From NCBI GenBank assembly GCA_017479425.1, contig JAFVCD010000008.1:1-63470 (forward strand): DNA of 63,470 bases. Direction: 5' to 3'. The DNA is from Oscillospiraceae bacterium (GTDB lineage: Bacteria > Bacillota > Clostridia > Oscillospirales > Oscillospiraceae). Shown here piece by piece: positions 1 through 63,470 of the stretch. A program made the position numbers and the translations under genes. The notes under the pieces are model-generated. The model saw only the letters and a program-made list of their open reading frames with translations. It was not told the origin of the DNA and searched no databases. Position 1 is the stretch's first letter. Each line of letters starts with the position of its first letter.

Positions 1-341
1 CAAAAGGGGCTTGCCCCTTTTGGAAAACCCCTCTTACTGCCTCCGGCGCAAAGCGCGGTAAGGAGCGTAGGAGCAGGCACCGAAAATTATTTCCGCAGTA
101 AGCGGCTAAGCGAGTTAGACGCTTCGCGTATTAGACAAAGAACACCGCGCAAATCGGCGCGTCAAGTCTTACGGTCACCGCCAAAAGCCTCTTATCTCTC
201 TTTTGGTTCTGTTTTCTCTCTTTCTTGCGAGAAAGAGAGAAAATGAACAGAGAAATGGCGGGGGTAAGCCCCCGCACCACGAGTCGGAGGATAAATGAGA
301 ACGGGCGGGCACAGAGACCCGCCCCTACAAGGATTCAATTT
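1..341. repeat. Repeat-filled intergenic region, includes 167-bp dispersed repeat (94-260)
   Basis: No gene is visible here. Positions 94-260 form a 167-bp repeat found again at 13083-13249 with only two base differences, and as a diverged inverted copy at 25918-26075. It ends in a strong hairpin with 14-bp arms (TTTTCTCTCTTTCT and its complement) around TGCG. It is followed by a GC-rich palindrome at 254-284 (GGGGGTAAGCCCCC core) and another at 303-330 (GGGCGGG...CCCGCCC then TACAA). A further hairpin lies at 3-23 (AAAGGGGC/GCCCCTTT). These are noncoding mobile or structural repeats; function unknown. Confidence 0.8.
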
Positions 342-776
342 ATGAATAAAGTACAAATCTACACCGACGGCGCCTGCTCCGGCAATCCCGGTCCCGGCGG
401 CTGGGCGGCGGTGCTCATCGCCGGCGAGCATAAAAGGGAGCTTTCCGGCGGCGAAAACCCCACAACCAACAACCGCATGGAGCTCTGTGCCGTCATCGAG
501 GCACTCTCGGCGCTGAAAAAACGGTGCTCTGTCGAGCTTTTTACCGACAGCCAGTACATCGAAAAGGCGATAAACGAGGGCTGGCTCGAAAATTGGAAGA
601 AAAAGGGCTGGAAGCGCAAGGGCGGCGAGGTCAGGAACATCGACCTCTGGAAAAGGCTCGACGCGCTTTTATCAGAACACGAAGTGCGCTTCAACTGGGT
701 CAAGGGTCACGCCGACAACGAATTTAACAACCGGTGTGATTCTCTTGCCGTTATGGAACGAGAAAAGTTTGAATAA
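342..776 (+). CDS. rnhA: Ribonuclease HI
   Basis: This enzyme cuts the RNA strand of RNA:DNA hybrids in the cytoplasm, clearing R-loops and primers. The 144-residue protein is one RNase H fold of normal length. The catalytic carboxylates are visible as D9 ([11 protein letters not shown]), E47 (NNRMEL), D69 (FTDSQY) and D133, with the mobile catalytic H123 in [12 protein letters not shown]. The start at 342 is chosen because AAGGA lies 8 bases upstream and the protein begins exactly at the fold. An in-frame ATG at 225 lies inside repeat DNA and is rejected. It reads into dapA 18 bases later on the same strand. Confidence 0.95.
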
Positions 777-794
777 CCCCAAGGAGGAATACCT

Positions 795-1679
795 ATGAAA
801 AAGCCCGTATTTACCGGAATCGGAACTGCCATGGTAACACCTATGACCGAAAGGGGCGTGGATTTTGCCGCCTTCGAGCGCCTTATCGAGCGCCAGATAG
901 AGGGCGGAGTCGACGCGCTAATAATCTGCGCCACCACCGGCGAGGCTCCAACCCTCACCGACGAGGAGCACATCGAGTGCGTGCGCTTTGCGGTGAAAAC
1001 CGCCGCCGGCAGACTGCCCATCGTCGCCGGTACCGGCTCTAACTACACAGACCACGCCGTCGAGATGAGCCGGAAGGCCCGCGACGTCGGCGCTGACGCC
1101 CTTCTCTGCGTCACGCCGTACTACAATAAATGCACTCAGCGCGGCCTTATCGAGAGCTACACGAAAATCGCCGGCGCAACCGAGCTTCCGGTCATCGTCT
1201 ACAACGTGCCGGGCCGCACAGGGGTTGACATAAAACCGGCAACCTACGTCGAGCTTGCAAAAGTGCCCAACATCTGCGGCATAAAAGAGGCGAACGGCAA
1301 CATCTCCTCCGTTGCGGACACGCAGTCGAGAACGAATTTTGAGCTTCCCATCTACTCCGGCAACGACGACCAGATAGTGCCGATTCTCTCTCTCGGCGGC
1401 GTTGGCTGTATTTCGGTGCTCTCGAACGTAGCACCCGCCGAGACCCGCGAGATATGCACGCGCTGGTTTAGCGGCGACGTGAAGGGCGCCTGCGAAATGC
1501 AGATAAAGTACAAGCCGCTCATTGACGCGCTTTTCTGCGAGGTCAATCCGATACCCGCGAAGGCGGCGCTGGCAGAGCTGGGACTTTGCTCCGATTACGC
1601 CCGTCTGCCCCTCACCAAAATGGAGCCGGAAAACCGCGCGAGGCTCGTAAAGGCGATGAAGGAGGTCGGAATCCTTTGA
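795..1679 (+). CDS. dapA: 4-hydroxy-tetrahydrodipicolinate synthase
   Basis: This enzyme condenses pyruvate with aspartate semialdehyde, the first committed step of the diaminopimelate/lysine pathway, which feeds peptidoglycan. The protein has 294 residues, standard for the family. The Schiff-base lysine is K164 in CGIKEANGN, the catalytic tyrosine is Y136 in VYNVPGRTG, and the pyruvate-binding threonines lie in CATTGE (residues 45-50). AAGGAGG precedes the ATG by a normal distance. The stop codon overlaps the dapB start, so the two genes are translationally coupled. Confidence 0.96.
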   Translation: MKKPVFTGIGTAMVTPMTERGVDFAAFERLIERQIEGGVDALIICATTGEAPTLTDEEHIECVRFAVKTAAGRLPIVAGTGSNYTDHAVEMSRKARDVGADALLCVTPYYNKCTQRGLIESYTKIAGATELPVIVYNVPGRTGVDIKPATYVELAKVPNICGIKEANGNISSVADTQSRTNFELPIYSGNDDQIVPILSLGGVGCISVLSNVAPAETREICTRWFSGDVKGACEMQIKYKPLIDALFCEVNPIPAKAALAELGLCSDYARLPLTKMEPENRARLVKAMKEVGIL

Positions 1680-2401
1680 AAATAATCGTAAACGGCGCGA
1701 TGGGGCATATGGGGACAATTCTCTGCAATCTCGTCGGCGCCTCCGATAAGCACACTCTTGCCGCGGGGGTCGATCCGAACGGCGAGGGACTCATACTGCG
1801 CGATATAAACGATTTCACCGGGCTTGCCGATATGGTGATCGATTTCAGCCACCACACGGCGGTGGTGCCGATGCTTAATTGGTGCGTTCAGCACAAAATG
1901 CCGGTCGTAGTCTGCACGACGGGTCACACTGAGGACGAGAAGGCGGCGATTATCGAGGCGGCGAAAAGCATTCCGGTGTTCTATTCCGCAAATATGAGCG
2001 TGGGCATCGCGCTTCTCTGCCAGATGGCGAAGAAGGCGGCGGCGGTTTTTCCGGACGCGGACGTTGAGATCATCGAGCGCCACCACAACCGCAAGCTGGA
2101 CGCTCCGAGCGGCACGGCTCTGCTCCTCGCAAACGCCGTCAAGGAATCGAGACCCGAGGCGAACATCGTCTGCGGCAGAAGCGGCATGATGAAGCGCGAG
2201 AAGAACGATATCAGCATCGCCTCTCTGCGTATGGGCAACCTGCCCGGCACACACGAGGTCATAATCACCACCGCAACGCAGTCGATAACCCTCGGCCACG
2301 AGGTCTATGACCGTGCGCTGTTCGCTGAGGGCGCGATCTCCGCGGCGGAGTTTCTGCTCGGCAAGAGCGCCGGGATGTACGATATGAAGTCGATTATATG
2401 A
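1676..2401 (+). CDS. dapB: 4-hydroxy-tetrahydrodipicolinate reductase (TTG start)
   Basis: This enzyme reduces the dapA product with NAD(P)H in lysine/DAP synthesis. The 241-residue protein starts with the nucleotide-binding loop VNGAMGHMG (residues 5-13) and contains the family signature ERHHNRKLDAPSGTA, with catalytic H136/H137 and K140. The start is a TTG overlapping the dapA stop (TTGA), with GGAGG 10 bases upstream. An ATG-only call would wrongly extend 90 bases into dapA. It ends before a bidirectional terminator shared with the oppositely oriented decarboxylase operon. Confidence 0.94.
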   Translation: MKIIVNGAMGHMGTILCNLVGASDKHTLAAGVDPNGEGLILRDINDFTGLADMVIDFSHHTAVVPMLNWCVQHKMPVVVCTTGHTEDEKAAIIEAAKSIPVFYSANMSVGIALLCQMAKKAAAVFPDADVEIIERHHNRKLDAPSGTALLLANAVKESRPEANIVCGRSGMMKREKNDISIASLRMGNLPGTHEVIITTATQSITLGHEVYDRALFAEGAISAAEFLLGKSAGMYDMKSII

Positions 2402-2486
2402 TCAATGGCGCCCGAATTCTATTTTTTCTCCGCGAGAAAGAGAGAGAATGAACATAGACCGGCGCGGCTGCGCCAATAACAGCAAC

Positions 2487-2517
2487 AAAAAAAGCACCCT
2501 CGGCTGAGGGTGCTTTT
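2487..2517. terminator. Bidirectional rho-independent terminator between dapB and oadB
   Basis: The stem AAAAGCACCCT / AGGGTGCTTTT closes a short loop. A run of A lies on one side and T on the other, so it can end both the rightward dapB and the leftward decarboxylase transcripts. Confidence 0.9.
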
Positions 2518-2529
2518 AATATGCGCATT

Positions 2530-3732
2530 TTACGCGCCGAAGACCTTGATAAGGAAGCCGGCTGCGATAGCGGAGCCGATAACGCCTGCGACGTTCGGAC
2601 CCATAGCGTGCATAAGGAGGAAGTTGGAGGGGTTCTCCTTCTGTCCTACCATCTGGCTTACGCGGGCTGCCATCGGAACGGCGGAAACGCCGGCGGAGCC
2701 GATAAGCGGATTGATCTTGCCGCCGGAGAGCTTATACATAAGCTTGCCGACGAGAAGTCCGCCAACGGTGGAGAAGCAGAACGCAATAAGACCTAGAAGC
2801 ACGATGCCGAGGGTCTGGAGGTTGAGGAAGCGCGGAGCGACGGTGGTCGCGCCGACAGAAATTCCGAGGAACAGAGTGACGATGTTCATAAGAGCGTTCT
2901 GAGCGACGTCAGAAAGACGCTCGGTAACGCCGGTCTCCTTCAGGAGATTGCCGAACATAAGGCAGCCGATGAGCGGCGAGGTGTCCGGAAGAAGAAGGAT
3001 AACGAAAATCGCAACGACTATCGGGAATACTATCTTCTCAGCCTTGGAAACCTCACGAAGCTGCACCATCTTGACCTTGCGCTCCTCGGGAGTTGTGAGA
3101 AGCTTCATGATGGGCGGCTGGATCATGGGGATAAGCGCCATATAGGAGTAAGCCGCGATGGCGATTGCACCGAGCAGGTGGGGCGCAAGAAGTGTGGTCG
3201 TAAGGATTGCGGTGGGGCCGTCAGCGCCGCCGATGATGCCGATGGAGGCAGCCTCGGGGCCGGTGAAGCCGAGGAGCGTTGCGCCGAGGAAGGCGAAGAA
3301 TACGCCGAACTGAGCGGCAGCGCCGAGAAGGAAGGTCTTGGGGTTGGCGATAAGGGGACCGAAGTCGGTCATAGCGCCAACGCCGATGAAGATAAGGCAG
3401 GGATAGACGCCGGCCTTAACGCCGATGTAGAGAATATCGAGAAGTCCGCCCTCTGCGAGAATGGGAGCATAGGAGTGGTAGACCTCGCTCGCGGGGTCAA
3501 GGAAGTTATCCCAAAGCTCCGGGTGGTAAAGTCCTGCGCCGGGGAGGTTAGTCAGCAGCGCACCGAAGGCGATACCGACAAGCAGCAGCGGCTCGAACTT
3601 TTTGACGATTCCGAGATACAGGAGAAGGCAGGCGACGGCAATCATTACCGCGTACTTCCAGCCGCCCTCTACGAAAAAGAGGCCGAAGCCGGAGTCCTGC
3701 GCAAGACCCTGCAGGGTTCCAAGTATATCCAT
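2530..3732 (-). CDS. oadB: Na+-translocating decarboxylase beta subunit
   Basis: This is the integral membrane subunit that decarboxylates carboxybiotin and pumps Na+ outward. The 400-residue protein is highly hydrophobic with about ten membrane segments. Signature motifs are GGADGPT with the essential Asp near residue 171, [18 protein letters not shown] near 341-358 and GPNVAG near 379. It is last in a four-gene operon with the carboxyltransferase, the small membrane subunit and the biotin protein. The family also serves glutaconyl-CoA and methylmalonyl-CoA decarboxylases, but the partner carboxyltransferase at 4624 is of the pyruvate/oxaloacetate type, so oxaloacetate decarboxylase is the best call. 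Confidence 0.92.
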
Positions 3733-3745
3733 ATTGCCCCTCCTG

Positions 3746-4138
3746 TTACGCTATAACGATGAGGGGTGTGCCGGTCTCGACCTTGGCGCCCTTCTGGGTG
3801 ACGACCTGAGCAACAGTGCCGTCGCGCGGAGCCATAACCTCGTTTTCCATCTTCATGGCCTCGAGAACAACGAGAACGTCGCCGCTCTTGACTGCCTGAC
3901 CTGCGGAAACCTTTACATCAACGATTGTGCCGGGCATCGGAGCCGCGACAGTCTCGCCGGCGGCGGTGACTGCGGGTGCGGCGGCAGCGGCGGGGGCTGC
4001 TGCGGGTGCGGCTGCGACAGGCGCGGGAGCTGCGGCAGGTGCAACTGCCTCATACTCGTCGAGGAGAACGGCCTCGCCGTGCTCGACCTCTACCTCGTAG
4101 GTTCTTCCGTTAAGAGTTACTTTATATTTCATGGTCAT
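3746..4138 (-). CDS. Biotin carboxyl carrier subunit of the decarboxylase
   Basis: This protein carries biotin between the carboxyltransferase and the membrane pump. Its 130 residues comprise a short N-terminal region, an Ala/Pro-rich flexible linker (about residues 32-66) and a C-terminal biotinyl domain with the attachment site EAMKMEN (K96). The start overlaps the stop of the preceding gene (ATGA); a second ATG two codons later is an alternative. In many bacteria this domain is fused to the alpha subunit; here it is separate, as is usual in Clostridia. Confidence 0.93.
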
Positions 4139-4491
4139 TTTACCTCTTTAATAGATTTGAAATGCAGCTCGTTGATGGGCTTTCCCATCTTGTCAGCCAC
4201 GATTGCCATAAGCATTGCGGCGGTCTTGGGGTCGGTGTCGTAGAGCTTGAGCTCACCGGCGGAGCCGGGCGCCTTTTTCTTCTCGACTGCCTTCTGAGGC
4301 TCAGCCGCCTTGGGCGCCTCAGCCGGGGAAACCTTCTTCGAGCTCATTATCTTGCCGGTGATGACGATGACCGCCATCAGAAGCACGATTCCGAGGAACA
4401 CGAAGAGATAACCCATAAGCGCGGCGACAGATGCTGTGCCGAGGTCGAGATGACCCTGCATATCGGCGGCAAGTGCGATAGGTGTTATCAT
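4135..4491 (-). CDS. Oxaloacetate decarboxylase gamma-chain-like (OadG family) membrane subunit
   Basis: This small subunit helps assemble and anchor the Na+-pumping complex. The 118-residue protein has one membrane helix (about 22-46), then a Lys/Ala/Pro/Glu-rich stretch and a short C-terminal domain ([22 protein letters not shown]) typical of the clostridial OadG group. AGGAAG precedes the chosen ATG at 4491; longer frames upstream run into palindromic repeat DNA. It is coupled by ATGA to the biotin protein gene. Sequence conservation in this family is low, so assignment leans on size, topology and operon position. Confidence 0.85.
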
Positions 4492-4523
4492 ATTTTCACT
4501 TCCTAAATAGTTGTGGTGTGTTC

Positions 4524-4599
4524 TGTGGTGCGGGGGCTTGCCCCCGCTTTTCACAGAGCGGTTGTCGTATATGGCGGGGGCAAGCCCCCGCACCACGAG
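4524..4599. repeat. Paired GC-rich palindromes inside the decarboxylase operon
   Basis: Two 22-base palindromic units, each with a GCGGGGGC...GCCCCCGC stem, are arranged head to head at 4525-4547 and 4574-4596 and are reverse complements of one another. The same unit, followed by ACCACGAG, occurs at 254-284. This resembles a BIME/REP-like arrangement in the 132-base gap between oadA and the OadG gene. It could stabilise or attenuate the polycistronic message; this is inference. Confidence 0.8.
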
Positions 4600-4623
4600 A
4601 TACTCGCAATGACGCTGATTGAT

Positions 4624-6024
4624 TTACGCCTCGACTATCGTGTACTTTGCGACGTTCTCACGCTTTGCCTTGCGGTCGGTGAGATACTTTTTAGCCTGGT
4701 CGGGATAGCAGATGTAGCTCATCATATCCTCCTCAGACTCGCAGAGGTCGCCGAGGTCGGCCTTCGCCTTCCTGAACTCCTCGCCGGTGCGCTTGGAGTC
4801 CTCAATGCGGCAGTCAACGGGCTTATTGCCCTCGCCGAGGATCTTATCCTGAAGCTCCTTCGATACCTCGCCGGGTGCGATACCGTAATCGCCCTTGAAG
4901 TAGTTTTTGATCTCGTTGGAGATCTGCTTATAGCGCTCGCCCATGAGGACGTTGACAACTGCCTGGTTGCCGACCATCTGGCTGAGCGGAGTTACGAGCG
5001 GAGGATAGCCGAGATCCTTGCGGACGTTCGGGATCTCAACGAGCGCCTCGTCGAACTTATCCATTGCGTTCATATCCTTGAGGTTTGCGATCATGTTGGA
5101 GAGCATTCCGCCGGGGACCTTGTAAACGAGCGCCTGAGCGTCGGTGCCCATGCTCTTCGGGTTGATGGTGCCGGCGTCGATGTACTTCTGCTTTACGGGC
5201 TTGAAGAAATCGTTTACCTTGTTGATGACCTTCTCGTCGAGTCCGGTCTCGATGCCGTACTGGCTGAGAGCATAGTAGAGGGACTCGGTCGCGGCCTGGG
5301 AGGTGCCGTTGGAGAAGCAGCTTGTTGCGGTGTCGATAACGTCGATGCCGCCCTCAATGGCCTTTGTGAGGGTCATATAAGCCATGCCGGTGGTGCAGTG
5401 GGTGTGGAGGATGAGCGGCATATCGCCGATGGCGTCCTTAACGCCCTTGATGAGGCTCTCTGCCTCGGAGGGGCTCATCGTGCCTGCCATATCCTTGAAG
5501 CAGATGGTGTCAAAGCCCATCTTCTTGAGCTCCTTGCACATCTCAACGTACTTTTTAACGGTGTGTACCGGGCTCTGAGTGTAGGAGATGCAGCCGGAAG
5601 CGACAGTGCGCGGAGTAGCGTACTTCTTCGTTGCCTCGAGAGCGGTCTTGATGTTGCGGAAATCGTTGAGAGCGTCGAAAATGCGGATAACGTCGATGCC
5701 GTTTTTGATGGAAAGCTCAACGAACTTCTCAACAACGTCGTCGTGATAGTGCTTGTAGCCGAGAAGGTTCTGGCCGCGGAGCAGCATCTGCAGACGGGTG
5801 TTCGGCATCGCCTTGCGGATCTTGCGAAGGCGCTCCCACGGATCCTCGCCGAGGTAACGAAGGCAGCTGTCGAAGGTGGCGCCGCCCCAGCACTCCACGG
5901 AGTAGTAGCCCGCCTTGTCCATGGTGGGCAGGATGTCCGCGAAGTCATCGTACTTCATGCGCGTTGCCATAAGGCTCTGGTTCGCGTCACGCAGTACGGT
6001 TTCGGTAAACTGTACTTTTTTCAT
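4624..6024 (-). CDS. oadA: Oxaloacetate decarboxylase alpha subunit (carboxyltransferase)
   Basis: This subunit transfers CO2 from oxaloacetate to biotin in the cytoplasm. In the 466-residue protein the TIM-barrel carboxyltransferase occupies about residues 1-290, followed by the conserved PYC_OADA domain. Metal- and carboxyl-binding residues are visible: D13 in ETVLRDANQS, K177 in CFKDMAG, and H207/H209 in LHTHC. It lacks a C-terminal biotinyl domain, which is supplied by the separate gene at 3746. It is first in the operon, with GGAGG 10 bases before the ATG and a strong promoter upstream. Confidence 0.93.
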   Translation of the reverse strand: MKKVQFTETVLRDANQSLMATRMKYDDFADILPTMDKAGYYSVECWGGATFDSCLRYLGEDPWERLRKIRKAMPNTRLQMLLRGQNLLGYKHYHDDVVEKFVELSIKNGIDVIRIFDALNDFRNIKTALEATKKYATPRTVASGCISYTQSPVHTVKKYVEMCKELKKMGFDTICFKDMAGTMSPSEAESLIKGVKDAIGDMPLILHTHCTTGMAYMTLTKAIEGGIDVIDTATSCFSNGTSQAATESLYYALSQYGIETGLDEKVINKVNDFFKPVKQKYIDAGTINPKSMGTDAQALVYKVPGGMLSNMIANLKDMNAMDKFDEALVEIPNVRKDLGYPPLVTPLSQMVGNQAVVNVLMGERYKQISNEIKNYFKGDYGIAPGEVSKELQDKILGEGNKPVDCRIEDSKRTGEEFRKAKADLGDLCESEEDMMSYICYPDQAKKYLTDRKAKRENVAKYTIVEA

Positions 6025-6106
6025 TTATCTTGACCTCCACATCCCGAAAAATCGGGGAATTTGGGTTATTCACGGTTTAGGTCGTCTCCAACCTATGCCA
6101 CATTAG

Positions 6107-6135
6107 ACTATACTAAAATTTGCGCTTTTTTTCAA
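6107..6135 (-). promoter_or_regulatory. SigA promoter of the oxaloacetate decarboxylase operon
   Basis: On the minus strand the -35 TTGAAA (6130-6135) and -10 TATAGT (6107-6112) are separated by exactly 17 bases. Predicted transcription start is near 6100, giving a leader of about 75 bases that contains a small hairpin (CCCCGA/TCGGGA). Confidence 0.8.
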
Positions 6136-6247
6136 CTGCAAAAAGGGAAAAAATGTCGGATTTTTAACGATTATTTCGGTCATAGTGGTAATCCGGCGCC
6201 GCGGCAATCCGCGTTTCCTTCTGCATATAATATCTCGGGTGATTTAT

Positions 6248-6445
6248 ATGGAACTCGAATTATCCCCCGCCGAGGCATACGAGGTCTGGGCGCGGGTCAC
6301 TCATATAGAAAATCCCCCCGCCGCCGCAGTAAAACCGCGGAAGCGGGAGGTAAATGGCGATATTTCGGGCGCGATAGCGCTTATTTGCGCTCTTGCAGCA
6401 GCCGCTCGACCTCAGCGAGCTGCGCGGGGGTGTTCACGCCGATGA
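6248..6445 (+). CDS. Possible small protein, convergent with the GlmU-like gene
   Basis: This is an uncertain 65-residue frame starting MELELSPAEAYEVWARV. The first 45 codons look protein-like. The last 65 bases overlap the end of the oppositely oriented gene at 6381. The upstream stretch (GCATATAATA, then GGGTGATTTATATG) closely resembles that before spoVAC at 42682-42712 (GCATAATA, then GGGTGATTATATATG). This may point to a shared forespore-type promoter and ribosome site. I do not recognise the product. The rest of the 6136-6380 stretch contains nothing else I can name. Confidence 0.35.
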   Translation: MELELSPAEAYEVWARVTHIENPPAAAVKPRKREVNGDISGAIALICALAAAARPQRAARGCSRR

Positions 6446-7115
6446 GCTCGTCGCCCATCTCACGCACGCAGACGCCGACCTTGTCGCCGCGGGTGAGCAT
6501 GATATCAGGCGCGTCAGTGAGGTAATACTCGCCCTGCGCGTTGTTGGTCCTGAGGCCGGTGAGCGCAGTGCGGAGCTTCGGCGCGGAGAAAACGTAAACG
6601 CCGGAATTGTACTCCTGAACGGCAAATTCCTCGGGAGAGGCGTCCTTTTCCTCGACGATTTTGACAAAGCCGCCGTGCTCATCGCGGATGACCCTGCCGT
6701 AGCCTCGGAGCGGCACCTCTGAGGCGCCGGAGAGAACGGTGCAGTCGTTGCCCTTCGCGCGGTGCTCCTCAACGAGCGCGGCGAAGGTCTCGGGGCGCAC
6801 GAGCGGCGCGTCGCCGCAGCAGATCAGCACATCGCCGTCGAAGTCGCCGAGGGTCTCAAAGGCGCACATTACGGCGTGGCCGGTGCCCTTCTGCTCCGCC
6901 TGAACGGCGAAGGAGCAGTCAGTGAAAGCCGCCTCGACCTTTTCGCGCATGAAGCCGACAACGACGATGTTATCGCGCCCTTTTGTGGGCAGAGCGTCGA
7001 GCACATAGCCGAGTAGCGGCTTGCCGAGGGCGGTGCGCATGACCTTCGGGAGCTCGACTCCCTCGGTCTGCATACGCGTGCCCTTTCCCGCGGCGAGAAT
7101 TATTGATTTAAGCAT
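6381..7115 (-). CDS. Nucleotidyltransferase, GlmU uridylyltransferase half only
   Basis: It probably makes UDP-GlcNAc from GlcNAc-1-phosphate and UTP. The 244-residue protein matches the N-terminal pyrophosphorylase domain: LAAGKGTRM (residues 7-15), P-K24, QKGTGHAV (about 75-82), CGDAPLV with D102, and EYNSGVY (conserved N). It then ends with no trace of the left-handed beta-helix acetyltransferase domain that makes up the second half of bifunctional GlmU. Either this organism uses a single-function enzyme or a paralogue with another sugar substrate. Substrate is inferred from motifs only. Confidence 0.8.
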   Translation of the reverse strand: MLKSIILAAGKGTRMQTEGVELPKVMRTALGKPLLGYVLDALPTKGRDNIVVVGFMREKVEAAFTDCSFAVQAEQKGTGHAVMCAFETLGDFDGDVLICCGDAPLVRPETFAALVEEHRAKGNDCTVLSGASEVPLRGYGRVIRDEHGGFVKIVEEKDASPEEFAVQEYNSGVYVFSAPKLRTALTGLRTNNAQGEYYLTDAPDIMLTRGDKVGVCVREMGDELIGVNTPAQLAEVERLLQERK

Positions 7116-7537
7116 TTTCAGTCTCCTTTTATAATGTTATCTTTCTTTGTTGTAGGGGCGGGTCTCCGCGCCCGCCGCTTCTCTGTTCATTCTCTCTCTT
7201 TTTCGAGAAAAAGAGAGAGAACCGAACCAAGAGAGAGATAAAAGCTCTTGGCGGTTATCGTCAGACTTGGCGAGCCGTTTTGCGCGGTGTCTCGTCGGCA
7301 CAAGCTCCATATCGTTCGCAATCCCGCTGAAGGGCGCGGCAAAGCTCATTCATTCCGCTGTGCCTCCTCTCCCCAAAAATGCAAGACATTTTTGGGGACC
7401 CTATAAAAAGGCGAAGCGCCGTATTCGCTTGGCCGCTTACTGCATGTGTGACTTTCGGTGCATACTTCTACTTTGTTCACCGCGCTGTGCGGCGGTGACT
7501 AGTAGGGGCGGGTCTCCGTGCCCGCCCTTTTTGCAAA
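7116..7537. repeat. Gene-free 422-base region of mixed repeats
   Basis: It contains GC-rich palindromes at 7149-7176 and 7502-7528 (GGGGCGGGTCTCCG...CCCGCC), a hairpin CTCTCTCTTTTTCGAGAAAAAGAGAGAG at about 7190-7218 and a diverged inverted piece of the 167-bp repeat at about 7180-7295 and 7408-7450. It also contains a hairpin at 7370-7397 (CCCCAAAAATG/CATTTTTGGGG) that matches the design of one at 12879-12911. No credible gene or RNA was found. Confidence 0.75.
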
Positions 7538-8461
7538 TTACTTACACAAATATGCGTTCCAGTTATCCTGATGGTAGTGCTCGGTTATCTCAAACCCTGC
7601 GCTCTCGAGCGCGCGCTCGACGTCCTTTTCTCTGCCGTCGATTATGCCGGATGAGATAAAGTCACCGCCGTCAGATAATAGCTCCTTCGCCCTCGGTGCG
7701 AGCGCGATAATAACGTCCGCGACGATATTTGCCGTGATTACCGGGTATTTTTCGCTTCCGGCGAGGTTTTTATCGCCGATCACGTCGCCGGCGATGGCGG
7801 TGAGGCGCTTTTCGTCGATGCCGTTGAACGCCGCGTTCTCCATGACCACCTTCGGCGCCTTCTCGTCTATATCGATGCCGACGGCGCTGTCACAGCCCAG
7901 AAGCAGACCGGCGATCGCGAGGATCCCGCTGCCGCAGCCGAGGTCGAGCAATCTTTTTCCCGGTGCGGAGACCTTTTCGAGCGCCCTGAGGCACATCTGC
8001 GTCGTCGCGTGGCCGCCGGTGCCGAAGATCAGCCCCGGGTCGAGGCGAACTGCGACGCGGCCTTTGTACTCCTCGGGCAGCGAGAGCCACTCCGGCACGA
8101 TGACGAGCCTCTCGCCCACCGGTATCGGCTTATAGTACTGCCGCCAGTTGTTCTCCCAATCCTCGTCGCGCACACTGACGATCTGAAATTCCTTCTCGGG
8201 CAGTGCGCTTTCGAGGCGGCTGAGCTCTTTTTTGCCGCTCTCCGAGTCCTCGAGGTAGAATTTCACGCGGCTCACGCCCTTGATGGAGGCGGCGAACGCC
8301 TCGTCGACGTAGTCCCAATATTTGCGGTTTTCCTCTAAAAATCGCGCGATGTCCTCCTCATCTTCGGTGATGAGCGAGTCCACGCCGAGACCGCTGAGGC
8401 GGTCGACAAGGCGGTTAAGCTCGGAATGCGAGGTGTTTATCGTAATTTCAAGCCAGTTCAT
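7538..8461 (-). CDS. prmA: Ribosomal protein L11 methyltransferase
   Basis: This SAM-dependent enzyme trimethylates lysines and the N-terminus of ribosomal protein L11. The 307-residue protein has an N-terminal substrate-recognition domain (about 1-110, ending EDWENNWRQYYKPIPVG) and a Rossmann methyltransferase domain. The latter carries motif I DLGCGSGILAI near 173-183, GIDIDEKA near 195, and the target-site motif TANIVADVI. The start at 8461 overlaps the stop of the upstream lipoprotein gene as ATGA, which fixes it over longer frames. Co-transcription with a lipoprotein gene is unexpected but clear from the overlap. Confidence 0.94.
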   Translation of the reverse strand: MNWLEITINTSHSELNRLVDRLSGLGVDSLITEDEEDIARFLEENRKYWDYVDEAFAASIKGVSRVKFYLEDSESGKKELSRLESALPEKEFQIVSVRDEDWENNWRQYYKPIPVGERLVIVPEWLSLPEEYKGRVAVRLDPGLIFGTGGHATTQMCLRALEKVSAPGKRLLDLGCGSGILAIAGLLLGCDSAVGIDIDEKAPKVVMENAAFNGIDEKRLTAIAGDVIGDKNLAGSEKYPVITANIVADVIIALAPRAKELLSDGGDFISSGIIDGREKDVERALESAGFEITEHYHQDNWNAYLCK

Positions 8462-9090
8462 TCGGTAACTCCTTCGATAATCTCTGCGTTTGCGTCGGTG
8501 ACGAAGCTTGTGGCGGTAAATTCGCCGTAGCGGCCCTCGTGCTCCACGAAAACCGCGAGTATGTAAACCGGCGCGGACACGCCCTCGACGACCTCGACCG
8601 TTCCGGCGAGCGTCACGGCGGGGCACTCTCTGCCGGCGACGGTGACGGTTGTTTCCTCAAAGCCGTAGTCGGTGTAGCCGGACTCCTCGAGCGCGGTGGG
8701 CAGGTCAGCGAGATACGTCGCGCACGCATCGGCGGCGACGCCCTCTCCGACTGTGAAGCTCAGACTTTGTAAGCCCTCGTCGCCGGAGGAGTACATCTCA
8801 AAGTTTGCGCCGAGCTCGTTTGCGTTGGCGCGGTCAGTGACCCACTCCCAGCCCTCGGGGAGAGTGTAGCGCAGGGAAAAGTAGCCGCTCAGATAGGTAT
8901 CGCCGTCTATTTCGCCCGGCTCGTACTCCGGTCTTTCCGGCTCAGGCGGAACCTCCGGCTCGTCCGGCACTTCAACGGGCGTTTCGACCGGTGTTTCGGT
9001 AGGCGCATCCTTGACAGGCGCGGGGGCTTCGGGCGCGGCGCAGGCTGCTAATAGCGCGAGGATTATGAGTATAGGCAGAATTTTTTTCAT
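8458..9090 (-). CDS. Predicted lipoprotein, PsbP/DcrB-like C-terminal region
   Basis: It is a secreted lipid-anchored protein of unknown function, 210 residues. A signal peptide (MKKILPILIILALLAAC) ends in a lipobox LAAC, with Cys at about residue 17. A Pro/Glu/Val-rich low-complexity tether follows to about residue 60, then a globular domain (YLSGYFSLRYTLPEGWEW...). That domain is shared with the neighbour at 9214 (FGFGFTLPEGWEW). GGAGG precedes the ATG. It overlaps prmA by ATGA and has its own promoter at 9172-9200. Confidence 0.85.
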   Translation of the reverse strand: MKKILPILIILALLAACAAPEAPAPVKDAPTETPVETPVEVPDEPEVPPEPERPEYEPGEIDGDTYLSGYFSLRYTLPEGWEWVTDRANANELGANFEMYSSGDEGLQSLSFTVGEGVAADACATYLADLPTALEESGYTDYGFEETTVTVAGRECPAVTLAGTVEVVEGVSAPVYILAVFVEHEGRYGEFTATSFVTDANAEIIEGVTE

Positions 9091-9171
9091 TTTTGCCTCC
9101 AACGGTATGCTTCGATCCGATCTTGCGAATTGCGTCATCTTTTTCTAATGTATAATAATCATAACACGTTT

Positions 9172-9200
9172 ATTATACCAAAACCCCCGGGGTTTTGCAA
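9172..9200 (-). promoter_or_regulatory. SigA promoter for lipoprotein-prmA, embedded in the preceding terminator
   Basis: On the minus strand -35 TTGCAA (9195-9200) and -10 TATAAT (9172-9177) are 17 bases apart. The -35 lies in the loop of the CCCCGGG...CCCCGGGG hairpin (9181-9210) that terminates the upstream lipoprotein transcript, so terminator and promoter share DNA. Confidence 0.8.
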
Positions 9201-9212
9201 TCCCGGGGGGCG
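9181..9212 (-). terminator. Terminator of the second lipoprotein gene
   Basis: On the minus strand the stem CCCCGGG / CCCCGGGG is followed by GTTTT, immediately after the stop of the gene at 9214. Confidence 0.7.
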
Positions 9213-9213
9213 G

Positions 9214-9789
9214 TTAATTGAGGATATCTAAAATTTCCTGCGTGTTGTCTTCTCCGGCTGTGGTGATGTTGAACTCGCCATACCAGCCGTTCAGGTCGAT
9301 GAAAACAGTAAGAATATGCAGCTCGGTGCCGGTCCTGCCGATTTTTGCCGTGATCTTGAGTGCGGCGGTCGGCTCGCCGGCGAGGGTGACGGAAATTTCT
9401 TCAACCTCCACGTCGGAAAATCCCGCATCCTCAAGCGCGGGCGGCGTTCTCTCGAGCGCGTCGCCGTAGACTCCGGAGGCGCTGCCCGCGCCGGCGCGGA
9501 AGGATAGCGATGAGCCGCCGCTTTTTACGGCGTAGGCCTCAAATTTCTCGCTCTCGCCCCACTCCCAGCCCTCGGGAAGCGTGAAGCCGAAGCCGAAAAA
9601 GCCGTTTTCGTAGCTTCTGCCGTCAATCACGCCGGGCGTGTAGTCGGGGCGCGCGGTGCCGCCGCCCTCTGCGACCTTCTCGCGATAGCCCTCCGGCCCG
9701 CCGACGAAGCCGCCGGTGGTCTCGCTCAGCCCCGGCGCTGTGCAGCCGGTCAGCACAAGTATCAAAAAGAGCGAAATAAGCCGTTTCAC
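9214..9789 (-). CDS. Predicted lipoprotein, paralogue of the 8458 gene (GTG start)
   Basis: It is a lipid-anchored extracytoplasmic protein of unknown function, 191 residues. The GTG at 9789 is chosen because GGGGGGAT lies just upstream and the protein then begins with a compact signal peptide (KRLISLFLILVLTGC) with lipobox LTGC. The mature part has the domain GFFGFGFTLPEGWEW, then alternating strands ending FIDLNGWYGEFNIT. The homologous position in the neighbour reads FVEHEGRYGEFTATS, so the two arose by duplication. It has its own promoter and terminator. Confidence 0.82.
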   Translation of the reverse strand: MKRLISLFLILVLTGCTAPGLSETTGGFVGGPEGYREKVAEGGGTARPDYTPGVIDGRSYENGFFGFGFTLPEGWEWGESEKFEAYAVKSGGSSLSFRAGAGSASGVYGDALERTPPALEDAGFSDVEVEEISVTLAGEPTAALKITAKIGRTGTELHILTVFIDLNGWYGEFNITTAGEDNTQEILDILN

Positions 9790-9828
9790 GCGCGATCCCC
9801 CCGATAAATTATTACGATTCACAATCAG

Positions 9829-9856
9829 ATTATAACATTAAAAAAGGAGAAAGCAA
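9829..9856 (-). promoter_or_regulatory. SigA promoter of the second lipoprotein gene
   Basis: Minus strand -10 TATAAT (9829-9834) and -35 TTGCTT (9851-9856) are spaced 16 bases. Confidence 0.65.
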
Positions 9857-9900
9857 TTGAAAATTGTATTTTACGTATTTATGATTTATCGCAGGGACAA

Positions 9901-9927
9901 AAAAGCGGGGTCAACTGACCCCGCTTA
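9901..9927 (-). terminator. Terminator of the dnaX-ybaB operon
   Basis: The stem AAGCGGGGTCA/TGACCCCGCTT is followed on the minus strand by a T run. It ends the operon directly after ybaB, so recR, the usual third gene of this cluster in Firmicutes, is not part of it here. Confidence 0.9.
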
Positions 9928-9931
9928 AATG

Positions 9932-10282
9932 TTAAAAACCGAAATTCATGCCGCCGGTGAGCTTTGCCATCGTGCCGCTCATCTCGCTCTCCGCCTTGCG
10001 GAGCGCCTCGTTGACTGCGGCGAGGATCGTATCCTGGAGCATCTCGACATCCTCGGGGTCCGTCATATCGACGACTGCGTCGGGGTCGATTTTCAGCTCA
10101 GTCAGCTCGCGCTTTCCGGTCACGGTCGCCTCGACCATGCCGCCGCCTGCGGTCGCAGAGAAGGTTTTTTCCTCGACCTCCTGCTGCATCCGGAGCATAT
10201 CCTGCTGCATCTTCTGAGCCTGCTTTATCATGTTCATGTTCATTCCGCCGGACATTCTGCCCGAAAAACCGCCTTTTGCCAT
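9932..10282 (-). CDS. ybaB: YbaB/EbfC nucleoid-associated protein
   Basis: This small dimeric DNA-binding protein is found next to dnaX in most bacteria. The 116-residue protein has a Gly/Met-rich start (GGFSGRMSGGMNMNMIKQAQKMQQDM), then the helix-strand core TAGGGMVEATVTGKRELTELKIDPDAV and a C-terminal helix, all typical. It lies 13 bases after dnaX on the same strand and shares its terminator. Confidence 0.93.
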   Translation of the reverse strand: MAKGGFSGRMSGGMNMNMIKQAQKMQQDMLRMQQEVEEKTFSATAGGGMVEATVTGKRELTELKIDPDAVVDMTDPEDVEMLQDTILAAVNEALRKAESEMSGTMAKLTGGMNFGF

Positions 10283-10295
10283 CGAAAAAATCCTC

Positions 10296-11894
10296 CTATT
10301 TGAATGTTACAAGATCGCCGAACTGTTTGAAATAGTCGAGGTCGGCGCTCGCGCCCTCCGCCCTCGGCAGCTCATTCTGTATTGCGAGCTGCACCGGTCT
10401 GCCGGTGAGCCGCGACGCTGTCTCGGTCAGCACCTTTGAAACCTGCTGTAAATTTATGGTGTTCTTGACATAGTCATTTTCCGTCGCCACCGTGAGGACG
10501 TTGCCCTTCAGCCACGCCGCGACGTTTGCTTTATCATTCAGCGTAAACATATACGGTCCGAGCTCGCCCTTCGCCGCCTCGAGAATCTCCTCCCACGTCG
10601 GCTCGGTGCCGGAAGGCTCCGGCATCGGTGCCATTGAGGGCTTCGGCGCTTCGGAAGCTTGCTTTGGAGCTTCGTCCGCCCTTTTCGGAGCCTCGGCAAC
10701 GGGCGCCTGAGTCTCGGCTGCCGGCTTCGGCGCGGGTCTCGGCGCAGCGGGCTTCGGCTCGGAGGCGGGCTTCGTAGCGGCCTTCGGCTCATCATAGCCC
10801 TCAAACTGCGCGCCTCCGAGGACGATGCCGAGCTTTACGAGCGCCACCTCCGCCGCCGTTCTGCGGTCGCGCACATCGCGCATACTGCCGCCGACCGTGC
10901 CGAGGTCGCTCGCTGCGCGTAAAAGAGCGCCGGTGGGAACGCCGTCAGACAGCTCGTCCAGAGCCTGGCGGGAGAGAGTTCCGGTTATGAGCCCTTCGCC
11001 GCCCTTGCCCGCAACGCGGACAATCAGCATATCGCGGATAAGGCTCAGAAGCTCGCCGAGAGTGCCCGCGGGGTCTGCGCCCGAGGCGTAAATTCCTTCA
11101 AATTCGCTCAGCGCGAGAGCGGTATCGCCGCCCTTCAGCGCGCTGAAAATCGAGGCGACTCGCCCGCTTCCGGCAATTCCGACGCCGGAGAGCACACGCT
11201 CCTCAGTAACCTCGCCGCCCGAAAGACACTGGTCGAGCAGGCTCAGCGCATCGCGCATCGCGCCGTCGGCAAGGCGGGCAAGCAGCGTAACCGCGCCGTC
11301 CGTAATGGAAATGCCCTCGCTGTCGCACACATAGCGAATGCGACCCTCGATGTCAGCGGGTGTGAGGCGCTTGAAGTTGTAGCGCTGGGTGCGGGAGAGT
11401 ATCGTCGCCGGGACTTTGTTGAGCTCCGTCGTCGCAAGGATGAACACGAGATGCTCCGGCGGCTCCTCCATTATTTTGAGAAGCGCGTTGAACGCGGAGG
11501 TGCTGAGCATATGCACCTCGTCGATGATGTACACGCGCTTGCGCACGCTCGTGGGCGAGAAAACAGCCTCCTCGCGTATGGTGCGGACGTTGTCAACGCC
11601 GTTATTTGACGCCGCGTCGATCTCGACGACGTCGAGAATGCTGCCGTCTATGATGCCGAGGCAGCTCGGGCAGGCGTTGCAAGGCTCGCCGGACTGCGGA
11701 TTTTCGCAGTTTAATGCGCGGGCGAGAATTTTTGCGCAGGTGGTCTTGCCCGTACCGCGGCCTCCGACAAATATATATGCGTGGCTTGTGCGGTTTGCCG
11801 CGACCTGGCGGCGCAACGTTTCGGTTATATGCTCCTGACCCACGACGTCGCCGAAGCGCATGGGCCGGTATTTTCTGTATAGCGCCTGGTACAT
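10296..11894 (-). CDS. dnaX: DNA polymerase III subunit gamma/tau
   Basis: This is the ATP-driven clamp-loader subunit of the replicative polymerase. In the 532-residue protein the Walker A is GGRGTGKT (44-51), a four-cysteine zinc site lies at C63, C72, C75 and C78, and Walker B is VYIIDEVHM (about 118-126). The sensor region TILSRTQRYNFKRL and domain III follow. A Pro/Ala/Lys-rich linker (about 375-435) leads to a C-terminal domain that would bind the polymerase. GGAGG precedes the ATG. It lies downstream of the SRP RNA on the same strand. Confidence 0.95.
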   Translation of the reverse strand: MYQALYRKYRPMRFGDVVGQEHITETLRRQVAANRTSHAYIFVGGRGTGKTTCAKILARALNCENPQSGEPCNACPSCLGIIDGSILDVVEIDAASNNGVDNVRTIREEAVFSPTSVRKRVYIIDEVHMLSTSAFNALLKIMEEPPEHLVFILATTELNKVPATILSRTQRYNFKRLTPADIEGRIRYVCDSEGISITDGAVTLLARLADGAMRDALSLLDQCLSGGEVTEERVLSGVGIAGSGRVASIFSALKGGDTALALSEFEGIYASGADPAGTLGELLSLIRDMLIVRVAGKGGEGLITGTLSRQALDELSDGVPTGALLRAASDLGTVGGSMRDVRDRRTAAEVALVKLGIVLGGAQFEGYDEPKAATKPASEPKPAAPRPAPKPAAETQAPVAEAPKRADEAPKQASEAPKPSMAPMPEPSGTEPTWEEILEAAKGELGPYMFTLNDKANVAAWLKGNVLTVATENDYVKNTINLQQVSKVLTETASRLTGRPVQLAIQNELPRAEGASADLDYFKQFGDLVTFK

Positions 11895-12000
11895 AGTGAG
11901 CCTCCTGATGTTTTGTTCATTCTCTCTTTTTCGTGAAAAAAAAGAGAACGGAGCGTACTTCTACGATACTCACCGCGCTATGCGGTTTGAGTCAAAAATC
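11895..12000. repeat. Fragment of the dispersed repeat between dnaX and SRP RNA
   Basis: Positions 11911-11990 resemble the hairpin end of the 167-bp family (TTCATTCTCTC then TTTTTCGTGAAAA) followed by CTTCTACGATACTCACCGCGC, also seen near 7470-7490. There is no separate gene. The dnaX leader lies here. Confidence 0.55.
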
Positions 12001-12304
12001 GAGCGGAACTGCGCGGGGCCGCACACCTGCCTTTGATGGCAATATCCACCCGTTACTTACCCTCCGGACTCGGAACCGGCGAACCCGCGGCACACAGGCA
12101 AAGCCCCTGCTTAGTGCTGCTTGGTTCCCCACCTGACACGATTCACAAGCGCCTGTTGCGCGGGACCGGCTCTTCAGCATCCTTCGGATAAGGCAGACGA
12201 TACATACCACCACCGGGGACAGGAATTCATTCCCACTGTAGCGGATTGTGGGTTACAGGGCACCGCTATCTCCCCAACTAGTGCGGCTCGGCGCAATTCC
12301 GCTC
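12001..12304 (-). ncRNA. ffs: Signal recognition particle RNA, large bacterial type
   Basis: This RNA scaffold of SRP targets membrane proteins co-translationally. On the minus strand the terminal helix GAGCGGAATTGCGC pairs with GCGCAGTTCCGCTC at the other end. The 5' part has the Alu-domain signature TAGTTGGGGAGATAGCGGTG and CCCTGTAACCCACAATCCGC. The Ffh-binding domain IV is GTCAGGTGGGGAACCAAGCA with the GGAA tetraloop (12118-12137). Length of about 304 matches the long, Alu-containing Firmicute type rather than the short proteobacterial 4.5S form. It has a strong promoter at 12319-12347. Confidence 0.95.
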
Positions 12305-12318
12305 GCGAGCCATATATT

Positions 12319-12347
12319 ATTATAGCATAGCATTATGCGTTTAGCAA
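12319..12347 (-). promoter_or_regulatory. SigA promoter of SRP RNA
   Basis: Minus strand -35 TTGCTA (12342-12347) and a perfect -10 TATAAT (12319-12324) are 17 bases apart; the predicted start near 12312 fits the 5' end of the folded RNA. Confidence 0.88.
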
Positions 12348-12351
12348 TACG

Positions 12352-12381
12352 AAAAACCCCGATGCTCTTGCACCGGGGTTT
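12352..12381 (-). terminator. Terminator of rpsT
   Basis: Minus strand stem AAACCCCGGTGC/GCATCGGGGTTTTT lies directly after the rpsT stop codon, with a T run. Confidence 0.9.
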
Positions 12382-12387
12382 GGATTA

Positions 12388-12651
12388 TTACTCCATCGCG
12401 TTGAGCTTCTTATCGAGAGCGCTCTTTTTGTTTGCGGCGTTCTTCTTGTGGATAAGACCCTTGACAGCGGCTTTATCAACTGTCTTTACGGCAACTTTAT
12501 AGGCGCTTTCGGCCTCGCTACGGCTGCCTTCTGCCACTGCAGTGTCGAACTTCTTAAGAACGGTCTTGAGCTCGGACTTGTCAGCCTTGTTACGAGCGGC
12601 ATAGACCTTGGAGAGCTGTACGCGCTTCTCTGCGGACTTGATGTTGGGCAT
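12388..12651 (-). CDS. rpsT: 30S ribosomal protein S20
   Basis: This primary 16S rRNA-binding protein of the small subunit has 87 residues and is highly basic and helical. The typical opening is MPNIKSAEKRV and the typical later motif IHKKNAANKKSALDKKL. GGAGGAGG precedes the ATG. It is a single-gene unit with its own promoter (12698-12726) and terminator. Confidence 0.95.
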   Translation of the reverse strand: MPNIKSAEKRVQLSKVYAARNKADKSELKTVLKKFDTAVAEGSRSEAESAYKVAVKTVDKAAVKGLIHKKNAANKKSALDKKLNAME

Positions 12652-12697
12652 TTATGGCCACCTCCTCCTATAAAGATTGCACCTTGTGCGGAATAGT

Positions 12698-12726
12698 ATA
12701 ATATCAGAGATTTTCAGAAATTGCAA
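12698..12726 (-). promoter_or_regulatory. SigA promoter of rpsT
   Basis: Minus strand -35 TTGCAA (12721-12726) and -10 TATTAT (12698-12703) are separated by 17 bases. Confidence 0.8.
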
Positions 12727-12788
12727 GGGTTTTTTTGAAAAATCTTTAAATAAATTCTAATATGTATAGTATAAAATATTATGTAAAC

Positions 12789-12804
12789 CGTTCCACGTGG
12801 AACG
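12789..12804. promoter_or_regulatory. parS-like centromere site
   Basis: CGTTCCACGTGGAACG is a perfect palindrome, extended to 18 bases by CC/GG flanks (12788-12805). Its core GTTCCACGTGGAAC is the parS variant recognised by Spo0J/ParB proteins (general consensus TGTTTCACGTGAAACA). It lies about 550 bases upstream of parA. Confidence 0.8.
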
Positions 12805-12805
12805 G

Positions 12806-13279
12806 CGTCGGATGAAGCTCGCTGCGTTTCGTTTCCGGCTTCGCCGAAAACTGCACATCCGCTCCCTCCATCCTCCTTTTCCCCACAAAAGCATACGCTT
12901 TTGCGGGGACCCCCTTTTGAAATTCGCTTCACTCCGTTTCGCCGCTGAGGGGCGCGGCAAAACTTCGTGTCCGCTCCTTCCTTGCTCCTCTCAAATCGAA
13001 GCAAAGCAACGCTTCGATTTGTTTAAAGGTCAAGGGCGTGAAGCGTGGTGGGGTATGTAGAAGCAGGCATTGAGATTTAGTACGCAGTAAGCGGCTAAGC
13101 GAGTTAGACGCTTCGCGTATTAGACAAAGAACACCGCGCAAATCGGCGCGTCAAGTCTTACGGTCACCACCAAAAGCCTTTTATCTCTCTTTTGGTTCTG
13201 TTTTCTCTCTTTCTTGCGAGAAAGAGAGAAAATGAACAGAGAAATGGCGCACTTGTGCGCCATACAAGTCAGTTTTCCC
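12806..13279. repeat. Repeat-filled region upstream of parA, includes second near-identical 167-bp repeat (13083-13249)
   Basis: Positions 13083-13249 match 94-260 at all but two positions. The part just before (about 13035-13082) has its counterpart, inverted, at 26076-26121 (AGCGTGGTGGGGTATGTAGA). Hairpins lie at 12879-12911 (CCCCACAAAAGC/GCTTTTGCGGGG) and about 12997-13020 (CAAATCGAAGC/GCTTCGATTTG). No gene is visible in the 687 bases between rpsT and parA apart from these, the parS-like site and two promoters. Confidence 0.8.
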
Positions 13280-13308
13280 TTGCAAAAATGGCGATACTAT
13301 ATTATAAT
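13280..13308 (+). promoter_or_regulatory. SigA promoter of parAB
   Basis: -35 TTGCAA (13280-13285) and -10 TATAAT (13303-13308) are spaced 17 bases; the start codon follows about 30 bases later with AGAAGGA as ribosome site. Confidence 0.85.
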
Positions 13309-13338
13309 ACCCGTACAATCTTTTAGAAGGAACTGAAA

Positions 13339-14109
13339 ATGGGAAAAATTATTGCGGTTGCAAACCAAAAAGGCGGCGTCGGTAAGACGACCACCGCCGT
13401 TAATCTCACCGCCGCGCTCAAACAGAGCGGTATGCACGTCCTTCTCTGCGACTCAGACCCCCAGGGCAACGCCACGAGCGCCATGGGCATCGATAAAAAC
13501 GCCGTCGCGCTAGGTACCTACAACGTCCTCGTCGACGGAACTGCGCCGAAGGCGGCGATTACGCAGACGAAGTTCGGCGACGTTATGCCGTCGAATAAAG
13601 AGCTCTCCGGCGCTGTTGTCGAGCTGGTCGGCAAGGATAACCGCGAGTTTCAGCTGCGCGGCGCGCTGAGAAGCGTTGCCGATGACTACGATTTTATAAT
13701 CATCGACTGCCCGCCAAGCCTTGAAATGCTGACTCTGAACGGTCTGTGCGCCGCAGACTCGGTGCTCATTCCGGTGCAGTGCGAATATTTCGCGCTCGAG
13801 GGACTTGCAGACCTCATGAACACTGTGCGACTTATAAAAAAGCGCCTCAATCCGGAAATATCCATCGAGGGCGTGCTGCTTACGATGTACGATGGGCGCA
13901 CGAATCTTGCACTTCAGGTCGCGGGCGAGGTCAAGCGCTACTTCAAGGACGCGGTGTACAAAACGCTTATTCCGCGCAACATCCGCCTATCCGAGGCGCC
14001 GAGCCACGGAAAGCCCGTTACGGATTACGCATTTGCTTCAAAGGGCGCGCAGGCGTATATGCAGCTCGCCGACGAGGTCATAAAAAGGAACAGGGTGAAT
14101 AAAGCTTGA
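13339..14109 (+). CDS. soj: Chromosome-partitioning ATPase ParA/Soj
   Basis: This ATP-dependent dimer binds the nucleoid and, with ParB, segregates origins; it also modulates DnaA in Firmicutes. In the 256-residue protein the deviant Walker A is KGGVGKTTT (10-18), a switch region contains CDSDPQGNATS (about 38-48), and Walker B is IIIDCPPS (about 115-122). The length is that of chromosomal Soj rather than plasmid ParA with an extra N-terminal DNA-binding domain. It is followed by parB and accompanied by two parS-like sites. Confidence 0.95.
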   Translation: MGKIIAVANQKGGVGKTTTAVNLTAALKQSGMHVLLCDSDPQGNATSAMGIDKNAVALGTYNVLVDGTAPKAAITQTKFGDVMPSNKELSGAVVELVGKDNREFQLRGALRSVADDYDFIIIDCPPSLEMLTLNGLCAADSVLIPVQCEYFALEGLADLMNTVRLIKKRLNPEISIEGVLLTMYDGRTNLALQVAGEVKRYFKDAVYKTLIPRNIRLSEAPSHGKPVTDYAFASKGAQAYMQLADEVIKRNRVNKA

Positions 14110-14195
14110 GTAAAGGTCAGAAACGGAATGATATGGGCGACACACTTCGCCTTTTGTTCTATCGCTGGCTTTACACGAAAGGAATGATAAAGAAA

Positions 14196-15098
14196 ATGCC
14201 AAAAGGTGGTCTTGGAAAGGGACTGTCGGGCGACTTTTTCGGCGGGCAGGGTCTTGCCGCGCTCCTCGGTGACGAGGTTGCGCAGGAGGATAGCGACGTC
14301 CGTAAGCTCCCGATATCAAAGGTCGAGCCGCGATCTAATCAGCCGCGCAAGGTCTTTGACCCTGAGTCTATCGCAGAGCTTGCCGAATCCATACGCGAGC
14401 ACGGCGTAATGCAGCCGATTGCAGTCCGCAAGGTCGGCGATACCTATCAGATAATAGCGGGAGAGCGCCGCTGGCGCGCGAGCCGCGAGGCGGGACTTGA
14501 TGAGATCCCGGCGCTCGTAATAGACTGCGACGAGCAGAAGGCTGAGGAGCTGGCGCTCGTCGAAAACCTCCAGCGCGAGGATCTGAAGCCGCGCGAGGAG
14601 GCTGACGCTCTGCGCGTGATGATGGAAAAGTACTCTTTGAGCCAGGAAAAGGTCGCGGAGATAATCGGAAAGAGCCGCAGCTATGTCGCAAACTCGCTTC
14701 GCCTGCTGAATTTGCCGGAAACAGTGCTGAACCTGCTCGACGACGGCAAAATCTCGACCTCGCATGCGAAAACGCTCCTTGAGCTCAAGCGGCAGGACGA
14801 TATGATCTACGCCGCGAACGAGGTGATAGAGAAGGGACTCGGAGTTCGCGAGCTCTCGAGCCTTGTCAAGAAGCTCAACACTCAGCCGCGCGAGCGTGAG
14901 AAGCCCGACCGCCGCCACGCCGACGGAGTTGATTACTACTCAGAGGCTGAAAAAGCGCTTACCGGCATACTCGGCCGAAAGGTACACATCTCGCCGGGCT
15001 TCAAAAAGGGCAGATTCGAGATCGAGTACTACGATAAGGACGATTTTGAGGTGCTCTATAACGCGCTCTTGCAGATCAAGGCAAGGGAGAAAGATTGA
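14196..15098 (+). CDS. spo0J: Chromosome-partitioning protein ParB/Spo0J
   Basis: This CTP-dependent DNA clamp loads at parS. The 300-residue protein starts with the ParA-stimulating peptide PKGGLGKGLSGDFF, has the CTP-binding motif GERRWRA near residue 89 and LVENLQREDL near 122. A helix-turn-helix that reads parS follows (SQEKVAEIIGKSRSYVANSLRLL), then a C-terminal dimer domain. The frame is open back to a TTG at 14106 that overlaps the soj stop, but the conserved N-terminus and AAAGGA upstream favour ATG 14196. The stop lies inside the first stem of the leader element at 15095. Confidence 0.94.
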   Translation: MPKGGLGKGLSGDFFGGQGLAALLGDEVAQEDSDVRKLPISKVEPRSNQPRKVFDPESIAELAESIREHGVMQPIAVRKVGDTYQIIAGERRWRASREAGLDEIPALVIDCDEQKAEELALVENLQREDLKPREEADALRVMMEKYSLSQEKVAEIIGKSRSYVANSLRLLNLPETVLNLLDDGKISTSHAKTLLELKRQDDMIYAANEVIEKGLGVRELSSLVKKLNTQPREREKPDRRHADGVDYYSEAEKALTGILGRKVHISPGFKKGRFEIEYYDKDDFEVLYNALLQIKAREKD

Positions 15099-15238
15099 AG
15101 CAAGCTTCAATTTTCATTAAATCAAAGCCGTTTTTCTCGCCGCAAAGCGGCAACCGAAAAACATGGCACTTTGTGACCATTCCTGTTTGTGGTCATTCAG
15201 TGCATTTTAGATAAAGCGAAAGGAATGGTCACAAAAAA
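15095..15238 (+). ncRNA. Candidate cis-regulatory RNA leader, copy 1 (before the 15239 gene)
   Basis: There are three stems. P1 is TTGAAGC/GCTTCAA (15095-15101 with 15104-15110). P2 is GTTTTTC/GAAAAAC enclosing GCCGC-AAA-GCGGC (15130-15162). P3 is GTGACCATTCC (15173-15183), which can pair either with the near segment around TGGTCA (15190-15195) or with the distant GGAATGGTCAC (15222-15232). The distant partner contains the AGGA ribosome site of the next gene. The same layout with compensatory changes stands before mfd (18155-18290), and 43 bases around P2 are identical. Regulatory role is inferred. Confidence 0.65.
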
Positions 15239-15580
15239 ATGACACTTCACAAGCGTTCTGACGCAGATGAGCAGGACGTAACGCCGCTTGAGGAAAAGCC
15301 GCGCACGAAAAAGCAGAGCCAGGAATCGGTAATAATCTACCTCGTGGTGCTGTTTACGGCGGTTTTCCTCCTGATTTTGCTCAGCTATTTTATGCATCAG
15401 CGCCAGAGCGAGGCGGAGCTGAGCAATCTCAGCGATCAGCATACCGAATACCGCCTGCGGACGGAGCAGTCGATTGCCGCACTGCAGGAGGAAAACGAGC
15501 GCCTCAGGCTCGAGCTTGAGGAGGCTCACGCGAAGATAGAAGAACTCGAAAAGGAAAAAGAGGTACAGTCCAATGATTGA
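15239..15580 (+). CDS. Small membrane protein with coiled coil (FtsL/DivIC-like topology)
   Basis: This protein of 113 residues is not assigned to a family. A charged cytoplasmic N-terminus (1-30) is followed by one membrane helix (about 31-51, VIIYLVVLFTAVFLLILLSYF) and a long acidic coiled coil to the end (EENERLRLELEEAHAKIEELEKEKE). This type II bitopic layout is that of FtsL/DivIC division proteins, but no family motif is visible, so this is only a topological likeness. Its ribosome site is in the 3' arm of the leader at 15095-15238, and it overlaps serS by 8 bases. Confidence 0.75.
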   Translation: MTLHKRSDADEQDVTPLEEKPRTKKQSQESVIIYLVVLFTAVFLLILLSYFMHQRQSEAELSNLSDQHTEYRLRTEQSIAALQEENERLRLELEEAHAKIEELEKEKEVQSND

Positions 15581-16898
15581 TATCAAGCTTATACGCGAAA
15601 ACCCCGATCTCGTCCGCGAGAACATCAAAAAGAAGTTTCAGGACGAAAAGCTCCCCCTCGTTGACGAGGCGGCTGAGCTTGACCGCCTCAATCGCGCCGC
15701 GATCAATGAGGCAAACGAGCTGAGAGCAAACCGTAACAAGCTCTCGAAGGCAAACGGCCCCCTCTTCGGCAAGCTCAAAAAGACTGAGGGTGCAGAAAAA
15801 GATGCGATTCAGGCAGAGATCGACAAGAATATGGCCCTTGTCAAGGCCGACGACGATCGCCTTGCCGAGCTTGAAAAGCTCGAAGCTGAGTACGCCGAGA
15901 AGCTGAAAAGCATTATGTACAGGATCCCGCAGATCATCGACCCCTCCGTTCCCATTGGCCGCGATGACAGCGAAAACGTCGAGGTCGAGCGCTTCGGCGA
16001 GCCGGTTGTGCCGGACTTTGAGATCCCCTACCACACCGAGATCATGGAGTCCTTCGGCGGCATTGACCTTGACGGTGCGAGAAGCGTCGCCGGCAACGGC
16101 TTCTATTATCTCGTCGGCGATATCGCCCGCCTGCACGAAGCAGTTCTCGCCTACGCGCGCGACTTTATGATCAACAAGGGCTTTACCTTTATGGTGCCGC
16201 CCTTCATGATGCACGGCGACGTTGTAAAGGGCGTTATGAGCCAGAGCGATATGGACGCGATGATGTACAAGATCGAGGGCGAGGATCTCTACCTCATCGG
16301 TACATCTGAGCATTCCATGATCGGCAGATATATCGACCGCATCGTTCCTGAGGAGACCCTGCCACACACGCTGACGAGCTATTCCCCCTGCTTCCGAAAG
16401 GAAAAGGGCGCTCACGGCATTGAGGAGCGCGGAGTTTACCGCATCCACCAGTTTGAGAAGCAGGAAATGATAGTCGTCTGCAAGCCGGAGGATTCGATGG
16501 CCTGGTACGATAAGATGTGGAAGTATTCCGTTGAGCTCTTCCGCTCGCTCGATATTCCGGTGCGTGAGCTTGAGTGCTGCTCCGGCGACCTCGCAGACCT
16601 CAAAGTCAAGAGCTGCGACATCGAGGCGTGGAGCCCGCGTCAGAAGAAGTATTTTGAGGTCTGCTCCTGCACCAACATGGGCGACGCGCAGGCTCGCCGT
16701 CTCGGAATCCGCATAAAGGATAAGGACGGCAAAATCTATCTTGCGCACACTCTGAATAACACGGTTGTGGCGCCTCCGCGTATGCTTATCGCGCTTCTGG
16801 AGAACAACCTCGCCGCCGACGGCTCAGTCAGGATCCCCGAGGTGCTTCGCCCCTACATGGGCGGCAAAGACCACCTCGAGAAATCTAAGGCGTTTTGA
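15573..16898 (+). CDS. serS: Seryl-tRNA synthetase
   Basis: It charges tRNA-Ser. In the 441-residue class II enzyme the N-terminal antiparallel coiled-coil arm spans about residues 28-110. Motif 2 is FRKEKGAHGIEERGVYRIHQFEK and motif 3 is LNNTVVAPPRMLIALLENN. Two usually conserved spots are changed: the serine-binding TxE loop reads GTSEHS where most enzymes have TAEVP, and the segment before ARR reads EVCSCTNMGDAQARR rather than EISSCSNFEDFQARR. T and E of the loop are kept. It overlaps the upstream gene, and a parS-like site begins at its stop codon. Confidence 0.93.
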   Translation: MIDIKLIRENPDLVRENIKKKFQDEKLPLVDEAAELDRLNRAAINEANELRANRNKLSKANGPLFGKLKKTEGAEKDAIQAEIDKNMALVKADDDRLAELEKLEAEYAEKLKSIMYRIPQIIDPSVPIGRDDSENVEVERFGEPVVPDFEIPYHTEIMESFGGIDLDGARSVAGNGFYYLVGDIARLHEAVLAYARDFMINKGFTFMVPPFMMHGDVVKGVMSQSDMDAMMYKIEGEDLYLIGTSEHSMIGRYIDRIVPEETLPHTLTSYSPCFRKEKGAHGIEERGVYRIHQFEKQEMIVVCKPEDSMAWYDKMWKYSVELFRSLDIPVRELECCSGDLADLKVKSCDIEAWSPRQKKYFEVCSCTNMGDAQARRLGIRIKDKDGKIYLAHTLNNTVVAPPRMLIALLENNLAADGSVRIPEVLRPYMGGKDHLEKSKAF

Positions 16899-16914
16899 TG
16901 TTCTACGTGGAACA
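16899..16914. promoter_or_regulatory. Second parS-like site, directly after serS
   Basis: TGTTCTACGTGGAACA differs from the palindrome TGTTCCACGTGGAACA at one position. It occupies the gap between serS and mscL, about 4.1 kb from the site at 12789, so parAB is flanked by two sites. Confidence 0.7.
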
Positions 16915-16948
16915 GTTAACATAATTTATTATAAAGGAGAGATCACCA

Positions 16949-17392
16949 ATGAAAAAGTTCTTCGCAGAGTTCAAAGAGTTCATTTCCAAGGGCAACGTGC
17001 TCGATATGGCGGTCGGCGTTATCGTCGGCGGCGCATTCGGCAAAATCACATCGACCCTCGTCGCAAACGTAATTACCCCGCTTTTAGCATTCATCTTCAA
17101 CTCCCCCAACACCGACGCGCTGAACATCACCCTCCGCGCGGCTGACGAGGCCGCCGGCACCGAAGCGATCGTTCTCGGACTTGGCACGTTCATCGGCGCA
17201 ATAGTCGACTTTATCGTGATCGCGTTTGTGCTGTTCCTCGTTATCAAGTCCTTCAACAAGATGCGCGCTCTTGCCGAGGCGAAGAAAAAGGCCGAAGAGG
17301 CCGAGCCGGAGCCCGAGCCCGAGGCTGAGCCCGAGCCCAGCGCTGAGGAGAAGCTTCTCACCGAGATCCGCGACCTTCTGAAAAACAAGTGA
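16949..17392 (+). CDS. mscL: Large-conductance mechanosensitive channel
   Basis: This pentameric membrane pore opens under hypo-osmotic stress. The 147-residue protein opens with the amphipathic start KKFFAEFKEFISKGNVLDMAVGVIVGGAFGKI and first membrane helix (about 15-45). The second helix is about 72-98 (LGTFIGAIVDFIVIAFVLFLVIK). A C-terminal helix carries an unusual run of alternating Glu/Pro (about 116-128) before the conserved EEKLLTEIRDLL end. The stop overlaps the GTG of rsmG. Confidence 0.94.
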   Translation: MKKFFAEFKEFISKGNVLDMAVGVIVGGAFGKITSTLVANVITPLLAFIFNSPNTDALNITLRAADEAAGTEAIVLGLGTFIGAIVDFIVIAFVLFLVIKSFNKMRALAEAKKKAEEAEPEPEPEAEPEPSAEEKLLTEIRDLLKNK

Positions 17393-18093
17393 GCATAAAG
17401 GAAATTCTTAAAAGCGGCGCTCCCGAACTGGGGGTGCCGCTCGGTGATATCGAGAAGTTCTGCGTTTACTATGAGCTTTTAGAGCGGCGCAACAAGGATT
17501 TTAACCTCACCGCCATCACAGACGAGACTGATGCGGCGCAGAAGCACTTTCTTGACTCCCTCGGAGTTCTGAAAAGCGCTGATTTTGCGGGCAAAAGCGT
17601 GATTGATGTGGGCTGCGGCGCCGGCTTTCCGGGTTTTCCGTTGAAAATTGCCGAGCCGAGCATTAGCCTCACGAGCGTTGACAGCACTGAGAAAAAGGTG
17701 AGCTTCCTTATGGAGGTCAACGCGGCGCTATCGCTCGACGTCAAATGTCTGCACGCGCGAGCCGAGGAGCTCGGGCAGGACCCGGAGTACCGTGAAAAGT
17801 ACGATATCGCGGTGTCAAGAGCCGTCGCAAGGCTCAACGTCCTCGCCGAGCTTTGCCTGCCCCTTGTGCGCCACGGCGGAAAATTCCTTGCCATGAAGGC
17901 GCTCGACTCCGATGAGGAGATCGAGGAGGCGCGCGCCGGCATTGAAAAGCTCGGCGGCATAATCTCGCGGGTGGACGAATACGATATACCGGGAACCGAC
18001 CTGCGGCGCAGAGTTGTGGTAATCGAAAAAAGCTGCAAAACGCCGGAAAAGTTTCCAAGAAGGTTTGGAACAATCAAAAAACAGCCGTTATAA
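17389..18093 (+). CDS. rsmG: 16S rRNA (guanine-527 N7) methyltransferase (GTG start)
   Basis: It methylates G527 of 16S rRNA; loss gives low-level streptomycin resistance in many bacteria. The 234-residue protein has a conserved segment NLTAITDETDAAQKHFLDSL (about 37-56), SAM-binding motif DVGCGAGFPGFPLKIA (about 71-86), SVDSTEKKVSFL and VSRAVARL. The GTG start overlaps the mscL stop (GTGA), indicating translational coupling. A terminator follows. Confidence 0.94.
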   Translation: MSIKEILKSGAPELGVPLGDIEKFCVYYELLERRNKDFNLTAITDETDAAQKHFLDSLGVLKSADFAGKSVIDVGCGAGFPGFPLKIAEPSISLTSVDSTEKKVSFLMEVNAALSLDVKCLHARAEELGQDPEYREKYDIAVSRAVARLNVLAELCLPLVRHGGKFLAMKALDSDEEIEEARAGIEKLGGIISRVDEYDIPGTDLRRRVVVIEKSCKTPEKFPRRFGTIKKQPL

Positions 18094-18113
18094 GGCAAAA
18101 AAGTAAACTATAT

Positions 18114-18143
18114 ACCCCCGGTGCTGGCTGCATCGGGGGTTTG
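18114..18143 (+). terminator. Terminator after rsmG
   Basis: Stem ACCCCCGGTGC / TGCATCGGGGGT followed by a short T run, lying between rsmG and the mfd leader. Confidence 0.8.
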
Positions 18144-18154
18144 GGGCATAAAGA

Positions 18155-18295
18155 TTGAAACAAGTTTCAACCTTTACAGAAATTAAAGCCGTTTTTCTCG
18201 CCGCAAAGCGGCAACCGAAAAACATGGCATTTTATGACCATTCCTTTTATGGTCGTTTTGTGCCTCTAGCTTTGCGATAGGAATGGTCATAACCT
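18155..18295 (+). ncRNA. Candidate cis-regulatory RNA leader, copy 2 (before mfd)
   Basis: This is homologous to 15095-15238. P1 is TTGAAAC/GTTTCAA (18155-18161 with 18164-18170), a G:C to A:T exchange relative to copy 1. P2 is identical (18191-18223). P3 ATGACCATTCC (18234-18244) pairs either with the near ATGGTCGT (18249-18256, with one G-U wobble) or with distant GGAATGGTCAT (18280-18290), whose outer pair is again changed compensatorily from G:C to A:T. The distant arm contains the AGGA ribosome site of mfd, 13 bases before its ATG. Confidence 0.65.
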
Positions 18296-21799
<3,504 letters not shown>

Positions 21800-21846
21800 C
21801 AGCAGCCATGATATAGTAAGACAGTGGAGAGCGGGAGGGGCTTTAT

Positions 21847-22818
21847 ATGAATCAATTTGAAATGATCAGGAATGCTGCGGAAACGCTGCACAATGTTGCA
21901 AGACTTACACCCATCATACCTTTTGACAGCTTGTCCCCTAATCTGTTTATCAAAGCTGAAAATCTGCAAAGGACAGGTTCCTTCAAAATCCGCGGCGCTT
22001 TTAACAAGCTGAGCAGCCTTTCCGCCGAGGAAGCCTCAAAGGGCGTCATTGCGTGCTCCGCCGGTAATCATGCGCAGGGCGTGGCTTATTCCGCAATGAG
22101 GTTGGGAATGCGCGCAGTCATTTGTATGCCGGATTATGCGCCGGTCATGAAGATCAAAGGGACGCGCCGCTTTGGCGCAGAGGTCGTTCTGGTCCCCGGT
22201 AATTATGATGACTCCGCTAAAGAGGCGAAAAGGCTGGCAGATGAAAAGGGCTACACCTTTGCCCATCCCTTCAATGACCCCTATGTGATCGCAGGTCAGG
22301 GGACCATCGGACTGGAGATCCTTTCGCAGATGCCGGATGTGGAGCAAGTAGTCGTTCCGATCGGAGGCGGCGGGCTGATCAGCGGTGTCGCCGTCGCTAT
22401 CAAAAACCTGAAGCCCGATGTAAAGGTTATCGGCGTTCAAACGGTCAATGTCCCGTCTATGTATGCCTCCTTTGGCTTAAATGAGGTGGAAACGCTTAAA
22501 GACAGGGCGACCATCGCCGACGGCATTCACGTGTTGACGCCGGGAGATCTGACCTTTGAGATCGTCGAAAAGTATGTGGATGATATCGTGACTGTGCGTG
22601 AGGACGAGATTGAAGGGGCGATGGCCACACTGATGGAACACTCAAAAATGGTAGCGGAAGGAGCAGGCGCTACAAGCGTCGCGGCGTTTATGTATGACCG
22701 GATCAATACGGATCTTCGGACGGTCGCCGTCGTTTCAGGCGGAAACGTGGACATCAGCACGCTGGGGAACATAATCGAGAGAGAATTGAAGCGAAGAGAG
22801 GATAATCGCGCGATATGA
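21847..22818 (+). CDS. Threonine/serine dehydratase, short PLP-dependent type
   Basis: It probably deaminates threonine (or serine) to the 2-oxo acid and ammonia; a serine racemase activity cannot be excluded. In the 323-residue fold-type II enzyme the PLP lysine is K47 in GSFKIRGAFNKL, the phosphate/amide loop is SAGNHAQG (71-78), and the glycine loop is GGGGLISG (about 174-181). It lacks the C-terminal ACT-like regulatory domain of biosynthetic IlvA, so it resembles catabolic TdcB. Its base composition is visibly less GC-rich than its neighbours, suggesting a different origin. GGAGGGG precedes the ATG; it overlaps the next gene by ATGA. Confidence 0.88.
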   Translation: MNQFEMIRNAAETLHNVARLTPIIPFDSLSPNLFIKAENLQRTGSFKIRGAFNKLSSLSAEEASKGVIACSAGNHAQGVAYSAMRLGMRAVICMPDYAPVMKIKGTRRFGAEVVLVPGNYDDSAKEAKRLADEKGYTFAHPFNDPYVIAGQGTIGLEILSQMPDVEQVVVPIGGGGLISGVAVAIKNLKPDVKVIGVQTVNVPSMYASFGLNEVETLKDRATIADGIHVLTPGDLTFEIVEKYVDDIVTVREDEIEGAMATLMEHSKMVAEGAGATSVAAFMYDRINTDLRTVAVVSGGNVDISTLGNIIERELKRREDNRAI

Positions 22819-23396
22819 ACTACCTCTGGGACTTGGACGGAACGCTGCTCGACAGCTACCCCGTCATACTAAAAAGCCTCAAAACTGTGCTGAAAGCGCA
22901 GAATATGCCGATTTCCGAAACTTTAGGCAAGGAAATACTGCGCTCCTCAGTGCGCGCGTATCTCGGCACCGACGAGCTTTTCAGCCTCTATTATGCGGAA
23001 AACGAGCGCCACCAAAGGGACGTAAAGGCGATGCCCGGCGCACTTGAAACGCTGAAAGCGCTTAGTGAGCGCGGAGATAAGCATTTTGTGTACACCCATC
23101 GGGGAGGCTCGGCGTTCACAGTCCTCGAGCAGAACGGACTTCTCCCGTATTTTACGGAGGTGCTCACCGCCGAGAGCGGCTTTCCCCGCAAGCCCGACCC
23201 GACAGCGCTGCTGTTTTTAATGGAAAAGCACGGCTTTTCGGCTGACGAAGCGTACTACGTCGGAGACCGCGCGCTGGATATCGAGGCGGCTAAAAATGCC
23301 GGAATTCCTGCAATCTTGTACTTGCCCGAGGGCAGTCCGGTACAGCCGGGCATCGGCGAAGCGAGAGTTGTGAGGGATTTGAGAGAGATAATTTGA
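22815..23396 (+). CDS. HAD-superfamily phosphatase
   Basis: This 193-residue protein has all HAD motifs: DLDGT with nucleophile D7 and acid D9, a threonine in VYTHRGG, K in PRKPDPTALL and the acidic pair in GDRALDIEAAKNAG. The helical cap inserted after motif I places it in subfamily I with phosphoglycolate phosphatases and small sugar or nucleotide phosphatases. The substrate cannot be read from sequence. It overlaps the dehydratase by 4 bases (ATGA), so both are one transcript. Confidence 0.88.
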   Translation: MNYLWDLDGTLLDSYPVILKSLKTVLKAQNMPISETLGKEILRSSVRAYLGTDELFSLYYAENERHQRDVKAMPGALETLKALSERGDKHFVYTHRGGSAFTVLEQNGLLPYFTEVLTAESGFPRKPDPTALLFLMEKHGFSADEAYYVGDRALDIEAAKNAGIPAILYLPEGSPVQPGIGEARVVRDLREII

Positions 23397-23399
23397 GAA

Positions 23400-23428
23400 G
23401 GCGGGCGCGCTCACCCGCCCCCTGCAAG
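23400..23428. repeat. GC-rich palindrome of the GGGCGGG...CCCGCCC family
   Basis: GGCGGGCGCGCTCACCCGCC followed by CCTGCAAG. Same family as 303-330, 7149-7176, 7502-7528, 46036-46064, 46096-46120 and 46142-46170. It is followed by AGAGAGAGAATGAACAAA, the end motif of the 167-bp repeat. Confidence 0.7.
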
Positions 23429-23460
23429 TCTGCAAAAGAGAGAGAATGAACAAATACAGC

Positions 23461-23490
23461 AAAAAGGACGGGAATCGCTCCCGTCCTTTT
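23461..23490. terminator. Bidirectional terminator between HAD phosphatase and anti-sigma gene
   Basis: Stem AAAAAGGACGGGA / TCCCGTCCTTTT with A and T tracts on the two sides; it ends two convergent transcripts. Confidence 0.88.
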
Positions 23491-23494
23491 CTCT

Positions 23495-24319
23495 TTAATT
23501 AAGCTCAAATGAGCTGTCCTCCTGAACGCTGAGGACAAGCTCGCTCGATTCGAGCGCCGCGAGCAGCTCCTCCGCGCGCTCCGGCTCAATGCGCACCGCA
23601 CAGCCGCCGATGGTATCGTACTCGTAGACGATTTCAGCACCAAGAGATTGACATAAATCAATAACTTCCTTGTTATCGTCAACCGAGCAGTAGACAATGA
23701 ACGCTTTCCAATCGGCTTTTCTCTCCGTGTCGGCGATGAGATCGTTCATCGCCTGCTCAATGTCAACTGAGTTCGAGGCCGCCGGCTCCTCCTCGGTCGG
23801 TGAAGCCGGGAACATAAAGAGCGAAGCCTCAAGCCCGCTGTCCTCGACCGCTGCCGGAGCCTCCTCCGGCTCAGTGGGAGCGAATTCCACCGCCGCCTCG
23901 TCCGTTATCTCGGCGGGCGCGGTGTTTATCGAATACTCAACGCTGTCATTAGCGTTCGACGCCTTCAGCATCGGCGCAGCGCTGTTCGCACCCCTGGGCA
24001 TTATCGCTCTCACGCCGACGAAGCTCACGATCGCCACCGCGGCGGCTGCCGATACCCACCGGAGCCACACGATTTTTGCCTTTTTCGGCTTTCTCTCTGC
24101 GTTTATCTCGCGGACGGCGCTCATTACGCCCTCGCGCAAGCTCGCGGGCGGCTCGACGTCCTCAGCCATCGCGCGGGAGATCTCGGAATACACGGCGAGC
24201 ATATCGGCGCAATCCTTGCACCCTGCGACGTGCTCATCGAGCTCCGCCTTCTCGCCGGCGGTAATCTCACCGTCGATGTACGCGCTTATCAGTTCCTGCG
24301 CGCGTTCGCAGTTACACAT
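23495..24319 (-). CDS. Anti-sigma factor with zinc finger and extracytoplasmic sensor region
   Basis: It holds the ECF sigma factor encoded immediately upstream. In the 274-residue protein the zf-HC2 anti-sigma domain has C4, H30, C34 and C37 (DEHVAGCKDC), and one membrane helix lies at about 83-107. A Glu/Pro/Ala-rich external stretch follows, then a compact C-terminal domain (about 205-274: GAEIVYEYDTIGGCAVRI...LVLSVQEDSSFEL). That domain resembles the inhibitor-I9/subtilisin propeptide fold by eye. ATG 24319 is chosen over an upstream start because it overlaps the sigma gene end by 8 bases and begins the zinc domain. Confidence 0.85.
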   Translation of the reverse strand: MCNCERAQELISAYIDGEITAGEKAELDEHVAGCKDCADMLAVYSEISRAMAEDVEPPASLREGVMSAVREINAERKPKKAKIVWLRWVSAAAAVAIVSFVGVRAIMPRGANSAAPMLKASNANDSVEYSINTAPAEITDEAAVEFAPTEPEEAPAAVEDSGLEASLFMFPASPTEEEPAASNSVDIEQAMNDLIADTERKADWKAFIVYCSVDDNKEVIDLCQSLGAEIVYEYDTIGGCAVRIEPERAEELLAALESSELVLSVQEDSSFELN

Positions 24320-24929
24320 TCCGTTTTCCCCCTTTCCGACTATTTGACTCACTGAGCTGGCTAAAAGTTCCGCTTTGCCGCAAAATTTCCGCAAGCGAAG
24401 CCCGCGCGCGGCTTATTCGGCTCTTGACAGTGCCCTCCTCGATGCCGAGCGCTTCGGCGATCGCTGTGTAGCTCATGCCGGAAAACTCGCGCATTATGAG
24501 TATTTCGCGCTTATCGTCGTCGAGCTGATTCACCGCCTCGCGCACAATGCGCTGAGTTTCCTTCCTCTCCGCGCTCTCCTCGGGCGTAGGCGCGGGATCG
24601 GCGACGTCAAGCTCCGCGTCCGAGCCGTCGTCGTTCGTGAGCGAGCGCAGGTTCGGATCGCGGGTTTTGCGGATGTGATCCATCGCGGCGTTGTAGCACA
24701 ATCGGTAGAGCCACCCCGAGAAGCGGCTTTCGCCCCGGAAAGAGCCGAGATTGCGGTAAGCCTTTATGAATGCCTCCTGCGCGACGTCCTCGGCATCGTC
24801 CGGATTGCCGGTGATTTTCAGCGCGACGTTGTAAATCAGCTTCTCGTTTTCAATTACAAGCTTCTCAAAAGCGCCCTCGTCGCCCTCGGCGGCGCGCTTT
24901 ACGAGCCTGAGCTCCTCCTCCTGGGTCAC
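24312..24929 (-). CDS. ECF RNA polymerase sigma factor (SigW/RpoE type, GTG start)
   Basis: This is an alternative sigma factor for an envelope or extracytoplasmic stress regulon. In the 205-residue protein, region 2 is NEKLIYNVALKITGNPDDAEDVAQEAFIKAYRNLGSF with the following FSGWLYRL segment. Region 4 contains REILIMREFSGMSYTAIAEALGIEEGTVKSRISRAR, which reads the -35. The GTG start overlaps the dus stop (GTGA) with GAGGTGG upstream; longer frames would read into dus. The anti-sigma follows with an 8-base overlap. Confidence 0.92.
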   Translation of the reverse strand: MTQEEELRLVKRAAEGDEGAFEKLVIENEKLIYNVALKITGNPDDAEDVAQEAFIKAYRNLGSFRGESRFSGWLYRLCYNAAMDHIRKTRDPNLRSLTNDDGSDAELDVADPAPTPEESAERKETQRIVREAVNQLDDDKREILIMREFSGMSYTAIAEALGIEEGTVKSRISRARASLAEILRQSGTFSQLSESNSRKGGKRNV

Positions 24930-25894
24930 GATTCCACCTCCCTCAGCGCGTCCAGAATGTCGCGCGATACGTTTTCTATGTCCTTGAGCGTGGATACGCT
25001 CATTATCCGCTCTCGGAAAAAGGCTGCGTGGGGCATACCTTTTAAATACCACGCCAGATGCTTGCGCGCCTCAAGGCAGGCGACCTTCTCGCCTCTGTCC
25101 TCCGCGGCGAGGTAAAACTGCCGCTTTGCCACAGCCACGCGCTCGGAATATTTCGGTGCCGGCGGGATATCCATGCCGCGTACAGCGCATTTCGCATCAC
25201 GGAAAAGCCACGGCGCGCCGAGCGAGCCTCGAGCAATCGCAACGGCGTCACAGCCGGTGTAATCGAGAATGTGCCGCGCGTCGTCGCCGGTGAAAACGTC
25301 GCCGTTTGCGGCGACCGGCACGCTGACCGCCGCCTTGACCTCCCTTATTATGTCCCAATCGGCGCGCCCTGAATACATCTGCGCGCGGGTCCTGCCGTGA
25401 ACGCACAGCGCCGAAGCGCCCGCCGCCTCGAGCATTTTCCCGAACTCAACGGCATTGACCGAGCCTCCGTCAAAGCCCTTGCGGAACTTGACTGTTACCG
25501 GAGTGCTCACGGCTTTTACCATCGCTTCTACGATGTCGCGCGCCTTTTCGGGGGTTTTCATAAGCGCCGAGCCGTCGCCGGAGGAAACAACCTTGCCGAC
25601 AGGACAGCCCATGTTGACGTCGATGACGTCCGGGCGGGCGTATTCCTCGACCTTCTGCGCCGCCTCAGCCATGCACTGGGGGTCTGAGCCGAAGAGCTGG
25701 ATTCCCACCGGGCGCTCGCCATCTCCGAGGCGCATGAGGGCATAGGTCTTTTTGTCATTGAACATCAGCGCCTTTGACGATATCATCTCCGTCACCGTGT
25801 AATCTGCGCCGTACTCGCGGCACAGCGTGCGGAACGCCAGGTCGGTGACTCCTGCCATCGGCGCGAGGATAAGTTTTATCTGTGAAAAGTCCAT
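24926..25894 (-). CDS. dus: tRNA-dihydrouridine synthase
   Basis: This FMN enzyme reduces uridines in tRNA D-loops. In the 322-residue protein a TIM barrel starts LILAPMAGVTDLAFRTLCREYGA. The catalytic Cys is C97 in VNMGCPVGKV, CVHGRTRAQMYSG and the FMN-binding VAANGDVFTGDDA follow, and a C-terminal helical tRNA-binding domain ends the protein. The sequence is of the DusB-like type common in Firmicutes. It is first in a three-gene operon with an ECF sigma and its anti-sigma, an unusual partnership. A TATAAT (25904-25909, minus strand) lies very close to the start. Confidence 0.92.
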   Translation of the reverse strand: MDFSQIKLILAPMAGVTDLAFRTLCREYGADYTVTEMISSKALMFNDKKTYALMRLGDGERPVGIQLFGSDPQCMAEAAQKVEEYARPDVIDVNMGCPVGKVVSSGDGSALMKTPEKARDIVEAMVKAVSTPVTVKFRKGFDGGSVNAVEFGKMLEAAGASALCVHGRTRAQMYSGRADWDIIREVKAAVSVPVAANGDVFTGDDARHILDYTGCDAVAIARGSLGAPWLFRDAKCAVRGMDIPPAPKYSERVAVAKRQFYLAAEDRGEKVACLEARKHLAWYLKGMPHAAFFRERIMSVSTLKDIENVSRDILDALREVES

Positions 25895-26303
25895 AAAGAT
25901 ACCTTATTATAATAATATGTTCATTCTCTCTCTTTCTCGCAAGAAAGAGAGAGAACAGAACCAAGAGAGAGATAAGAGGCTTTTGGCGGTGACCATTGGA
26001 TATGGGAGCGCCGATTTGCGTGGTGTCCTTTGTCTAAAAGGCGAAGCGGCGAGCGTCGCTTAGCCGCTTACTGCGTACTGAATCTATCTGCCTGCTTCTA
26101 CATACCCCACCACGCTTTGCGGCAGTAAGCACCAACAGAGAGAGAATGAACAATGACCGTATGGGCCTGCTCATACATACTACTTCATTTTTGTAGACTT
26201 GTCAAATAACAAAGTGTTCATAATCGCTTGGCACAAGATATTGTGTTGATTTTCAAGGGTTTTCACTATTGTTAAAAATAACGAAAAAAATTTCAAAATG
26301 TGC
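25895..26303. repeat. Inverted third copy of the 167-bp repeat (25918-26075) and AT-rich spacer
   Basis: Read on the minus strand, 25918-26075 follows the copies at 94-260 and 13083-13249 with substitutions, and its flank (26076-26121) matches 13035-13082. A further piece, GAGAGAGAATGAACAAT, lies at about 26138-26153. From about 26180 the sequence is AT-rich up to the S10 promoter. No gene is seen. Confidence 0.75.
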
Positions 26304-26332
26304 TTGACAAGGGCGGTACAATATGGTATTCT
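26304..26332 (+). promoter_or_regulatory. SigA promoter of the S10-spc-alpha ribosomal superoperon
   Basis: -35 TTGACA (26304-26309) and -10 TATTCT (26327-26332) are 17 bases apart; AT-rich DNA just upstream (26255-26300) could act as an UP element. No other strong promoter precedes rpsJ. Confidence 0.88.
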
Positions 26333-26337
26333 ACCCT

Positions 26338-26605
26338 AGCGCGTGAGGGCGGGTATGCCCTAAGTGCGCCTGCGATGATCCGGGAGATTGCGTCAGACGG
26401 CGGTAACTTCCGGGGAGTATGTCCGGCATTCCCTTGTTTGGGGGTGCGCAATCGGGCGGCTGAGGAATAAATTTGTACTTTCGTATATCGTCTGTACAGA
26501 GCTTTAGCCGGATTATGTCCGGTTAAATTTCTGCCCGGGAGTGATACGCACGGATGTGTGTACAAAAAATTTCTCACCGTACCGCATAAAAATGCTGTAC
26601 GATTT
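26338..26605 (+). promoter_or_regulatory. Long structured leader of the S10 operon
   Basis: This roughly 280-base untranslated leader has several stems: AGGGC/GCCCT at 26346-26361, and a long-range GATTGCG (26386-26392) with CGCAATC (26447-26453) enclosing CCGG-rich inner pairs. Further stems are CCGGATTATGTCCGG (about 26508-26522), ACGCAC/GTGTGT, and GTAC-GCAT/ATGC-GTAC (about 26579-26600) next to the ribosome site. In some bacteria L4 binds such a leader to control the operon. Whether this one is an L4 site is inference. Confidence 0.6.
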
Positions 26606-26620
26606 GGAGGAAAAAGTATT

Positions 26621-26932
26621 ATGGCAGCAAAGAAAATGATCCGCATCAGACTCAAGGCCTACGACCATCAGCTCATCGATCAGACCGCTGAGAAGATCGT
26701 CGAGACCGCAAAGCGCACAGACGCGAAGGTTTCCGGCCCCATCCCCCTTCCCACCAAGAAAGAGGTCGTTACCATTCTTCGCGCAGTTCACAAGTATAAG
26801 GACAGCCGTGAGCAGTTCGAGAGAAGAACCCACAAGAGACTTATCGACATCGTCTCCCCCACCCAGAAGACCGTCGAGGCTCTTATGGCACTCGAGATTC
26901 CCGCCGGCGTTGAAATAGAGATCAAGCTCTAA
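26621..26932 (+). CDS. rpsJ: 30S ribosomal protein S10
   Basis: This protein of the 30S head is also NusE in antitermination complexes. It has 103 residues of normal length, with [29 protein letters not shown] and the exposed loop [41 protein letters not shown] is 10 bases before ATG 26621; in-frame upstream codons belong to the leader. First gene of the superoperon. Confidence 0.97.
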
Positions 26933-27175
26933 ACGGCGTCTTTTTCCGCCGTACTTCGTTAAGCCGCTTTGCCGTATACCCGATACTGTCTGCAGCGGCT
27001 CGCCTCGTCCGGCGAAAAAATCCATCCGTTTTCGGTTGGTCGGATACCTTATATTAAATTAGTCAGCACCCATCGTCCGCGACTTGCGTGAGCGGACGGG
27101 GTCAAGTCGGAGTACGGCAGCCGGGTTGCGGCTGTGGCGGCCTCGACCAATAACCTTTCAGGAGGAAAAGTAAAA
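26933..27175 (+). repeat. Hairpin repeat and further stems in the rpsJ-rplC gap
   Basis: Positions 26940-27018 form a hairpin whose minus strand reads TTTTTTCGCCGGACGAGGC ... TTAACGAAGTACGGCGG. It shares an outer stem, a GAGGC/AACGAAG internal loop and a GCAGACAGTAT segment with the element at 46180 and with 33489-33566. Two simpler hairpins follow, GTCCGC/GCGGAC (27079-27101) and CAGCCG/CGGCTG (about 27118-27136). A 243-base gap at this place is unusual for this operon. Confidence 0.7.
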
Positions 27176-27874
27176 ATGGAAAAAGCCATCATCGGCAAGA
27201 AGATCGGCATGACGCAGATCTTCGACGAGACCGGCAAGGTCATTCCCGTGACCGTTATCGAAGCCGGCCCCTGCACCGTTGTCCAGGTAAAGACCGTTGA
27301 GAACGACGGCTACAACGCCGTTCAGCTCGGTTTTGAGGACATCGAGGAGAAAAAGCTCTCCAAGCCCGAGCTCGGCCATCTCAAGAAGGCCGGCGAGGAT
27401 CTCAAGCGCCACCTCAAGGAGTTCCGTCTTGACGACTGCTCCAAGTTCGAGGCAGGCGACGTTATCGGCTGCGACCTCTTCCAGAAGGGCGATCAGCTCG
27501 ATATCACCGGCGTAAGCAAAGGTAAGGGCTATCAGGGCGCGATCAAGCGCTTCAACGCTCAGCGCACCCCGACCAGCCACGGCGGCGGCCCTGTTCACCG
27601 TCACGCCGGTTCTATGGGTTCGACCTCGACTCCTTCCCGTATCTATAAGGGAAAGATCGGCGCCGGCCAGATGGGTAACGAGACCGTTACCGTTCAGAAC
27701 CTCGATATCGTTCACATCGACACCGAGAAGAACATGATCGCTGTTCGCGGCGCTGTTCCCGGACCCAAGGGCGGCATCGTCTACATCAAGAACACCGTCA
27801 TCAACCGCTCCAAGATCAAGGGCCCGGCTCAGACCGTCAGCTCCAACCCGCAGAAGAGATCTGCAAGAGGCTAA
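27176..27874 (+). CDS. rplC: 50S ribosomal protein L3
   Basis: This primary 23S rRNA-binding protein lies near the peptidyl-transferase centre. The 232-residue protein has the opening AIIGKKIGMTQIFDETGKVIPVTVIEAGPC and the signature GVSKGKGYQGAIKRFNAQRTPTSHGGGPVHR. It is about 20 residues longer at the C-terminus than the Bacillus protein. AGGAGG precedes ATG 27176; upstream codons are not used. Confidence 0.96.
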   Translation: MEKAIIGKKIGMTQIFDETGKVIPVTVIEAGPCTVVQVKTVENDGYNAVQLGFEDIEEKKLSKPELGHLKKAGEDLKRHLKEFRLDDCSKFEAGDVIGCDLFQKGDQLDITGVSKGKGYQGAIKRFNAQRTPTSHGGGPVHRHAGSMGSTSTPSRIYKGKIGAGQMGNETVTVQNLDIVHIDTEKNMIAVRGAVPGPKGGIVYIKNTVINRSKIKGPAQTVSSNPQKRSARG

Positions 27875-27892
27875 GGAAAGGAGAGTTAAACA

Positions 27893-28516
27893 ATGCCTAC
27901 CGTTAAAGTTGTCAATATGTCCGGCAAGGAAGTCGGCAGTGTTGAGCTCCCTGAGTCCGTTTTCGGAATCGAGCCCAACGAAGCAGTTCTTCACATGGCA
28001 GTCCGCAGCCACCTCGCCAATCTCCGTCAGGGCACCCAGAGCGCTCTTACGAAGGCTGAGGTTTCCGGCGGCGGCGCAAAGCCCTATCGTCAGAAGGGCA
28101 CGGGTCACGCCCGTCAGGGTTCCACCCGCAACCCCCACTACACCCACGGCGGCGTAGCCTTCGCTCCGAAGCCCAGAAGCTACAGCTTCTCCGTTAACAA
28201 GAAGGTCCGCAAGCTCGCGATCCGTTCCGCTCTCAGCCAGAAGGCTGTCGAGGAGAACGTGGTCGTTGTCGACGCCATCAGCTGCGCCGAGCCCAAGACC
28301 AAGGCTTTCAAGGCCTTCCTTAACGCTGTCGGCGCCGAGAGAAAGGCTCTCGTCGTTACCCCCGCTGTTGACGCGAACGTTGTCAAGAGCGCCCGCAACA
28401 TCCCCGGCGTTGCGACCACGGTCGCCGCCAACCTCAACGCTTACGCCGTTCTCAACGCCGACAAGCTCGTCGTTGACAAGGCAGCGCTTACCACCATCGA
28501 GGAGGTTTATGCGTAA
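27893..28516 (+). CDS. rplD: 50S ribosomal protein L4
   Basis: L4 lines the peptide exit tunnel; in some bacteria it is the autorepressor of this operon. The 207-residue protein has the extended loop motif [29 protein letters not shown]. Its stop overlaps the rplW start by one base (TAATG). Confidence 0.96.
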
Positions 28517-28812
28517 TGAAATCGAATTATGACGTTATCCTCCGCCCGATCATCACCGAGCAGTCCATGGAGGCGCTCGACCTCAAGAAGTACGCCTTCG
28601 AGGTCGCTCCTGAGGCCGGCAAGGCCGAGATCAAGACCGCCGTCGAGCAGATCTTCGGCGTGAAGGTCGCAAAGGTCACCACCATGAACATGATGGGCAA
28701 GGAAAAGCGCGTCGGCCGCTATCCCGCCGGCATGACCAAGAGCTGGAAGAAGGCAGTCGTTCGTCTTGCTGCCGACTCCAAGCCCATCGAGTTCTTCGAG
28801 GGAATGGTATAA
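28516..28812 (+). CDS. rplW: 50S ribosomal protein L23
   Basis: This 98-residue protein at the tunnel exit is a docking site for SRP and trigger factor. It has the typical [42 protein letters not shown] opening and the [18 protein letters not shown] strand. It is coupled to rplD by TAATG. Confidence 0.96.
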
Positions 28813-28827
28813 GGGAGGAAATAAGAA

Positions 28828-29664
<837 letters not shown>

Positions 29665-29677
29665 GGAGGGATAGGAA

Positions 29678-29950
29678 ATGTCAAGAAGCATTAAGAAGGG
29701 CCCGTTCGTGGCTCCCGAGCTCCTGAAGAGAGTTGAGGAGCTCAACAAGACCGGCGATAAGAAGGTCCTCAAGACCTGGAGCCGTTCCAGCACCATTTTC
29801 CCGTCCTTCGTTGGTCACACCATCGCTGTCCACGACGGTCGCCGTCACGTTCCTGTGTACGTCACCGAGGATATGGTCGGACACAAGCTCGGCGAGTTTG
29901 CACCGACCCGTACCTTCCGCGGCCACGCCGGCAGCAAGACGGGCAAATAA
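29678..29950 (+). CDS. rpsS: 30S ribosomal protein S19
   Basis: This 30S head protein in bridge B1 has 90 residues. The opening is [22 protein letters not shown] and the conserved [35 protein letters not shown] is complete. GGAGGG precedes the start. Confidence 0.97.
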
Positions 29951-29962
29951 GGAGGCAATCGA

Positions 29963-30304
29963 ATGGAAGCCAGAGCTACTGTTAAATACGCGCGTATCTC
30001 CCCGCGCAAGGTTAAGATCGTCTGCGATCTTATCCGCGGCAAGGACGTTCGCACCGCGCGCGCTATACTTTTGAACACACCGAAGGCCGCCAGCGAGATC
30101 ATGGTAAAGCTCCTGAACTCCGCTGCTGCCAACGCTGAAAACAACTTCAGCATGGATGCGAGCAATCTCTATGTATCCGAGACCTTCGCAAACCCCGGCC
30201 CCATCCTCAAGAGGATGCAGCCTGTTTCCAAGGGCCGCGGCTATCGCATCAACAAGAGAACCAGCCACATCACCATCGTCGTTAAGGAAAGAGAGGAGGC
30301 GTAA
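29963..30304 (+). CDS. rplV: 50S ribosomal protein L22
   Basis: The beta-hairpin of L22 lines the exit tunnel (macrolide region). It has 113 residues, with [28 protein letters not shown] and [28 protein letters not shown]. The start follows GGAGG closely. Confidence 0.97.
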
Positions 30305-30306
30305 AA

Positions 30307-31134
30307 ATGGGACAGAAAGTTAACCCCCACGGACTTCGCGTCGGCGTTATCAAGGATTGGGATTCCCGTTGGTACGCCCGTGACGACAAAGTCGGCGATC
30401 TTATCGTCGAGGATTACAACATCCGCAAGTATCTGAAGAAGCTCCTTTACGCAGCAGGAGTTCCCAAGATCGAGATCGAGCGCGACAGCGCAAAGGTCAA
30501 GGTCTTCATCCACTGCTCCAGACCCGGTCTTGTCATCGGCAAGGGCGGCGCTGACATCGAGAAGCTCCGTCTCGACCTCGAGAAGAAGTTCGGCAAGCCT
30601 GTCGCACTCTCCATCATCGAGGTTAAGAACCCCGATACCGACGCTCAGCTCGTCGCTGAGAACATCGCTTCCCAGCTTGAGAAGCGCGTCGCGTTCCGCC
30701 GCACCATGAAGAGCGCCATGCAGCGCGCAATGCGCCTCGGCGTCCGCGGCATCAAGATCAAGATCTCCGGCCGTATCGGCGGCGCTGAGATCGCCCGCAA
30801 CGAGCAGTATCATGAGGGCACCATCCCCCTGCAGACCCTCCGTGCCGACATCGACTACGGTTTCACCGAGGCTGCCACCACCTACGGCCGCATCGGCGTT
30901 AAGGTCTGGATCTACAAGGGCGAGATCCTCAATCAGGCTCTCCGCACCACCCCCCGCACCATGGACACCTCCCGTCCTCCGCGCGAGAAGCGCGAGAGAC
31001 GCGACGGCGACCGCCGTGGCCAGCGCCGCGAGGGCGGTTTCAATCGCAACAACAACCAGCGCCCGCAGAACGGTGCTCCGAGAGCTCCCCGCGCTCCCCG
31101 CGCTGACAGTCCCAGAGAAGGAGGCGCAAAGTAA
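30307..31134 (+). CDS. rpsC: 30S ribosomal protein S3 with long basic tail
   Basis: S3 guides mRNA entry and has helicase activity. In the 275-residue protein the KH domain carries [23 protein letters not shown] (about 75-97), and the C-terminal S3 domain contains [32 protein letters not shown]. After about residue 218, where many homologues end, a 55-residue Arg/Asn/Gly/Pro-rich disordered tail follows. Stop and rplP start overlap by one base (TAATG). Confidence 0.96.
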
Positions 31135-31559
31135 TGCTTCTGCCTAAGAGAGTTAAATACCGCAAGGTGCAGCGCGGCCGTATGAAGGGCGTCGCTACCC
31201 GCGGCAACAAGGTTACCTACGGCGAGTACGGCCTCGTGGCCACTGAGCCCTGCTGGATAACCTCCAACCAGATCGAGGCGGCCCGTGTCGCCATCACCCG
31301 TTACACAAAGCGCGGCGGTAAGGTCTGGATCAAGATTTTCCCTGATAAGCCCGTAACTCAGAAGCCTGCTGAGACCCGAATGGGTTCCGGTAAGGGCGCT
31401 CCCGAGTACTGGGTAGCGGTCGTGAAGCCCGGTCGCGTTCTCTTTGAGATCGCCGGTGTTTCCCCCGAGGATGCCGCTGAGGCTCTTCGCCTCGGAGCTC
31501 ACAAGCTCCCCTGCAAGACGAAGATAGTCGCCAGCGAGACAGAGAACGGTGGTGAATAA
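31134..31559 (+). CDS. rplP: 50S ribosomal protein L16
   Basis: L16 contacts A-site tRNA and is a late assembly protein. The 141-residue protein has [19 protein letters not shown] and the motif [29 protein letters not shown]. It is coupled to rpsC by one-base overlap. Confidence 0.97.
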
Positions 31560-31560
31560 G

Positions 31561-31755
31561 ATGAAGGCAAACGAGGTAAGAAAGATGAGCCCCGCTGAGC
31601 TGGAGGCGAAGCTCGCAGATCTTAAGAAGGATCTGTTCACGCTCCGCATGCAGCACGCCACGAATCAGCTCGACAACCCTGTTAAAATATCCCTTGTAAA
31701 GAAGGATATTGCCCGAGTCCAGACGATAATCCGCGAAAAGCGACTCGAGCAGTAA
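31561..31755 (+). CDS. rpmC: 50S ribosomal protein L29
   Basis: This protein near the tunnel exit has 64 residues, with KANEVRKMSPAELEAKLADLKKDLFTLRMQHATNQLDNP. ATG 31561 is one base after the rplP stop; an in-frame GTG four codons earlier overlaps rplP and supplies the GGTGGTG ribosome site instead. Confidence 0.96.
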   Translation: MKANEVRKMSPAELEAKLADLKKDLFTLRMQHATNQLDNPVKISLVKKDIARVQTIIREKRLEQ

Positions 31756-31767
31756 GGAGGATAGAAG

Positions 31768-32031
31768 ATGAGTGAAGTAAGAACGTCTTCCAGAAAGACA
31801 AGGGTGGGCAAGGTTGTTTCCGACAAGATGGACAAGACCATCGTTGTTGCTATCGCTGACCGCGTAGCTCACCCCCTTTATAAGAAAATCGTTAAGAGAA
31901 CCTACAAGCTCAAGGCTCACGACGAGGAGAACATCGCCGGCATCGGCGATACCGTCCGCGTTATGGAGTGCCGCCCGCTTTCCAAGGATAAGCGCTGGAG
32001 ACTTGTAGAGATCGTTGAGAAGGCAAAGTAA
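31768..32031 (+). CDS. rpsQ: 30S ribosomal protein S17
   Basis: This primary 16S-binding OB-fold protein has 87 residues. Motifs are [43 protein letters not shown] and [32 protein letters not shown] precedes the ATG. Confidence 0.97.
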
Positions 32032-32043
32032 GGAGGCGCCTAA

Positions 32044-32412
32044 ATGATACAGCAGGAATCTTATCTGAAGGTCGCCGACAATACCGGCGCCAAGGAAATC
32101 AAGTGCATCCGCGTTCTGGGCGGCTCCAAGCGTAAGTACGGCAACATCGGCGACGTCATCGTCGCTTCCGTCCGCAAGGCAGCTCCCGGCGGCCAGGTCA
32201 AGAAGGGCGACGTCGTCAAGGCGGTTATCGTCCGTTCCGCCCGCGGCGTCCGCCGTGCAGATGGCACTTACGTACGCTTCGATGAAAACGCTGCCGTCCT
32301 CGTCCGCGAGGATAAGAACCCGGTCGGCACGCGTATCTTCGGGCCCGTTGCAAGAGAGCTCCGCGACAAGGAATTCATGAAGATCCTGTCCCTTGCTCCC
32401 GAAGTAATTTGA
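32044..32412 (+). CDS. rplN: 50S ribosomal protein L14
   Basis: This protein of intersubunit bridge B8 has 122 residues, opening [37 protein letters not shown] and containing [25 protein letters not shown]. Normal length and spacing. Confidence 0.97.
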
Positions 32413-32425
32413 GGAGGGCTCAGTA

Positions 32426-32731
32426 ATGAACATTAAGACTAACGATACCGTTAAGGTCCTTTCCGGTAAGGATAAGGGCAAGCAGGGCAAGATCCTCTCC
32501 GCCGATCCGAAGAGCATGAAGGTCGTCGTTGAGGGCGTTAACGTCGCCAAGAAGCATCAGAAGGCTCGCAAGCAGGGCGAGGAGAGCGGCATCATCTCCG
32601 CTGAGACTCCGATCTACGCCTCCAAGGTCCAGCTCGTCTGCCCGAAGTGCGGCAAGGCCACCAGAGTTGCCCACACTGTCGTCGACGGCAAAAAGGTCCG
32701 CACCTGCAAGAAGTGCGGAGCCACTATGTGA
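32426..32731 (+). CDS. rplX: 50S ribosomal protein L24
   Basis: This 101-residue assembly initiator has a KOW domain at residues 1-40 (IKTNDTVKVLSGKDKGKQGKILSADP). The C-terminal half carries two CxxC pairs (CPKCGKATRV and CKKCGATM), the zinc-ribbon form seen in many Firmicutes. Confidence 0.96.
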   Translation: MNIKTNDTVKVLSGKDKGKQGKILSADPKSMKVVVEGVNVAKKHQKARKQGEESGIISAETPIYASKVQLVCPKCGKATRVAHTVVDGKKVRTCKKCGATM

Positions 32732-32746
32732 GGGAGGTAGAGAGAT

Positions 32747-33289
32747 ATGCCCAGATTACAGGATAAATACAATCAGGAAATCGCTCCCGCCCTTATGAAA
32801 AAGTTCGGCTACAAGAGCGTTATGCAGATCCCGAAGCTCGAGAAGATCGTTGTCAACGTCGGCTGCGGCGATTGCAAGGATAACCAGAAGATGATCGAGA
32901 ACGTCCAGAAGGAGATCAGCCAAATCACCGGTCAGCACGCCGTCATCACCAAGGCGCGCAAGTCCGTCGCTAACTTCAAGCTCCGCGAGGGCATGAACGT
33001 CGGCGTTAAGGTCACCCTTCGCCACGACAAGATGTGGGAGTTCCTCGACAGACTCTTCAACGTCGCTCTTCCCCGCGTCCGCGACTTCCGCGGCATCAAC
33101 CCCAACTCCTTCGACGGCCGCGGCAACTACGCGCTCGGCCTTAAGGAGCAGCTGATCTTCCCCGAGATCGACTACGATAAGATCGACAAGATCCGCGGAA
33201 TGGACATCGTAATGTGCACCACCGCGAACACCGATGAGGAAGCCCGCGAGCTCATCACGCTTCTCGGCGCTCCCTTCTATCAGAACTAA
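32747..33289 (+). CDS. rplE: 50S ribosomal protein L5
   Basis: L5 binds 5S rRNA in the central protuberance. The 180-residue protein has [38 protein letters not shown] and [32 protein letters not shown]. Normal length. Confidence 0.97.
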
Positions 33290-33304
33290 GGAGGAATTTG
33301 GATC

Positions 33305-33490
33305 ATGGCTAAAACTTCAATGAAAATAAAGCAGCAGCGCGATCCGAAGTTCTCCACGCGCTACTACAACCGCTGCAAGATCTGCGGCAGACCCCATTCT
33401 TATCTCCGCAACTACGGCATCTGCCGTATCTGCTTCAGAGAGCTGGCCTACAAGGGCGAGATCCCCGGAGTCAAGAAAGCGAGCTGGTAA
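33305..33490 (+). CDS. rpsN: 30S ribosomal protein S14, zinc-binding type
   Basis: This 30S head protein has 61 residues, with four cysteines in CKIC (24-27) and CRIC (about 40-43). This is the short Zn-containing form (type Z) of Gram-positives rather than the 100-residue zinc-free form. A 273-base gap follows, unusual inside this operon. Confidence 0.96.
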
Positions 33491-33763
33491 TTTTCCGCCT
33501 GACTTCGTTGTGCTCGCTCGCAGTACCTATGTACAGCGTCGCTCGCGAGCCTCGTCAGACGAAAAATTCCTGCACTCGAGAAAGCACGAGACCCACATTT
33601 TGTGGGAAACAACACAAGGTTTTGACGGATTTTAGAAAAAATCCGATTATCGGATGGCGAAAGGTCTGCGGTAATTAAGATCGCATCAATAATTATCGCG
33701 GATACCTCGCCGCCGGAGCTTCTTAAATGAGAAGCAACTTCAATATAGGAGGAAAATCCAGTT
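33491..33763 (+). repeat. Hairpin repeat plus nested palindromes in the rpsN-rpsH gap
   Basis: Positions 33489-33566 are a hairpin of the same family as 26940-27018 (minus strand TTTTTCGTCTGACGAGGC ... ACAACGAAGTCAGGCGG). Then come CCCACATTTTGTGGG (33591-33605), CGGATTTT-AGAA-AAAATCCG (33626-33645), TCCGA-TTA-TCGGA (33642-33654) and CTTCT/AGAAG (about 33719-33734) before the GGAGG of rpsH. A TTGACG-17-GATTAT pair (33622-33650) could be a weak internal promoter overlapping the palindrome. Confidence 0.65.
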
Positions 33764-34159
33764 ATGCAGATCACAGACCCCATTGCGGATATGCTGACCA
33801 GAATCAGGAACGCTAACACCGCAAAGCACGCAACCGTTGATATCCCCGCCTCCAACATGAAGAAGGCGATCGTTCAGATCCTTCTGGACGAGGGATACAT
33901 CAAGAACTACCAGATCGTCGCTGACGGCGGTCAGGGAGTTATCAAAGTTACTCTCAAGTACAACCAGGGTGAGAAGGTAATCCAGGGCCTCCGCCGCGTA
34001 TCGAAGCCCGGTCTTCGCGTTTACGCCGGCACCGAGGAGATCCCCTACGTCCTCAAGGGACTCGGCACCGCGATCATCTCCACCTCCAAGGGCGTCATGA
34101 CCGACAAAAAGGCTCGCGCTGAGCACGTCGGCGGCGAAGTCCTTGCGTTCGTATGGTAA
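33764..34159 (+). CDS. rpsH: 30S ribosomal protein S8
   Basis: This central 16S-binding protein is, in E. coli, the autorepressor of the spc operon. It has 131 residues, with [34 protein letters not shown] and the C-terminal [26 protein letters not shown]. It is preceded by an unusually long structured gap. Confidence 0.97.
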
Positions 34160-34171
34160 GGAGGTAGTAAA

Positions 34172-34711
34172 ATGAGTCGAATTGGAAGAGCCCCCATCGC
34201 CATTCCGGCAGGCGTCACCGTCACCGTTGGCGAGGGCAACGTAGTTACCGTTAAGGGACCCAAGGGCGAGCTTACTAAGAGCCTCTGCCCCATCATGACA
34301 ATCGAGAATGACGGCGCTGTCCTCCACGTTAAGCGCCCGAACGACGAGAAAGAGAACCGTGCTCTTCACGGTCTGACCCGCAGCCTGCTTCACAACATGG
34401 TCGTCGGTGTTACCGAGGGCTTTGAGAAGAAGCTTGAGGTCAACGGCGTCGGTTACAGGGCCGCGAAAGAGGGCAAGAACCTCGTTATGAACCTCGGTTT
34501 TTCCCATCAGGTCATCATGCCTGAGGTCGACGGAATCACCATCGAAGTACCCGATCCCAACCACATCACCATCAAGGGCGCCGATAAGCAGCTCGTTGGT
34601 CAGTTCGCAGCGGATCTCCGCGGCAAGCGTCCTCCTGAGCCGTATAAGGGCAAGGGCATCAAGTACGTCGACGAGTTCATCCGCCGTAAAGAAGGAAAAA
34701 CAGGTAAATAA
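34172..34711 (+). CDS. rplF: 50S ribosomal protein L6
   Basis: L6 sits near the sarcin-ricin loop. It has 179 residues in two similar domains, with [18 protein letters not shown] at the start and the signature [39 protein letters not shown] near the end. Confidence 0.97.
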
Positions 34712-34727
34712 AAGGAGGTGTGCCTAA

Positions 34728-35087
34728 ATGATAAAAAGACCCGACACTAATGCACAGCGCATTAAGAGACATGTAAGAGTCAGGGCAAAGATCTCCGGCA
34801 CCCCCGAGAGACCCAGACTCAACGTTTTCCGCTCCAAGCAGAACATCTATGCTCAGATCATCGACGACGTCGCCGGTAAGACCCTCGTCAGCGCCAACAC
34901 GCTCGAGAAGGATTTTGACGGCTACGGCGGAAACAAGGAAGCAGCCCGCAAGGTCGGCAAGATCCTTGCAGAGAGAGCTGTTAAGGCCGGAATCAAGGCT
35001 GTCGTTTTTGACCGCGGCGGCTATGTCTACCACGGCAGAGTTCAGGAGCTCGCAGAAGGCGCCCGCGAGGGCGGCCTTGAGTTCTGA
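34728..35087 (+). CDS. rplR: 50S ribosomal protein L18
   Basis: L18 binds 5S rRNA together with L5. It has 119 residues, with a basic N-terminus and [24 protein letters not shown] and [38 protein letters not shown] precedes the start. Confidence 0.97.
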
Positions 35088-35104
35088 GAGAGGAGAAAAC
35101 GAGA

Positions 35105-35656
35105 ATGCCTTACGAAAATAACAACAATAACGAGCGCCGCGAGCGCCGTGATCGCCGCGAGAGAAGAGAAGAGCCGAAGAGCGAGTACATCGAAAAGGTC
35201 GTTTCTCTCAACCGCGTATCCAAGACCGTCAAGGGCGGTCGCATCATGAAGTTCTCCGCTCTCGTCGTCATCGGCGACGGCAAGGGCAAGGTAGGCTTCG
35301 GTCTCGGCAAGGCCGCTGAGGTCTCCGAGGCAATCCGCAAGGGCATCGAGGATGCCAAGAAGCACTTCGTCACCGTCACCCTCCAGGGAACCAGCATTCC
35401 CCACGAGGTCATCGGCGAGTTCGGCGCAGGCAGAGTCCTGCTCAAGCCGGCTCCCGAAGGTACCGGCGTTATCGCCGGCGGTGCAGTTCGTGCCGTAATG
35501 GAGGCAGCCGGAATTTCCGACATCCGCACAAAGTGCCTCCGCTCCAATAATCCCGCCAACGTCGTAGCCGCAACCTTCGAGGGCCTCAAGAGCCTTCGCA
35601 ATGCCGAGCAGGTAGCTGCCCGCCGCGGCAAGGACGTCTCCGAGATCGCGGGCTAA
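35105..35656 (+). CDS. rpsE: 30S ribosomal protein S5
   Basis: S5 takes part in decoding accuracy and mRNA entry. The 183-residue protein has the S5 domain from about residue 25 ([39 protein letters not shown]) and the C-terminal [23 protein letters not shown]. The first 24 residues form an extra Asn/Arg/Glu-rich tract ([18 protein letters not shown]) beyond the usual start. Confidence 0.97.
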
Positions 35657-35669
35657 GGAGGACGCAGAA

Positions 35670-35852
35670 ATGGCTAATGTTAAAATCACGCTCGTAAAGA
35701 GCCTCAACGGCAGACTCCAGAAGCACATCGCGACTGCTGAAAGCCTCGGCCTCCGCAAGATCGGCGACGAGACTGTTCAGCCCGTAAACCCCCAGACCCA
35801 GGGCAAGCTCGCCAAGATCGGCTATCTTGTCAAGGTCGAGGAAGTAAAGTAA
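35670..35852 (+). CDS. rpmD: 50S ribosomal protein L30
   Basis: This small large-subunit protein has 60 residues, with KITLVKSLNGRLQKHIATAESLGLRKIGDETVQP. Normal size; GGAGG precedes the ATG. Confidence 0.96.
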   Translation: MANVKITLVKSLNGRLQKHIATAESLGLRKIGDETVQPVNPQTQGKLAKIGYLVKVEEVK

Positions 35853-35866
35853 GGAGGTAACTGTCG

Positions 35867-36307
35867 ATGAAATTATCAGATCTTTCTCCCGCCCTCGGCA
35901 GCACTCACGTTGCTAAGCGCAAGGGCAGAGGAATCGGAACCGGCAACGGCAAGACCGGCGGCCGCGGCCATAAGGGCCAGAAGGCCAGAAGCGGCGGCGG
36001 AGTCCGCGTAGGATTTGAGGGAGGCCAGATGCCTCTCGCCCGCCGTATCCCTAAGAGAGGCTTCAACAATATCTTCGCTAAGCCCCTTGACTCCATCAAC
36101 GTCAGCATGCTCGAGAGATTTGAGGATGGCGCCGTCGTCGACGTCAACGCTCTCATCGAGAAGGGCATCATCTCCCACTGCAAATACGGATTCAAGGTAC
36201 TCGGAAACGGCGAGCTTACCAAGAAGCTCACTGTAAAGGCCAGCGCCTTCTCCGAGAGCGCAAAGGAGAAGATCGAGAAAGCCGGAGGAAAGGCCGAGGT
36301 GATCTGA
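35867..36307 (+). CDS. rplO: 50S ribosomal protein L15
   Basis: L15 is an assembly protein of the large subunit. The 146-residue protein has a Gly/Arg/Lys-rich N-terminal arm ([29 protein letters not shown]) and a C-terminal domain ending [12 protein letters not shown]. It precedes secY by one base. Confidence 0.97.
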
Positions 36308-36308
36308 A

Positions 36309-37616
36309 GTGCTGAAAACATTGCGTAATGCATGGAAGATCGTTGACCTGCGCAAGAAGATCCTCTTCACGCTTTTCATGATCCTCCTGTACAGACTTGG
36401 TAACGCGGTTCCTGTTCCCTACATCAACCGCGAGCTCCTCGCTGCGTACTTTGATCAGTTCTCCAACACCGTCCTCGGACTTTATAACGTCATGAGCGGA
36501 AGCTCCTTCTCACAGGCTACCGTTTTCGCTCTCTCGATCCAGCCGTATATCAACGCAAGCATTATCATCCAGCTTCTCACCATCGCCATCCCCGCCCTTG
36601 AGAGACTCTCCAAGGAGGGCGGCGAGGAGGGCAAGAAGAAGATCGAGCGCATCACCCGCTATTCCACCGTGGGCCTCGCTCTTCTCCAGGGCATCGGCTA
36701 CTACACCATCTGCCGCGCCAACGGCCTCGTTTCCACCAGCGGAATCTGGGAAGCTATCGTTATCGTTATGACCCTCGTGGCAGGCTCCTCCATCATCATG
36801 TGGATGGGCGAGCAGATCACTGAGTTCGGCATCGGCAACGGCATTTCGATCATCCTCTTCGTAGGTATCGTCAGCCGCGTTCCGGTCGCATTTGTCTCCG
36901 CGATCGGCACTATTACCTCTGCCGGCGCTGAGTGGTGGAAGTACCTCCTCATCTACCTCGGAGTGCTCATCGGCGCTATCGCGATGATCGTTCTTATCGT
37001 CATCGTCACCGAGGCTGAGAGAAGAATCCCCGTTCAGTACTCCAAGAGAGTTGTCGGCCGCAAGGTCTACGGCGGCCAGGCCACTCACCTGCCCCTCAAG
37101 GTAAATATGTCAGGCGTTCTGCCCGTCATCTTTGCCCAGTCTATCGCATCCCTGCCCGCAACCATCGCCGCCTTCATCGGCAAGACGAAGGATTCCGGCG
37201 GCTTCTGGGGCGGACTTCTGACCGTGTTCGACACCAACACCGTCCTCTACATGGTCATCTACTTCCTGCTCATCATCTTCTTCAGCTACTTCTACTCCAC
37301 GATCCAGTTCAACCCCGTCGAGGTCTCCAATAACCTCCGCAACAACGGCGGTTATATCCCCGGCTTCCGTCCGGGCAGACCTACTTCGGACTTCATCGCG
37401 AAGGTTCTGAACAAGGTGACCCTCTTCGGCGCCGTTTACCTCGGTATCGTCGCCATTGTCCCGCTTATCGTAAACGCGGTGAGCGAGACTGCCGCGCGCA
37501 GCGGAATCGCTGTCGGCGGCACCTCCCTCATCATTCTCGTAGGCGTTGCGCTTGAAACCGTAAAGGGCATGGAGGCTCAGATGGTAATGCGCAATTACAA
37601 GGGCTTTCTTGAATAA
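36309..37616 (+). CDS. secY: Preprotein translocase subunit SecY (GTG start)
   Basis: This is the pore of the Sec translocon. The 435-residue protein has ten membrane helices. The opening is LKTLRNAWKIVDLRKKILFTLFMILLYRLGNAVPVPYI, and the cytoplasmic loop RRIPVQYSKRVVGRKVYGGQATHLPLKVN and NNLRNNGGYIPGFRPGRPT are conserved. The start is GTG 36309, two bases after rplO stops. Standard position in the spc operon. Confidence 0.96.
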   Translation: MLKTLRNAWKIVDLRKKILFTLFMILLYRLGNAVPVPYINRELLAAYFDQFSNTVLGLYNVMSGSSFSQATVFALSIQPYINASIIIQLLTIAIPALERLSKEGGEEGKKKIERITRYSTVGLALLQGIGYYTICRANGLVSTSGIWEAIVIVMTLVAGSSIIMWMGEQITEFGIGNGISIILFVGIVSRVPVAFVSAIGTITSAGAEWWKYLLIYLGVLIGAIAMIVLIVIVTEAERRIPVQYSKRVVGRKVYGGQATHLPLKVNMSGVLPVIFAQSIASLPATIAAFIGKTKDSGGFWGGLLTVFDTNTVLYMVIYFLLIIFFSYFYSTIQFNPVEVSNNLRNNGGYIPGFRPGRPTSDFIAKVLNKVTLFGAVYLGIVAIVPLIVNAVSETAARSGIAVGGTSLIILVGVALETVKGMEAQMVMRNYKGFLE

Positions 37617-37632
37617 TTAAGAGGGAAAAGCT

Positions 37633-38268
37633 ATGAAGCTTATTCTTATGGGCGCCCCGGGTGCGGGCAAAGGCACCCAGGCCGAGATACTCTCCGAGAA
37701 GCTCGGCATCCCCACTATCTCCACAGGCAACATCCTGCGGGCTGCCGTTAAAGCCGGCACGCCCGTGGGACTTAAAGCCAAGGCGCTCATCGAGGCCGGC
37801 AGTCTTGTTTCGGACGATATTATAATAGGTATCCTCCAGGAGCGGCTCCAGCACGATGACTGCGCGAAGGGCTACATTCTTGACGGCGTGCCCCGCACTC
37901 TTGCGCAGGCAAACGCCATCAAGGACGCCGGGATCCACATCGACGCCGTTATCGACATCGACGTTCCCGACGAGGTGATAAGCCAGCGTATGACCGGAAG
38001 ACGCACCTGCCCCGATTGCGGCGGCACCTTCCACGTTCTCTACAACCCTCCCAAGACGGAGGGTGTGTGCGACCACTGCGGCGCCCGCCTGACGATCCGC
38101 AAGGACGACACTCCGGAGACCGTAAATCATCGCCTTGAGGTTTATCACCGCGAGACCGAACCGCTCCTCAAGTTCTACGACGACCTCGGACTTCTCGTTA
38201 AGATCGACGGCACGCAGGACCCCGAGCACACCTCGGCCTCAATTCTCTCGAAGCTGGAGGCTATTTGA
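37633..38268 (+). CDS. adk: Adenylate kinase, zinc-lid type
   Basis: It interconverts ATP + AMP and 2 ADP. The 211-residue protein has the P-loop GAPGAGKGTQ (about 7-16), NMP site TISTGNILRAAVKAGTPVG and GYILDGVPRT. The LID domain (about 122-160) carries CPDCGG and CDHCG, a four-cysteine zinc site typical of Gram-positive long adenylate kinases. The stop overlaps the map start. Confidence 0.97.
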   Translation: MKLILMGAPGAGKGTQAEILSEKLGIPTISTGNILRAAVKAGTPVGLKAKALIEAGSLVSDDIIIGILQERLQHDDCAKGYILDGVPRTLAQANAIKDAGIHIDAVIDIDVPDEVISQRMTGRRTCPDCGGTFHVLYNPPKTEGVCDHCGARLTIRKDDTPETVNHRLEVYHRETEPLLKFYDDLGLLVKIDGTQDPEHTSASILSKLEAI

Positions 38269-39026
38269 TGATCAGAGTCAAATCGCCGAAGGAAGTCGAG
38301 CTCATGCGCCGTGCGGGACGAATTACCGCGGCGGCCCGTGCATTAGCGGGCAAAATGGTAGTCCCCGGCGTAACAACCCTTGAAATAGACAAGGCAGTAA
38401 AGGCATTTATCAAGTCACAGGGAGCTACTCCGACCTTCCTCCACTACGGCGGATTTCCCAAGAGCGTGTGCATCTCGATAAACGACGAGGTGATACACGG
38501 TATCCCGGGACCGCGTGTGATAAAGGACGGCGACCTTGTTAAGATCGACGTCGGAGCTACGAAGGATGGCTTCGTGGGCGACTGTGCCGCCACGTTCATT
38601 GCAGGCACTGCTACCGAGGAGGCGAAGAGGCTCGTCGAAGTCACACGACAGAGCTTTTTCGAGGGCATCAAATTTGCCAGACCTGGCTGCCGGGTCTCCG
38701 ATATCGGAGCTGCCGTCCAGAAATATGTTGAAGCGAACGGATTTTCCGTTGTGCGCGATTACGTCGGTCACGGCGTGGGCGCTGTGCTTCACGAGGATCC
38801 CGAGGTACCCAACTATGGCGTGCCGGGACACGGTCCCAGACTCGTCAAGGGTATGACGATCGCGGTCGAGCCGATGGTTTGCGCCGGAGGCTACGCCGTG
38901 AGGGTGCTGGATAACGATTGGACTGTCGTAACTGTCGACGGCTCCATGGCGGCGCACTATGAAAACTCACTTCTCATCACGGACGGGGAGCCTGAGCTCC
39001 TGACAGTTTGCGAGGAGGAAATCTGA
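38268..39026 (+). CDS. map: Methionine aminopeptidase, type I
   Basis: It removes initiator methionine. In the 252-residue protein the metal ligands are seen in order: H79-type GGFPKSVCISINDEVIHGIP, D in KIDVGATKDGFVGDCAATF, H in YVGHGVGAVLHEDPEVPNYG, and E in AVEPMVCAGG and MAAHYENSLLIT. ATG 38268 overlaps the adk stop by one base with GGAGG 7 bases upstream; a TTG one codon earlier is less likely. Confidence 0.96.
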   Translation: MIRVKSPKEVELMRRAGRITAAARALAGKMVVPGVTTLEIDKAVKAFIKSQGATPTFLHYGGFPKSVCISINDEVIHGIPGPRVIKDGDLVKIDVGATKDGFVGDCAATFIAGTATEEAKRLVEVTRQSFFEGIKFARPGCRVSDIGAAVQKYVEANGFSVVRDYVGHGVGAVLHEDPEVPNYGVPGHGPRLVKGMTIAVEPMVCAGGYAVRVLDNDWTVVTVDGSMAAHYENSLLITDGEPELLTVCEEEI

Positions 39027-39028
39027 AT

Positions 39029-39298
39029 ATGGTTCAGGTTTCAGACTTGGTCCGCTCGATAAACGGCAGGGACGCCGGAAAAGCGTTCTTCGTCGTCGGA
39101 GTGGACGGAGAAATGGCGCTGATTGCGGACGGACGGGGCAGGCGCCTCGAAAATCCCAAGCGCAAAAAGGTAAAACACCTCGAATTTTTGACAGTGAGCA
39201 GCGGCAGAACCGCAGAAAAGCTCCGTCAGGGTGAGAGAGTGACGAACAGCGAAATCAGAAGAGCGATCGCAGATATGTGCGGCAGCTCCGAAGCGTAA
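39029..39298 (+). CDS. KOW-domain RNA-binding protein
   Basis: This small protein of unknown exact role is found between map and infA in many Clostridia. It has 89 residues, with a KOW/L14e-like strand set ([53 protein letters not shown]) and a short C-terminal helix. GAGGAGG precedes ATG 39029; codons before it overlap map. Likely ribosome- or RNA-associated. Confidence 0.85.
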
Positions 39299-39311
39299 GG
39301 AGGTATGCAGA

Positions 39312-39530
39312 GTGGCAAAATCGGACGAAATTGAGATCGAGGGTACCGTAGTTGAGTCGCTTCCGAATACGATGTTCAAGGTCGATATCGGCAATGGGCA
39401 CGTGATTCTGGCGCATATTTCCGGCAAGCTTCGTATGAATTTCATCAGGATACTGCCCGGCGATAAGGTCACGGTTCAGATGAGCCCGTATGATCTTACA
39501 CGCGGAAGAATCACCTGGAGAAGCAAGTAA
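39312..39530 (+). CDS. infA: Translation initiation factor IF-1 (GTG start)
   Basis: This OB-fold factor binds the 30S A site. It has 72 residues: [71 protein letters not shown], shown here in overview as a complete canonical protein. GTG start with AAGGAGG upstream. Confidence 0.96.
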
Positions 39531-39593
39531 TCCTGATACATTAAAACAAACAACCCACAGAAGTTAAATTCGCCTCAGATGAAAGGAAGGTAA

Positions 39594-39713
<120 letters not shown>

Positions 39714-39734
39714 GAAAGGAGACTAAGCTAAGTT

Positions 39735-40103
39735 ATGGCAAGAATATCCGGCGTTGACCTGCCCCGTGAGAAGAGGATCGAGATCGGCCTCACTTATGTT
39801 TACGGCATCGGCAGAACAAGTGCAAAGAAAATACTCGAGGCCACCGGTATCGACCCCGATACCCGCGTTAAGGACCTCACCGAAGACCAGGAGGCTGCAC
39901 TCCGCGAGGTCATCGACAAGAATTACGTAGTTGAGGGCGACCTCCGCCGTGCCGTCGCACTCGATATCAAGCGCCTGACCGAGATCGGCTGCTACCGTGG
40001 CAATCGCCATCGCAGAGGTCTTCCCATTCGCGGTCAGAGATCCAAGACGAACGCGCGCACCCGCAAGGGCCCGAAACGCACGATCGCTAACAAGAAGAAG
40101 TAA
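39735..40103 (+). CDS. rpsM: 30S ribosomal protein S13
   Basis: This head protein contacts tRNA and bridge B1. The 122-residue protein has [39 protein letters not shown] and [28 protein letters not shown]. Confidence 0.97.
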
Positions 40104-40118
40104 GGGAGGGATATACAC

Positions 40119-40523
40119 ATGGCTGCACAGAAACAGGTCAAGGGCAAGGTAAGAACCAGACGCCGCGAGAGAAAGAATATCGAAAAGGGTCAGGTGCATA
40201 TCAGCTCCAGCTTCAATAACACAATGGTAACCGTTACCGATATGAACGGTAACGCGCTCAGCTGGGCGACTGCCGGCGGAATGGGCTTCCGTGGATCCAG
40301 AAAGTCCACCCCGTTCGCCGCTCAGACCGCCGCCGAGACTGCTGCGAAGGCTGCTATGGAGCACGGTCTTAAGACTGTCGAGGTCTATGTAAAGGGCCCC
40401 GGCTCCGGACGCGAGGCCGCTATCCGCGCACTGCAGACCGTCGGTCTCGAGGTAACCCTCATCAAGGACGTTACCCCGATCCCCCACAATGGCTGCCGTC
40501 CGCCCAAGCGCCGCAGAGTCTAA
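40119..40523 (+). CDS. rpsK: 30S ribosomal protein S11
   Basis: This platform protein has 134 residues, with [47 protein letters not shown] and the C-terminal [15 protein letters not shown]. Normal length and spacing. Confidence 0.97.
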
Positions 40524-40544
40524 TAACGGAAAGGAGAAAGTAAG

Positions 40545-41156
40545 ATGGCAAAGAATATGCAGCCCATCGTCAAGCGCTGCCGTGCGCTTGGCATTTCGCC
40601 CGCCGTTATGGGTTACACTGAGAAGTCCAAGTCCACTTCCACCAAGCGCAACCCCGGCGCGCAGAGAAGAGCTAAGAAGAGCGAGTACGCTATCCAGCTC
40701 AACGAAAAGCAGAAGGTCAAGTTCATTTACGGCATCCTCGAGAGACAGTTCCGCGCTTACTATGAGAAGGCGGAGCGCTCCGCAGGTGTAACCGGTGAGG
40801 TCCTCCTCACCACCATCGAGCGCCGTCTCGACAACGTTATCTATCGCCTTGGTCTTGCCAATACCCGCAAGGAGGCTCGCCAGCTCGTCAATCACGGTCA
40901 CTTCACCGTTGACGGACACAAGTGCAACATCCCCTCCTTCCTCGTAAAGCCCGGTATGACTATCGGCGTCAAGGAGTCCAGCCGTAGCCTTCCCAAGTTC
41001 AAGGCTATGATGGAGGCCGATTCCTTCCGCAACGTACCGAAGTGGCTCGATTACGATGCCAACAAGGGCGAAGGCAAGGTCGTAGCGATGCCCGCGAGAG
41101 ATGATATCGACTTCGAGGTCGCAGAGCACCTCATCGTCGAGTTGTACTCCAAGTAA
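40545..41156 (+). CDS. rpsD: 30S ribosomal protein S4
   Basis: This assembly initiator binds 16S rRNA and in some bacteria autoregulates the alpha operon. In the 203-residue protein the S4 RNA-binding domain is RRLDNVIYRLGLANTRKEARQLVNHGHFTVDGHKCNIPSFLVKPG. The N-terminus (AKNMQPIVKRCRALGISP) lacks the usual zinc-type cysteine set, having a single Cys. Confidence 0.96.
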   Translation: MAKNMQPIVKRCRALGISPAVMGYTEKSKSTSTKRNPGAQRRAKKSEYAIQLNEKQKVKFIYGILERQFRAYYEKAERSAGVTGEVLLTTIERRLDNVIYRLGLANTRKEARQLVNHGHFTVDGHKCNIPSFLVKPGMTIGVKESSRSLPKFKAMMEADSFRNVPKWLDYDANKGEGKVVAMPARDDIDFEVAEHLIVELYSK

Positions 41157-41227
41157 TCGCTTTGAGCCCTCAGTATTCCGCATCTACCGCCGCTTTATCG
41201 GCACATTTTTAAGGAGGGTAATAATTA

Positions 41228-42178
41228 GTGATAGAAATTGAAAAGCCCCGCATCGAATGCGAAGAAACGCCCGGCGACGACTCCTACGGCAAATACGTCG
41301 TGGAGCCGCTCGAGCGCGGCTACGGTATAACCCTCGGCAACGCGCTCAGACGCATCCTGCTCTCCTCACTGCCCGGCACCGCCATTACGAGCGTTAAGAT
41401 CAATGGCGTCCAGCACGAGTTCACCACGATCCCCGGCGTCAAGGAAGACGTCACTGAGATCGTTCTGAACCTCAAGAGCATCATCGCAAAGCTGCACTCC
41501 GACGGCGAGAAGACCGTATTTATCGATGCCACAGGCGAGGGCGAGGTCACCGCGGGTGACATCAAGACGGACAGCGATGTCGAGATCCTCAATCCGGAGC
41601 TCCACATCTGCACGCTTGCCGCCGATGCCAACATCCGCATGGAGCTTACGCTTGACCACGGCCGCGGCTATGTTTCCGCCGAGCGCAACAAGGCGATGAA
41701 GCAGCCCGCCATCGGCGTGATCCCCGTTGACTCCATCTATACCCCCGTCACGAAGGTCAATTACTCCGTCGAGAATACCCGCGTTGGTAATATGACGGAC
41801 TTCGATAAGCTCACCCTTGAGGTCTGGACCGACAGAACCATCTCCGCGAGAGACGCTGTTTCCCTCGGCGCAAAGATCCTCTGCGACCACTTCACGCTTT
41901 TCACCGACCTCTCCGAGACCGCAGGCTCCAAGAGCCTCGTGGTCGAGAAGGCCGAGACCCAGCGCGACAAGGTCCTCGAAATGACTATCGAAGAGCTCGA
42001 CCTCTCCGTCCGCAGCTTCAACTGCCTCAAGCGCGCCAACATCAACACCGTCGAGGAGCTCGTTCAGAAGACCGAGTCCGAGATGATCAAGGTGCGCAAC
42101 CTCGGACATAAGTCCCTTGAGGAAGTTGTACACAAGCTCGCAATGATGGGACTGAGCCTCGCCAGCGAGGATAATTAA
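41228..42178 (+). CDS. rpoA: RNA polymerase alpha subunit (GTG start)
   Basis: This dimer scaffolds RNA polymerase assembly. In the 316-residue protein the N-terminal dimer domain has [31 protein letters not shown]-type sequence (here [12 protein letters not shown]...). The C-terminal domain [34 protein letters not shown] binds UP elements. GTG start with AAGGAGGG 10 bases upstream. Confidence 0.97.
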
Positions 42179-42217
42179 AAGTTTGAACTGATCTTTCTGT
42201 AAAGGAGGAAAATACCA

Positions 42218-42559
42218 ATGACCGGACCCCGTAAGCTCGGCAAGACCACCGATCAGCGCATGGCGATGCTCCGCCAGCAGGTCACCGACTTCCTTGATAC
42301 TGGCAAGATGGAGACCACCATCTCCCGCTGCAAGGAGATCGCTCCCCTCGCCGAGAAGATGATAACTCTGGGCAAGAAGAACACTCTTGCTTCCCGCCGT
42401 CAGGCACTCGCTTTCATCACCCGCGAGGATGTCGTGACCAAGGTTTTCGCTGAGCTCGCTACCAAGTATGCAGACCGCGAAGGCGGCTACACGAGAGTAA
42501 CCCGCACCGGCGTTCGCCGCGGCGACAGCGCCGAGATGGGCGTTGTTGAGCTCGTATAA
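42218..42559 (+). CDS. rplQ: 50S ribosomal protein L17
   Basis: This is the last gene of the alpha operon. The 113-residue protein has RKLGKTTDQRMAMLRQQVTDFLDTGKMETTISRCKEI and the C-terminal GGYTRVTRTGVRRGDSAEMGVVELV. A strong terminator follows. Confidence 0.97.
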   Translation: MTGPRKLGKTTDQRMAMLRQQVTDFLDTGKMETTISRCKEIAPLAEKMITLGKKNTLASRRQALAFITREDVVTKVFAELATKYADREGGYTRVTRTGVRRGDSAEMGVVELV

Positions 42560-42577
42560 GGCTTAATTAAAGACGAG

Positions 42578-42610
42578 ACCCCCTGGGAAAACTCCCGGGG
42601 GGTTTTATTA
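42578..42610 (+). terminator. Terminator of the ribosomal superoperon
   Basis: Stem ACCCCCTGGGA / TCCCGGGGGGT followed by TTTTATTATATT. Confidence 0.9.
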
Positions 42611-42681
42611 TATTCGCATTAATATATTGTGCGGTGGTCGACCAACCGCAAATCTACGCAGTACATAAAAAAATATATTCC

Positions 42682-42710
42682 GCGCATAATACCCATTGGG
42701 TGATTATATA
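42682..42710 (+). promoter_or_regulatory. Possible forespore (SigG-like) -10 of spoVAC
   Basis: CATAATA (42685-42691) fits the SigG -10 consensus, but a clear -35 is not visible at 17-18 bases. The downstream GGGTGATTATATATG matches that of the small frame at 6248. Confidence 0.4.
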
Positions 42711-43153
42711 TGCAGATGACAAACGCGCAGTACGCGAAATTAGTTGAAAAACGCGCGCCGAAGTCCAAAACGGCGCTCAACGTGATGAAGGCATTTTTTG
42801 TCGGAGGCGCGATATGCGTTGTCGGACAGCTCATTCGCGGCTTCTGGCTTATGCTTGCCGATGAGATCGCCGCCGGAACGCTCACAAGCGTGACTCTCGT
42901 AGGACTCGGAGCGCTCCTGACCGCGCTCGGGGTCTATGATAAGATCGCAAAGCACGCCGGTGCGGGGACTCTCGTGCCGATCACCGGCTTCTCCAACGCG
43001 ATCTGCGCTCCGGCGCTCGAATTTCGTACCGAGGGGCTCATCACAGGTACCGCCGTCAAGATGTTCTCTATCGCGGGGCCGGTCATCGTCTACGGCACAC
43101 TCGCCTCCGTCGCATACGGCGTGGTTTTGTGGCTCATCGGGTTGACAAGATAG
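42710..43153 (+). CDS. spoVAC: Stage V sporulation protein AC homologue
   Basis: In sporulating Firmicutes SpoVAC is a membrane channel component for dipicolinic acid uptake into, and release from, spores. The 147-residue protein matches closely: PKSKTALNVMKAFFVGGAICVVGQLIRGF, then membrane segments, then ITGFSNAICAPALEFRTEGLITGTAVKMFSIAGPVIVYGTLASVAYG. In model genomes spoVAD and spoVAE follow directly; here a nitroreductase follows instead, so the gene stands alone. Confidence 0.88.
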   Translation: MQMTNAQYAKLVEKRAPKSKTALNVMKAFFVGGAICVVGQLIRGFWLMLADEIAAGTLTSVTLVGLGALLTALGVYDKIAKHAGAGTLVPITGFSNAICAPALEFRTEGLITGTAVKMFSIAGPVIVYGTLASVAYGVVLWLIGLTR

Positions 43154-43170
43154 ATTGCACGCGATATAAT
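43142..43170 (+). promoter_or_regulatory. SigA promoter of the nitroreductase-DUF3990 pair
   Basis: -35 TTGACA (43142-43147, inside the end of spoVAC) and perfect -10 TATAAT (43165-43170) are 17 bases apart. Confidence 0.9.
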
Positions 43171-43198
43171 ATAGCAAAACATAAAAAGAGGTTGAGCT

Positions 43199-43999
43199 AT
43201 GAGCATACTTGACACAATCCGCGCGCGCCGCAGCGTCCGAACCTTCGACGGCGCAGATCTTCGCGCCGAGGATTTAGAGAAAATCGAAGAGTGCGCGAAA
43301 AACGCCTCAAATCCATACGGCCTTCCGATCGAATGGCGCATTCTCAGCGCCGGAGATGGGCTTTCAAGCCCGGTGATCGTGGGCGCACAGCGCTTTATCG
43401 CGGGAAAAATGCGCCGCACTGAGCACGCCGAGGAGGCGTTCGGCTACTCCTTTGAGAAGATCGTCCTTCTCTGCGAAGAGCTCGGGGTCGGCACGACGAT
43501 AATCGCCGGAACGATGGACAGAGGCGCGTTTGAGCGCGCGATGGGGCTTGAGAGCGGCGAGGTCATGCCCTGCATGAGCCCGCTTGGCTACCCCGCAAAG
43601 AAGATGAGCATCCGCGAGGGCATGATGCGCGCAGGCATCAAGGCGGATACGCGCCTCGGCTTCGGTGAGATCTTCTTTGACGGCGCGTTCGACAAGCCTC
43701 TTGCAGACGGCGGCGCTATAAGTGACGCGCTTGAGGCGGTGCGGCTCGCGCCATCGGCGGTCAATAAGCAGCCGTGGAGAGTTGTGATAGAGGAAAACGC
43801 CGCGCATTTTTACATTAAGCACGCGCGCGGCTACGGCGCCGGAACGGGCTGGGATATGCAGAAAATCGACCTCGGTATCGCGCTCTGTCACTTTGAGCTT
43901 GCGATGCGCGAGATGGGCTTTGAGCCGCGCTTTGAGCTTGGCGATCCCAGCGTGAGCGCGCCGGAGGGCGTGGACTACATAGCCACGTTCAGGTGGTAA
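43199..43999 (+). CDS. Nitroreductase-family FMN protein (TM1586 type)
   Basis: This is a probable flavin-dependent oxidoreductase of unknown substrate. The 266-residue protein has the typical opening ILDTIRARRSVRTFDGADL and the FMN-contacting segments ASNPYGLPIEWR and RLAPSAVNKQPWRVV. The layout, with the nucleotide-binding PSAVNKQPWR in the second half, matches the larger tandem type rather than the 200-residue NfnB type. A 1-base gap separates it from the next gene, and a strong promoter precedes it. Confidence 0.82.
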   Translation: MSILDTIRARRSVRTFDGADLRAEDLEKIEECAKNASNPYGLPIEWRILSAGDGLSSPVIVGAQRFIAGKMRRTEHAEEAFGYSFEKIVLLCEELGVGTTIIAGTMDRGAFERAMGLESGEVMPCMSPLGYPAKKMSIREGMMRAGIKADTRLGFGEIFFDGAFDKPLADGGAISDALEAVRLAPSAVNKQPWRVVIEENAAHFYIKHARGYGAGTGWDMQKIDLGIALCHFELAMREMGFEPRFELGDPSVSAPEGVDYIATFRW

Positions 44000-44000
44000 T

Positions 44001-44564
44001 ATGAGAGTTTATCACACCGGCTTTGACGTTATCGCCGCGCCGGACATTCGCCGCGGCAGGGCGAATGCGGACTTCGGGCAGGGCTTTTACCTCTCCGACA
44101 GCGAGGAGTTTTCGCGCCGCTGGGCGCGCGAGAGGCGCGGAATGACGACGTATCTCAACGCCTACGAGCTCGACATCGCGGGGCTGAAGGTGAAATATCT
44201 CCCGCGCGGTGAAGAATGGTTCAGATACATCTTCGATAATCGCCGCTTCGCGCCCGATTCGCTTGCGGAGTACGACGTTATCATAGGCGCGATCGCGCCC
44301 GACACGATCTACGACACCTGGGGCATACTCACAAGCGGACTCATCGACGATAATACAGCGCTCGGCGCGCTTATGCTCGGCGGCGAGTACACGCAGGTCG
44401 TCATAAAGAGCGAAAAAGCCGCCTCCGCGCTCACCTTTCTCGGCGCAAGGGAGCTAAAAGGCGAGGAGATTGCGGCGTGGAGAGCGACAGTGCGCGAGGA
44501 GGAGAGGGCGTACCAATCGGCGCTGTCAGAATTGCTCGGAAGCGTGTCGGATATACTTAATTAA
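44001..44564 (+). CDS. DUF3990-family protein
   Basis: Function not established. The 187-residue protein has the family hallmark at the N-terminus: VYHTGFDVIAAPDIRRGRANADFGQGFYLSDSEEFSRRWA. A start with Y-H, then DFG-x-GFY, then W-A, is reminiscent of the NAD-binding strand of ADP-ribosyltransferase-like folds. From memory, members often pair with small DUF3791 proteins as suspected toxin-antitoxin modules. No DUF3791 gene is visible beside it; instead it follows the nitroreductase by one base. Confidence 0.7.
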   Translation: MRVYHTGFDVIAAPDIRRGRANADFGQGFYLSDSEEFSRRWARERRGMTTYLNAYELDIAGLKVKYLPRGEEWFRYIFDNRRFAPDSLAEYDVIIGAIAPDTIYDTWGILTSGLIDDNTALGALMLGGEYTQVVIKSEKAASALTFLGARELKGEEIAAWRATVREEERAYQSALSELLGSVSDILN

Positions 44565-44566
44565 GC

Positions 44567-44595
44567 TTGACAAACCGCGCCTTTGGGCATATATT
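44567..44595 (+). promoter_or_regulatory. SigA promoter of the MATE exporter gene
   Basis: -35 TTGACA (44567-44572) and -10 TATATT (44590-44595) are 17 bases apart. Confidence 0.85.
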
Positions 44596-44627
44596 TATAT
44601 GACTTAACAATCCCGAAAGGCTGAAAA

Positions 44628-46028
44628 ATGGAAAAAACAGTTAAAAAACGGGCGACGATAATGACCGAGGGCTCAGTCGTCGCCCATCTTGTCGCCTTCT
44701 CACTGCCGCTGATGGTCGGCTACATATTCCAGCAGGCGTACAATATGGTCGACTCCATCACGGTCGGCAAATACGCCTCAATGACGGCGCTCGCCGCCGT
44801 CGGCAGTGTGGGCAACATAAGCTACACCCTCATCGGCGCGTTTATGGGACTTGCAAACGGCGCCGGCGTTGTCATAAGTCAGCACTTCGGCGCGAGAGAG
44901 GACAGAAGAGTTCACGAGGCGGTGCATACCGCGATGGTGCTCGCGCTCGCCTTTGGCGTGGCGTTCACTGTTCTCGGTTATTTCTTCGCGCCCGCGATGC
45001 TGCGCCTTACAAACACGCCGGACGACGTTTTCCCGGAGGCGACGGAGTATCTGCGAATTTACTTCGCGGGCAGCATCGGACTGCTCGTCTACAACCTCGG
45101 CACCGGAATTCTTAACGCCGTCGGCGACGCGAAGAGGCCGCTGTACTTCCTCGTCGCCTCGGCTGTCGTCAACGTCGTGCTCGACGTTTGGTTTGTGAAG
45201 TACCTCAGATGGGGCGTTGCCGGAGTCGGCTGGGCGACTGTCATCGCCGAGCTTGTGAGCGCCGTGCTTGTTGTGTGGACTCTGATGACGAGCGACGAGA
45301 GCTACCGCCTCGAGCCGCTTAAAATGCGAATCTACCGCCCGATGCTCCGCAGGATCGTGCAGATCGGACTGCCGTCGAGCATTCAGCAGATGCTCGTTTC
45401 GTTCTCGAACACCTTTGTGCAGAGCTACATAAACTCGTTCCAGACCGCGTGTATGGCGGGGTGGGGCGCATACACGCGCATCGACGCCTTCACCGCCGTG
45501 CCGCAGCAGGCGCTGGGTCTTGCGACAACGACCTTCGTCGGGCAGAACATCGGCGCGGGCAACCGCGAGAGAGCGAAAAAGGGTACGCTCGTCGCGTTTA
45601 TTCTCACAGTTGCCTCGGTCGGAATTGTCGCGCTCGCGCTTGAGATATTCGCAGAGCCGCTCATCGGACTGTTTGTAGAAACAGACGGCGCGGACGCCGC
45701 CGTCGCCGCGGAGACGATCAATTACGGCGTGATTTTCCTGCGGGTGATCTCGCCGCTGAACCTGCTGCTCGTCGGCAACAGCGTGCTCTCCGGCGCTCTG
45801 CGCGGCGTGGGCGATACGAAGATACCGACTGTCATTCAGATAATGAGCTTTATTGTGATCCGACAGATCTACCTTGCGATAGTGAGCCGGATGACCACCG
45901 ACCCGATTTTCATCGGCGTGGGCTATCCGATCGGCTGGGGTATATGCTCCGCGCTCCTCGCGGTGTATTATTTCTGCTCCGGCTGGGAGAAGAGGATGCT
46001 GAGGGTAACGGACAAGAGCGAGGAATAA
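44628..46028 (+). CDS. MATE-family multidrug/metabolite exporter
   Basis: This Na+- or H+-driven efflux pump lies in the cytoplasmic membrane. The 466-residue protein has about 12 membrane helices in two homologous halves. Family features are FSLPLMVGYIFQQAYNMVDSITVGKYASMTALAAVG near the start and PQQALGLATTTFVGQNIGAGNRERAKKG at the second half. The substrate cannot be inferred. It has its own promoter and lies alone. Confidence 0.9.
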   Translation: MEKTVKKRATIMTEGSVVAHLVAFSLPLMVGYIFQQAYNMVDSITVGKYASMTALAAVGSVGNISYTLIGAFMGLANGAGVVISQHFGAREDRRVHEAVHTAMVLALAFGVAFTVLGYFFAPAMLRLTNTPDDVFPEATEYLRIYFAGSIGLLVYNLGTGILNAVGDAKRPLYFLVASAVVNVVLDVWFVKYLRWGVAGVGWATVIAELVSAVLVVWTLMTSDESYRLEPLKMRIYRPMLRRIVQIGLPSSIQQMLVSFSNTFVQSYINSFQTACMAGWGAYTRIDAFTAVPQQALGLATTTFVGQNIGAGNRERAKKGTLVAFILTVASVGIVALALEIFAEPLIGLFVETDGADAAVAAETINYGVIFLRVISPLNLLLVGNSVLSGALRGVGDTKIPTVIQIMSFIVIRQIYLAIVSRMTTDPIFIGVGYPIGWGICSALLAVYYFCSGWEKRMLRVTDKSEE

Positions 46029-46176
46029 GGCGGATAGGGCGGGCGCGGAGACCCGCCACTACAAGTCCGCGAGAAAAGAGAGAGAATGAACAGAAAGGGC
46101 GGGTCGATTGACCCGCGCTTTGCGGAGGTAATATAAAGAATTCGGGCGGGTCACGGCGACCCGCCCTTGTGCTGTT
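46029..46176. repeat. Three GC-rich palindromes between the MATE gene and the MITE
   Basis: Palindromes lie at 46036-46064 (GGGCGGGCGCGGAGACCCGCC then ACTACAA), 46096-46120 (GGGCGGGTCGATTGACCCGC) and 46142-46170 (GGGCGGGTCACGGCGACCCGCC). Between them is GAGAGAATGAACAGAAA, the tail of the 167-bp repeat. No gene is present. Confidence 0.75.
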
Positions 46177-46179
46177 TAA

Positions 46180-46338
46180 TACTAACCCCTGATTAAAAGC
46201 TTTAACCGAGCGCGCAGAATTTTTCGCGTCATACAAGGCGTCCGGTGCAGACAATACTTTGTGTATTATCAAGCCGGATAACGAAGTATGACGCGAAAAG
46301 GGCAAGCGCGAATTGAAGGTTTTGATTAGGGGTTAGTA
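46180..46338. mobile_element. MITE-like element, 159 bp, terminal inverted repeats and TAA duplication
   Basis: Ends are TACTAACCCCTGATTAAAA and TTTTGATTAGGGGTTAGTA, inverted, with a direct TAA on both sides (46177-46179, 46339-46341) suggesting a 3-bp target duplication. The interior is one long imperfect hairpin (TTTTCGCGTCATAC/GTATGACGCGAAAA outer, TCCGG/CCGGA inner). It encodes nothing. It abuts the stop codon of the GH32 gene. An inverted second copy begins at 63333. Confidence 0.8.
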
Positions 46339-46341
46339 TAA

Positions 46342-47826
46342 TTACTCGGTCTCGAGCTCATATTTCTCAACGTCGATTATTGCGGCGCCGTCGCAGGAGA
46401 AGGAGATGGAATCGGCGGAGACCGGGGTGTAGATCACGAAGCTTGCCGCCTGCTCGCCGTCGTTTACGAACACCTCAAGGCTGTATCTGTCCATCACTAT
46501 CCGCAGCTTCAGCTCATCGTAGGCGCTCACCGGGAAATCGCGGCTCGTGATAATATCGTGCGGGAAGCCGGAACGGCTGCGGTCTACGCGCAGGGTGTTA
46601 TTCTCGGGCTTGTGGCGAATCGTTGTGACGCACTCGCCGTCCTTTGCGAGGTTTATGCGGAAATAGCGGTACATGCTGTTCTTGTTGCCGGGTCTGACCT
46701 TGACCGTCATATCGAGGAAGCGGCCGCTCACGCCCTGGAGATTCGTCTCCTGCGTGATCATTACGTCCTTGTAGCTGATCTTCAGACGGCGGCAAGCCTC
46801 AAGCTCGCGCACCGGGTTCTGGATAAGCCTGCCGTTGCGGACGTGCAGCTCGCGCGGAAGGGTCATCTGACCGAAGAACGGCAGCTCCTTGAGCTTGCTG
46901 CCCGCGGTTTCCCAGTTCTGCATCCACGCGATCATGACTCTTCTTCCGTCCGGCGTGAGGACTGTCTGCGTAGCGTAGAAGTCGGTGCCGTAGTCGATAG
47001 CCTGAATATTGTCGCGCAGGAGGTGCTTTGCCTCGCGGTCATATTCTCCGATTATGCAGAGGGTGGAGTTGCCGGGGTGGAACTCGAGGCCCATGCTCGT
47101 CATATCCTGCGGGCTCGTGAGCAGAACGCGCTTGCCGTCGAGCTCGAAGAAATCGGGGCACTCCCACATCTTGCCGAACTGATTGTGGCAGGAGGCGAGG
47201 GTGGAGGCGTAGCGCCATGTAAACGCGTCGTCGCTCTCGAAGAGGAGGATAGAGCCGGAGCCGTCGGCGGGGCGGTTGCCCACTACGCACCAGTATTTGC
47301 CGTCCTCAAACCAGATCTTCGGGTCGCGGAAGTCGATGGCGGAGCCGCCCTCGGGCAGATCATTCGCGTCGAGAACGGGATTTGTGGGGAGCTTTTCGTA
47401 GTTCTCGCCGTCGCCCACCGCGAGACACTGGGTCTGAAAGCCGGCAACGAGGCCGTTGGAGCGGCGGACGTTGCGCACGCCGGTGTACATCAGAAGATGA
47501 CGGCCGTCGGGCAGCTCGATGGCGCCTCCGGAGAAGCAGCCGTTTTTATCGTAGGGCGCGTCCGGCGCGAGAGCGCAGGGCAGACGATCCCAGTGGATGA
47601 AATCGCGGGTCTTGACGTGACCCCAGTGCATCGGACCCCAGTTTATATCGTAGGGGTAGTACTGGAAAAAGAGGTGGTATTCGCCCTTGTAGAGGGAGAA
47701 GCCGTTGGGGTCATTTATCCAGCCGACTCCGCCGGTGAGGTGGAAGCGCGGCTGAAGCTCGGAGCCGAGAAGGGCGGGCAGATATTTTCGCTCAAAGGCT
47801 CTCGCCTTTTGAAGAGTGTCTTTCAT
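46342..47826 (-). CDS. Glycoside hydrolase family 32 (beta-fructosidase / sucrose-phosphate hydrolase type)
   Basis: It hydrolyses beta-fructosides such as sucrose, sucrose-6-phosphate or fructo-oligosaccharides. In the 494-residue protein the five-bladed propeller carries the nucleophile in GWINDPNGF, the transition-state stabiliser in FRDPKIW and the acid/base in WECPDFFELD. A C-terminal beta-sandwich follows (about 350 onward, VFVNDGEQAASFVIYT). It has no signal peptide, so it acts inside the cell on imported sugar. GGAGG stands 6 bases before ATG 47826. A TGTGCA-type operator lies in its promoter. Confidence 0.9.
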   Translation of the reverse strand: MKDTLQKARAFERKYLPALLGSELQPRFHLTGGVGWINDPNGFSLYKGEYHLFFQYYPYDINWGPMHWGHVKTRDFIHWDRLPCALAPDAPYDKNGCFSGGAIELPDGRHLLMYTGVRNVRRSNGLVAGFQTQCLAVGDGENYEKLPTNPVLDANDLPEGGSAIDFRDPKIWFEDGKYWCVVGNRPADGSGSILLFESDDAFTWRYASTLASCHNQFGKMWECPDFFELDGKRVLLTSPQDMTSMGLEFHPGNSTLCIIGEYDREAKHLLRDNIQAIDYGTDFYATQTVLTPDGRRVMIAWMQNWETAGSKLKELPFFGQMTLPRELHVRNGRLIQNPVRELEACRRLKISYKDVMITQETNLQGVSGRFLDMTVKVRPGNKNSMYRYFRINLAKDGECVTTIRHKPENNTLRVDRSRSGFPHDIITSRDFPVSAYDELKLRIVMDRYSLEVFVNDGEQAASFVIYTPVSADSISFSCDGAAIIDVEKYELETE

Positions 47827-47903
47827 GATGATCCTCCGTTGGTCGCATTGGCGGGTATTGCAAAAGGCGCAACGATTTACGCCCTTTGGAACACTTGCCA
47901 AAT

Positions 47904-47932
47904 ATAGTAACAGACAATTGTGCAAATGTAAA
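47904..47932 (-). promoter_or_regulatory. Promoter of the GH32 gene with overlapping operator
   Basis: Minus strand -35 TTTACA (47927-47932) and -10 TACTAT (47904-47909) are 17 bases apart. The sequence TGTGCAAATGTAAA (47919-47932) covers the -35 and half the spacer and matches the operators near 52880. Confidence 0.7.
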
Positions 47933-47958
47933 GCTATTCAGCGTAATTTATTAGTGTG

Positions 47959-47991
47959 CCCCCTGCACAGGCATGGCGTCTGTGCAGGGGG
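47959..47991. terminator. Strong hairpin between the ABC ATPase gene and GH32
   Basis: 12-base arms CCCCCTGCACAG / CTGTGCAGGGGG. The T tract is poor on both sides, so it may act as an mRNA stabiliser or weak terminator for the importer operon. Confidence 0.6.
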
Positions 47992-48014
47992 TTTGAAAAG
48001 GAAGAGATACGGAA

Positions 48015-49196
48015 TCAGAACTCGAGGTTCTTGTCGGTTTCCTTGGAGAAGACGTGAGCAACGTTGCCGCCGAAGGTGAAGTGGATCGGATCGCCGAGAG
48101 CGTAATTCTTCTTCATATCGATGGTCGGGACGATGATGATGACGTCGCGGCCCTCCGCGGAAATGTGGAGGTGGACGGAGGAGCCCATCATTTCGGCAAC
48201 GTCGACCTTGCCGGCAATGCCGGTCTCGCCGACGTCGGTGTGCTCGGGACGAACGCCGAGGGTAACGGACTGCGACTGTACGTTGTTCTTAAGAAGGCGC
48301 TCTTCCTTCTCCTTTGCGAGCTCTACCTTGTAGCCGCCGACCTCAACGAAGAACTTGTCGCCCTCGCGGGTGAGCTTGCCGTCAAAGAAGTTCATTACGG
48401 GCATTCCGATGAAGCCTGCAACGAAGAGGTTGGAGGGATGATTGAACACCTCCTGAGGAGTGCCGATCTGCTGGATGTAGCCGTCGCGCATGATGACGAT
48501 GCGGTCGCCGAGGGTCATAGCCTCGGTCTGATCGTGCGTTACGTACATGAACGTGGTGTTGATGCGGTGGCGGAGCTTGATGATCTCAGCGCGCATCTCG
48601 TTACGGAGCTTGGCGTCGAGGTTGGAGAGCGGCTCATCCATGAGCATGACCTTCGGTGCGCGGACGATGGCGCGGCCGATGGCGACGCGCTGACGCTGAC
48701 CGCCGGAGAGAGCCTTCGGCTTACGGTCGAGGTACTGGGTGATGTCGAGGATCTCGGCAGCCTCACGAACCTTTCTGTCGATCTCATCCTTCGGCACCTT
48801 GCGGAGCTTCAGGGAGAACGCCATGTTCTCATAAACTGTCATGTGGGGATAGAGAGCGTAGTTCTGGAAGACCATCGCAATGTCGCGATCCTTCGGGGCA
48901 ACGTCGTTCATGACCTTGCCGTCGATGATGAGCTCGCCGTCCGAGATCTCCTCAAGTCCTGCGACCATGCGGAGAGTGGTGGACTTGCCGCAGCCGGAGG
49001 GGCCGACGAGAACGATAAACTCCTTATCCTTGATGTCGAGGTTGAACGCCTGAACGGCTACAACGCCCTCATCGGTGATCTGAAGATTCGCCTTCTTCTT
49101 CTCGGGCTCATCCGCCTTTTTCTTGGACTTTTTCTTGTCCTCGCCGGAGATGAAGGGATATACCTTCTTTATGTTTTTAAGTTGAACTTCAGCCAT
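48015..49196 (-). CDS. Sugar ABC transporter ATPase (MsmX/UgpC type)
   Basis: This ATP-hydrolysing subunit is often shared by several sugar importers. In the 393-residue protein Walker A is GPSGCGKSTT, the signature is LSGGQRQRVAIGRAIVRAP, Walker B is VMLMDEPLSNLDAKLR, and a C-terminal TOBE/regulatory domain follows (about 245-393). An extra lysine-rich insert of about 25 residues (DKKKSKKKADEPEKKK) interrupts the first strand pair near residue 19. It is last in the importer operon. Confidence 0.92.
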   Translation of the reverse strand: MAEVQLKNIKKVYPFISGEDKKKSKKKADEPEKKKANLQITDEGVVAVQAFNLDIKDKEFIVLVGPSGCGKSTTLRMVAGLEEISDGELIIDGKVMNDVAPKDRDIAMVFQNYALYPHMTVYENMAFSLKLRKVPKDEIDRKVREAAEILDITQYLDRKPKALSGGQRQRVAIGRAIVRAPKVMLMDEPLSNLDAKLRNEMRAEIIKLRHRINTTFMYVTHDQTEAMTLGDRIVIMRDGYIQQIGTPQEVFNHPSNLFVAGFIGMPVMNFFDGKLTREGDKFFVEVGGYKVELAKEKEERLLKNNVQSQSVTLGVRPEHTDVGETGIAGKVDVAEMMGSSVHLHISAEGRDVIIIVPTIDMKKNYALGDPIHFTFGGNVAHVFSKETDKNLEF

Positions 49197-49226
49197 TTAA
49201 GTAACTCCTTCCAAAAAGGTTTAAGC

Positions 49227-50918
49227 TTATTTGCCGTAGAAGGCGTCGAGGTACTTCTGGAAGATTGCGAGGTAATCGTTGAGCTTGTAAGCCTGGAGGT
49301 CAGACTGGAGCTTATCCCAATCGGCATCGGTAAAGCCGTTCATGATCCAGTCAGCCTTTGCGGCGTTGACGCACTTGTAGATATCCGGGTTGAGGTTTGC
49401 GATCTGCTTGGTGTCGTCGGAGGTCATAAATACGTTCGGGAAAACGTACTTGGTGTTCATATCCGGAGTGTAGACGTCCTTGATCCAGTCAAGACGATAC
49501 TGAGCGTCATCCGGGCAGGTGACGTACTTGCCGTAGTAGGAGTCGAGGATGGCGAGCGGACCGCCAACGCACTCAGCTTCACGGACTTCAACAGGGGAGG
49601 CGTCGCCAAGCCAAGCGTGCTTGAGCATCGGCTCGCCGGCGTCGTTGGTGCCCATCTCGAAGATGTCAAAATCGTCATCCTCGCCGTAGGTGCCCCAGTT
49701 GTTCTGAGGAGACTGCATCGGATCATACATCTGGTCGAGCCAAGCGCATACGAGAGCGGGGTTCTTCGCGTTGACGGTAACTACGCAGCGGCCGCGGTCG
49801 AAGCCGGAGGTGAAGGAGCCGTTAGCCGGGGTGATGTTGCGGGTGTCAGCGGTAAGAGCGGGAAGCGGCTGCCAGCCGTTGCCGGCGATGAGGTCGTCCA
49901 TGGAGATGGCGGCGATGTTAGCAACGTCCCAAGAGAAGCAGACACCGTAGCGGCCGGACTTACCCTTGGCGACGTAGGTGGACCACTCCTGAGTGAAGGC
50001 TTCCTTATCGATGAGATCCTCAGCATAGAGCTTGTGGAGCCACTCGATACCCTTGCGCCAGCCCTCGGTGGTGGCGGGGCAGATGACCTTGAGGTCGTCG
50101 GTAACTACGATCTTGCGGCCGTTATCAGGATCGCCGTAGCCCTCGCCGAAGCCGTTGGTGAGGATGGTGCAGTCCTCGTTGCCGCCGTTGATGATGCAGC
50201 TCATGGGGATGATGTCGCCGTCAATGCCGAAGTGGCTCTTGAGGTCGGCGGCGTTGTCGCGGAAGGCGATGAGAACCTGCTCGAACTCATCGACGGTGGT
50301 GGGCATCTTGAGGCCGAGATAATCGAGCCATGCTACGTTGATGAAGGGCATATTGCCGACGGTCTGGATAGCGGTCTTCTCGCTGCCGAGCTGCTCGATC
50401 CAGGGAAGAGCCCAGATGTGGCCGTTCTCGTCGGTGCACATGGTGCGGTACTCGGGAGCCTGCTCAAAGACCTTCATGAGGTTGGGCATATACTTGTCGA
50501 TGTACTCCTCGACATTGATGATAACGCCCTGCTTTGCATACTTGAGAAGGTCGGTGTCGGAGAAGCCGGCGCTGAAAACGAACTCAGGGAGAGTCTTGAG
50601 GTTAGCCATCTCGAGGCTGATCTTGTCGCCCCACTGGTCGCCCTGAATGGTCTTCCAGTTGACGTGGACGTTGGTCTTTTCCTCAAGGCGCTTGAAGATG
50701 GTGCGGTTGTTCGGCTCGGACTCGGTGCCGACGGGGAAGTTGGTCAGACCGGAGATCTCAGCCTTCTCAGCGAGAGGGAATGCGAGGGAAGCGGGGTCGA
50801 CGTCGAGAGCCTGGGAATGGTCGGGGGTGTCGGTATTGCTGCCGCCGCAGGCTGCGAGCATAACAGCGAGCATCGCAACCGCGAGGACAACGCTCATAAC
50901 TTTCTGGAACTTTTTCAT
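49227..50918 (-). CDS. Extracellular sugar-binding lipoprotein of the importer (LipO/YtcQ type)
   Basis: It captures the oligosaccharide outside the cell and delivers it to the permeases. The 563-residue protein starts with a lipoprotein signal MKKFQKVMSVVLAVAMLAVMLAAC, lipobox LAAC. The mature protein is a large type of solute-binding protein (SLF...NVHWKTIQGDQWGDKISLEMA..., WLHKLYAEDLIDKEAFTQEW), longer than the 420-residue MalE type, as usual with LplB/LplC partners. ATG 50918 is preferred (AGGAG upstream) over one 8 codons earlier. Confidence 0.88.
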   Translation of the reverse strand: MKKFQKVMSVVLAVAMLAVMLAACGGSNTDTPDHSQALDVDPASLAFPLAEKAEISGLTNFPVGTESEPNNRTIFKRLEEKTNVHVNWKTIQGDQWGDKISLEMANLKTLPEFVFSAGFSDTDLLKYAKQGVIINVEEYIDKYMPNLMKVFEQAPEYRTMCTDENGHIWALPWIEQLGSEKTAIQTVGNMPFINVAWLDYLGLKMPTTVDEFEQVLIAFRDNAADLKSHFGIDGDIIPMSCIINGGNEDCTILTNGFGEGYGDPDNGRKIVVTDDLKVICPATTEGWRKGIEWLHKLYAEDLIDKEAFTQEWSTYVAKGKSGRYGVCFSWDVANIAAISMDDLIAGNGWQPLPALTADTRNITPANGSFTSGFDRGRCVVTVNAKNPALVCAWLDQMYDPMQSPQNNWGTYGEDDDFDIFEMGTNDAGEPMLKHAWLGDASPVEVREAECVGGPLAILDSYYGKYVTCPDDAQYRLDWIKDVYTPDMNTKYVFPNVFMTSDDTKQIANLNPDIYKCVNAAKADWIMNGFTDADWDKLQSDLQAYKLNDYLAIFQKYLDAFYGK

Positions 50919-50945
50919 TTTCAAAATTTCTCCTTTTTTCATAAA

Positions 50946-51854
50946 TCAGCCCTTGACGGCGCCTGCCATGATTCCGTTATCAAAGTACTTCTGGAAGAAC
51001 GGATACATGATAAGAAGCGGAAGGCTGGAGATGATGATGGTCGCGTATTTGAGAAGCTCCGCCATCTGTGCTCTCTGGGCGGTGCTCTGCATATCGCTTA
51101 CCATGCCGGGATCCGGCTGGTTCTGAATGAGTATTGAGCGGAGAACGAGCTGGAGGGGCTGCTTCGCGGCGTCATTGAGGTAGATCATGGCGTCGAAGTA
51201 GCTGTTCCACATTCCGACGAACTGCCACATCGAGATGGTGGCGATGATCGGGGTGCAGACCGGAACAAGGATCTGGAAGAAGTAGGTCATCTCGGTCGCA
51301 CCGTCGATCTCGGCGGCTTCCTGAAGGTCGCGCGGGATGCCGAGGTAGTAGGTGCGGGCGATGATCATGTTCCATACGCTGAAGCATCCGGGGAGAAGTA
51401 TCGCCCAGATGGTGTCGAGCATGTGGAGGTTGGAGATAAGAAGATAGGTGGGGATAAGTCCGCCGCCGAAGAACATCGTGATAACGAAGATGGTGTTGAA
51501 GAAGCCCTTGCCCTTGAAGTCCGCGCGGCTCATAGGATAGGCGGCGAGCAGGGTCACGATGACGGAGAGGACTGTGAAGAGAACGGAGTAGATGAGGGCG
51601 TTTTTGAAGCCGACCCAGATCTGTGCGTTCTCAAGAACACGCTCGTAGGCGGTAGTGGTCCACTTGCTGAAGTCGAAGGTGAGACCGCTGTTCTGAAGCG
51701 TGATGGGGTCGATGAAGGAGGCGAGAATGATGTAGACCATCGGCATGATGATCGCAACAACGAACAGGCCGAGGATTATGTAGCCGACTATAAGCAGAGC
51801 CTTGTCGCCGGTGGGGAGCTTCTGAAACTCGCTCTTTTTCTTTCTTTTTGTCAT
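50946..51854 (-). CDS. Sugar ABC transporter permease, LplC/MalG type
   Basis: This membrane pore subunit has 302 residues and six predicted helices. The EAA loop contacting the ATPase is seen as LGIPRDLQEAAEIDGATEMTYFFQILVPVCTPIIAT (about 173-208). The opening is cytoplasmic and basic (TKRKKKSEFQKLPTGDKALLIVGYIILG). It follows the other permease gene by 16 bases. Confidence 0.92.
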   Translation of the reverse strand: MTKRKKKSEFQKLPTGDKALLIVGYIILGLFVVAIIMPMVYIILASFIDPITLQNSGLTFDFSKWTTTAYERVLENAQIWVGFKNALIYSVLFTVLSVIVTLLAAYPMSRADFKGKGFFNTIFVITMFFGGGLIPTYLLISNLHMLDTIWAILLPGCFSVWNMIIARTYYLGIPRDLQEAAEIDGATEMTYFFQILVPVCTPIIATISMWQFVGMWNSYFDAMIYLNDAAKQPLQLVLRSILIQNQPDPGMVSDMQSTAQRAQMAELLKYATIIISSLPLLIMYPFFQKYFDNGIMAGAVKG

Positions 51855-51870
51855 AGCTTCTCTCCTCCCC

Positions 51871-52812
51871 TCAGATTCCCTTGCCCTCGTTCATCTTCTT
51901 GACGATCTGGTTCATCGAGATAAGAAGAACGACGTTGATGACGGTGTTGAAGAGTCCGACGGCGGTGGAGAAGCCATAGTCGCCTTCAAGAAGACCCTTT
52001 TTGTAGACGTAGGTGGAAATGATTTCGCTCGTTGCGAGGTTCATGTCGGTCTGGAGCGCGTATGCCTTCTCAAAGCCGACGCTCATGATGTTGCCGACGC
52101 TCATGATGAACTGGATGAGGACGGTATCCTTGATGGCGGGCCATTCAACTGCCTTGATCTGCTGGAAGATGTTGGCGCCGTCGATAACGGCGGCCTCAGT
52201 CAGCTCCTTGGAGGCGTTGGAGAGGGCGGCGGTGTAGATGATGGACGCCCAGCCGGCTCCCTGCCAGATTCCGGACGCGATGTAGATCGTGCGGAAGGCG
52301 GAGGGCATCGTCATAAAGTTCGTGTTCGTGCCCAGAAGGGAATTGAGCATTCCGGTGGGCGAGAGAAGAATACGGACGATACCGCAGAGAACTATGACCG
52401 AAATGAAGTTCGGCATATAAAGCACAAGCTGGATGCGCTGCTTCGTCTTCTTCGACATGATTCTGTTGAGCAGGAACGCCAGAAGAATAGGCGCCGGGAA
52501 GCCCCACAGAAGGCCGAAGATACTAAGCTTGAGGGTGTTCATGAGATAGGTCATGAAGTCGGGTGAGGAAAGGAAGCGCTGGAAGTGCTCAAAGCCGACC
52601 CATTCACTTCCCAGAATGCCTCGGATAGGATTGTACTCCGTGAAGGCCATCATGATTCCGCCCATCGGGATGTAACGGAAGATGATAGTCAGCGCGAACG
52701 CGGGCAGCATGAAGATCACATACAGCTGCCAGTGCTGCCGCACATAGACTCCGAAGTTGTGCAGCGCGGAGCTCTTACCTCCTGAGGCGTTTGGCGGTAA
52801 GGATTTTTTCAT
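51871..52812 (-). CDS. Sugar ABC transporter permease, LplB/MalF type
   Basis: This first gene of the importer operon encodes a 313-residue membrane protein with six helices. The EAA loop is SNASKELTEAAVIDGANIFQQIKAVEWPAIKDTVLIQ (about 207-243). The LplB-like opening is LPAFALTIIFRYIPMGGIMMAFTEYNPIRG. GGAGGAG precedes the ATG. Transcription starts from the promoter at 52908-52936, bracketed by operator-like palindromes. Confidence 0.92.
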   Translation of the reverse strand: MKKSLPPNASGGKSSALHNFGVYVRQHWQLYVIFMLPAFALTIIFRYIPMGGIMMAFTEYNPIRGILGSEWVGFEHFQRFLSSPDFMTYLMNTLKLSIFGLLWGFPAPILLAFLLNRIMSKKTKQRIQLVLYMPNFISVIVLCGIVRILLSPTGMLNSLLGTNTNFMTMPSAFRTIYIASGIWQGAGWASIIYTAALSNASKELTEAAVIDGANIFQQIKAVEWPAIKDTVLIQFIMSVGNIMSVGFEKAYALQTDMNLATSEIISTYVYKKGLLEGDYGFSTAVGLFNTVINVVLLISMNQIVKKMNEGKGI

Positions 52813-52871
52813 CGAACTCCTCCTTTTTCGTTACGGGTTAGGCAAAAATCGCGCAAACACGCACCGCCAAA

Positions 52872-52885
52872 TGTGCAAATGCACA
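52872..52885. promoter_or_regulatory. Operator-like palindrome O1, downstream of the importer promoter
   Basis: TGTGCA-AA-TGCACA has perfect 6-base arms. It lies at about +16 to +29 of the importer transcript, a classic repressor position. It is the best copy of the motif also found at 52946 and 47919, and as a half-match at 55646. Confidence 0.72.
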
Positions 52886-52907
52886 ATTTCTGCCCTGACG
52901 CAAGGTC

Positions 52908-52936
52908 ATATTAGCATTGAGGAATGCAAAAGTCAA
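52908..52936 (-). promoter_or_regulatory. SigA promoter of the sugar importer operon
   Basis: Minus strand -35 TTGACT (52931-52936) and -10 TAATAT (52908-52913) are 17 bases apart. The spacer contains another palindrome, GCATT-GAGG-AATGC (52914-52927). Confidence 0.8.
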
Positions 52937-52945
52937 CGGAATATT

Positions 52946-52959
52946 TGTGCAAATGCAAC
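52946..52959. promoter_or_regulatory. Operator-like site O2, upstream of the importer promoter
   Basis: TGTGCAAATGCAAC matches O1 in 12 of 14 positions and lies just upstream of the -35. A half-site TGCACA follows at 52973-52978, between the divergent importer and regulator promoters. Confidence 0.65.
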
Positions 52960-53038
52960 AGTTTTATCGTTATGCACAAATAGAAATGCCCAAAAATGTG
53001 TACTCTGCTCGTTTGAGTTGCATTCAATGCGTATTTCG

Positions 53039-53067
53039 TTGACATTTGTAAACTCAGGTATTATTAT
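53039..53067 (+). promoter_or_regulatory. SigA promoter of the LacI-type regulator gene
   Basis: -35 TTGACA (53039-53044) and -10 TATTAT (53062-53067) are 17 bases apart. The palindrome GCATT-C-AATGC (53020-53030) just upstream resembles the one in the importer promoter spacer. Confidence 0.8.
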
Positions 53068-53101
53068 AATAGGTAATAATCATCGCAAAGGGCGTGTATT
53101 C

Positions 53102-54163
53102 ATGAGCAAAAAGGTAACGATACAGGACATAGCGGACGCGCTCGGCGTTTCGCGCAACACTGTCTCGAAGGCGATCAACAACTCCGAGGGTCTTGCAGAG
53201 GTCACCCGCGAGAAGATACTGCAAAAGGCGATCGAGATGGGCTACAAGCAGTTTTCCTATGTTCAGACGCTCTACAAGGCGGTGAACGCCGAGAGCGAGG
53301 GCGGCGAGGAGAAGCCTGAGCTCGGCGAGATCGCGCTGCTCACTACCTTCTACTTCGGCGGGAGCCACTTCGCCGCGACGATGCTCGACAGACTTCAGCG
53401 CGAGCTCAGTCAGCTCGGCTACCGGCTCAATACGCATCACGTCAGCAAGGAGGACAGCAAAAACGGCGTTCTGCCGTTCACCTTCCTGCCCGAGCAGGCG
53501 AGCGCCATCGTCTGCATAGAGATGTTCGACTGGGATTACGATAAAATGCTCTGCGACCTCGGCCTGCCGATACTCTTTGTGGACGGGCCGGTGCGCACCG
53601 GCGGCCGCGCCCTGCCCGCCGATCAGCTCTTTATGGACAACACTACGGAGATAATCCGCGTTGTTGAGACCGCGCTCAGAAGGGGCATCCGGAAAATCGG
53701 CTTTATCGGCGATTACGACCACTGCCAGAGCTTTTTCGAGCGCTATATCGCGTTCAGAACGGCAATGATGCTCGCCTCCGCGCCGGTGGAGGAGCGGTTT
53801 ATAATAAAGAGCATCAACGTTGTCGACCTCTACCACGAGCTGGAGGCGCTCGATGAGCTGCCGGAGCTCTTTATCTGCGCTAACGACTTTGTCGCCTACG
53901 ATTCGCTTCAGATTCTCCGCAAGCTCGGCAAGAGCGTGCCGGAGGACGTTATGCTCTGCGGCTTTGACGACGCGCCGGAGTCGAAGATGCTCGTTCCCGC
54001 GCTCACGACGGTGCATATCCACACGCAGATAATGGCATATTCCGCCGCGCAGATGCTCATAACGCGCATTCAGGAGCCGTCGCTCGACTTCCGCACGATG
54101 TACACCTCGACCGACATAGTTCCCCGCGAGTCAACGGGAGATTTTCTTGAAATAGAGGGCTAA
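53102..54163 (+). CDS. LacI-family transcriptional regulator
   Basis: This sugar-responsive repressor probably controls the adjacent importer. In the 353-residue protein the N-terminal HTH is TIQDIADALGVSRNTVSKAINNSEGLAEVTREKI. A periplasmic-binding-like effector domain follows, with FICANDFVAYDSLQILRKLGKSVPEDVMLCGFDDAPESKMLVPALTTVHI near the end. ATG 53102 begins the HTH exactly; longer frames read through the operator region. It is transcribed divergently from the importer, with operator-like palindromes in between. Confidence 0.93.
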   Translation: MSKKVTIQDIADALGVSRNTVSKAINNSEGLAEVTREKILQKAIEMGYKQFSYVQTLYKAVNAESEGGEEKPELGEIALLTTFYFGGSHFAATMLDRLQRELSQLGYRLNTHHVSKEDSKNGVLPFTFLPEQASAIVCIEMFDWDYDKMLCDLGLPILFVDGPVRTGGRALPADQLFMDNTTEIIRVVETALRRGIRKIGFIGDYDHCQSFFERYIAFRTAMMLASAPVEERFIIKSINVVDLYHELEALDELPELFICANDFVAYDSLQILRKLGKSVPEDVMLCGFDDAPESKMLVPALTTVHIHTQIMAYSAAQMLITRIQEPSLDFRTMYTSTDIVPRESTGDFLEIEG

Positions 54164-54166
54164 GTG

Positions 54167-54823
54167 ATGAAATTTCTATCCTACGACAGCAAGGCAAGTC
54201 AGATCCTGATCAGATTCTCCTACGCCTGCTGGCTGAATCTTCTGTGGTTTATCTGCTCGATACCGATATTCACCATCGGCGCCGCGACCACGGGGCTTTA
54301 CTACGCTATGCTGAGGCTCGCGCGCGACGAGGACGGCAACGTCACGAAGATGTTTTTCAAGTCCTTCAAGGAAAACTTCAAGCAGGCCACCGTTCTGTGG
54401 CTCATTATGCTCGCCGTCGGCGTTTTCCTCGGCGCGGACGGGTATGTACTCTACCATCTGCGCCTCATCGCGGAGGGGCCGATGGCGGTTTTGTGGACTG
54501 TTCTGCTCGCGGCGGTGATTGCGATGGGCGTTTTCTACGTCATTGCGCTCATCTGGCTCTTCCCGCTCGTGGCGAGCGTTCAGAACACGAACCGAGAGAT
54601 GATAAAAAACGCGTTTCTCATCGGCGTCCACTATCTCTTTGCGACCATCTGCGTCGCCGCTATCCACTTTGCGGTGTTCTTTATCACAGTCCGCTTCTTC
54701 ACGCCGTTCATGCTCCTCGGAGAGGGGCTCTGCGCGCTCCTCTCGTCGCTGCTCATGTGGCGCATAATTGACGCCTGCTCCGGCAGCCCCGACGACGATA
54801 AGGACGAGGAGACGGAGGAATAA
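54167..54823 (+). CDS. YesL-like (DUF624) membrane protein
   Basis: This membrane protein often neighbours LplB/LplC sugar importers; its role is unknown. The 218-residue protein has the family opening YDSKASQILIRFSYACWLNLLWFICSIPIFTIGAATTGLYYAMLRLARDEDGNVTKMFFKSFKENFKQAT and about five membrane helices. ATG 54167 is taken; a GTG one codon before directly abuts the regulator stop. It overlaps the next gene by one base (TAATG). Confidence 0.85.
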   Translation: MKFLSYDSKASQILIRFSYACWLNLLWFICSIPIFTIGAATTGLYYAMLRLARDEDGNVTKMFFKSFKENFKQATVLWLIMLAVGVFLGADGYVLYHLRLIAEGPMAVLWTVLLAAVIAMGVFYVIALIWLFPLVASVQNTNREMIKNAFLIGVHYLFATICVAAIHFAVFFITVRFFTPFMLLGEGLCALLSSLLMWRIIDACSGSPDDDKDEETEE

Positions 54824-55512
54824 TGGCTGACGACAAGGACAGACGCGACGGCCGCGAGGCGTTCCGGCGCCTTTCGACAAGAGAGAAAATAGACCACATC
54901 TGGACGTACTATAAGTGGTTCATTATCCTCGGAATCGCCGCGATAGTGATTATTTCCGGCGAAATATGGCGGTTTGCCACAAAAAAAGAGCCGGTTTTGT
55001 ACCTCGGACTCGTGAACGTCACCGTCGGAGCGGAGCTTGAAAGCTCGCTCGACGGCGGCTTTACGGAAAGCCTCGGGCTTGACGCGAGGAAAAACGAGGT
55101 GCTCATCTACCGCGATCTCTACATCTCAGACTCCGCCGAGGGCGAGGCGCACAAGTCCGCCTATGCCTCGCGCATAAAGCTGATGGCGGCGGTGGAGTCC
55201 AAAACCCTCGATGCTGTGCTGATGAGCCGGCAGGCTTACGATATCCTATCCGCGGCGGGGTACCTTATGGAGCTTGACGGCATAGCGCCGGCGGATATTC
55301 TGACGGAAAACGAGGTAGTTCTGGAGGATAACGACATCGAGTACACGCTGAACGAGGCGTCCGAGCACATCGTCAGAACTGAAACTCGCTCAAACGGTGC
55401 GCGGCTCGATTCGCTCCCGGGCTTTGACGAGCCGGTGTATTTTGCCGTCATCGCAAACACCGAGCGTGAGGCGGAGTGCGGGGAGTATCTGAGATATTTA
55501 TTGAGTCTTTAA
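54823..55512 (+). CDS. Membrane-anchored protein of unknown function
   Basis: This 229-residue protein is not recognised. A charged cytoplasmic N-terminus ends LSTREKIDHIWTYYKWF, a membrane helix runs about 36-56 (IILGIAAIVIISGEIWRF), and an external domain of about 170 residues follows (LYLGLVNVTVGAELES...DAVLMSRQAYDILSAAGYLMELDGI). That part reads somewhat like one lobe of a substrate-binding protein. It is coupled to the YesL-like gene by TAATG, and a terminator follows, so regulator, YesL and this protein form one transcript. Confidence 0.75.
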   Translation: MADDKDRRDGREAFRRLSTREKIDHIWTYYKWFIILGIAAIVIISGEIWRFATKKEPVLYLGLVNVTVGAELESSLDGGFTESLGLDARKNEVLIYRDLYISDSAEGEAHKSAYASRIKLMAAVESKTLDAVLMSRQAYDILSAAGYLMELDGIAPADILTENEVVLEDNDIEYTLNEASEHIVRTETRSNGARLDSLPGFDEPVYFAVIANTEREAECGEYLRYLLSL

Positions 55513-55540
55513 GGCGGGGGATTACCCCCGCCTTATAATT
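55511..55540 (+). terminator. Terminator of the regulator-YesL transcript
   Basis: Stem AAGGCGGGGG / CCCCCGCCTT followed by ATAATTTT, directly at the stop codon. Confidence 0.88.
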
Positions 55541-55593
55541 TTGCACTGCATTATCTGAACAAACCCGTGACTCTTTGTGAATTGTTACAAAAG

Positions 55594-55608
55594 TGTGTTG
55601 ACAACACA
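55594..55608. promoter_or_regulatory. Perfect 15-base palindrome over the GH3 -35
   Basis: TGTGTTG-A-CAACACA contains the whole -35 TTGACA. A bound protein here would block RNA polymerase. It differs from the TGTGCA operator and may serve another regulator. Confidence 0.6.
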
Positions 55609-55626
55609 TATATTATATAGTATATT
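55598..55626 (+). promoter_or_regulatory. SigA promoter of the GH3 gene
   Basis: -35 TTGACA (55598-55603) and -10 TATATT (55621-55626) are 17 bases apart. A TGTGCA half-operator in TGTGCAAAATGAAA lies at 55646-55659, shortly before the GGAGG of the gene. Confidence 0.88.
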
Positions 55627-55678
55627 GTGACTACCGCACATCGATTGTGCAAAATGAAAAGAGGAGGAAATTATCAGT

Positions 55679-58573
55679 ATGCTCGGCATTAACATGAACG
55701 ACGTAATCACTACGCTCGGACTTATCCAGGGTCATCTTATCGCTCTCGGTATCGTTCTCGCGCTGGCGATCATCGTCACCATCGCCGCGATCAAAATCAA
55801 GAAGCCCCTTAAGGGTCTTGTCCGCGGCTCGGCGTGGGTTGCATTCGTTGTAGCTCTCGTCATCGTACTTAATCTTGTTCTCACAGGCCCGCTCTACGGA
55901 ATCGTCAGCATGGCGCTCCGCGGAAGCGGCGACATCAGTGAGGAAAGCATCACCAACGCCAGCGAGCTGTGCGAGGAGATCAGCGAGGAGGGCTTTGTCC
56001 TTCTCAAGAACGACGGTCTTCTTCCGCTCTCCGGCTCCGTAAAGCTCAACACCTTCGGCTGGTCCTCCACAAATCCTGTCTACGGCGGCACCGGCTCCGG
56101 CTCGCTCTCCGGCCTCTATGAGACCGTTTCCCTTCTCAAGGGACTTGAGAACGCCGGCATCCAGTACAACGCAGACCTCGTGAAGTTCTATCAGGACTTC
56201 CGCGCAGCCCGCCCCGGCATCGGAATGATGGGTCAGGACTGGACTGTTCCCGAGCCCAGCATGGCTGAGTACGAGGCAAAGGGCATCTTTGACGGCGCGA
56301 AGGCTTACTCCGACACCGCGCTCATCGTTATCTCCCGTTCCGGCGGCGAGGGCGCTGACCTTCCGACGAGCCTCGACCCCAACGTTCCCGACACCTTCAA
56401 CGACGACGGCAACGGCACAATGTTCAGCCAGACCGGTCTTCGTTACAGCGAGTATCCCGAGGATCTTGACGCGAATAAGAGCTATCTTGAGCCCACGACC
56501 CGCGAGCTTGCTATGATCGAGAAGGTCACAAGCGAGTTCAGTAACGTCATCGTCGTCATCAACGCCTCCAACGCTATGGAGCTCGGCTGGCTCAACGAGT
56601 ACCCGAGCATCAAGGCCGCAATTCTCGCTCCCGGCCCCGGCCAGACCGGCTTCAATGCTCTCGGCAGCATCATCACCGGTAAGGTCAACCCCTCCGGCCG
56701 CACCATCGACACCTTCGTTGCCGATCTCACCGCGGCGCCCAACTTCAACAACATCGGCGAGTTCCAGTACACGAACCTCGCGGACGTCAGCCCCCTTAGC
56801 TACGGCTTCCCCGTAACTCCGAACTTCGTCAACTACGTCGAGGGCATCTACGTCGGCTACCGCTGGTATGAGACCGCAGCAGCCGAGGGCGTCATCGACT
56901 ATGACAAGGCTGTCGTGTTCCCGTTCGGCTACGGCCTCAGCTACACCACCTTCACGCAGGAGATGGGCGCTATTTCTGAGTCCAACGGCACTCTCAGCTT
57001 CGACGTCAAGGTCACGAACACCGGCTCCGTCGCCGGCAAGGACGTTGTCGAGGTCTACTTCAACCCGCCCTACACCAACGGCGGCATCGAGAAGAGCGTT
57101 GCAAACCTCGTAGCCTTCGCCAAGACCGGCGTTCTCCAGCCCGGCGCAAGCGAGACCGTAAAGATCAGCTTCAAGGCTGAGGATATGGCGTCCTTCGATT
57201 ACAAGGGAGCCGGCTGCTACGTCCTCGAGGCGGGCGACTACGTCATCTCCATCAACAAGGACTCCCACAATATCATCGACTCCAAGACCTACAACGTACC
57301 GAGCACCATCACCTACGGCGAGTCCAACAAGCGCTCCACCGACGCTGTTGCCGCGACCAGCCTCTTCGGCTATGCCGCAGGCGACGTTACCTACCTCAGC
57401 CGCGCTGACGGCTTTGCCAACTACGCCGAGGCTACCGCCGCTCCGACCAACTTCGAGATGAGCGACGAGGCGAAGGCGGGCTTCTATAACCACACAAACT
57501 ACGACCCGACGAAGTTTAATAACGCCTCCGACGTTATGCCCACCACCGGCGCGAAGAACGGCCTCACCCTTGCCGATATGAAGGGCAAGAGCTATGACGA
57601 CGCTCAGTGGGAGAAGCTCCTCGACCAGCTCACCGTTGAGGATATGGTACAGCTCATCGGCGTCGGCGGCTATCAGAGCGTAGCTATCGACTCCGTCGGC
57701 AAGACACAGCAGGTCGACTGCGACGGCCCTGCCTCCATCAACAACAACTTCACCGGCAAGGCATCCATCGGCTTCCCCGCAGGCGTTGTAATCGCCGCGA
57801 CCTGGAACGTCGACCTCGCCAAGGCGTTCGGCCAGTCCATCGGCAAGATGGCTGACGAGATGGACGTCTCCGGCTGGTATGCTCCGGCTATGAACATCCA
57901 CAGAAGCGCTTTCGCGGGCCGCAACTTCGAGTATTACTCCGAGGACGGCTTCATCTCCGGCAAGATGGCCGCCAACGCCATCCTCGGCGCCGCCGAGAGC
58001 GGAGTCTACGCCTTCATGAAGCACTTCGCCCTCAACGATCAGGAGACTCACCGTACCGATATGCTCTGCACCTGGACCAACGAGCAGGCGATGCGCGAGA
58101 TCTACCTCAGACCGTTCGAGCTCTCCGTTAAGGAAGGCCACTGCACCGCAGTCATGAGCGCCTTCAACTACATCGGCAACAAGTACGCCGCCGCCACCAC
58201 CGAGCTCCAGAACTCCGTTCTCCGCGGCGAGTGGGGCTTCCGCGGCATGGTGCTTACCGACTACTTCGGCGGCTACGGCTATCAGGACGCCGATATCCTC
58301 GTCCGCAACGGCAACGACTTCTGCCTTACCCCGCAGATGACCGAGTACAGCGAGATGACCGATAAGACCAGCGCCACCTCCGTTCTCGCTATGCGCCAGG
58401 CCTCCAAGAACATCCTTTACACCACCGCCAATTCCCGCGCCTACGGCGCCGGCGCCGCAGGCGGACTTGCAACCTGGGAGATCATCAGGATCGCCTGCAC
58501 GGTTGTCCTCCTCTGCCTCTGCGCCCTCTGGGAGTTCCTGCTTGTAAAGAAGTATCTCAAGGCCTCCAAGTAA
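55679..58573 (+). CDS. Membrane-anchored glycoside hydrolase family 3 with reversed domain order
   Basis: This is a probable beta-glucosidase or related exo-glycosidase. The 964-residue protein has two hydrophobic helices at the N-terminus (about 15-40 and 50-80) and one at the C-terminus (about 935-957). Between them the usual GH3 order is inverted. The alpha/beta sandwich comes first (EEISEEGFVLLKNDGLLPLSG..., about 100-390), then the fibronectin-like domain (VGYRWYETAAAEGVIDYDKAVVFPFGYGLSYTTF, about 390-560). The TIM barrel comes last (QVDCDGPASINNN, KHFALNDQETHR), with nucleophile Asp in GMVLTDYFGGYG near residue 860. This permutation is known from Ruminococcus albus and Butyrivibrio enzymes. 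Confidence 0.9.
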   Translation: MLGINMNDVITTLGLIQGHLIALGIVLALAIIVTIAAIKIKKPLKGLVRGSAWVAFVVALVIVLNLVLTGPLYGIVSMALRGSGDISEESITNASELCEEISEEGFVLLKNDGLLPLSGSVKLNTFGWSSTNPVYGGTGSGSLSGLYETVSLLKGLENAGIQYNADLVKFYQDFRAARPGIGMMGQDWTVPEPSMAEYEAKGIFDGAKAYSDTALIVISRSGGEGADLPTSLDPNVPDTFNDDGNGTMFSQTGLRYSEYPEDLDANKSYLEPTTRELAMIEKVTSEFSNVIVVINASNAMELGWLNEYPSIKAAILAPGPGQTGFNALGSIITGKVNPSGRTIDTFVADLTAAPNFNNIGEFQYTNLADVSPLSYGFPVTPNFVNYVEGIYVGYRWYETAAAEGVIDYDKAVVFPFGYGLSYTTFTQEMGAISESNGTLSFDVKVTNTGSVAGKDVVEVYFNPPYTNGGIEKSVANLVAFAKTGVLQPGASETVKISFKAEDMASFDYKGAGCYVLEAGDYVISINKDSHNIIDSKTYNVPSTITYGESNKRSTDAVAATSLFGYAAGDVTYLSRADGFANYAEATAAPTNFEMSDEAKAGFYNHTNYDPTKFNNASDVMPTTGAKNGLTLADMKGKSYDDAQWEKLLDQLTVEDMVQLIGVGGYQSVAIDSVGKTQQVDCDGPASINNNFTGKASIGFPAGVVIAATWNVDLAKAFGQSIGKMADEMDVSGWYAPAMNIHRSAFAGRNFEYYSEDGFISGKMAANAILGAAESGVYAFMKHFALNDQETHRTDMLCTWTNEQAMREIYLRPFELSVKEGHCTAVMSAFNYIGNKYAAATTELQNSVLRGEWGFRGMVLTDYFGGYGYQDADILVRNGNDFCLTPQMTEYSEMTDKTSATSVLAMRQASKNILYTTANSRAYGAGAAGGLATWEIIRIACTVVLLCLCALWEFLLVKKYLKASK

Positions 58574-58587
58574 GATGAGGTAATATT

Positions 58588-58624
58588 AAAAGACTGTCGG
58601 GATTTTCCCGGCAGTCTTTTTTTT
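58588..58624 (+). terminator. Terminator of the GH3 gene
   Basis: Stem AAAGACTGTCGGGA / TCCCGGCAGTCTTT followed by eight T. Confidence 0.93.
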
Positions 58625-58631
58625 CGCGCGG

Positions 58632-58660
58632 TTGCTTTTACGCGCGGTTTTTGGTAGAAT
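58632..58660 (+). promoter_or_regulatory. SigA promoter of the accessory gene run (58690 onward)
   Basis: -35 TTGCTT (58632-58637) and -10 TAGAAT (58655-58660) are 17 bases apart. The following genes to 63243 are all co-directional with overlaps or gaps of a few bases. Confidence 0.7.
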
Positions 58661-58689
58661 TGGAGCAACAAACAGAAAGAGGCATATTT

Positions 58690-59010
58690 ATGATCACACT
58701 ACACCTTTTCTATACCGGTACGGGCGGCGCGGCGGAGGCGTTCGCGCGCGAGATGACCTCCTCCGGCGTTGCCGATGAGATTCGCCGCGAGCCGGGAAAC
58801 CTCAGATACGAATACTTTTTCCCAATGGACGACCGCGAGACCGTCCTGCTCATCGACTCATGGGAGTCTCAGGCGGCGATAGACGCGCACCATGCCTCTC
58901 CGATGATGGCGAAAATCGCCCATCTTCGCGAAAAGTACGATCTGCACATGAGGGTCGAGCGCTTTGTCTCTGAGGACGCTCCGGCGGATGAGAGATTTTT
59001 GAGGAAATAA
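58690..59010 (+). CDS. Antibiotic-biosynthesis-monooxygenase-like (ABM) protein
   Basis: This small ferredoxin-like-fold protein of the YgiN/ABM type may act as a quinol or small-molecule oxygenase or simply bind ligands. The 106-residue protein has REPGNLRYEYFFPMDDRETVLLIDSWESQAAIDAHHASPMM, the conserved centre of the family including the histidine pair. AAAGAGG precedes ATG 58690; upstream in-frame codons include the promoter. It overlaps the next gene by one base. Confidence 0.82.
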   Translation: MITLHLFYTGTGGAAEAFAREMTSSGVADEIRREPGNLRYEYFFPMDDRETVLLIDSWESQAAIDAHHASPMMAKIAHLREKYDLHMRVERFVSEDAPADERFLRK

Positions 59011-59579
59011 TGCGTTATTTTCTGATTTTCGGCGCGGTTTTCGTTGCTTTTATACTGCTATTGGTTCTCCGCACGCCGGAGTGGAAGCGCGCCGGAAACC
59101 GCGGCGAGAGGTACGCAAGGCGCGTTATAAAGGGCGTTCTAAGGCCCGGCGACCGCGCCTTTCACAACGTCAAAATCGCGTATGACGGCAAAAGGACGGA
59201 GCTTGACAACGTAATCGTGAACAAAAACGGCGTGTTCATCATCGAGGTCAAGAGCTACAAGGGGCGGCTCGTCGGCGGCGAGGACGATTTTGAGTGGCGC
59301 AAGCTCAAGACCACCGGCACCGGAAACACCTACGAAAAGGCGGTTCGGAATCCCATCCGGCAGGTCAGGCGGCAGGTGTATATTCTGTCGCACTTCCTCC
59401 GCGAAAGCGGTGCGGGCGCGTGGGTCACGGGCTATGTGATGCTCGTAGGCGGCGGAAGTCCGGTGAAAAGCGGGTACATTCTCGGCTCGGCGCGGGACGT
59501 AGACCGCGCGATACATCGCCGGAGCGATACGCCGCTCTCACGGGAGCAAATTGAGAAAATTGCAGGAATTTTGGGGTGA
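59010..59579 (+). CDS. Membrane-tethered NERD-domain protein
   Basis: NERD is a nuclease-related PD-(D/E)XK-like domain. The 189-residue protein has one N-terminal membrane helix (about 2-20), then NRGERYARRVI, then the core HNVKIAYDGKRTELDNVIVNKNGVFIIEVKSYKG, with D and the E-x-K pair of the nuclease fold. The C-terminal part IRQVRRQVYILSHFLRESG is usual for the family. Nuclease activity is not proven for most NERD proteins. Confidence 0.85.
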   Translation: MRYFLIFGAVFVAFILLLVLRTPEWKRAGNRGERYARRVIKGVLRPGDRAFHNVKIAYDGKRTELDNVIVNKNGVFIIEVKSYKGRLVGGEDDFEWRKLKTTGTGNTYEKAVRNPIRQVRRQVYILSHFLRESGAGAWVTGYVMLVGGGSPVKSGYILGSARDVDRAIHRRSDTPLSREQIEKIAGILG

Positions 59580-59585
59580 AAAGCC

Positions 59586-60119
59586 GTGATCGAGGTAAAA
59601 ATCATCGATTCTGAGCACAAAAAGGACATAAATATCCCGAACGAGCCCTTTGAGCTTTTCGGGCGCGTGGCAGTCTCGCGCGCGGACGGGGAGTGGACGT
59701 GGGAGCTGATTCGCTTTGCGCCGGAGAACGTCGCGGAGATGTGCTTTCCCGACGAAAACTACGATTTTGAGGCGATGGGCGAGAGTGCTTTCCTCGGCGC
59801 GTACGACGGCGAGAAATGCGTGGGGCTGGCGATTTTGCAGCCCGGGTTTTTCAAATATATGTACCTCTACGACCTCAAGGTAGCCCGCGCGTATCGCGGG
59901 CAGGGGGTCGGAAGAATGCTGATCGGGCGGGCGAAGGCGCTTGCCTCAGAGTGCGGATACCGCGGCATTTACACGCAGGGGCAGGATAATAACCCCGGCG
60001 CGTGCCTTTTCTACCTCGGCGCGGGGTTTTATATCGGCGGGCTCGACACGAACGTGTACCGCCACACCTCGCAGGAGGGCAAGTCGGACGTCATTTTCTA
60101 TTGTGATTGCGAGGGGTAA
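59586..60119 (+). CDS. GNAT acetyltransferase, streptothricin-acetyltransferase-like (GTG start)
   Basis: In the 177-residue protein the segment INIPNEPFELFGRV and the spacing to LYDLKVARAYRGQGVGRMLIGRAKALASECGYRGIYTQGQDNNPGACLFYLGAGFYIGG resemble the SatA/YyaR group that acetylates streptothricin. The acetyl-CoA loop is YRGQGVGR. Resistance is only a guess; many such genes act on other amines. The GTG at 59586 is the only plausible start after the NERD stop. Confidence 0.78.
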   Translation: MIEVKIIDSEHKKDINIPNEPFELFGRVAVSRADGEWTWELIRFAPENVAEMCFPDENYDFEAMGESAFLGAYDGEKCVGLAILQPGFFKYMYLYDLKVARAYRGQGVGRMLIGRAKALASECGYRGIYTQGQDNNPGACLFYLGAGFYIGGLDTNVYRHTSQEGKSDVIFYCDCEG

Positions 60120-60122
60120 TAA

Positions 60123-60905
60123 ATGAGCTATCTTGAAGATTACTACAACGCATACGACGAAGAAAACCGCCTGCTGTCGCAGCACGGGAGAGTCGAATAT
60201 CTCACAACGATGAAGTATATCCGCGAGAGCCTTGCTGGAGTGAGCGACCCCGCGATTCTGGAGGTCGGTGCCGGTACCGGGCGGTACAGCGTAGCGCTTG
60301 CGAAGGAGGGTCTGCGCGTTACCGCAGTCGAGCTTGTCGCGCACAATCTCGAGGTGCTGAAATCGAAGCTCGACGGTTCTGAGCCGCTGACCGCCATCGA
60401 GGGCAACGCGCTCGACCTGTCGGTTTTGCCGGACGAGAGCTTCGACCTCACGCTGCTGCTCGGCCCGATGTACCACCTATACACCCGCGCGGACAAGCTC
60501 CGTGCGCTCTCGGAGGCTGTGCGCGTTACGAAAAGGGGCGGAAAAATACTCGTCGCCTACTGCATGAACGAGCCGACGGTAATTCAGTACGTTTTCGGGA
60601 AAAATAATCTCGGCGCGGTGCTCGAGGCGGGTATGCTGACCGTGGACTGGCACTGCGTAAGCGAGCCGAAGGAGCTTTTCGAGCTCTCGCGCACCGAGGA
60701 CATCGCCTCGTATGACGCTGAGCTTCCGGTGAAGAGGCTGAAGCTCGTCGCCACCGACGGCGCGACGAACTACCATCGAGATATGATCGATGCTATGGAC
60801 GGGAAGACGTTTGCAAAATGGATGGAGTATCATTTTGCGACCTGCGAGCGGCAGGATCTCATCGGCGCCTCGCACCATGTTCTCGACATTCTGGAGAAGG
60901 AGTAA
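60123..60905 (+). CDS. Class I SAM-dependent methyltransferase
   Basis: This is a small-molecule or macromolecule methyltransferase with unknown substrate, 260 residues. Motif I is ILEVGAGTGRYSVALAKEG (about 42-60), followed by VTAVELV with the acidic residue that binds ribose. Post-I motifs are NALDLSVLPDESFDLTLLLGPMYHL and the GGKILVAYCMNEP strand. Similar proteins often accompany GNAT genes in Clostridia accessory clusters. Confidence 0.85.
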   Translation: MSYLEDYYNAYDEENRLLSQHGRVEYLTTMKYIRESLAGVSDPAILEVGAGTGRYSVALAKEGLRVTAVELVAHNLEVLKSKLDGSEPLTAIEGNALDLSVLPDESFDLTLLLGPMYHLYTRADKLRALSEAVRVTKRGGKILVAYCMNEPTVIQYVFGKNNLGAVLEAGMLTVDWHCVSEPKELFELSRTEDIASYDAELPVKRLKLVATDGATNYHRDMIDAMDGKTFAKWMEYHFATCERQDLIGASHHVLDILEKE

Positions 60906-60911
60906 ACGGAG

Positions 60912-61814
60912 ATGGACATAAGGGAAAAAATCAGGAGCCTCTATGCCATAACACGGGAGCTGGAGGAGGCTTTTCCCGGCAGGCGCTTTACGCCGGACGG
61001 ACACACGATCGGCAGTATCGGAGAGGTGATTGCCGAGGAGGCTTACGGCTTGACACTTCTGAAAAATGGCGCTGAAACGCACGACGCACTAACCGCTGAC
61101 GGGAAGCTTGTGCAGATAAAGGCAACGCAGATCGACCGCGTCGCGCTCAGCTCAGAGCCGGACTACCTGATAGTTATGAAGCTCGACGGGAACGGCGAAT
61201 GGGAAGAGATTTACAACGGAGCGGGCAATAGAGCGTGGGAAAACGCGGGAAAACCGGCAAAAAACGGTCAGAAGCAGATTACGCTTGCGAGGCTCAGAAG
61301 GCTGATGAAAGAAGTCAGCCCGGAGGAGCGAATAAAAAGAGCCGAGGCAGATAAAGCCCCGGGTGAAATCATGATCCGCGAAATCACACCCTCTTCCGCG
61401 CAGACCCGGGAGCTTATACGGCTTTCGCAGGCGTGGGCGGAGGAGAACATTACGCGCGGGTACGTTCCGAACGATGAGAGCGATATCACCGACAAGCGCG
61501 TTTTCACCGCCGAGGATGGCGGAAAAATCATAGGCTACGTCTTTGCCAAGGAGGGCGTCAGCAAAAATTACCGCTCGGTCATTCCGGACGGCGAAAAATA
61601 CTTCGGTATTGAGGAAATCTACGTCGCGCCGGAGCGGAGAAGCGAGGGCGTCGGCGGGGCGCTTATGGATTTTGCCCGCGATACGGCGCGCCGCGACGGG
61701 TACAAGTACGCTTTCCTTGTCACAAGCACGAAGGATTCGGAGAAGATTCTCGATTTTTATATAAACAAGTGCGGCATGACGTTCTACTGCGCCTCGCTTG
61801 TGGAAAGGCTTTGA
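60912..61814 (+). CDS. Fusion protein: DUF6998-like domain plus GNAT acetyltransferase
   Basis: In this 300-residue protein the N-terminal half (about 1-150) has IGSIGEVIAEEAYGLTLLKNGAETHDALTADGKLVQIKATQ. There the E, D and Q-x-K spacing recalls the PD-(D/E)XK nuclease-like fold of DUF6998 proteins. The C-terminal half (about 153-300) is a complete GNAT with IEEIYVAPERRSEGVGGALMDFARDTARRDGYKYAFLVTSTKD. The join is continuous without a frameshift. Function of the combination is unknown; I recall no described case. Confidence 0.75.
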   Translation: MDIREKIRSLYAITRELEEAFPGRRFTPDGHTIGSIGEVIAEEAYGLTLLKNGAETHDALTADGKLVQIKATQIDRVALSSEPDYLIVMKLDGNGEWEEIYNGAGNRAWENAGKPAKNGQKQITLARLRRLMKEVSPEERIKRAEADKAPGEIMIREITPSSAQTRELIRLSQAWAEENITRGYVPNDESDITDKRVFTAEDGGKIIGYVFAKEGVSKNYRSVIPDGEKYFGIEEIYVAPERRSEGVGGALMDFARDTARRDGYKYAFLVTSTKDSEKILDFYINKCGMTFYCASLVERL

Positions 61815-61815
61815 A

Positions 61816-62463
61816 ATGAGAAATATTAAGGTTATCGGCAGAGGCCGGCTGTCTCTTCGGCCCGATACGACAAGGATAACGCTCACGCTCGGCGGTGTAT
61901 GCCCCGAGTACAGCGAGGCGCTCGAGCGCTCAACGAGCGAAACGAGCGCACTGAGCGAGCTTCTCGCGCTGTTCGGCTTTAAGAAAACCGACCTCAAAAC
62001 GCTTGCCTTCAATGTCGAGAGCGAGTACGAGGGCTATTCGGAGGACGGGGTCTACAAGCAGCGCTTTAAGGGCTATCGCTTCAGCCACGTTCTGAAGGTC
62101 GAGTTTCCGTCGGACAACGAGCTGCTCGGGCGGGTGCTCTGCGCGCTCGCGGGCTCGCCGGTGAAGCCTGAGCTGAGGCTCAGCTACACGGTTTCAGACC
62201 CGGAAAAGGCGAAAAATGCTCTGCTTGCCAAGGCGGTCGCCGACGCGGGTGAGAAGGCGCAGGCGCTTGCAGACGCCGCAAACGTGCGCCTCGGTGAAAT
62301 TCAGACCATAGACTATGCGTGGAATGATGCTGATTTTGAGGCGAGGCCGGAGATGCGTATGCTCGCCGCGGGAGCCGCGCCGAAGGCGGCGTTCAATCTC
62401 GATATCACGCCGGAGGATATAGACGTTTCGGACACGGTGACGGTAGTATGGGAAATTTTGTGA
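61816..62463 (+). CDS. SIMPL-domain (DUF541) protein
   Basis: This 215-residue protein has the family's opening RNIKVIGRGRLSLRPDTTRITLTLGG and later AKNALLAKAVADAGEKAQALADAANVRLGEIQTIDY, which align with SIMPL proteins. It has no signal peptide, unlike many periplasmic members, so it is predicted cytoplasmic. AAAGG precedes ATG 61816. It overlaps the next gene. Confidence 0.83.
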   Translation: MRNIKVIGRGRLSLRPDTTRITLTLGGVCPEYSEALERSTSETSALSELLALFGFKKTDLKTLAFNVESEYEGYSEDGVYKQRFKGYRFSHVLKVEFPSDNELLGRVLCALAGSPVKPELRLSYTVSDPEKAKNALLAKAVADAGEKAQALADAANVRLGEIQTIDYAWNDADFEARPEMRMLAAGAAPKAAFNLDITPEDIDVSDTVTVVWEIL

Positions 62464-62894
62464 TAAGGAAATGCGACATAGCGCGCTTAGAGCGCTACGG
62501 AGAAATATACGCCGCTGCGTTTTCCGGCGAGCCGTGGAACGACCCGTGGAAACTCGAGGACGCGGAGGTTCACGTCCGCGAGCTGCTCGAATCGAGGACG
62601 GCATACGGGCTTGAGTACGTTGAGGACGGCGTTGTCGCCGGGTTTATCCTCGGCACGTCGATGCTCTTTCACTACGGGCGCACGTTTGAGATTAACGATC
62701 TTGCGGTCGATCCGGCGTATCAGCGGCGGGGCATCGGGAGCGCGCTGCTCAGGCGAATGCTTGACGATCTGCGCGCGCAGGGAATCTGCGCCGTTCACCT
62801 CATCACCGCCGGGGAGGGCGCGCTTCCCGAGCTTTATGCGCGCTTCGGCTTTAAGCGCGAAACCGAGGTCATGCTGATGGGAATGGAGATGTGA
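62460..62894 (+). CDS. GNAT acetyltransferase
   Basis: In the 144-residue protein the core is FEINDLAVDPAYQRRGIGSALLRRMLDDLRAQGICAVHLITAGEGALPELYARFGFKRE, with the acetyl-CoA loop QRRGIGS. The GTG at 62460 (GTGA overlap with the SIMPL stop) is preferred because it starts at the usual IRKCDIARL. An ATG four codons upstream (62448) is the alternative. Substrate unknown. Confidence 0.83.
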   Translation: MIRKCDIARLERYGEIYAAAFSGEPWNDPWKLEDAEVHVRELLESRTAYGLEYVEDGVVAGFILGTSMLFHYGRTFEINDLAVDPAYQRRGIGSALLRRMLDDLRAQGICAVHLITAGEGALPELYARFGFKRETEVMLMGMEM

Positions 62895-62895
62895 A

Positions 62896-63243
62896 ATGCC
62901 GCGGAAAAGCGTTTTTGATATGCGCTTCGGTGAGGTCTACGCGCTGCTCGTGCAGAAGGCCGAGCGAAAGGGCAGAACGCGCGCCGAGGTCGACGCGCTC
63001 ACCGCGTGGCTCACGGGCTGTTCGCCGGAGGAGCTTGCTTCGCTTGCCGAGTCCGACGCCTCCTACGGCGAATTTCTGGAGAAAGCGCCGGCGTACAATC
63101 CGCGCGCGGAGCTGATAACCGGCAAGGTTTGCGGCGTGCAGGTCGAGAGCATTGAGGATCCGCTCATGAAGCGCGTGAGACAGCTCGATAAGCTTGTGGA
63201 CGAGCTCTCAAAGGGCAGACCGCTTGAGAAGATAATGAGATAA
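62896..63243 (+). CDS. DUF2200-family protein
   Basis: This conserved small protein of unknown function has 115 residues. Nearly the whole family signature is visible: FGEVYALLVQKAERKGRTRAEVDALTAWLTG, FLEKAPAYNPRAELITGKVCGVQVESIEDPLMKRVRQLDKLVDELSKGRPLEKIMR. It is the last gene of the run, one base after the preceding stop, followed by a terminator. Confidence 0.88.
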   Translation: MPRKSVFDMRFGEVYALLVQKAERKGRTRAEVDALTAWLTGCSPEELASLAESDASYGEFLEKAPAYNPRAELITGKVCGVQVESIEDPLMKRVRQLDKLVDELSKGRPLEKIMR

Positions 63244-63247
63244 AACC

Positions 63248-63284
63248 AAAAGAGGTGCGAGCCGCATTAGCTCGCACCTCTTTT
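63248..63284 (+). terminator. Terminator of the accessory gene run
   Basis: Stem AAAAGAGGTGCGAG / CTCGCACCTCTTTT, nearly symmetrical so it could work in both directions. Confidence 0.92.
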
Positions 63285-63332
63285 CTGCTGCGCTGTGGAT
63301 AGCCCTGCTGTTTTGAGATAATCGCGCACTAA

Positions 63333-63470
63333 TACTAACCCCTAATCAAAAACTTCAATTCGCGCTTGCCCTTTTCGCGTCATACTTCGTTATCCGGCTT
63401 GATAATACACAAAGTATTGTCTGCACCGGACGCCTTGTATGACGCAAAAAATTCTGCGCGCTCGGTTAAA
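63333..63470. mobile_element. Second MITE-like element, inverted, cut by the window end
   Basis: It begins TACTAACCCCTAATCAAAA preceded by TAA (63330-63332) and runs 138 bases of the 159-base element at 46180, in opposite orientation, with only scattered differences. The far end and its target duplication lie outside the window. Confidence 0.82.

What the first reader, a model, noticed from the sequence alone, without database searches (positions are those of the whole stretch)
15095..15238. Candidate switch RNA that can hide the ribosome site of a small membrane-protein gene (copy 1)
The leader has P1 and P2 hairpins, then a segment GTGACCATTCC with two possible partners. It can pair with a near one (around 15189-15196) or with a far one (15222-15232) that contains the AGGA ribosome site. 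The pairings exclude each other, the classic layout of a translational riboswitch or protein-responsive leader. I know of no described RNA of this form.
Basis: partly seen in the sequence, partly recalled or inferred. Interest (0 to 1): 0.75.

Follow-up and report, generated by a model that had tools for sequence, protein, structure and literature searches.

The report
Mobile element targeting gene start sites
What looked like a riboswitch is a tiny mobile DNA element that lands, apparently guided by RNA, between a gene's ribosome-binding site and its start codon and brings a replacement ribosome-binding site with it.

Summary
The hairpins and both alternative pairings are really there. They belong to a ~142-nt mobile element (window 15091-15234; second copy 18151-18292), with 10 full or nearly full copies in this genome, all 2-4 nt before an ATG. 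Sister genomes with empty sites show insertion between the Shine-Dalgarno (SD) sequence and the ATG. The element shares both termini with ~1.6-kb IS110-family transposons. These carry a two-loop, bridge-RNA-like leader. Its target loop reads GGAGGTGA (an SD) and AA-NN-AT; the NN equals the dinucleotide before the ATG of that copy's own site in 20 of 26 copies (10,000 shuffles: mean 2.6, max 9). Its donor loop matches the left end in 14 of 16. Best reading: a non-autonomous IS110 derivative, moved in trans by an RNA-guided recombinase aimed at translation start sites, which splits off the gene's SD and supplies a new one. The near pairing varies by G-U rather than A-C on the sense strand (43 against 4 cells), so an RNA role remains possible but unshown. 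Not found: a matching recombinase gene in six host assemblies. Movement was not testable.

The parts
15091..15234 (+). Mobile element, copy 1 (AA core dinucleotide at each edge); inserted between the former SD region of the downstream gene and its ATG
   Evidence: Homologous to 9 other full or nearly full copies in the genome; empty site in sister genomes G026 and G027; ends correspond to IS110 ends
15091..15114 (+). Left-end hairpin P1 (AAGATTGAAGC / GCTTCAATTTT); the left end is one donor half (GGTTGAAAC in the consensus); its TGA 15096-15098 is the parB stop codon
   Evidence: covariation helix 1; left end shared with IS110
15127..15167 (+). Core hairpin P2 (GCCGTTTTTC TCGCCGC AAA GCGGC AACC GAAAAAC AT GGC), shared with a second repeat family
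   Evidence: covariation helices 2 and 3
15170..15184 (+). Segment A: pairs with B (near) or with C (far)
15190..15196 (+). Segment B, near partner TGGTCAT
15219..15234 (+). Segment C: right end AAAGGAATGGTCACAA with replacement SD AAAGGA (15219-15224); the other donor half of the IS110-type junction
   Evidence: (reversed control pattern 0 matches); left alone before ATGs at 6 other loci
15239..15580 (+). Downstream gene, 113 aa, a hydrophobic stretch then a coiled-coil-like part (by eye); no Pfam hit above cut-off
18151..18292 (+). Mobile element, copy 2, before mfd (ATG 18296)
   Evidence: empty site GGGGCTTAA|CCTATG in G026

Best explanation
The feature is a small non-autonomous (MITE-like) derivative of an IS110-family transposon. 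The autonomous relatives appear to make a bridge RNA whose target loop is programmed to a translation start: the left guide copies an SD (GGAGGTGA), the right guide pairs with AA-NN-ATG. The recombinase therefore inserts element circles in one orientation between SD and start codon, crossing over at AA. The small element keeps only the donor junction (..GGAATGGTCAT-AA-GGTTGAAAC..) and is moved in trans. Insertion parts the gene from its SD, but the element's right end carries a new one (AAAGGA), so the gene stays translatable. Shown: termini, insertion sites, empty sites, guide-site and guide-donor matches. Inferred: movement in trans, that the RNA is made and acts as a bridge RNA, that the new SD is used. 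Open: what P2 and the near/far pairing do.
For: Position: 10 of 10 own copies 2-4 nt before ATG; 45 of 50 rows have the ATG of the longest ORF at +1 to +4; in a scan on the right end alone 95 of 121 rows have ATG at exactly +2 with an ORF of 40+ codons or running off the sequence. Left edge: GGAG or GAGG within 13 nt in 27 of 48, control 11.5%. Empty sites: mfd in G026, the L003 gene in G026 and G027, the 15239 gene in both. Copies identical over 131 bases before different genes. IS110 relatives: PF01548 1e-22 and PF02371 5e-21; left end AAGGTTGAAAC or a variant, right end GAAAGGAATGGTCATAA, including one in the same genus, G002. RNA: two loops; 8 of 26 predicted pairs have double changes. Target guide equals own site in 20 of 26, 45 of 52 bases; four more divergent copies and L303 agree by eye. 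Donor guide equals left end in 14 of 16. SD use: the right end stands alone before an ATG at 6 of 14 loci fetched for mostly one-sided hits. Minimal donors moved with RNA in trans are published for IS621 (22-bp donor; PMC11208160 passages) and ISEc11 (PMC11187229 passages).
Against: No gene matching this transposase at E <= 1e-10 in G000, G026, G027, G008, G029 or G021 (G044, which also has a copy, was not searched). A PF01548 search of seven genomes found one hit over the cut-off, in G008, of another subfamily, and three weak hits under it in G000, G026 and G027 inside ~1400-aa frames. All are draft assemblies. The small element has P2 and segment A, which were not seen in the IS and mobility should not need. 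Left guide and left flank keep no fixed register in the main subfamily. Six of 26 right guides differ from their site (one of them, L181, is a false regex hit). 21 of 48 left flanks lack a strict SD. Nothing shows movement.
Confidence: 0.88

Rival explanations
1. A cis-regulatory RNA (riboswitch or protein-responsive translational switch): near pairing frees the SD, far pairing hides it, in answer to a ligand; copies spread because regulation is useful.
For: Both helices kept (95.4% and 95.6% of cells paired); near helix departs by G-U in 43 cells against A-C in 4; far helix has 3 pairs changed on both sides, 0 of 500 shuffles; nearly always in sense before an ATG.
Against: No evident common function of downstream genes; three loci empty in sister genomes; no Rfam match; ends are IS110 ends; near-helix double changes within shuffles (68 of 500); far helix without strand preference; SD mostly paired in predicted equilibrium.
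Confidence: 0.07
2. A plain repeat of another transposase (for example an IS200/IS605-type hairpin element) that inserts anywhere and survives only where its SD rescues the gene.
For: Three-hairpin anatomy; core hairpin shared with other repeats; P1+P2 and far helix show no strand preference.
Against: None of the 10 full copies of the own genome lies away from a start codon; same junction position across genera; guide-site and guide-donor agreement of IS110 relatives with the same ends.
Confidence: 0.03
3. Mobile by the IS110 route and also a portable translational control cassette: A, B, C were selected so that insertion puts the gene under a defined, coupled or stimulus-dependent translation level. 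This adds to the best explanation and does not exclude it.
For: Segment A was seen in the small element and not in the IS right ends, yet is kept complementary to C; strand-specific wobble pattern of the near helix; decayed copies keep the SD.
Against: No functional data; the IS right end also has a CCTT..AAGG hairpin over the SD by eye, so hiding the SD may simply limit stray translation.
Confidence: 0.35

Closest known systems
IS110-family insertion sequences with bridge RNA (IS621; Durrant et al. 2024, PMC11208160, passages seen)
   Same: DEDD recombinase with PF01548 and PF02371, long non-coding end upstream of the gene, two-loop RNA with target and donor guides, core dinucleotide, fixed orientation
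   Different: Target is the translation start (SD-AA-NN-ATG) of many unrelated genes; the passages seen name REP elements as targets, and word searches of that paper for start codon and ribosome binding gave 0
seekRNA of IS1111/IS110 elements (Siddiquee et al. 2024, PMC11187229, passages seen)
   Same: RNA segments matching both target strands; a mini-IS is moved when transposase and RNA are given in trans; no extra bases at the target
   Different: Engineered mini-IS there; here a natural family of small elements without gene or recognised guide RNA
Bacterial MITEs and intergenic palindromes such as QMITE1/2 (PMC5896051, passages seen); ERIC, Correia and REP elements (recalled)
   Same: Short, structured, multicopy, non-coding
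   Different: QMITE1 often overlaps ORFs and QMITE2 lies mainly in 3' untranslated and intergenic regions; this one is fixed to start codons and carries an SD
Translational riboswitches and leader switches (recalled)
   Same: Alternative pairing over an SD
   Different: No ligand known, no gene theme seen, mobile, ends of a transposon

Membership tests
Non-autonomous IS110-family derivative | Both termini equal those of an autonomous IS110 element | tested here: met
   Left AAGGTTGAAAC and right GAAAGGAATGGTCATAA in both; window copy 1 itself has diverged ends AAGATTGAAGC and GGTCACAA
Non-autonomous IS110-family derivative | No recombinase gene inside | tested here: met
   142-144 nt long, too short for one
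Non-autonomous IS110-family derivative | Same target and orientation as the autonomous element | tested here: met
   Both mostly between an SD and an ATG, same strand
Non-autonomous IS110-family derivative | Matching recombinase in the same genome | tested here: not met
   None at E <= 1e-10 in six draft genomes with the element; present in the same genus, G002, 81% identity
Non-autonomous IS110-family derivative | Circular form and movement in trans | not testable with these tools
   needs experiment
IS110 family (the autonomous relative) | DEDD_Tnp_IS110 and Transposase_20 domains | tested here: met
   one protein (L190)
IS110 family (the autonomous relative) | Bridge RNA with target guides matching the insertion site | tested here: met
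   Right guide 20 of 26 exact dinucleotides, shuffles max 9; left guide resembles an SD but without fixed register
IS110 family (the autonomous relative) | Donor guides matching the element ends | tested here: met
   one guide half 14 of 16; the other half not identified
Riboswitch | Regulates genes of one theme | tested here: not met
   by inspection of downstream genes and Pfam of the two window genes
Riboswitch | Conserved alternative structures over an SD | tested here: inconclusive
   Both helices kept; only the near helix is strand-specific; equilibrium favours a hidden SD
Riboswitch | Ligand-dependent change | not testable with these tools
   needs probing and reporters
Known Rfam family | Covariance model match | tested here: not met

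The most novel reading that the evidence does not exclude
A lineage of RNA-guided transposons has programmed its bridge RNA to the near-universal signals of translation start (SD and AUG), so any gene is a target, and has given rise to small elements that act as mobile ribosome-binding-site cassettes with a built-in RNA switch. A sister group with the same core hairpin appears to do the same at promoter -10 boxes, carrying its own -10 box.
Probability: 0.4. Interest if true: 0.92.

Novelty: new variant of a known kind. Interest (0 to 1): 0.85.

Why it matters
The targets named in the bridge-RNA and seekRNA passages seen here are REP elements, attC sites and short linear sites. A natural guide aimed at SD plus start codon would show how such a transposon reaches many safe sites: the signal it breaks is the one it carries. 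It would offer naturally varied guide-target pairs for the tool field and a ready set of small donors, and it explains a class of start-codon leaders in Clostridia that could otherwise be taken for riboswitches. Whether the conserved pairing controls translation becomes a direct reporter question.

Tried and rejected
Rfam search of the window and a permissive search of the leader gave nothing convincing for it. BLAST of one copy (L003) against phages and plasmids gave no match; a pattern scan of viral contigs gave 2. IS200/IS605-type hairpin transposition was considered from the anatomy and dropped when the IS110 gene with the same ends appeared. A splicing reading of the SD-element-ATG layout was considered and dropped: the element has its own SD and decayed copies keep it. 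In the draft of this report the near helix's one-sided changes were called all G-U; a one-sided change that keeps a standard pair must be G-U, so I counted A-C cells as the control. The near/far locator misplaced segment A in some rows, so only the SD-unpaired values of that call are used. A regex also took in L181, which is not such an IS; it stays in the count of 26; exact repeats such as L265 had been dropped. In one search I left out L198 (donor-guide stretch deleted) and L265 (same as L178); the left end used for L183 is doubtful and counts as a miss. Two of the 61 rows (L188, L273) are IS-type right ends, not small elements. One search counts 48 rows by length plus two partial hits added by name. 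Papers: eight searches listed none that I could recognise as on IS110 elements aimed at SD or start codons; the library lacks most subscription journals and all preprints. Hiraizumi et al. 2024 was seen as a listing with the start of its abstract.

Full report
Observation. The leader before the 113-aa gene at 15239 has the described parts: P1 at 15091-15114, P2 at 15127-15167, segment A (15170-15184), near partner B (15190-15196) and far partner C (15219-15234) with AAAGGA. It folds far better than shuffles (z = -5.3, 0 of 200) and matches no Rfam family at its cut-off.

It is a repeat. In the window's own genome (1.77 Mb, 44 contigs, 84% complete) the stretch has 10 full or nearly full copies, and 19 further places match mainly P2 at E < 0.01. 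The full copies end ..GGAATGGTCATAA or a near form, then 2 to 4 bases, then ATG: 10 of 10. Copy 2 of the window precedes mfd. In a search of 99 genomes including the own one, 18 had a match at E <= 1e-5, some to P2 only; at most 8 candidates per genome were scored. Of 50 rows read from these genomes, 45 have the ATG of the longest ORF at +1 to +4; two are cut by contig ends (L059, L060), one has ATA there (L033), L052 has it at -1, and L039 at -4 with an in-frame ATG at +2. Some copies before different genes are identical over 131 bases, a sign of recent movement.

It is inserted. For mfd, sister genome G026 reads GGGGCTTAA|CCTATG where the window has the element between AA and CCT. For the L003 gene, G026 and G027 read CTCGGAGGTTAAA followed by AA or GC and ATG, where G000 has CTCGGAGGTTAAA, element, TT, ATG. 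For the 15239 gene, G026 and G027 have parB running straight into the gene with an ATGA overlap, with some further difference in the bases between. No target duplication beyond a shared AA is seen at the two clean sites. The left edge tends to follow an SD: GGAG or GAGG within 13 nt in 27 of 48 copies with a defined left end, against 11.5% at random positions of the same loci; a looser set 41 of 48 against 21.9%. So the element sits between the gene's old SD and its start codon.

What moves it. With two viral contigs, 95 of 121 rows have ATG exactly two bases after the right end with an ORF of at least 40 codons or one running off the sequence. Of the rest, 5 have it at +1, 3 at -1, one each at 0, +3 and +5, one has GTG at +2, and 14 have no such start. 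The pattern itself does not ask for ATG; some rows are the genus genomes again. Many rows are not the small element but the right end of a ~1.6-kb element with a gene on the other strand. Its protein (L190 tested) has DEDD_Tnp_IS110 (1e-22) and Transposase_20 (5e-21) domains. Its left end is AAGGTTGAAAC, AAGTTTGAAAC or AAGTCTGAAA, mostly just after an SD. The small element has the same ends. One such IS lies in the same genus (G002, 81% protein identity) with exactly the consensus ends.

How the site is chosen. Upstream of the IS gene lies a two-loop RNA; in 15 aligned copies 8 of 26 predicted pairs keep pairing through changes on both sides. In the first loop one strand reads GGAGGUGA, an SD, and the other is the complement of AA-NN-AT. 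Over 26 IS copies the NN of the guide equals the NN between AA and ATG at that copy's own insertion site in 20, and 45 of 52 bases agree; shuffling sites gave a mean of 2.6 and at most 9 exact in 10,000 trials (one of the 26 is a false regex hit). Four copies of a divergent subfamily (three at 47-48% identity, one a fragment) agree at three variable bases in 4 of 4, and L303 agrees too (by eye). In the second loop AACCUUAU, AAACUUAU or AGACUUAU matches the left end AAGGTT, AAGTTT or AAGTCT in 14 of 16 copies, against at most 13 in 20,000 shuffles. This is the target and donor logic of the bridge RNA of IS621 (PMC11208160, passages) and the seekRNA of IS1111/IS110 elements (PMC11187229, passages). 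Those papers also report that minimal donors or mini-IS are moved when RNA, or RNA and protein, are given in trans. The order of the two target matches relative to the gene strand was not resolved here.

Mechanism proposed. A circle of the small element, joined as ..GGAATGGTCAT-AA-GGTTGAAAC.., is recombined at AA between SD and ATG by an IS110 recombinase whose bridge RNA is programmed to SD-AA-NN-ATG. The gene loses its SD by distance and gets AAAGGA from the element. Support for use of this SD: of 14 loci fetched for mostly one-sided right-end matches, 6 have only AAAGGAATGGTCATAA or a near form before an ATG, 4 are full or partly deleted elements that keep this part, 3 share another start (GGTCCTTATGG) and 1 is not at a start. 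The lone pieces could also be the source from which the IS end arose; this was not settled.

The pairing. On 31 diverse small elements, P1 and P2 have 9 pairs and 30 cells changed on both sides (shuffled means 3.8 and 6.4). The near helix is paired in 95.4% of cells; its double changes (2 pairs) are within reach of shuffles (68 of 500), but its departures are G-U in 43 cells and A-C in 4, as expected if the sense strand is what folds. The far helix is paired in 95.6% with 3 pairs changed on both sides, and has no strand preference (6 and 8), nor have P1+P2 (14 and 21). Cells count related sequences, not events. So the near pairing has a case for RNA, the far one is equally a DNA palindrome. 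Folding in context leaves the SD mostly paired (median unpaired probability 0.015; above 0.3 in 9 of 58 copies). A switch is possible, for example by upstream ribosomes opening C, but nothing here shows one.

Against. None of the six genus genomes with strong copies has a matching recombinase in its assembly; G008 has an unrelated IS110, and G000, G026 and G027 only weak sub-threshold hits. P2 and segment A were not seen in the IS and are unexplained. The left guide keeps no fixed register with the SD in the main subfamily.

Verdict. The element is best read as a non-autonomous IS110 derivative aimed at translation start sites. No paper on this was recognised in eight searches of the open library.

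Noticed in passing
L011-L029 and relatives L040-L058, L084-L087, L158-L165 (G000 contigs C13, C15, C22, C40 and others): A second repeat family with the same P2 core but other outer hairpins often sits directly 3' of a -10 box (TATAAT|AATCGC..) and ends in its own TGGTATAAT, in places in tandem; TATAAT in the left 75 nt in 28 of 40 and in the right 75 nt in 23 of 40 rows. It looks like the promoter counterpart of the SD-targeting element.
   Followed up: partly
L047, L149-L157, L162, L164: A third variant of the core (TTTTGCTCGCC..GGCAACCGCAAAA) with other outer hairpins such as TTTAATAA..TTATTACTCCGGC in other species of the genus.
   Followed up: no
window 14177-14198: GAAAGGAATGATAAAGAAAATG before the likely true parB start resembles a decayed right end of the element; the parB genes of G027 and G008 keep AAAGGAATGGTCACAA and AAAGGAATGGTCATAA there.
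   Followed up: partly
window 15087-15098: The parB reading frame now ends inside the element (..GAG AAA GAT TGA); in G026 it ends ..GAG GCG GGG AAA TGA over the next ATG.
   Followed up: yes
L006, L007, L023, L132: Four loci share GCGGAGACTTTGTCGACGCATTG upstream, another dispersed repeat, in three of them directly at the element's left end.
   Followed up: no
L033 (G029:C110): The element stands before an ATA instead of ATG; reading in frame from the element's own ATG (GGAATGGTC) would give the protein, so the element may supply the start codon there.
   Followed up: no
window 12019-12286, minus strand: Bacterial large SRP RNA, 174 bits.
   Followed up: no
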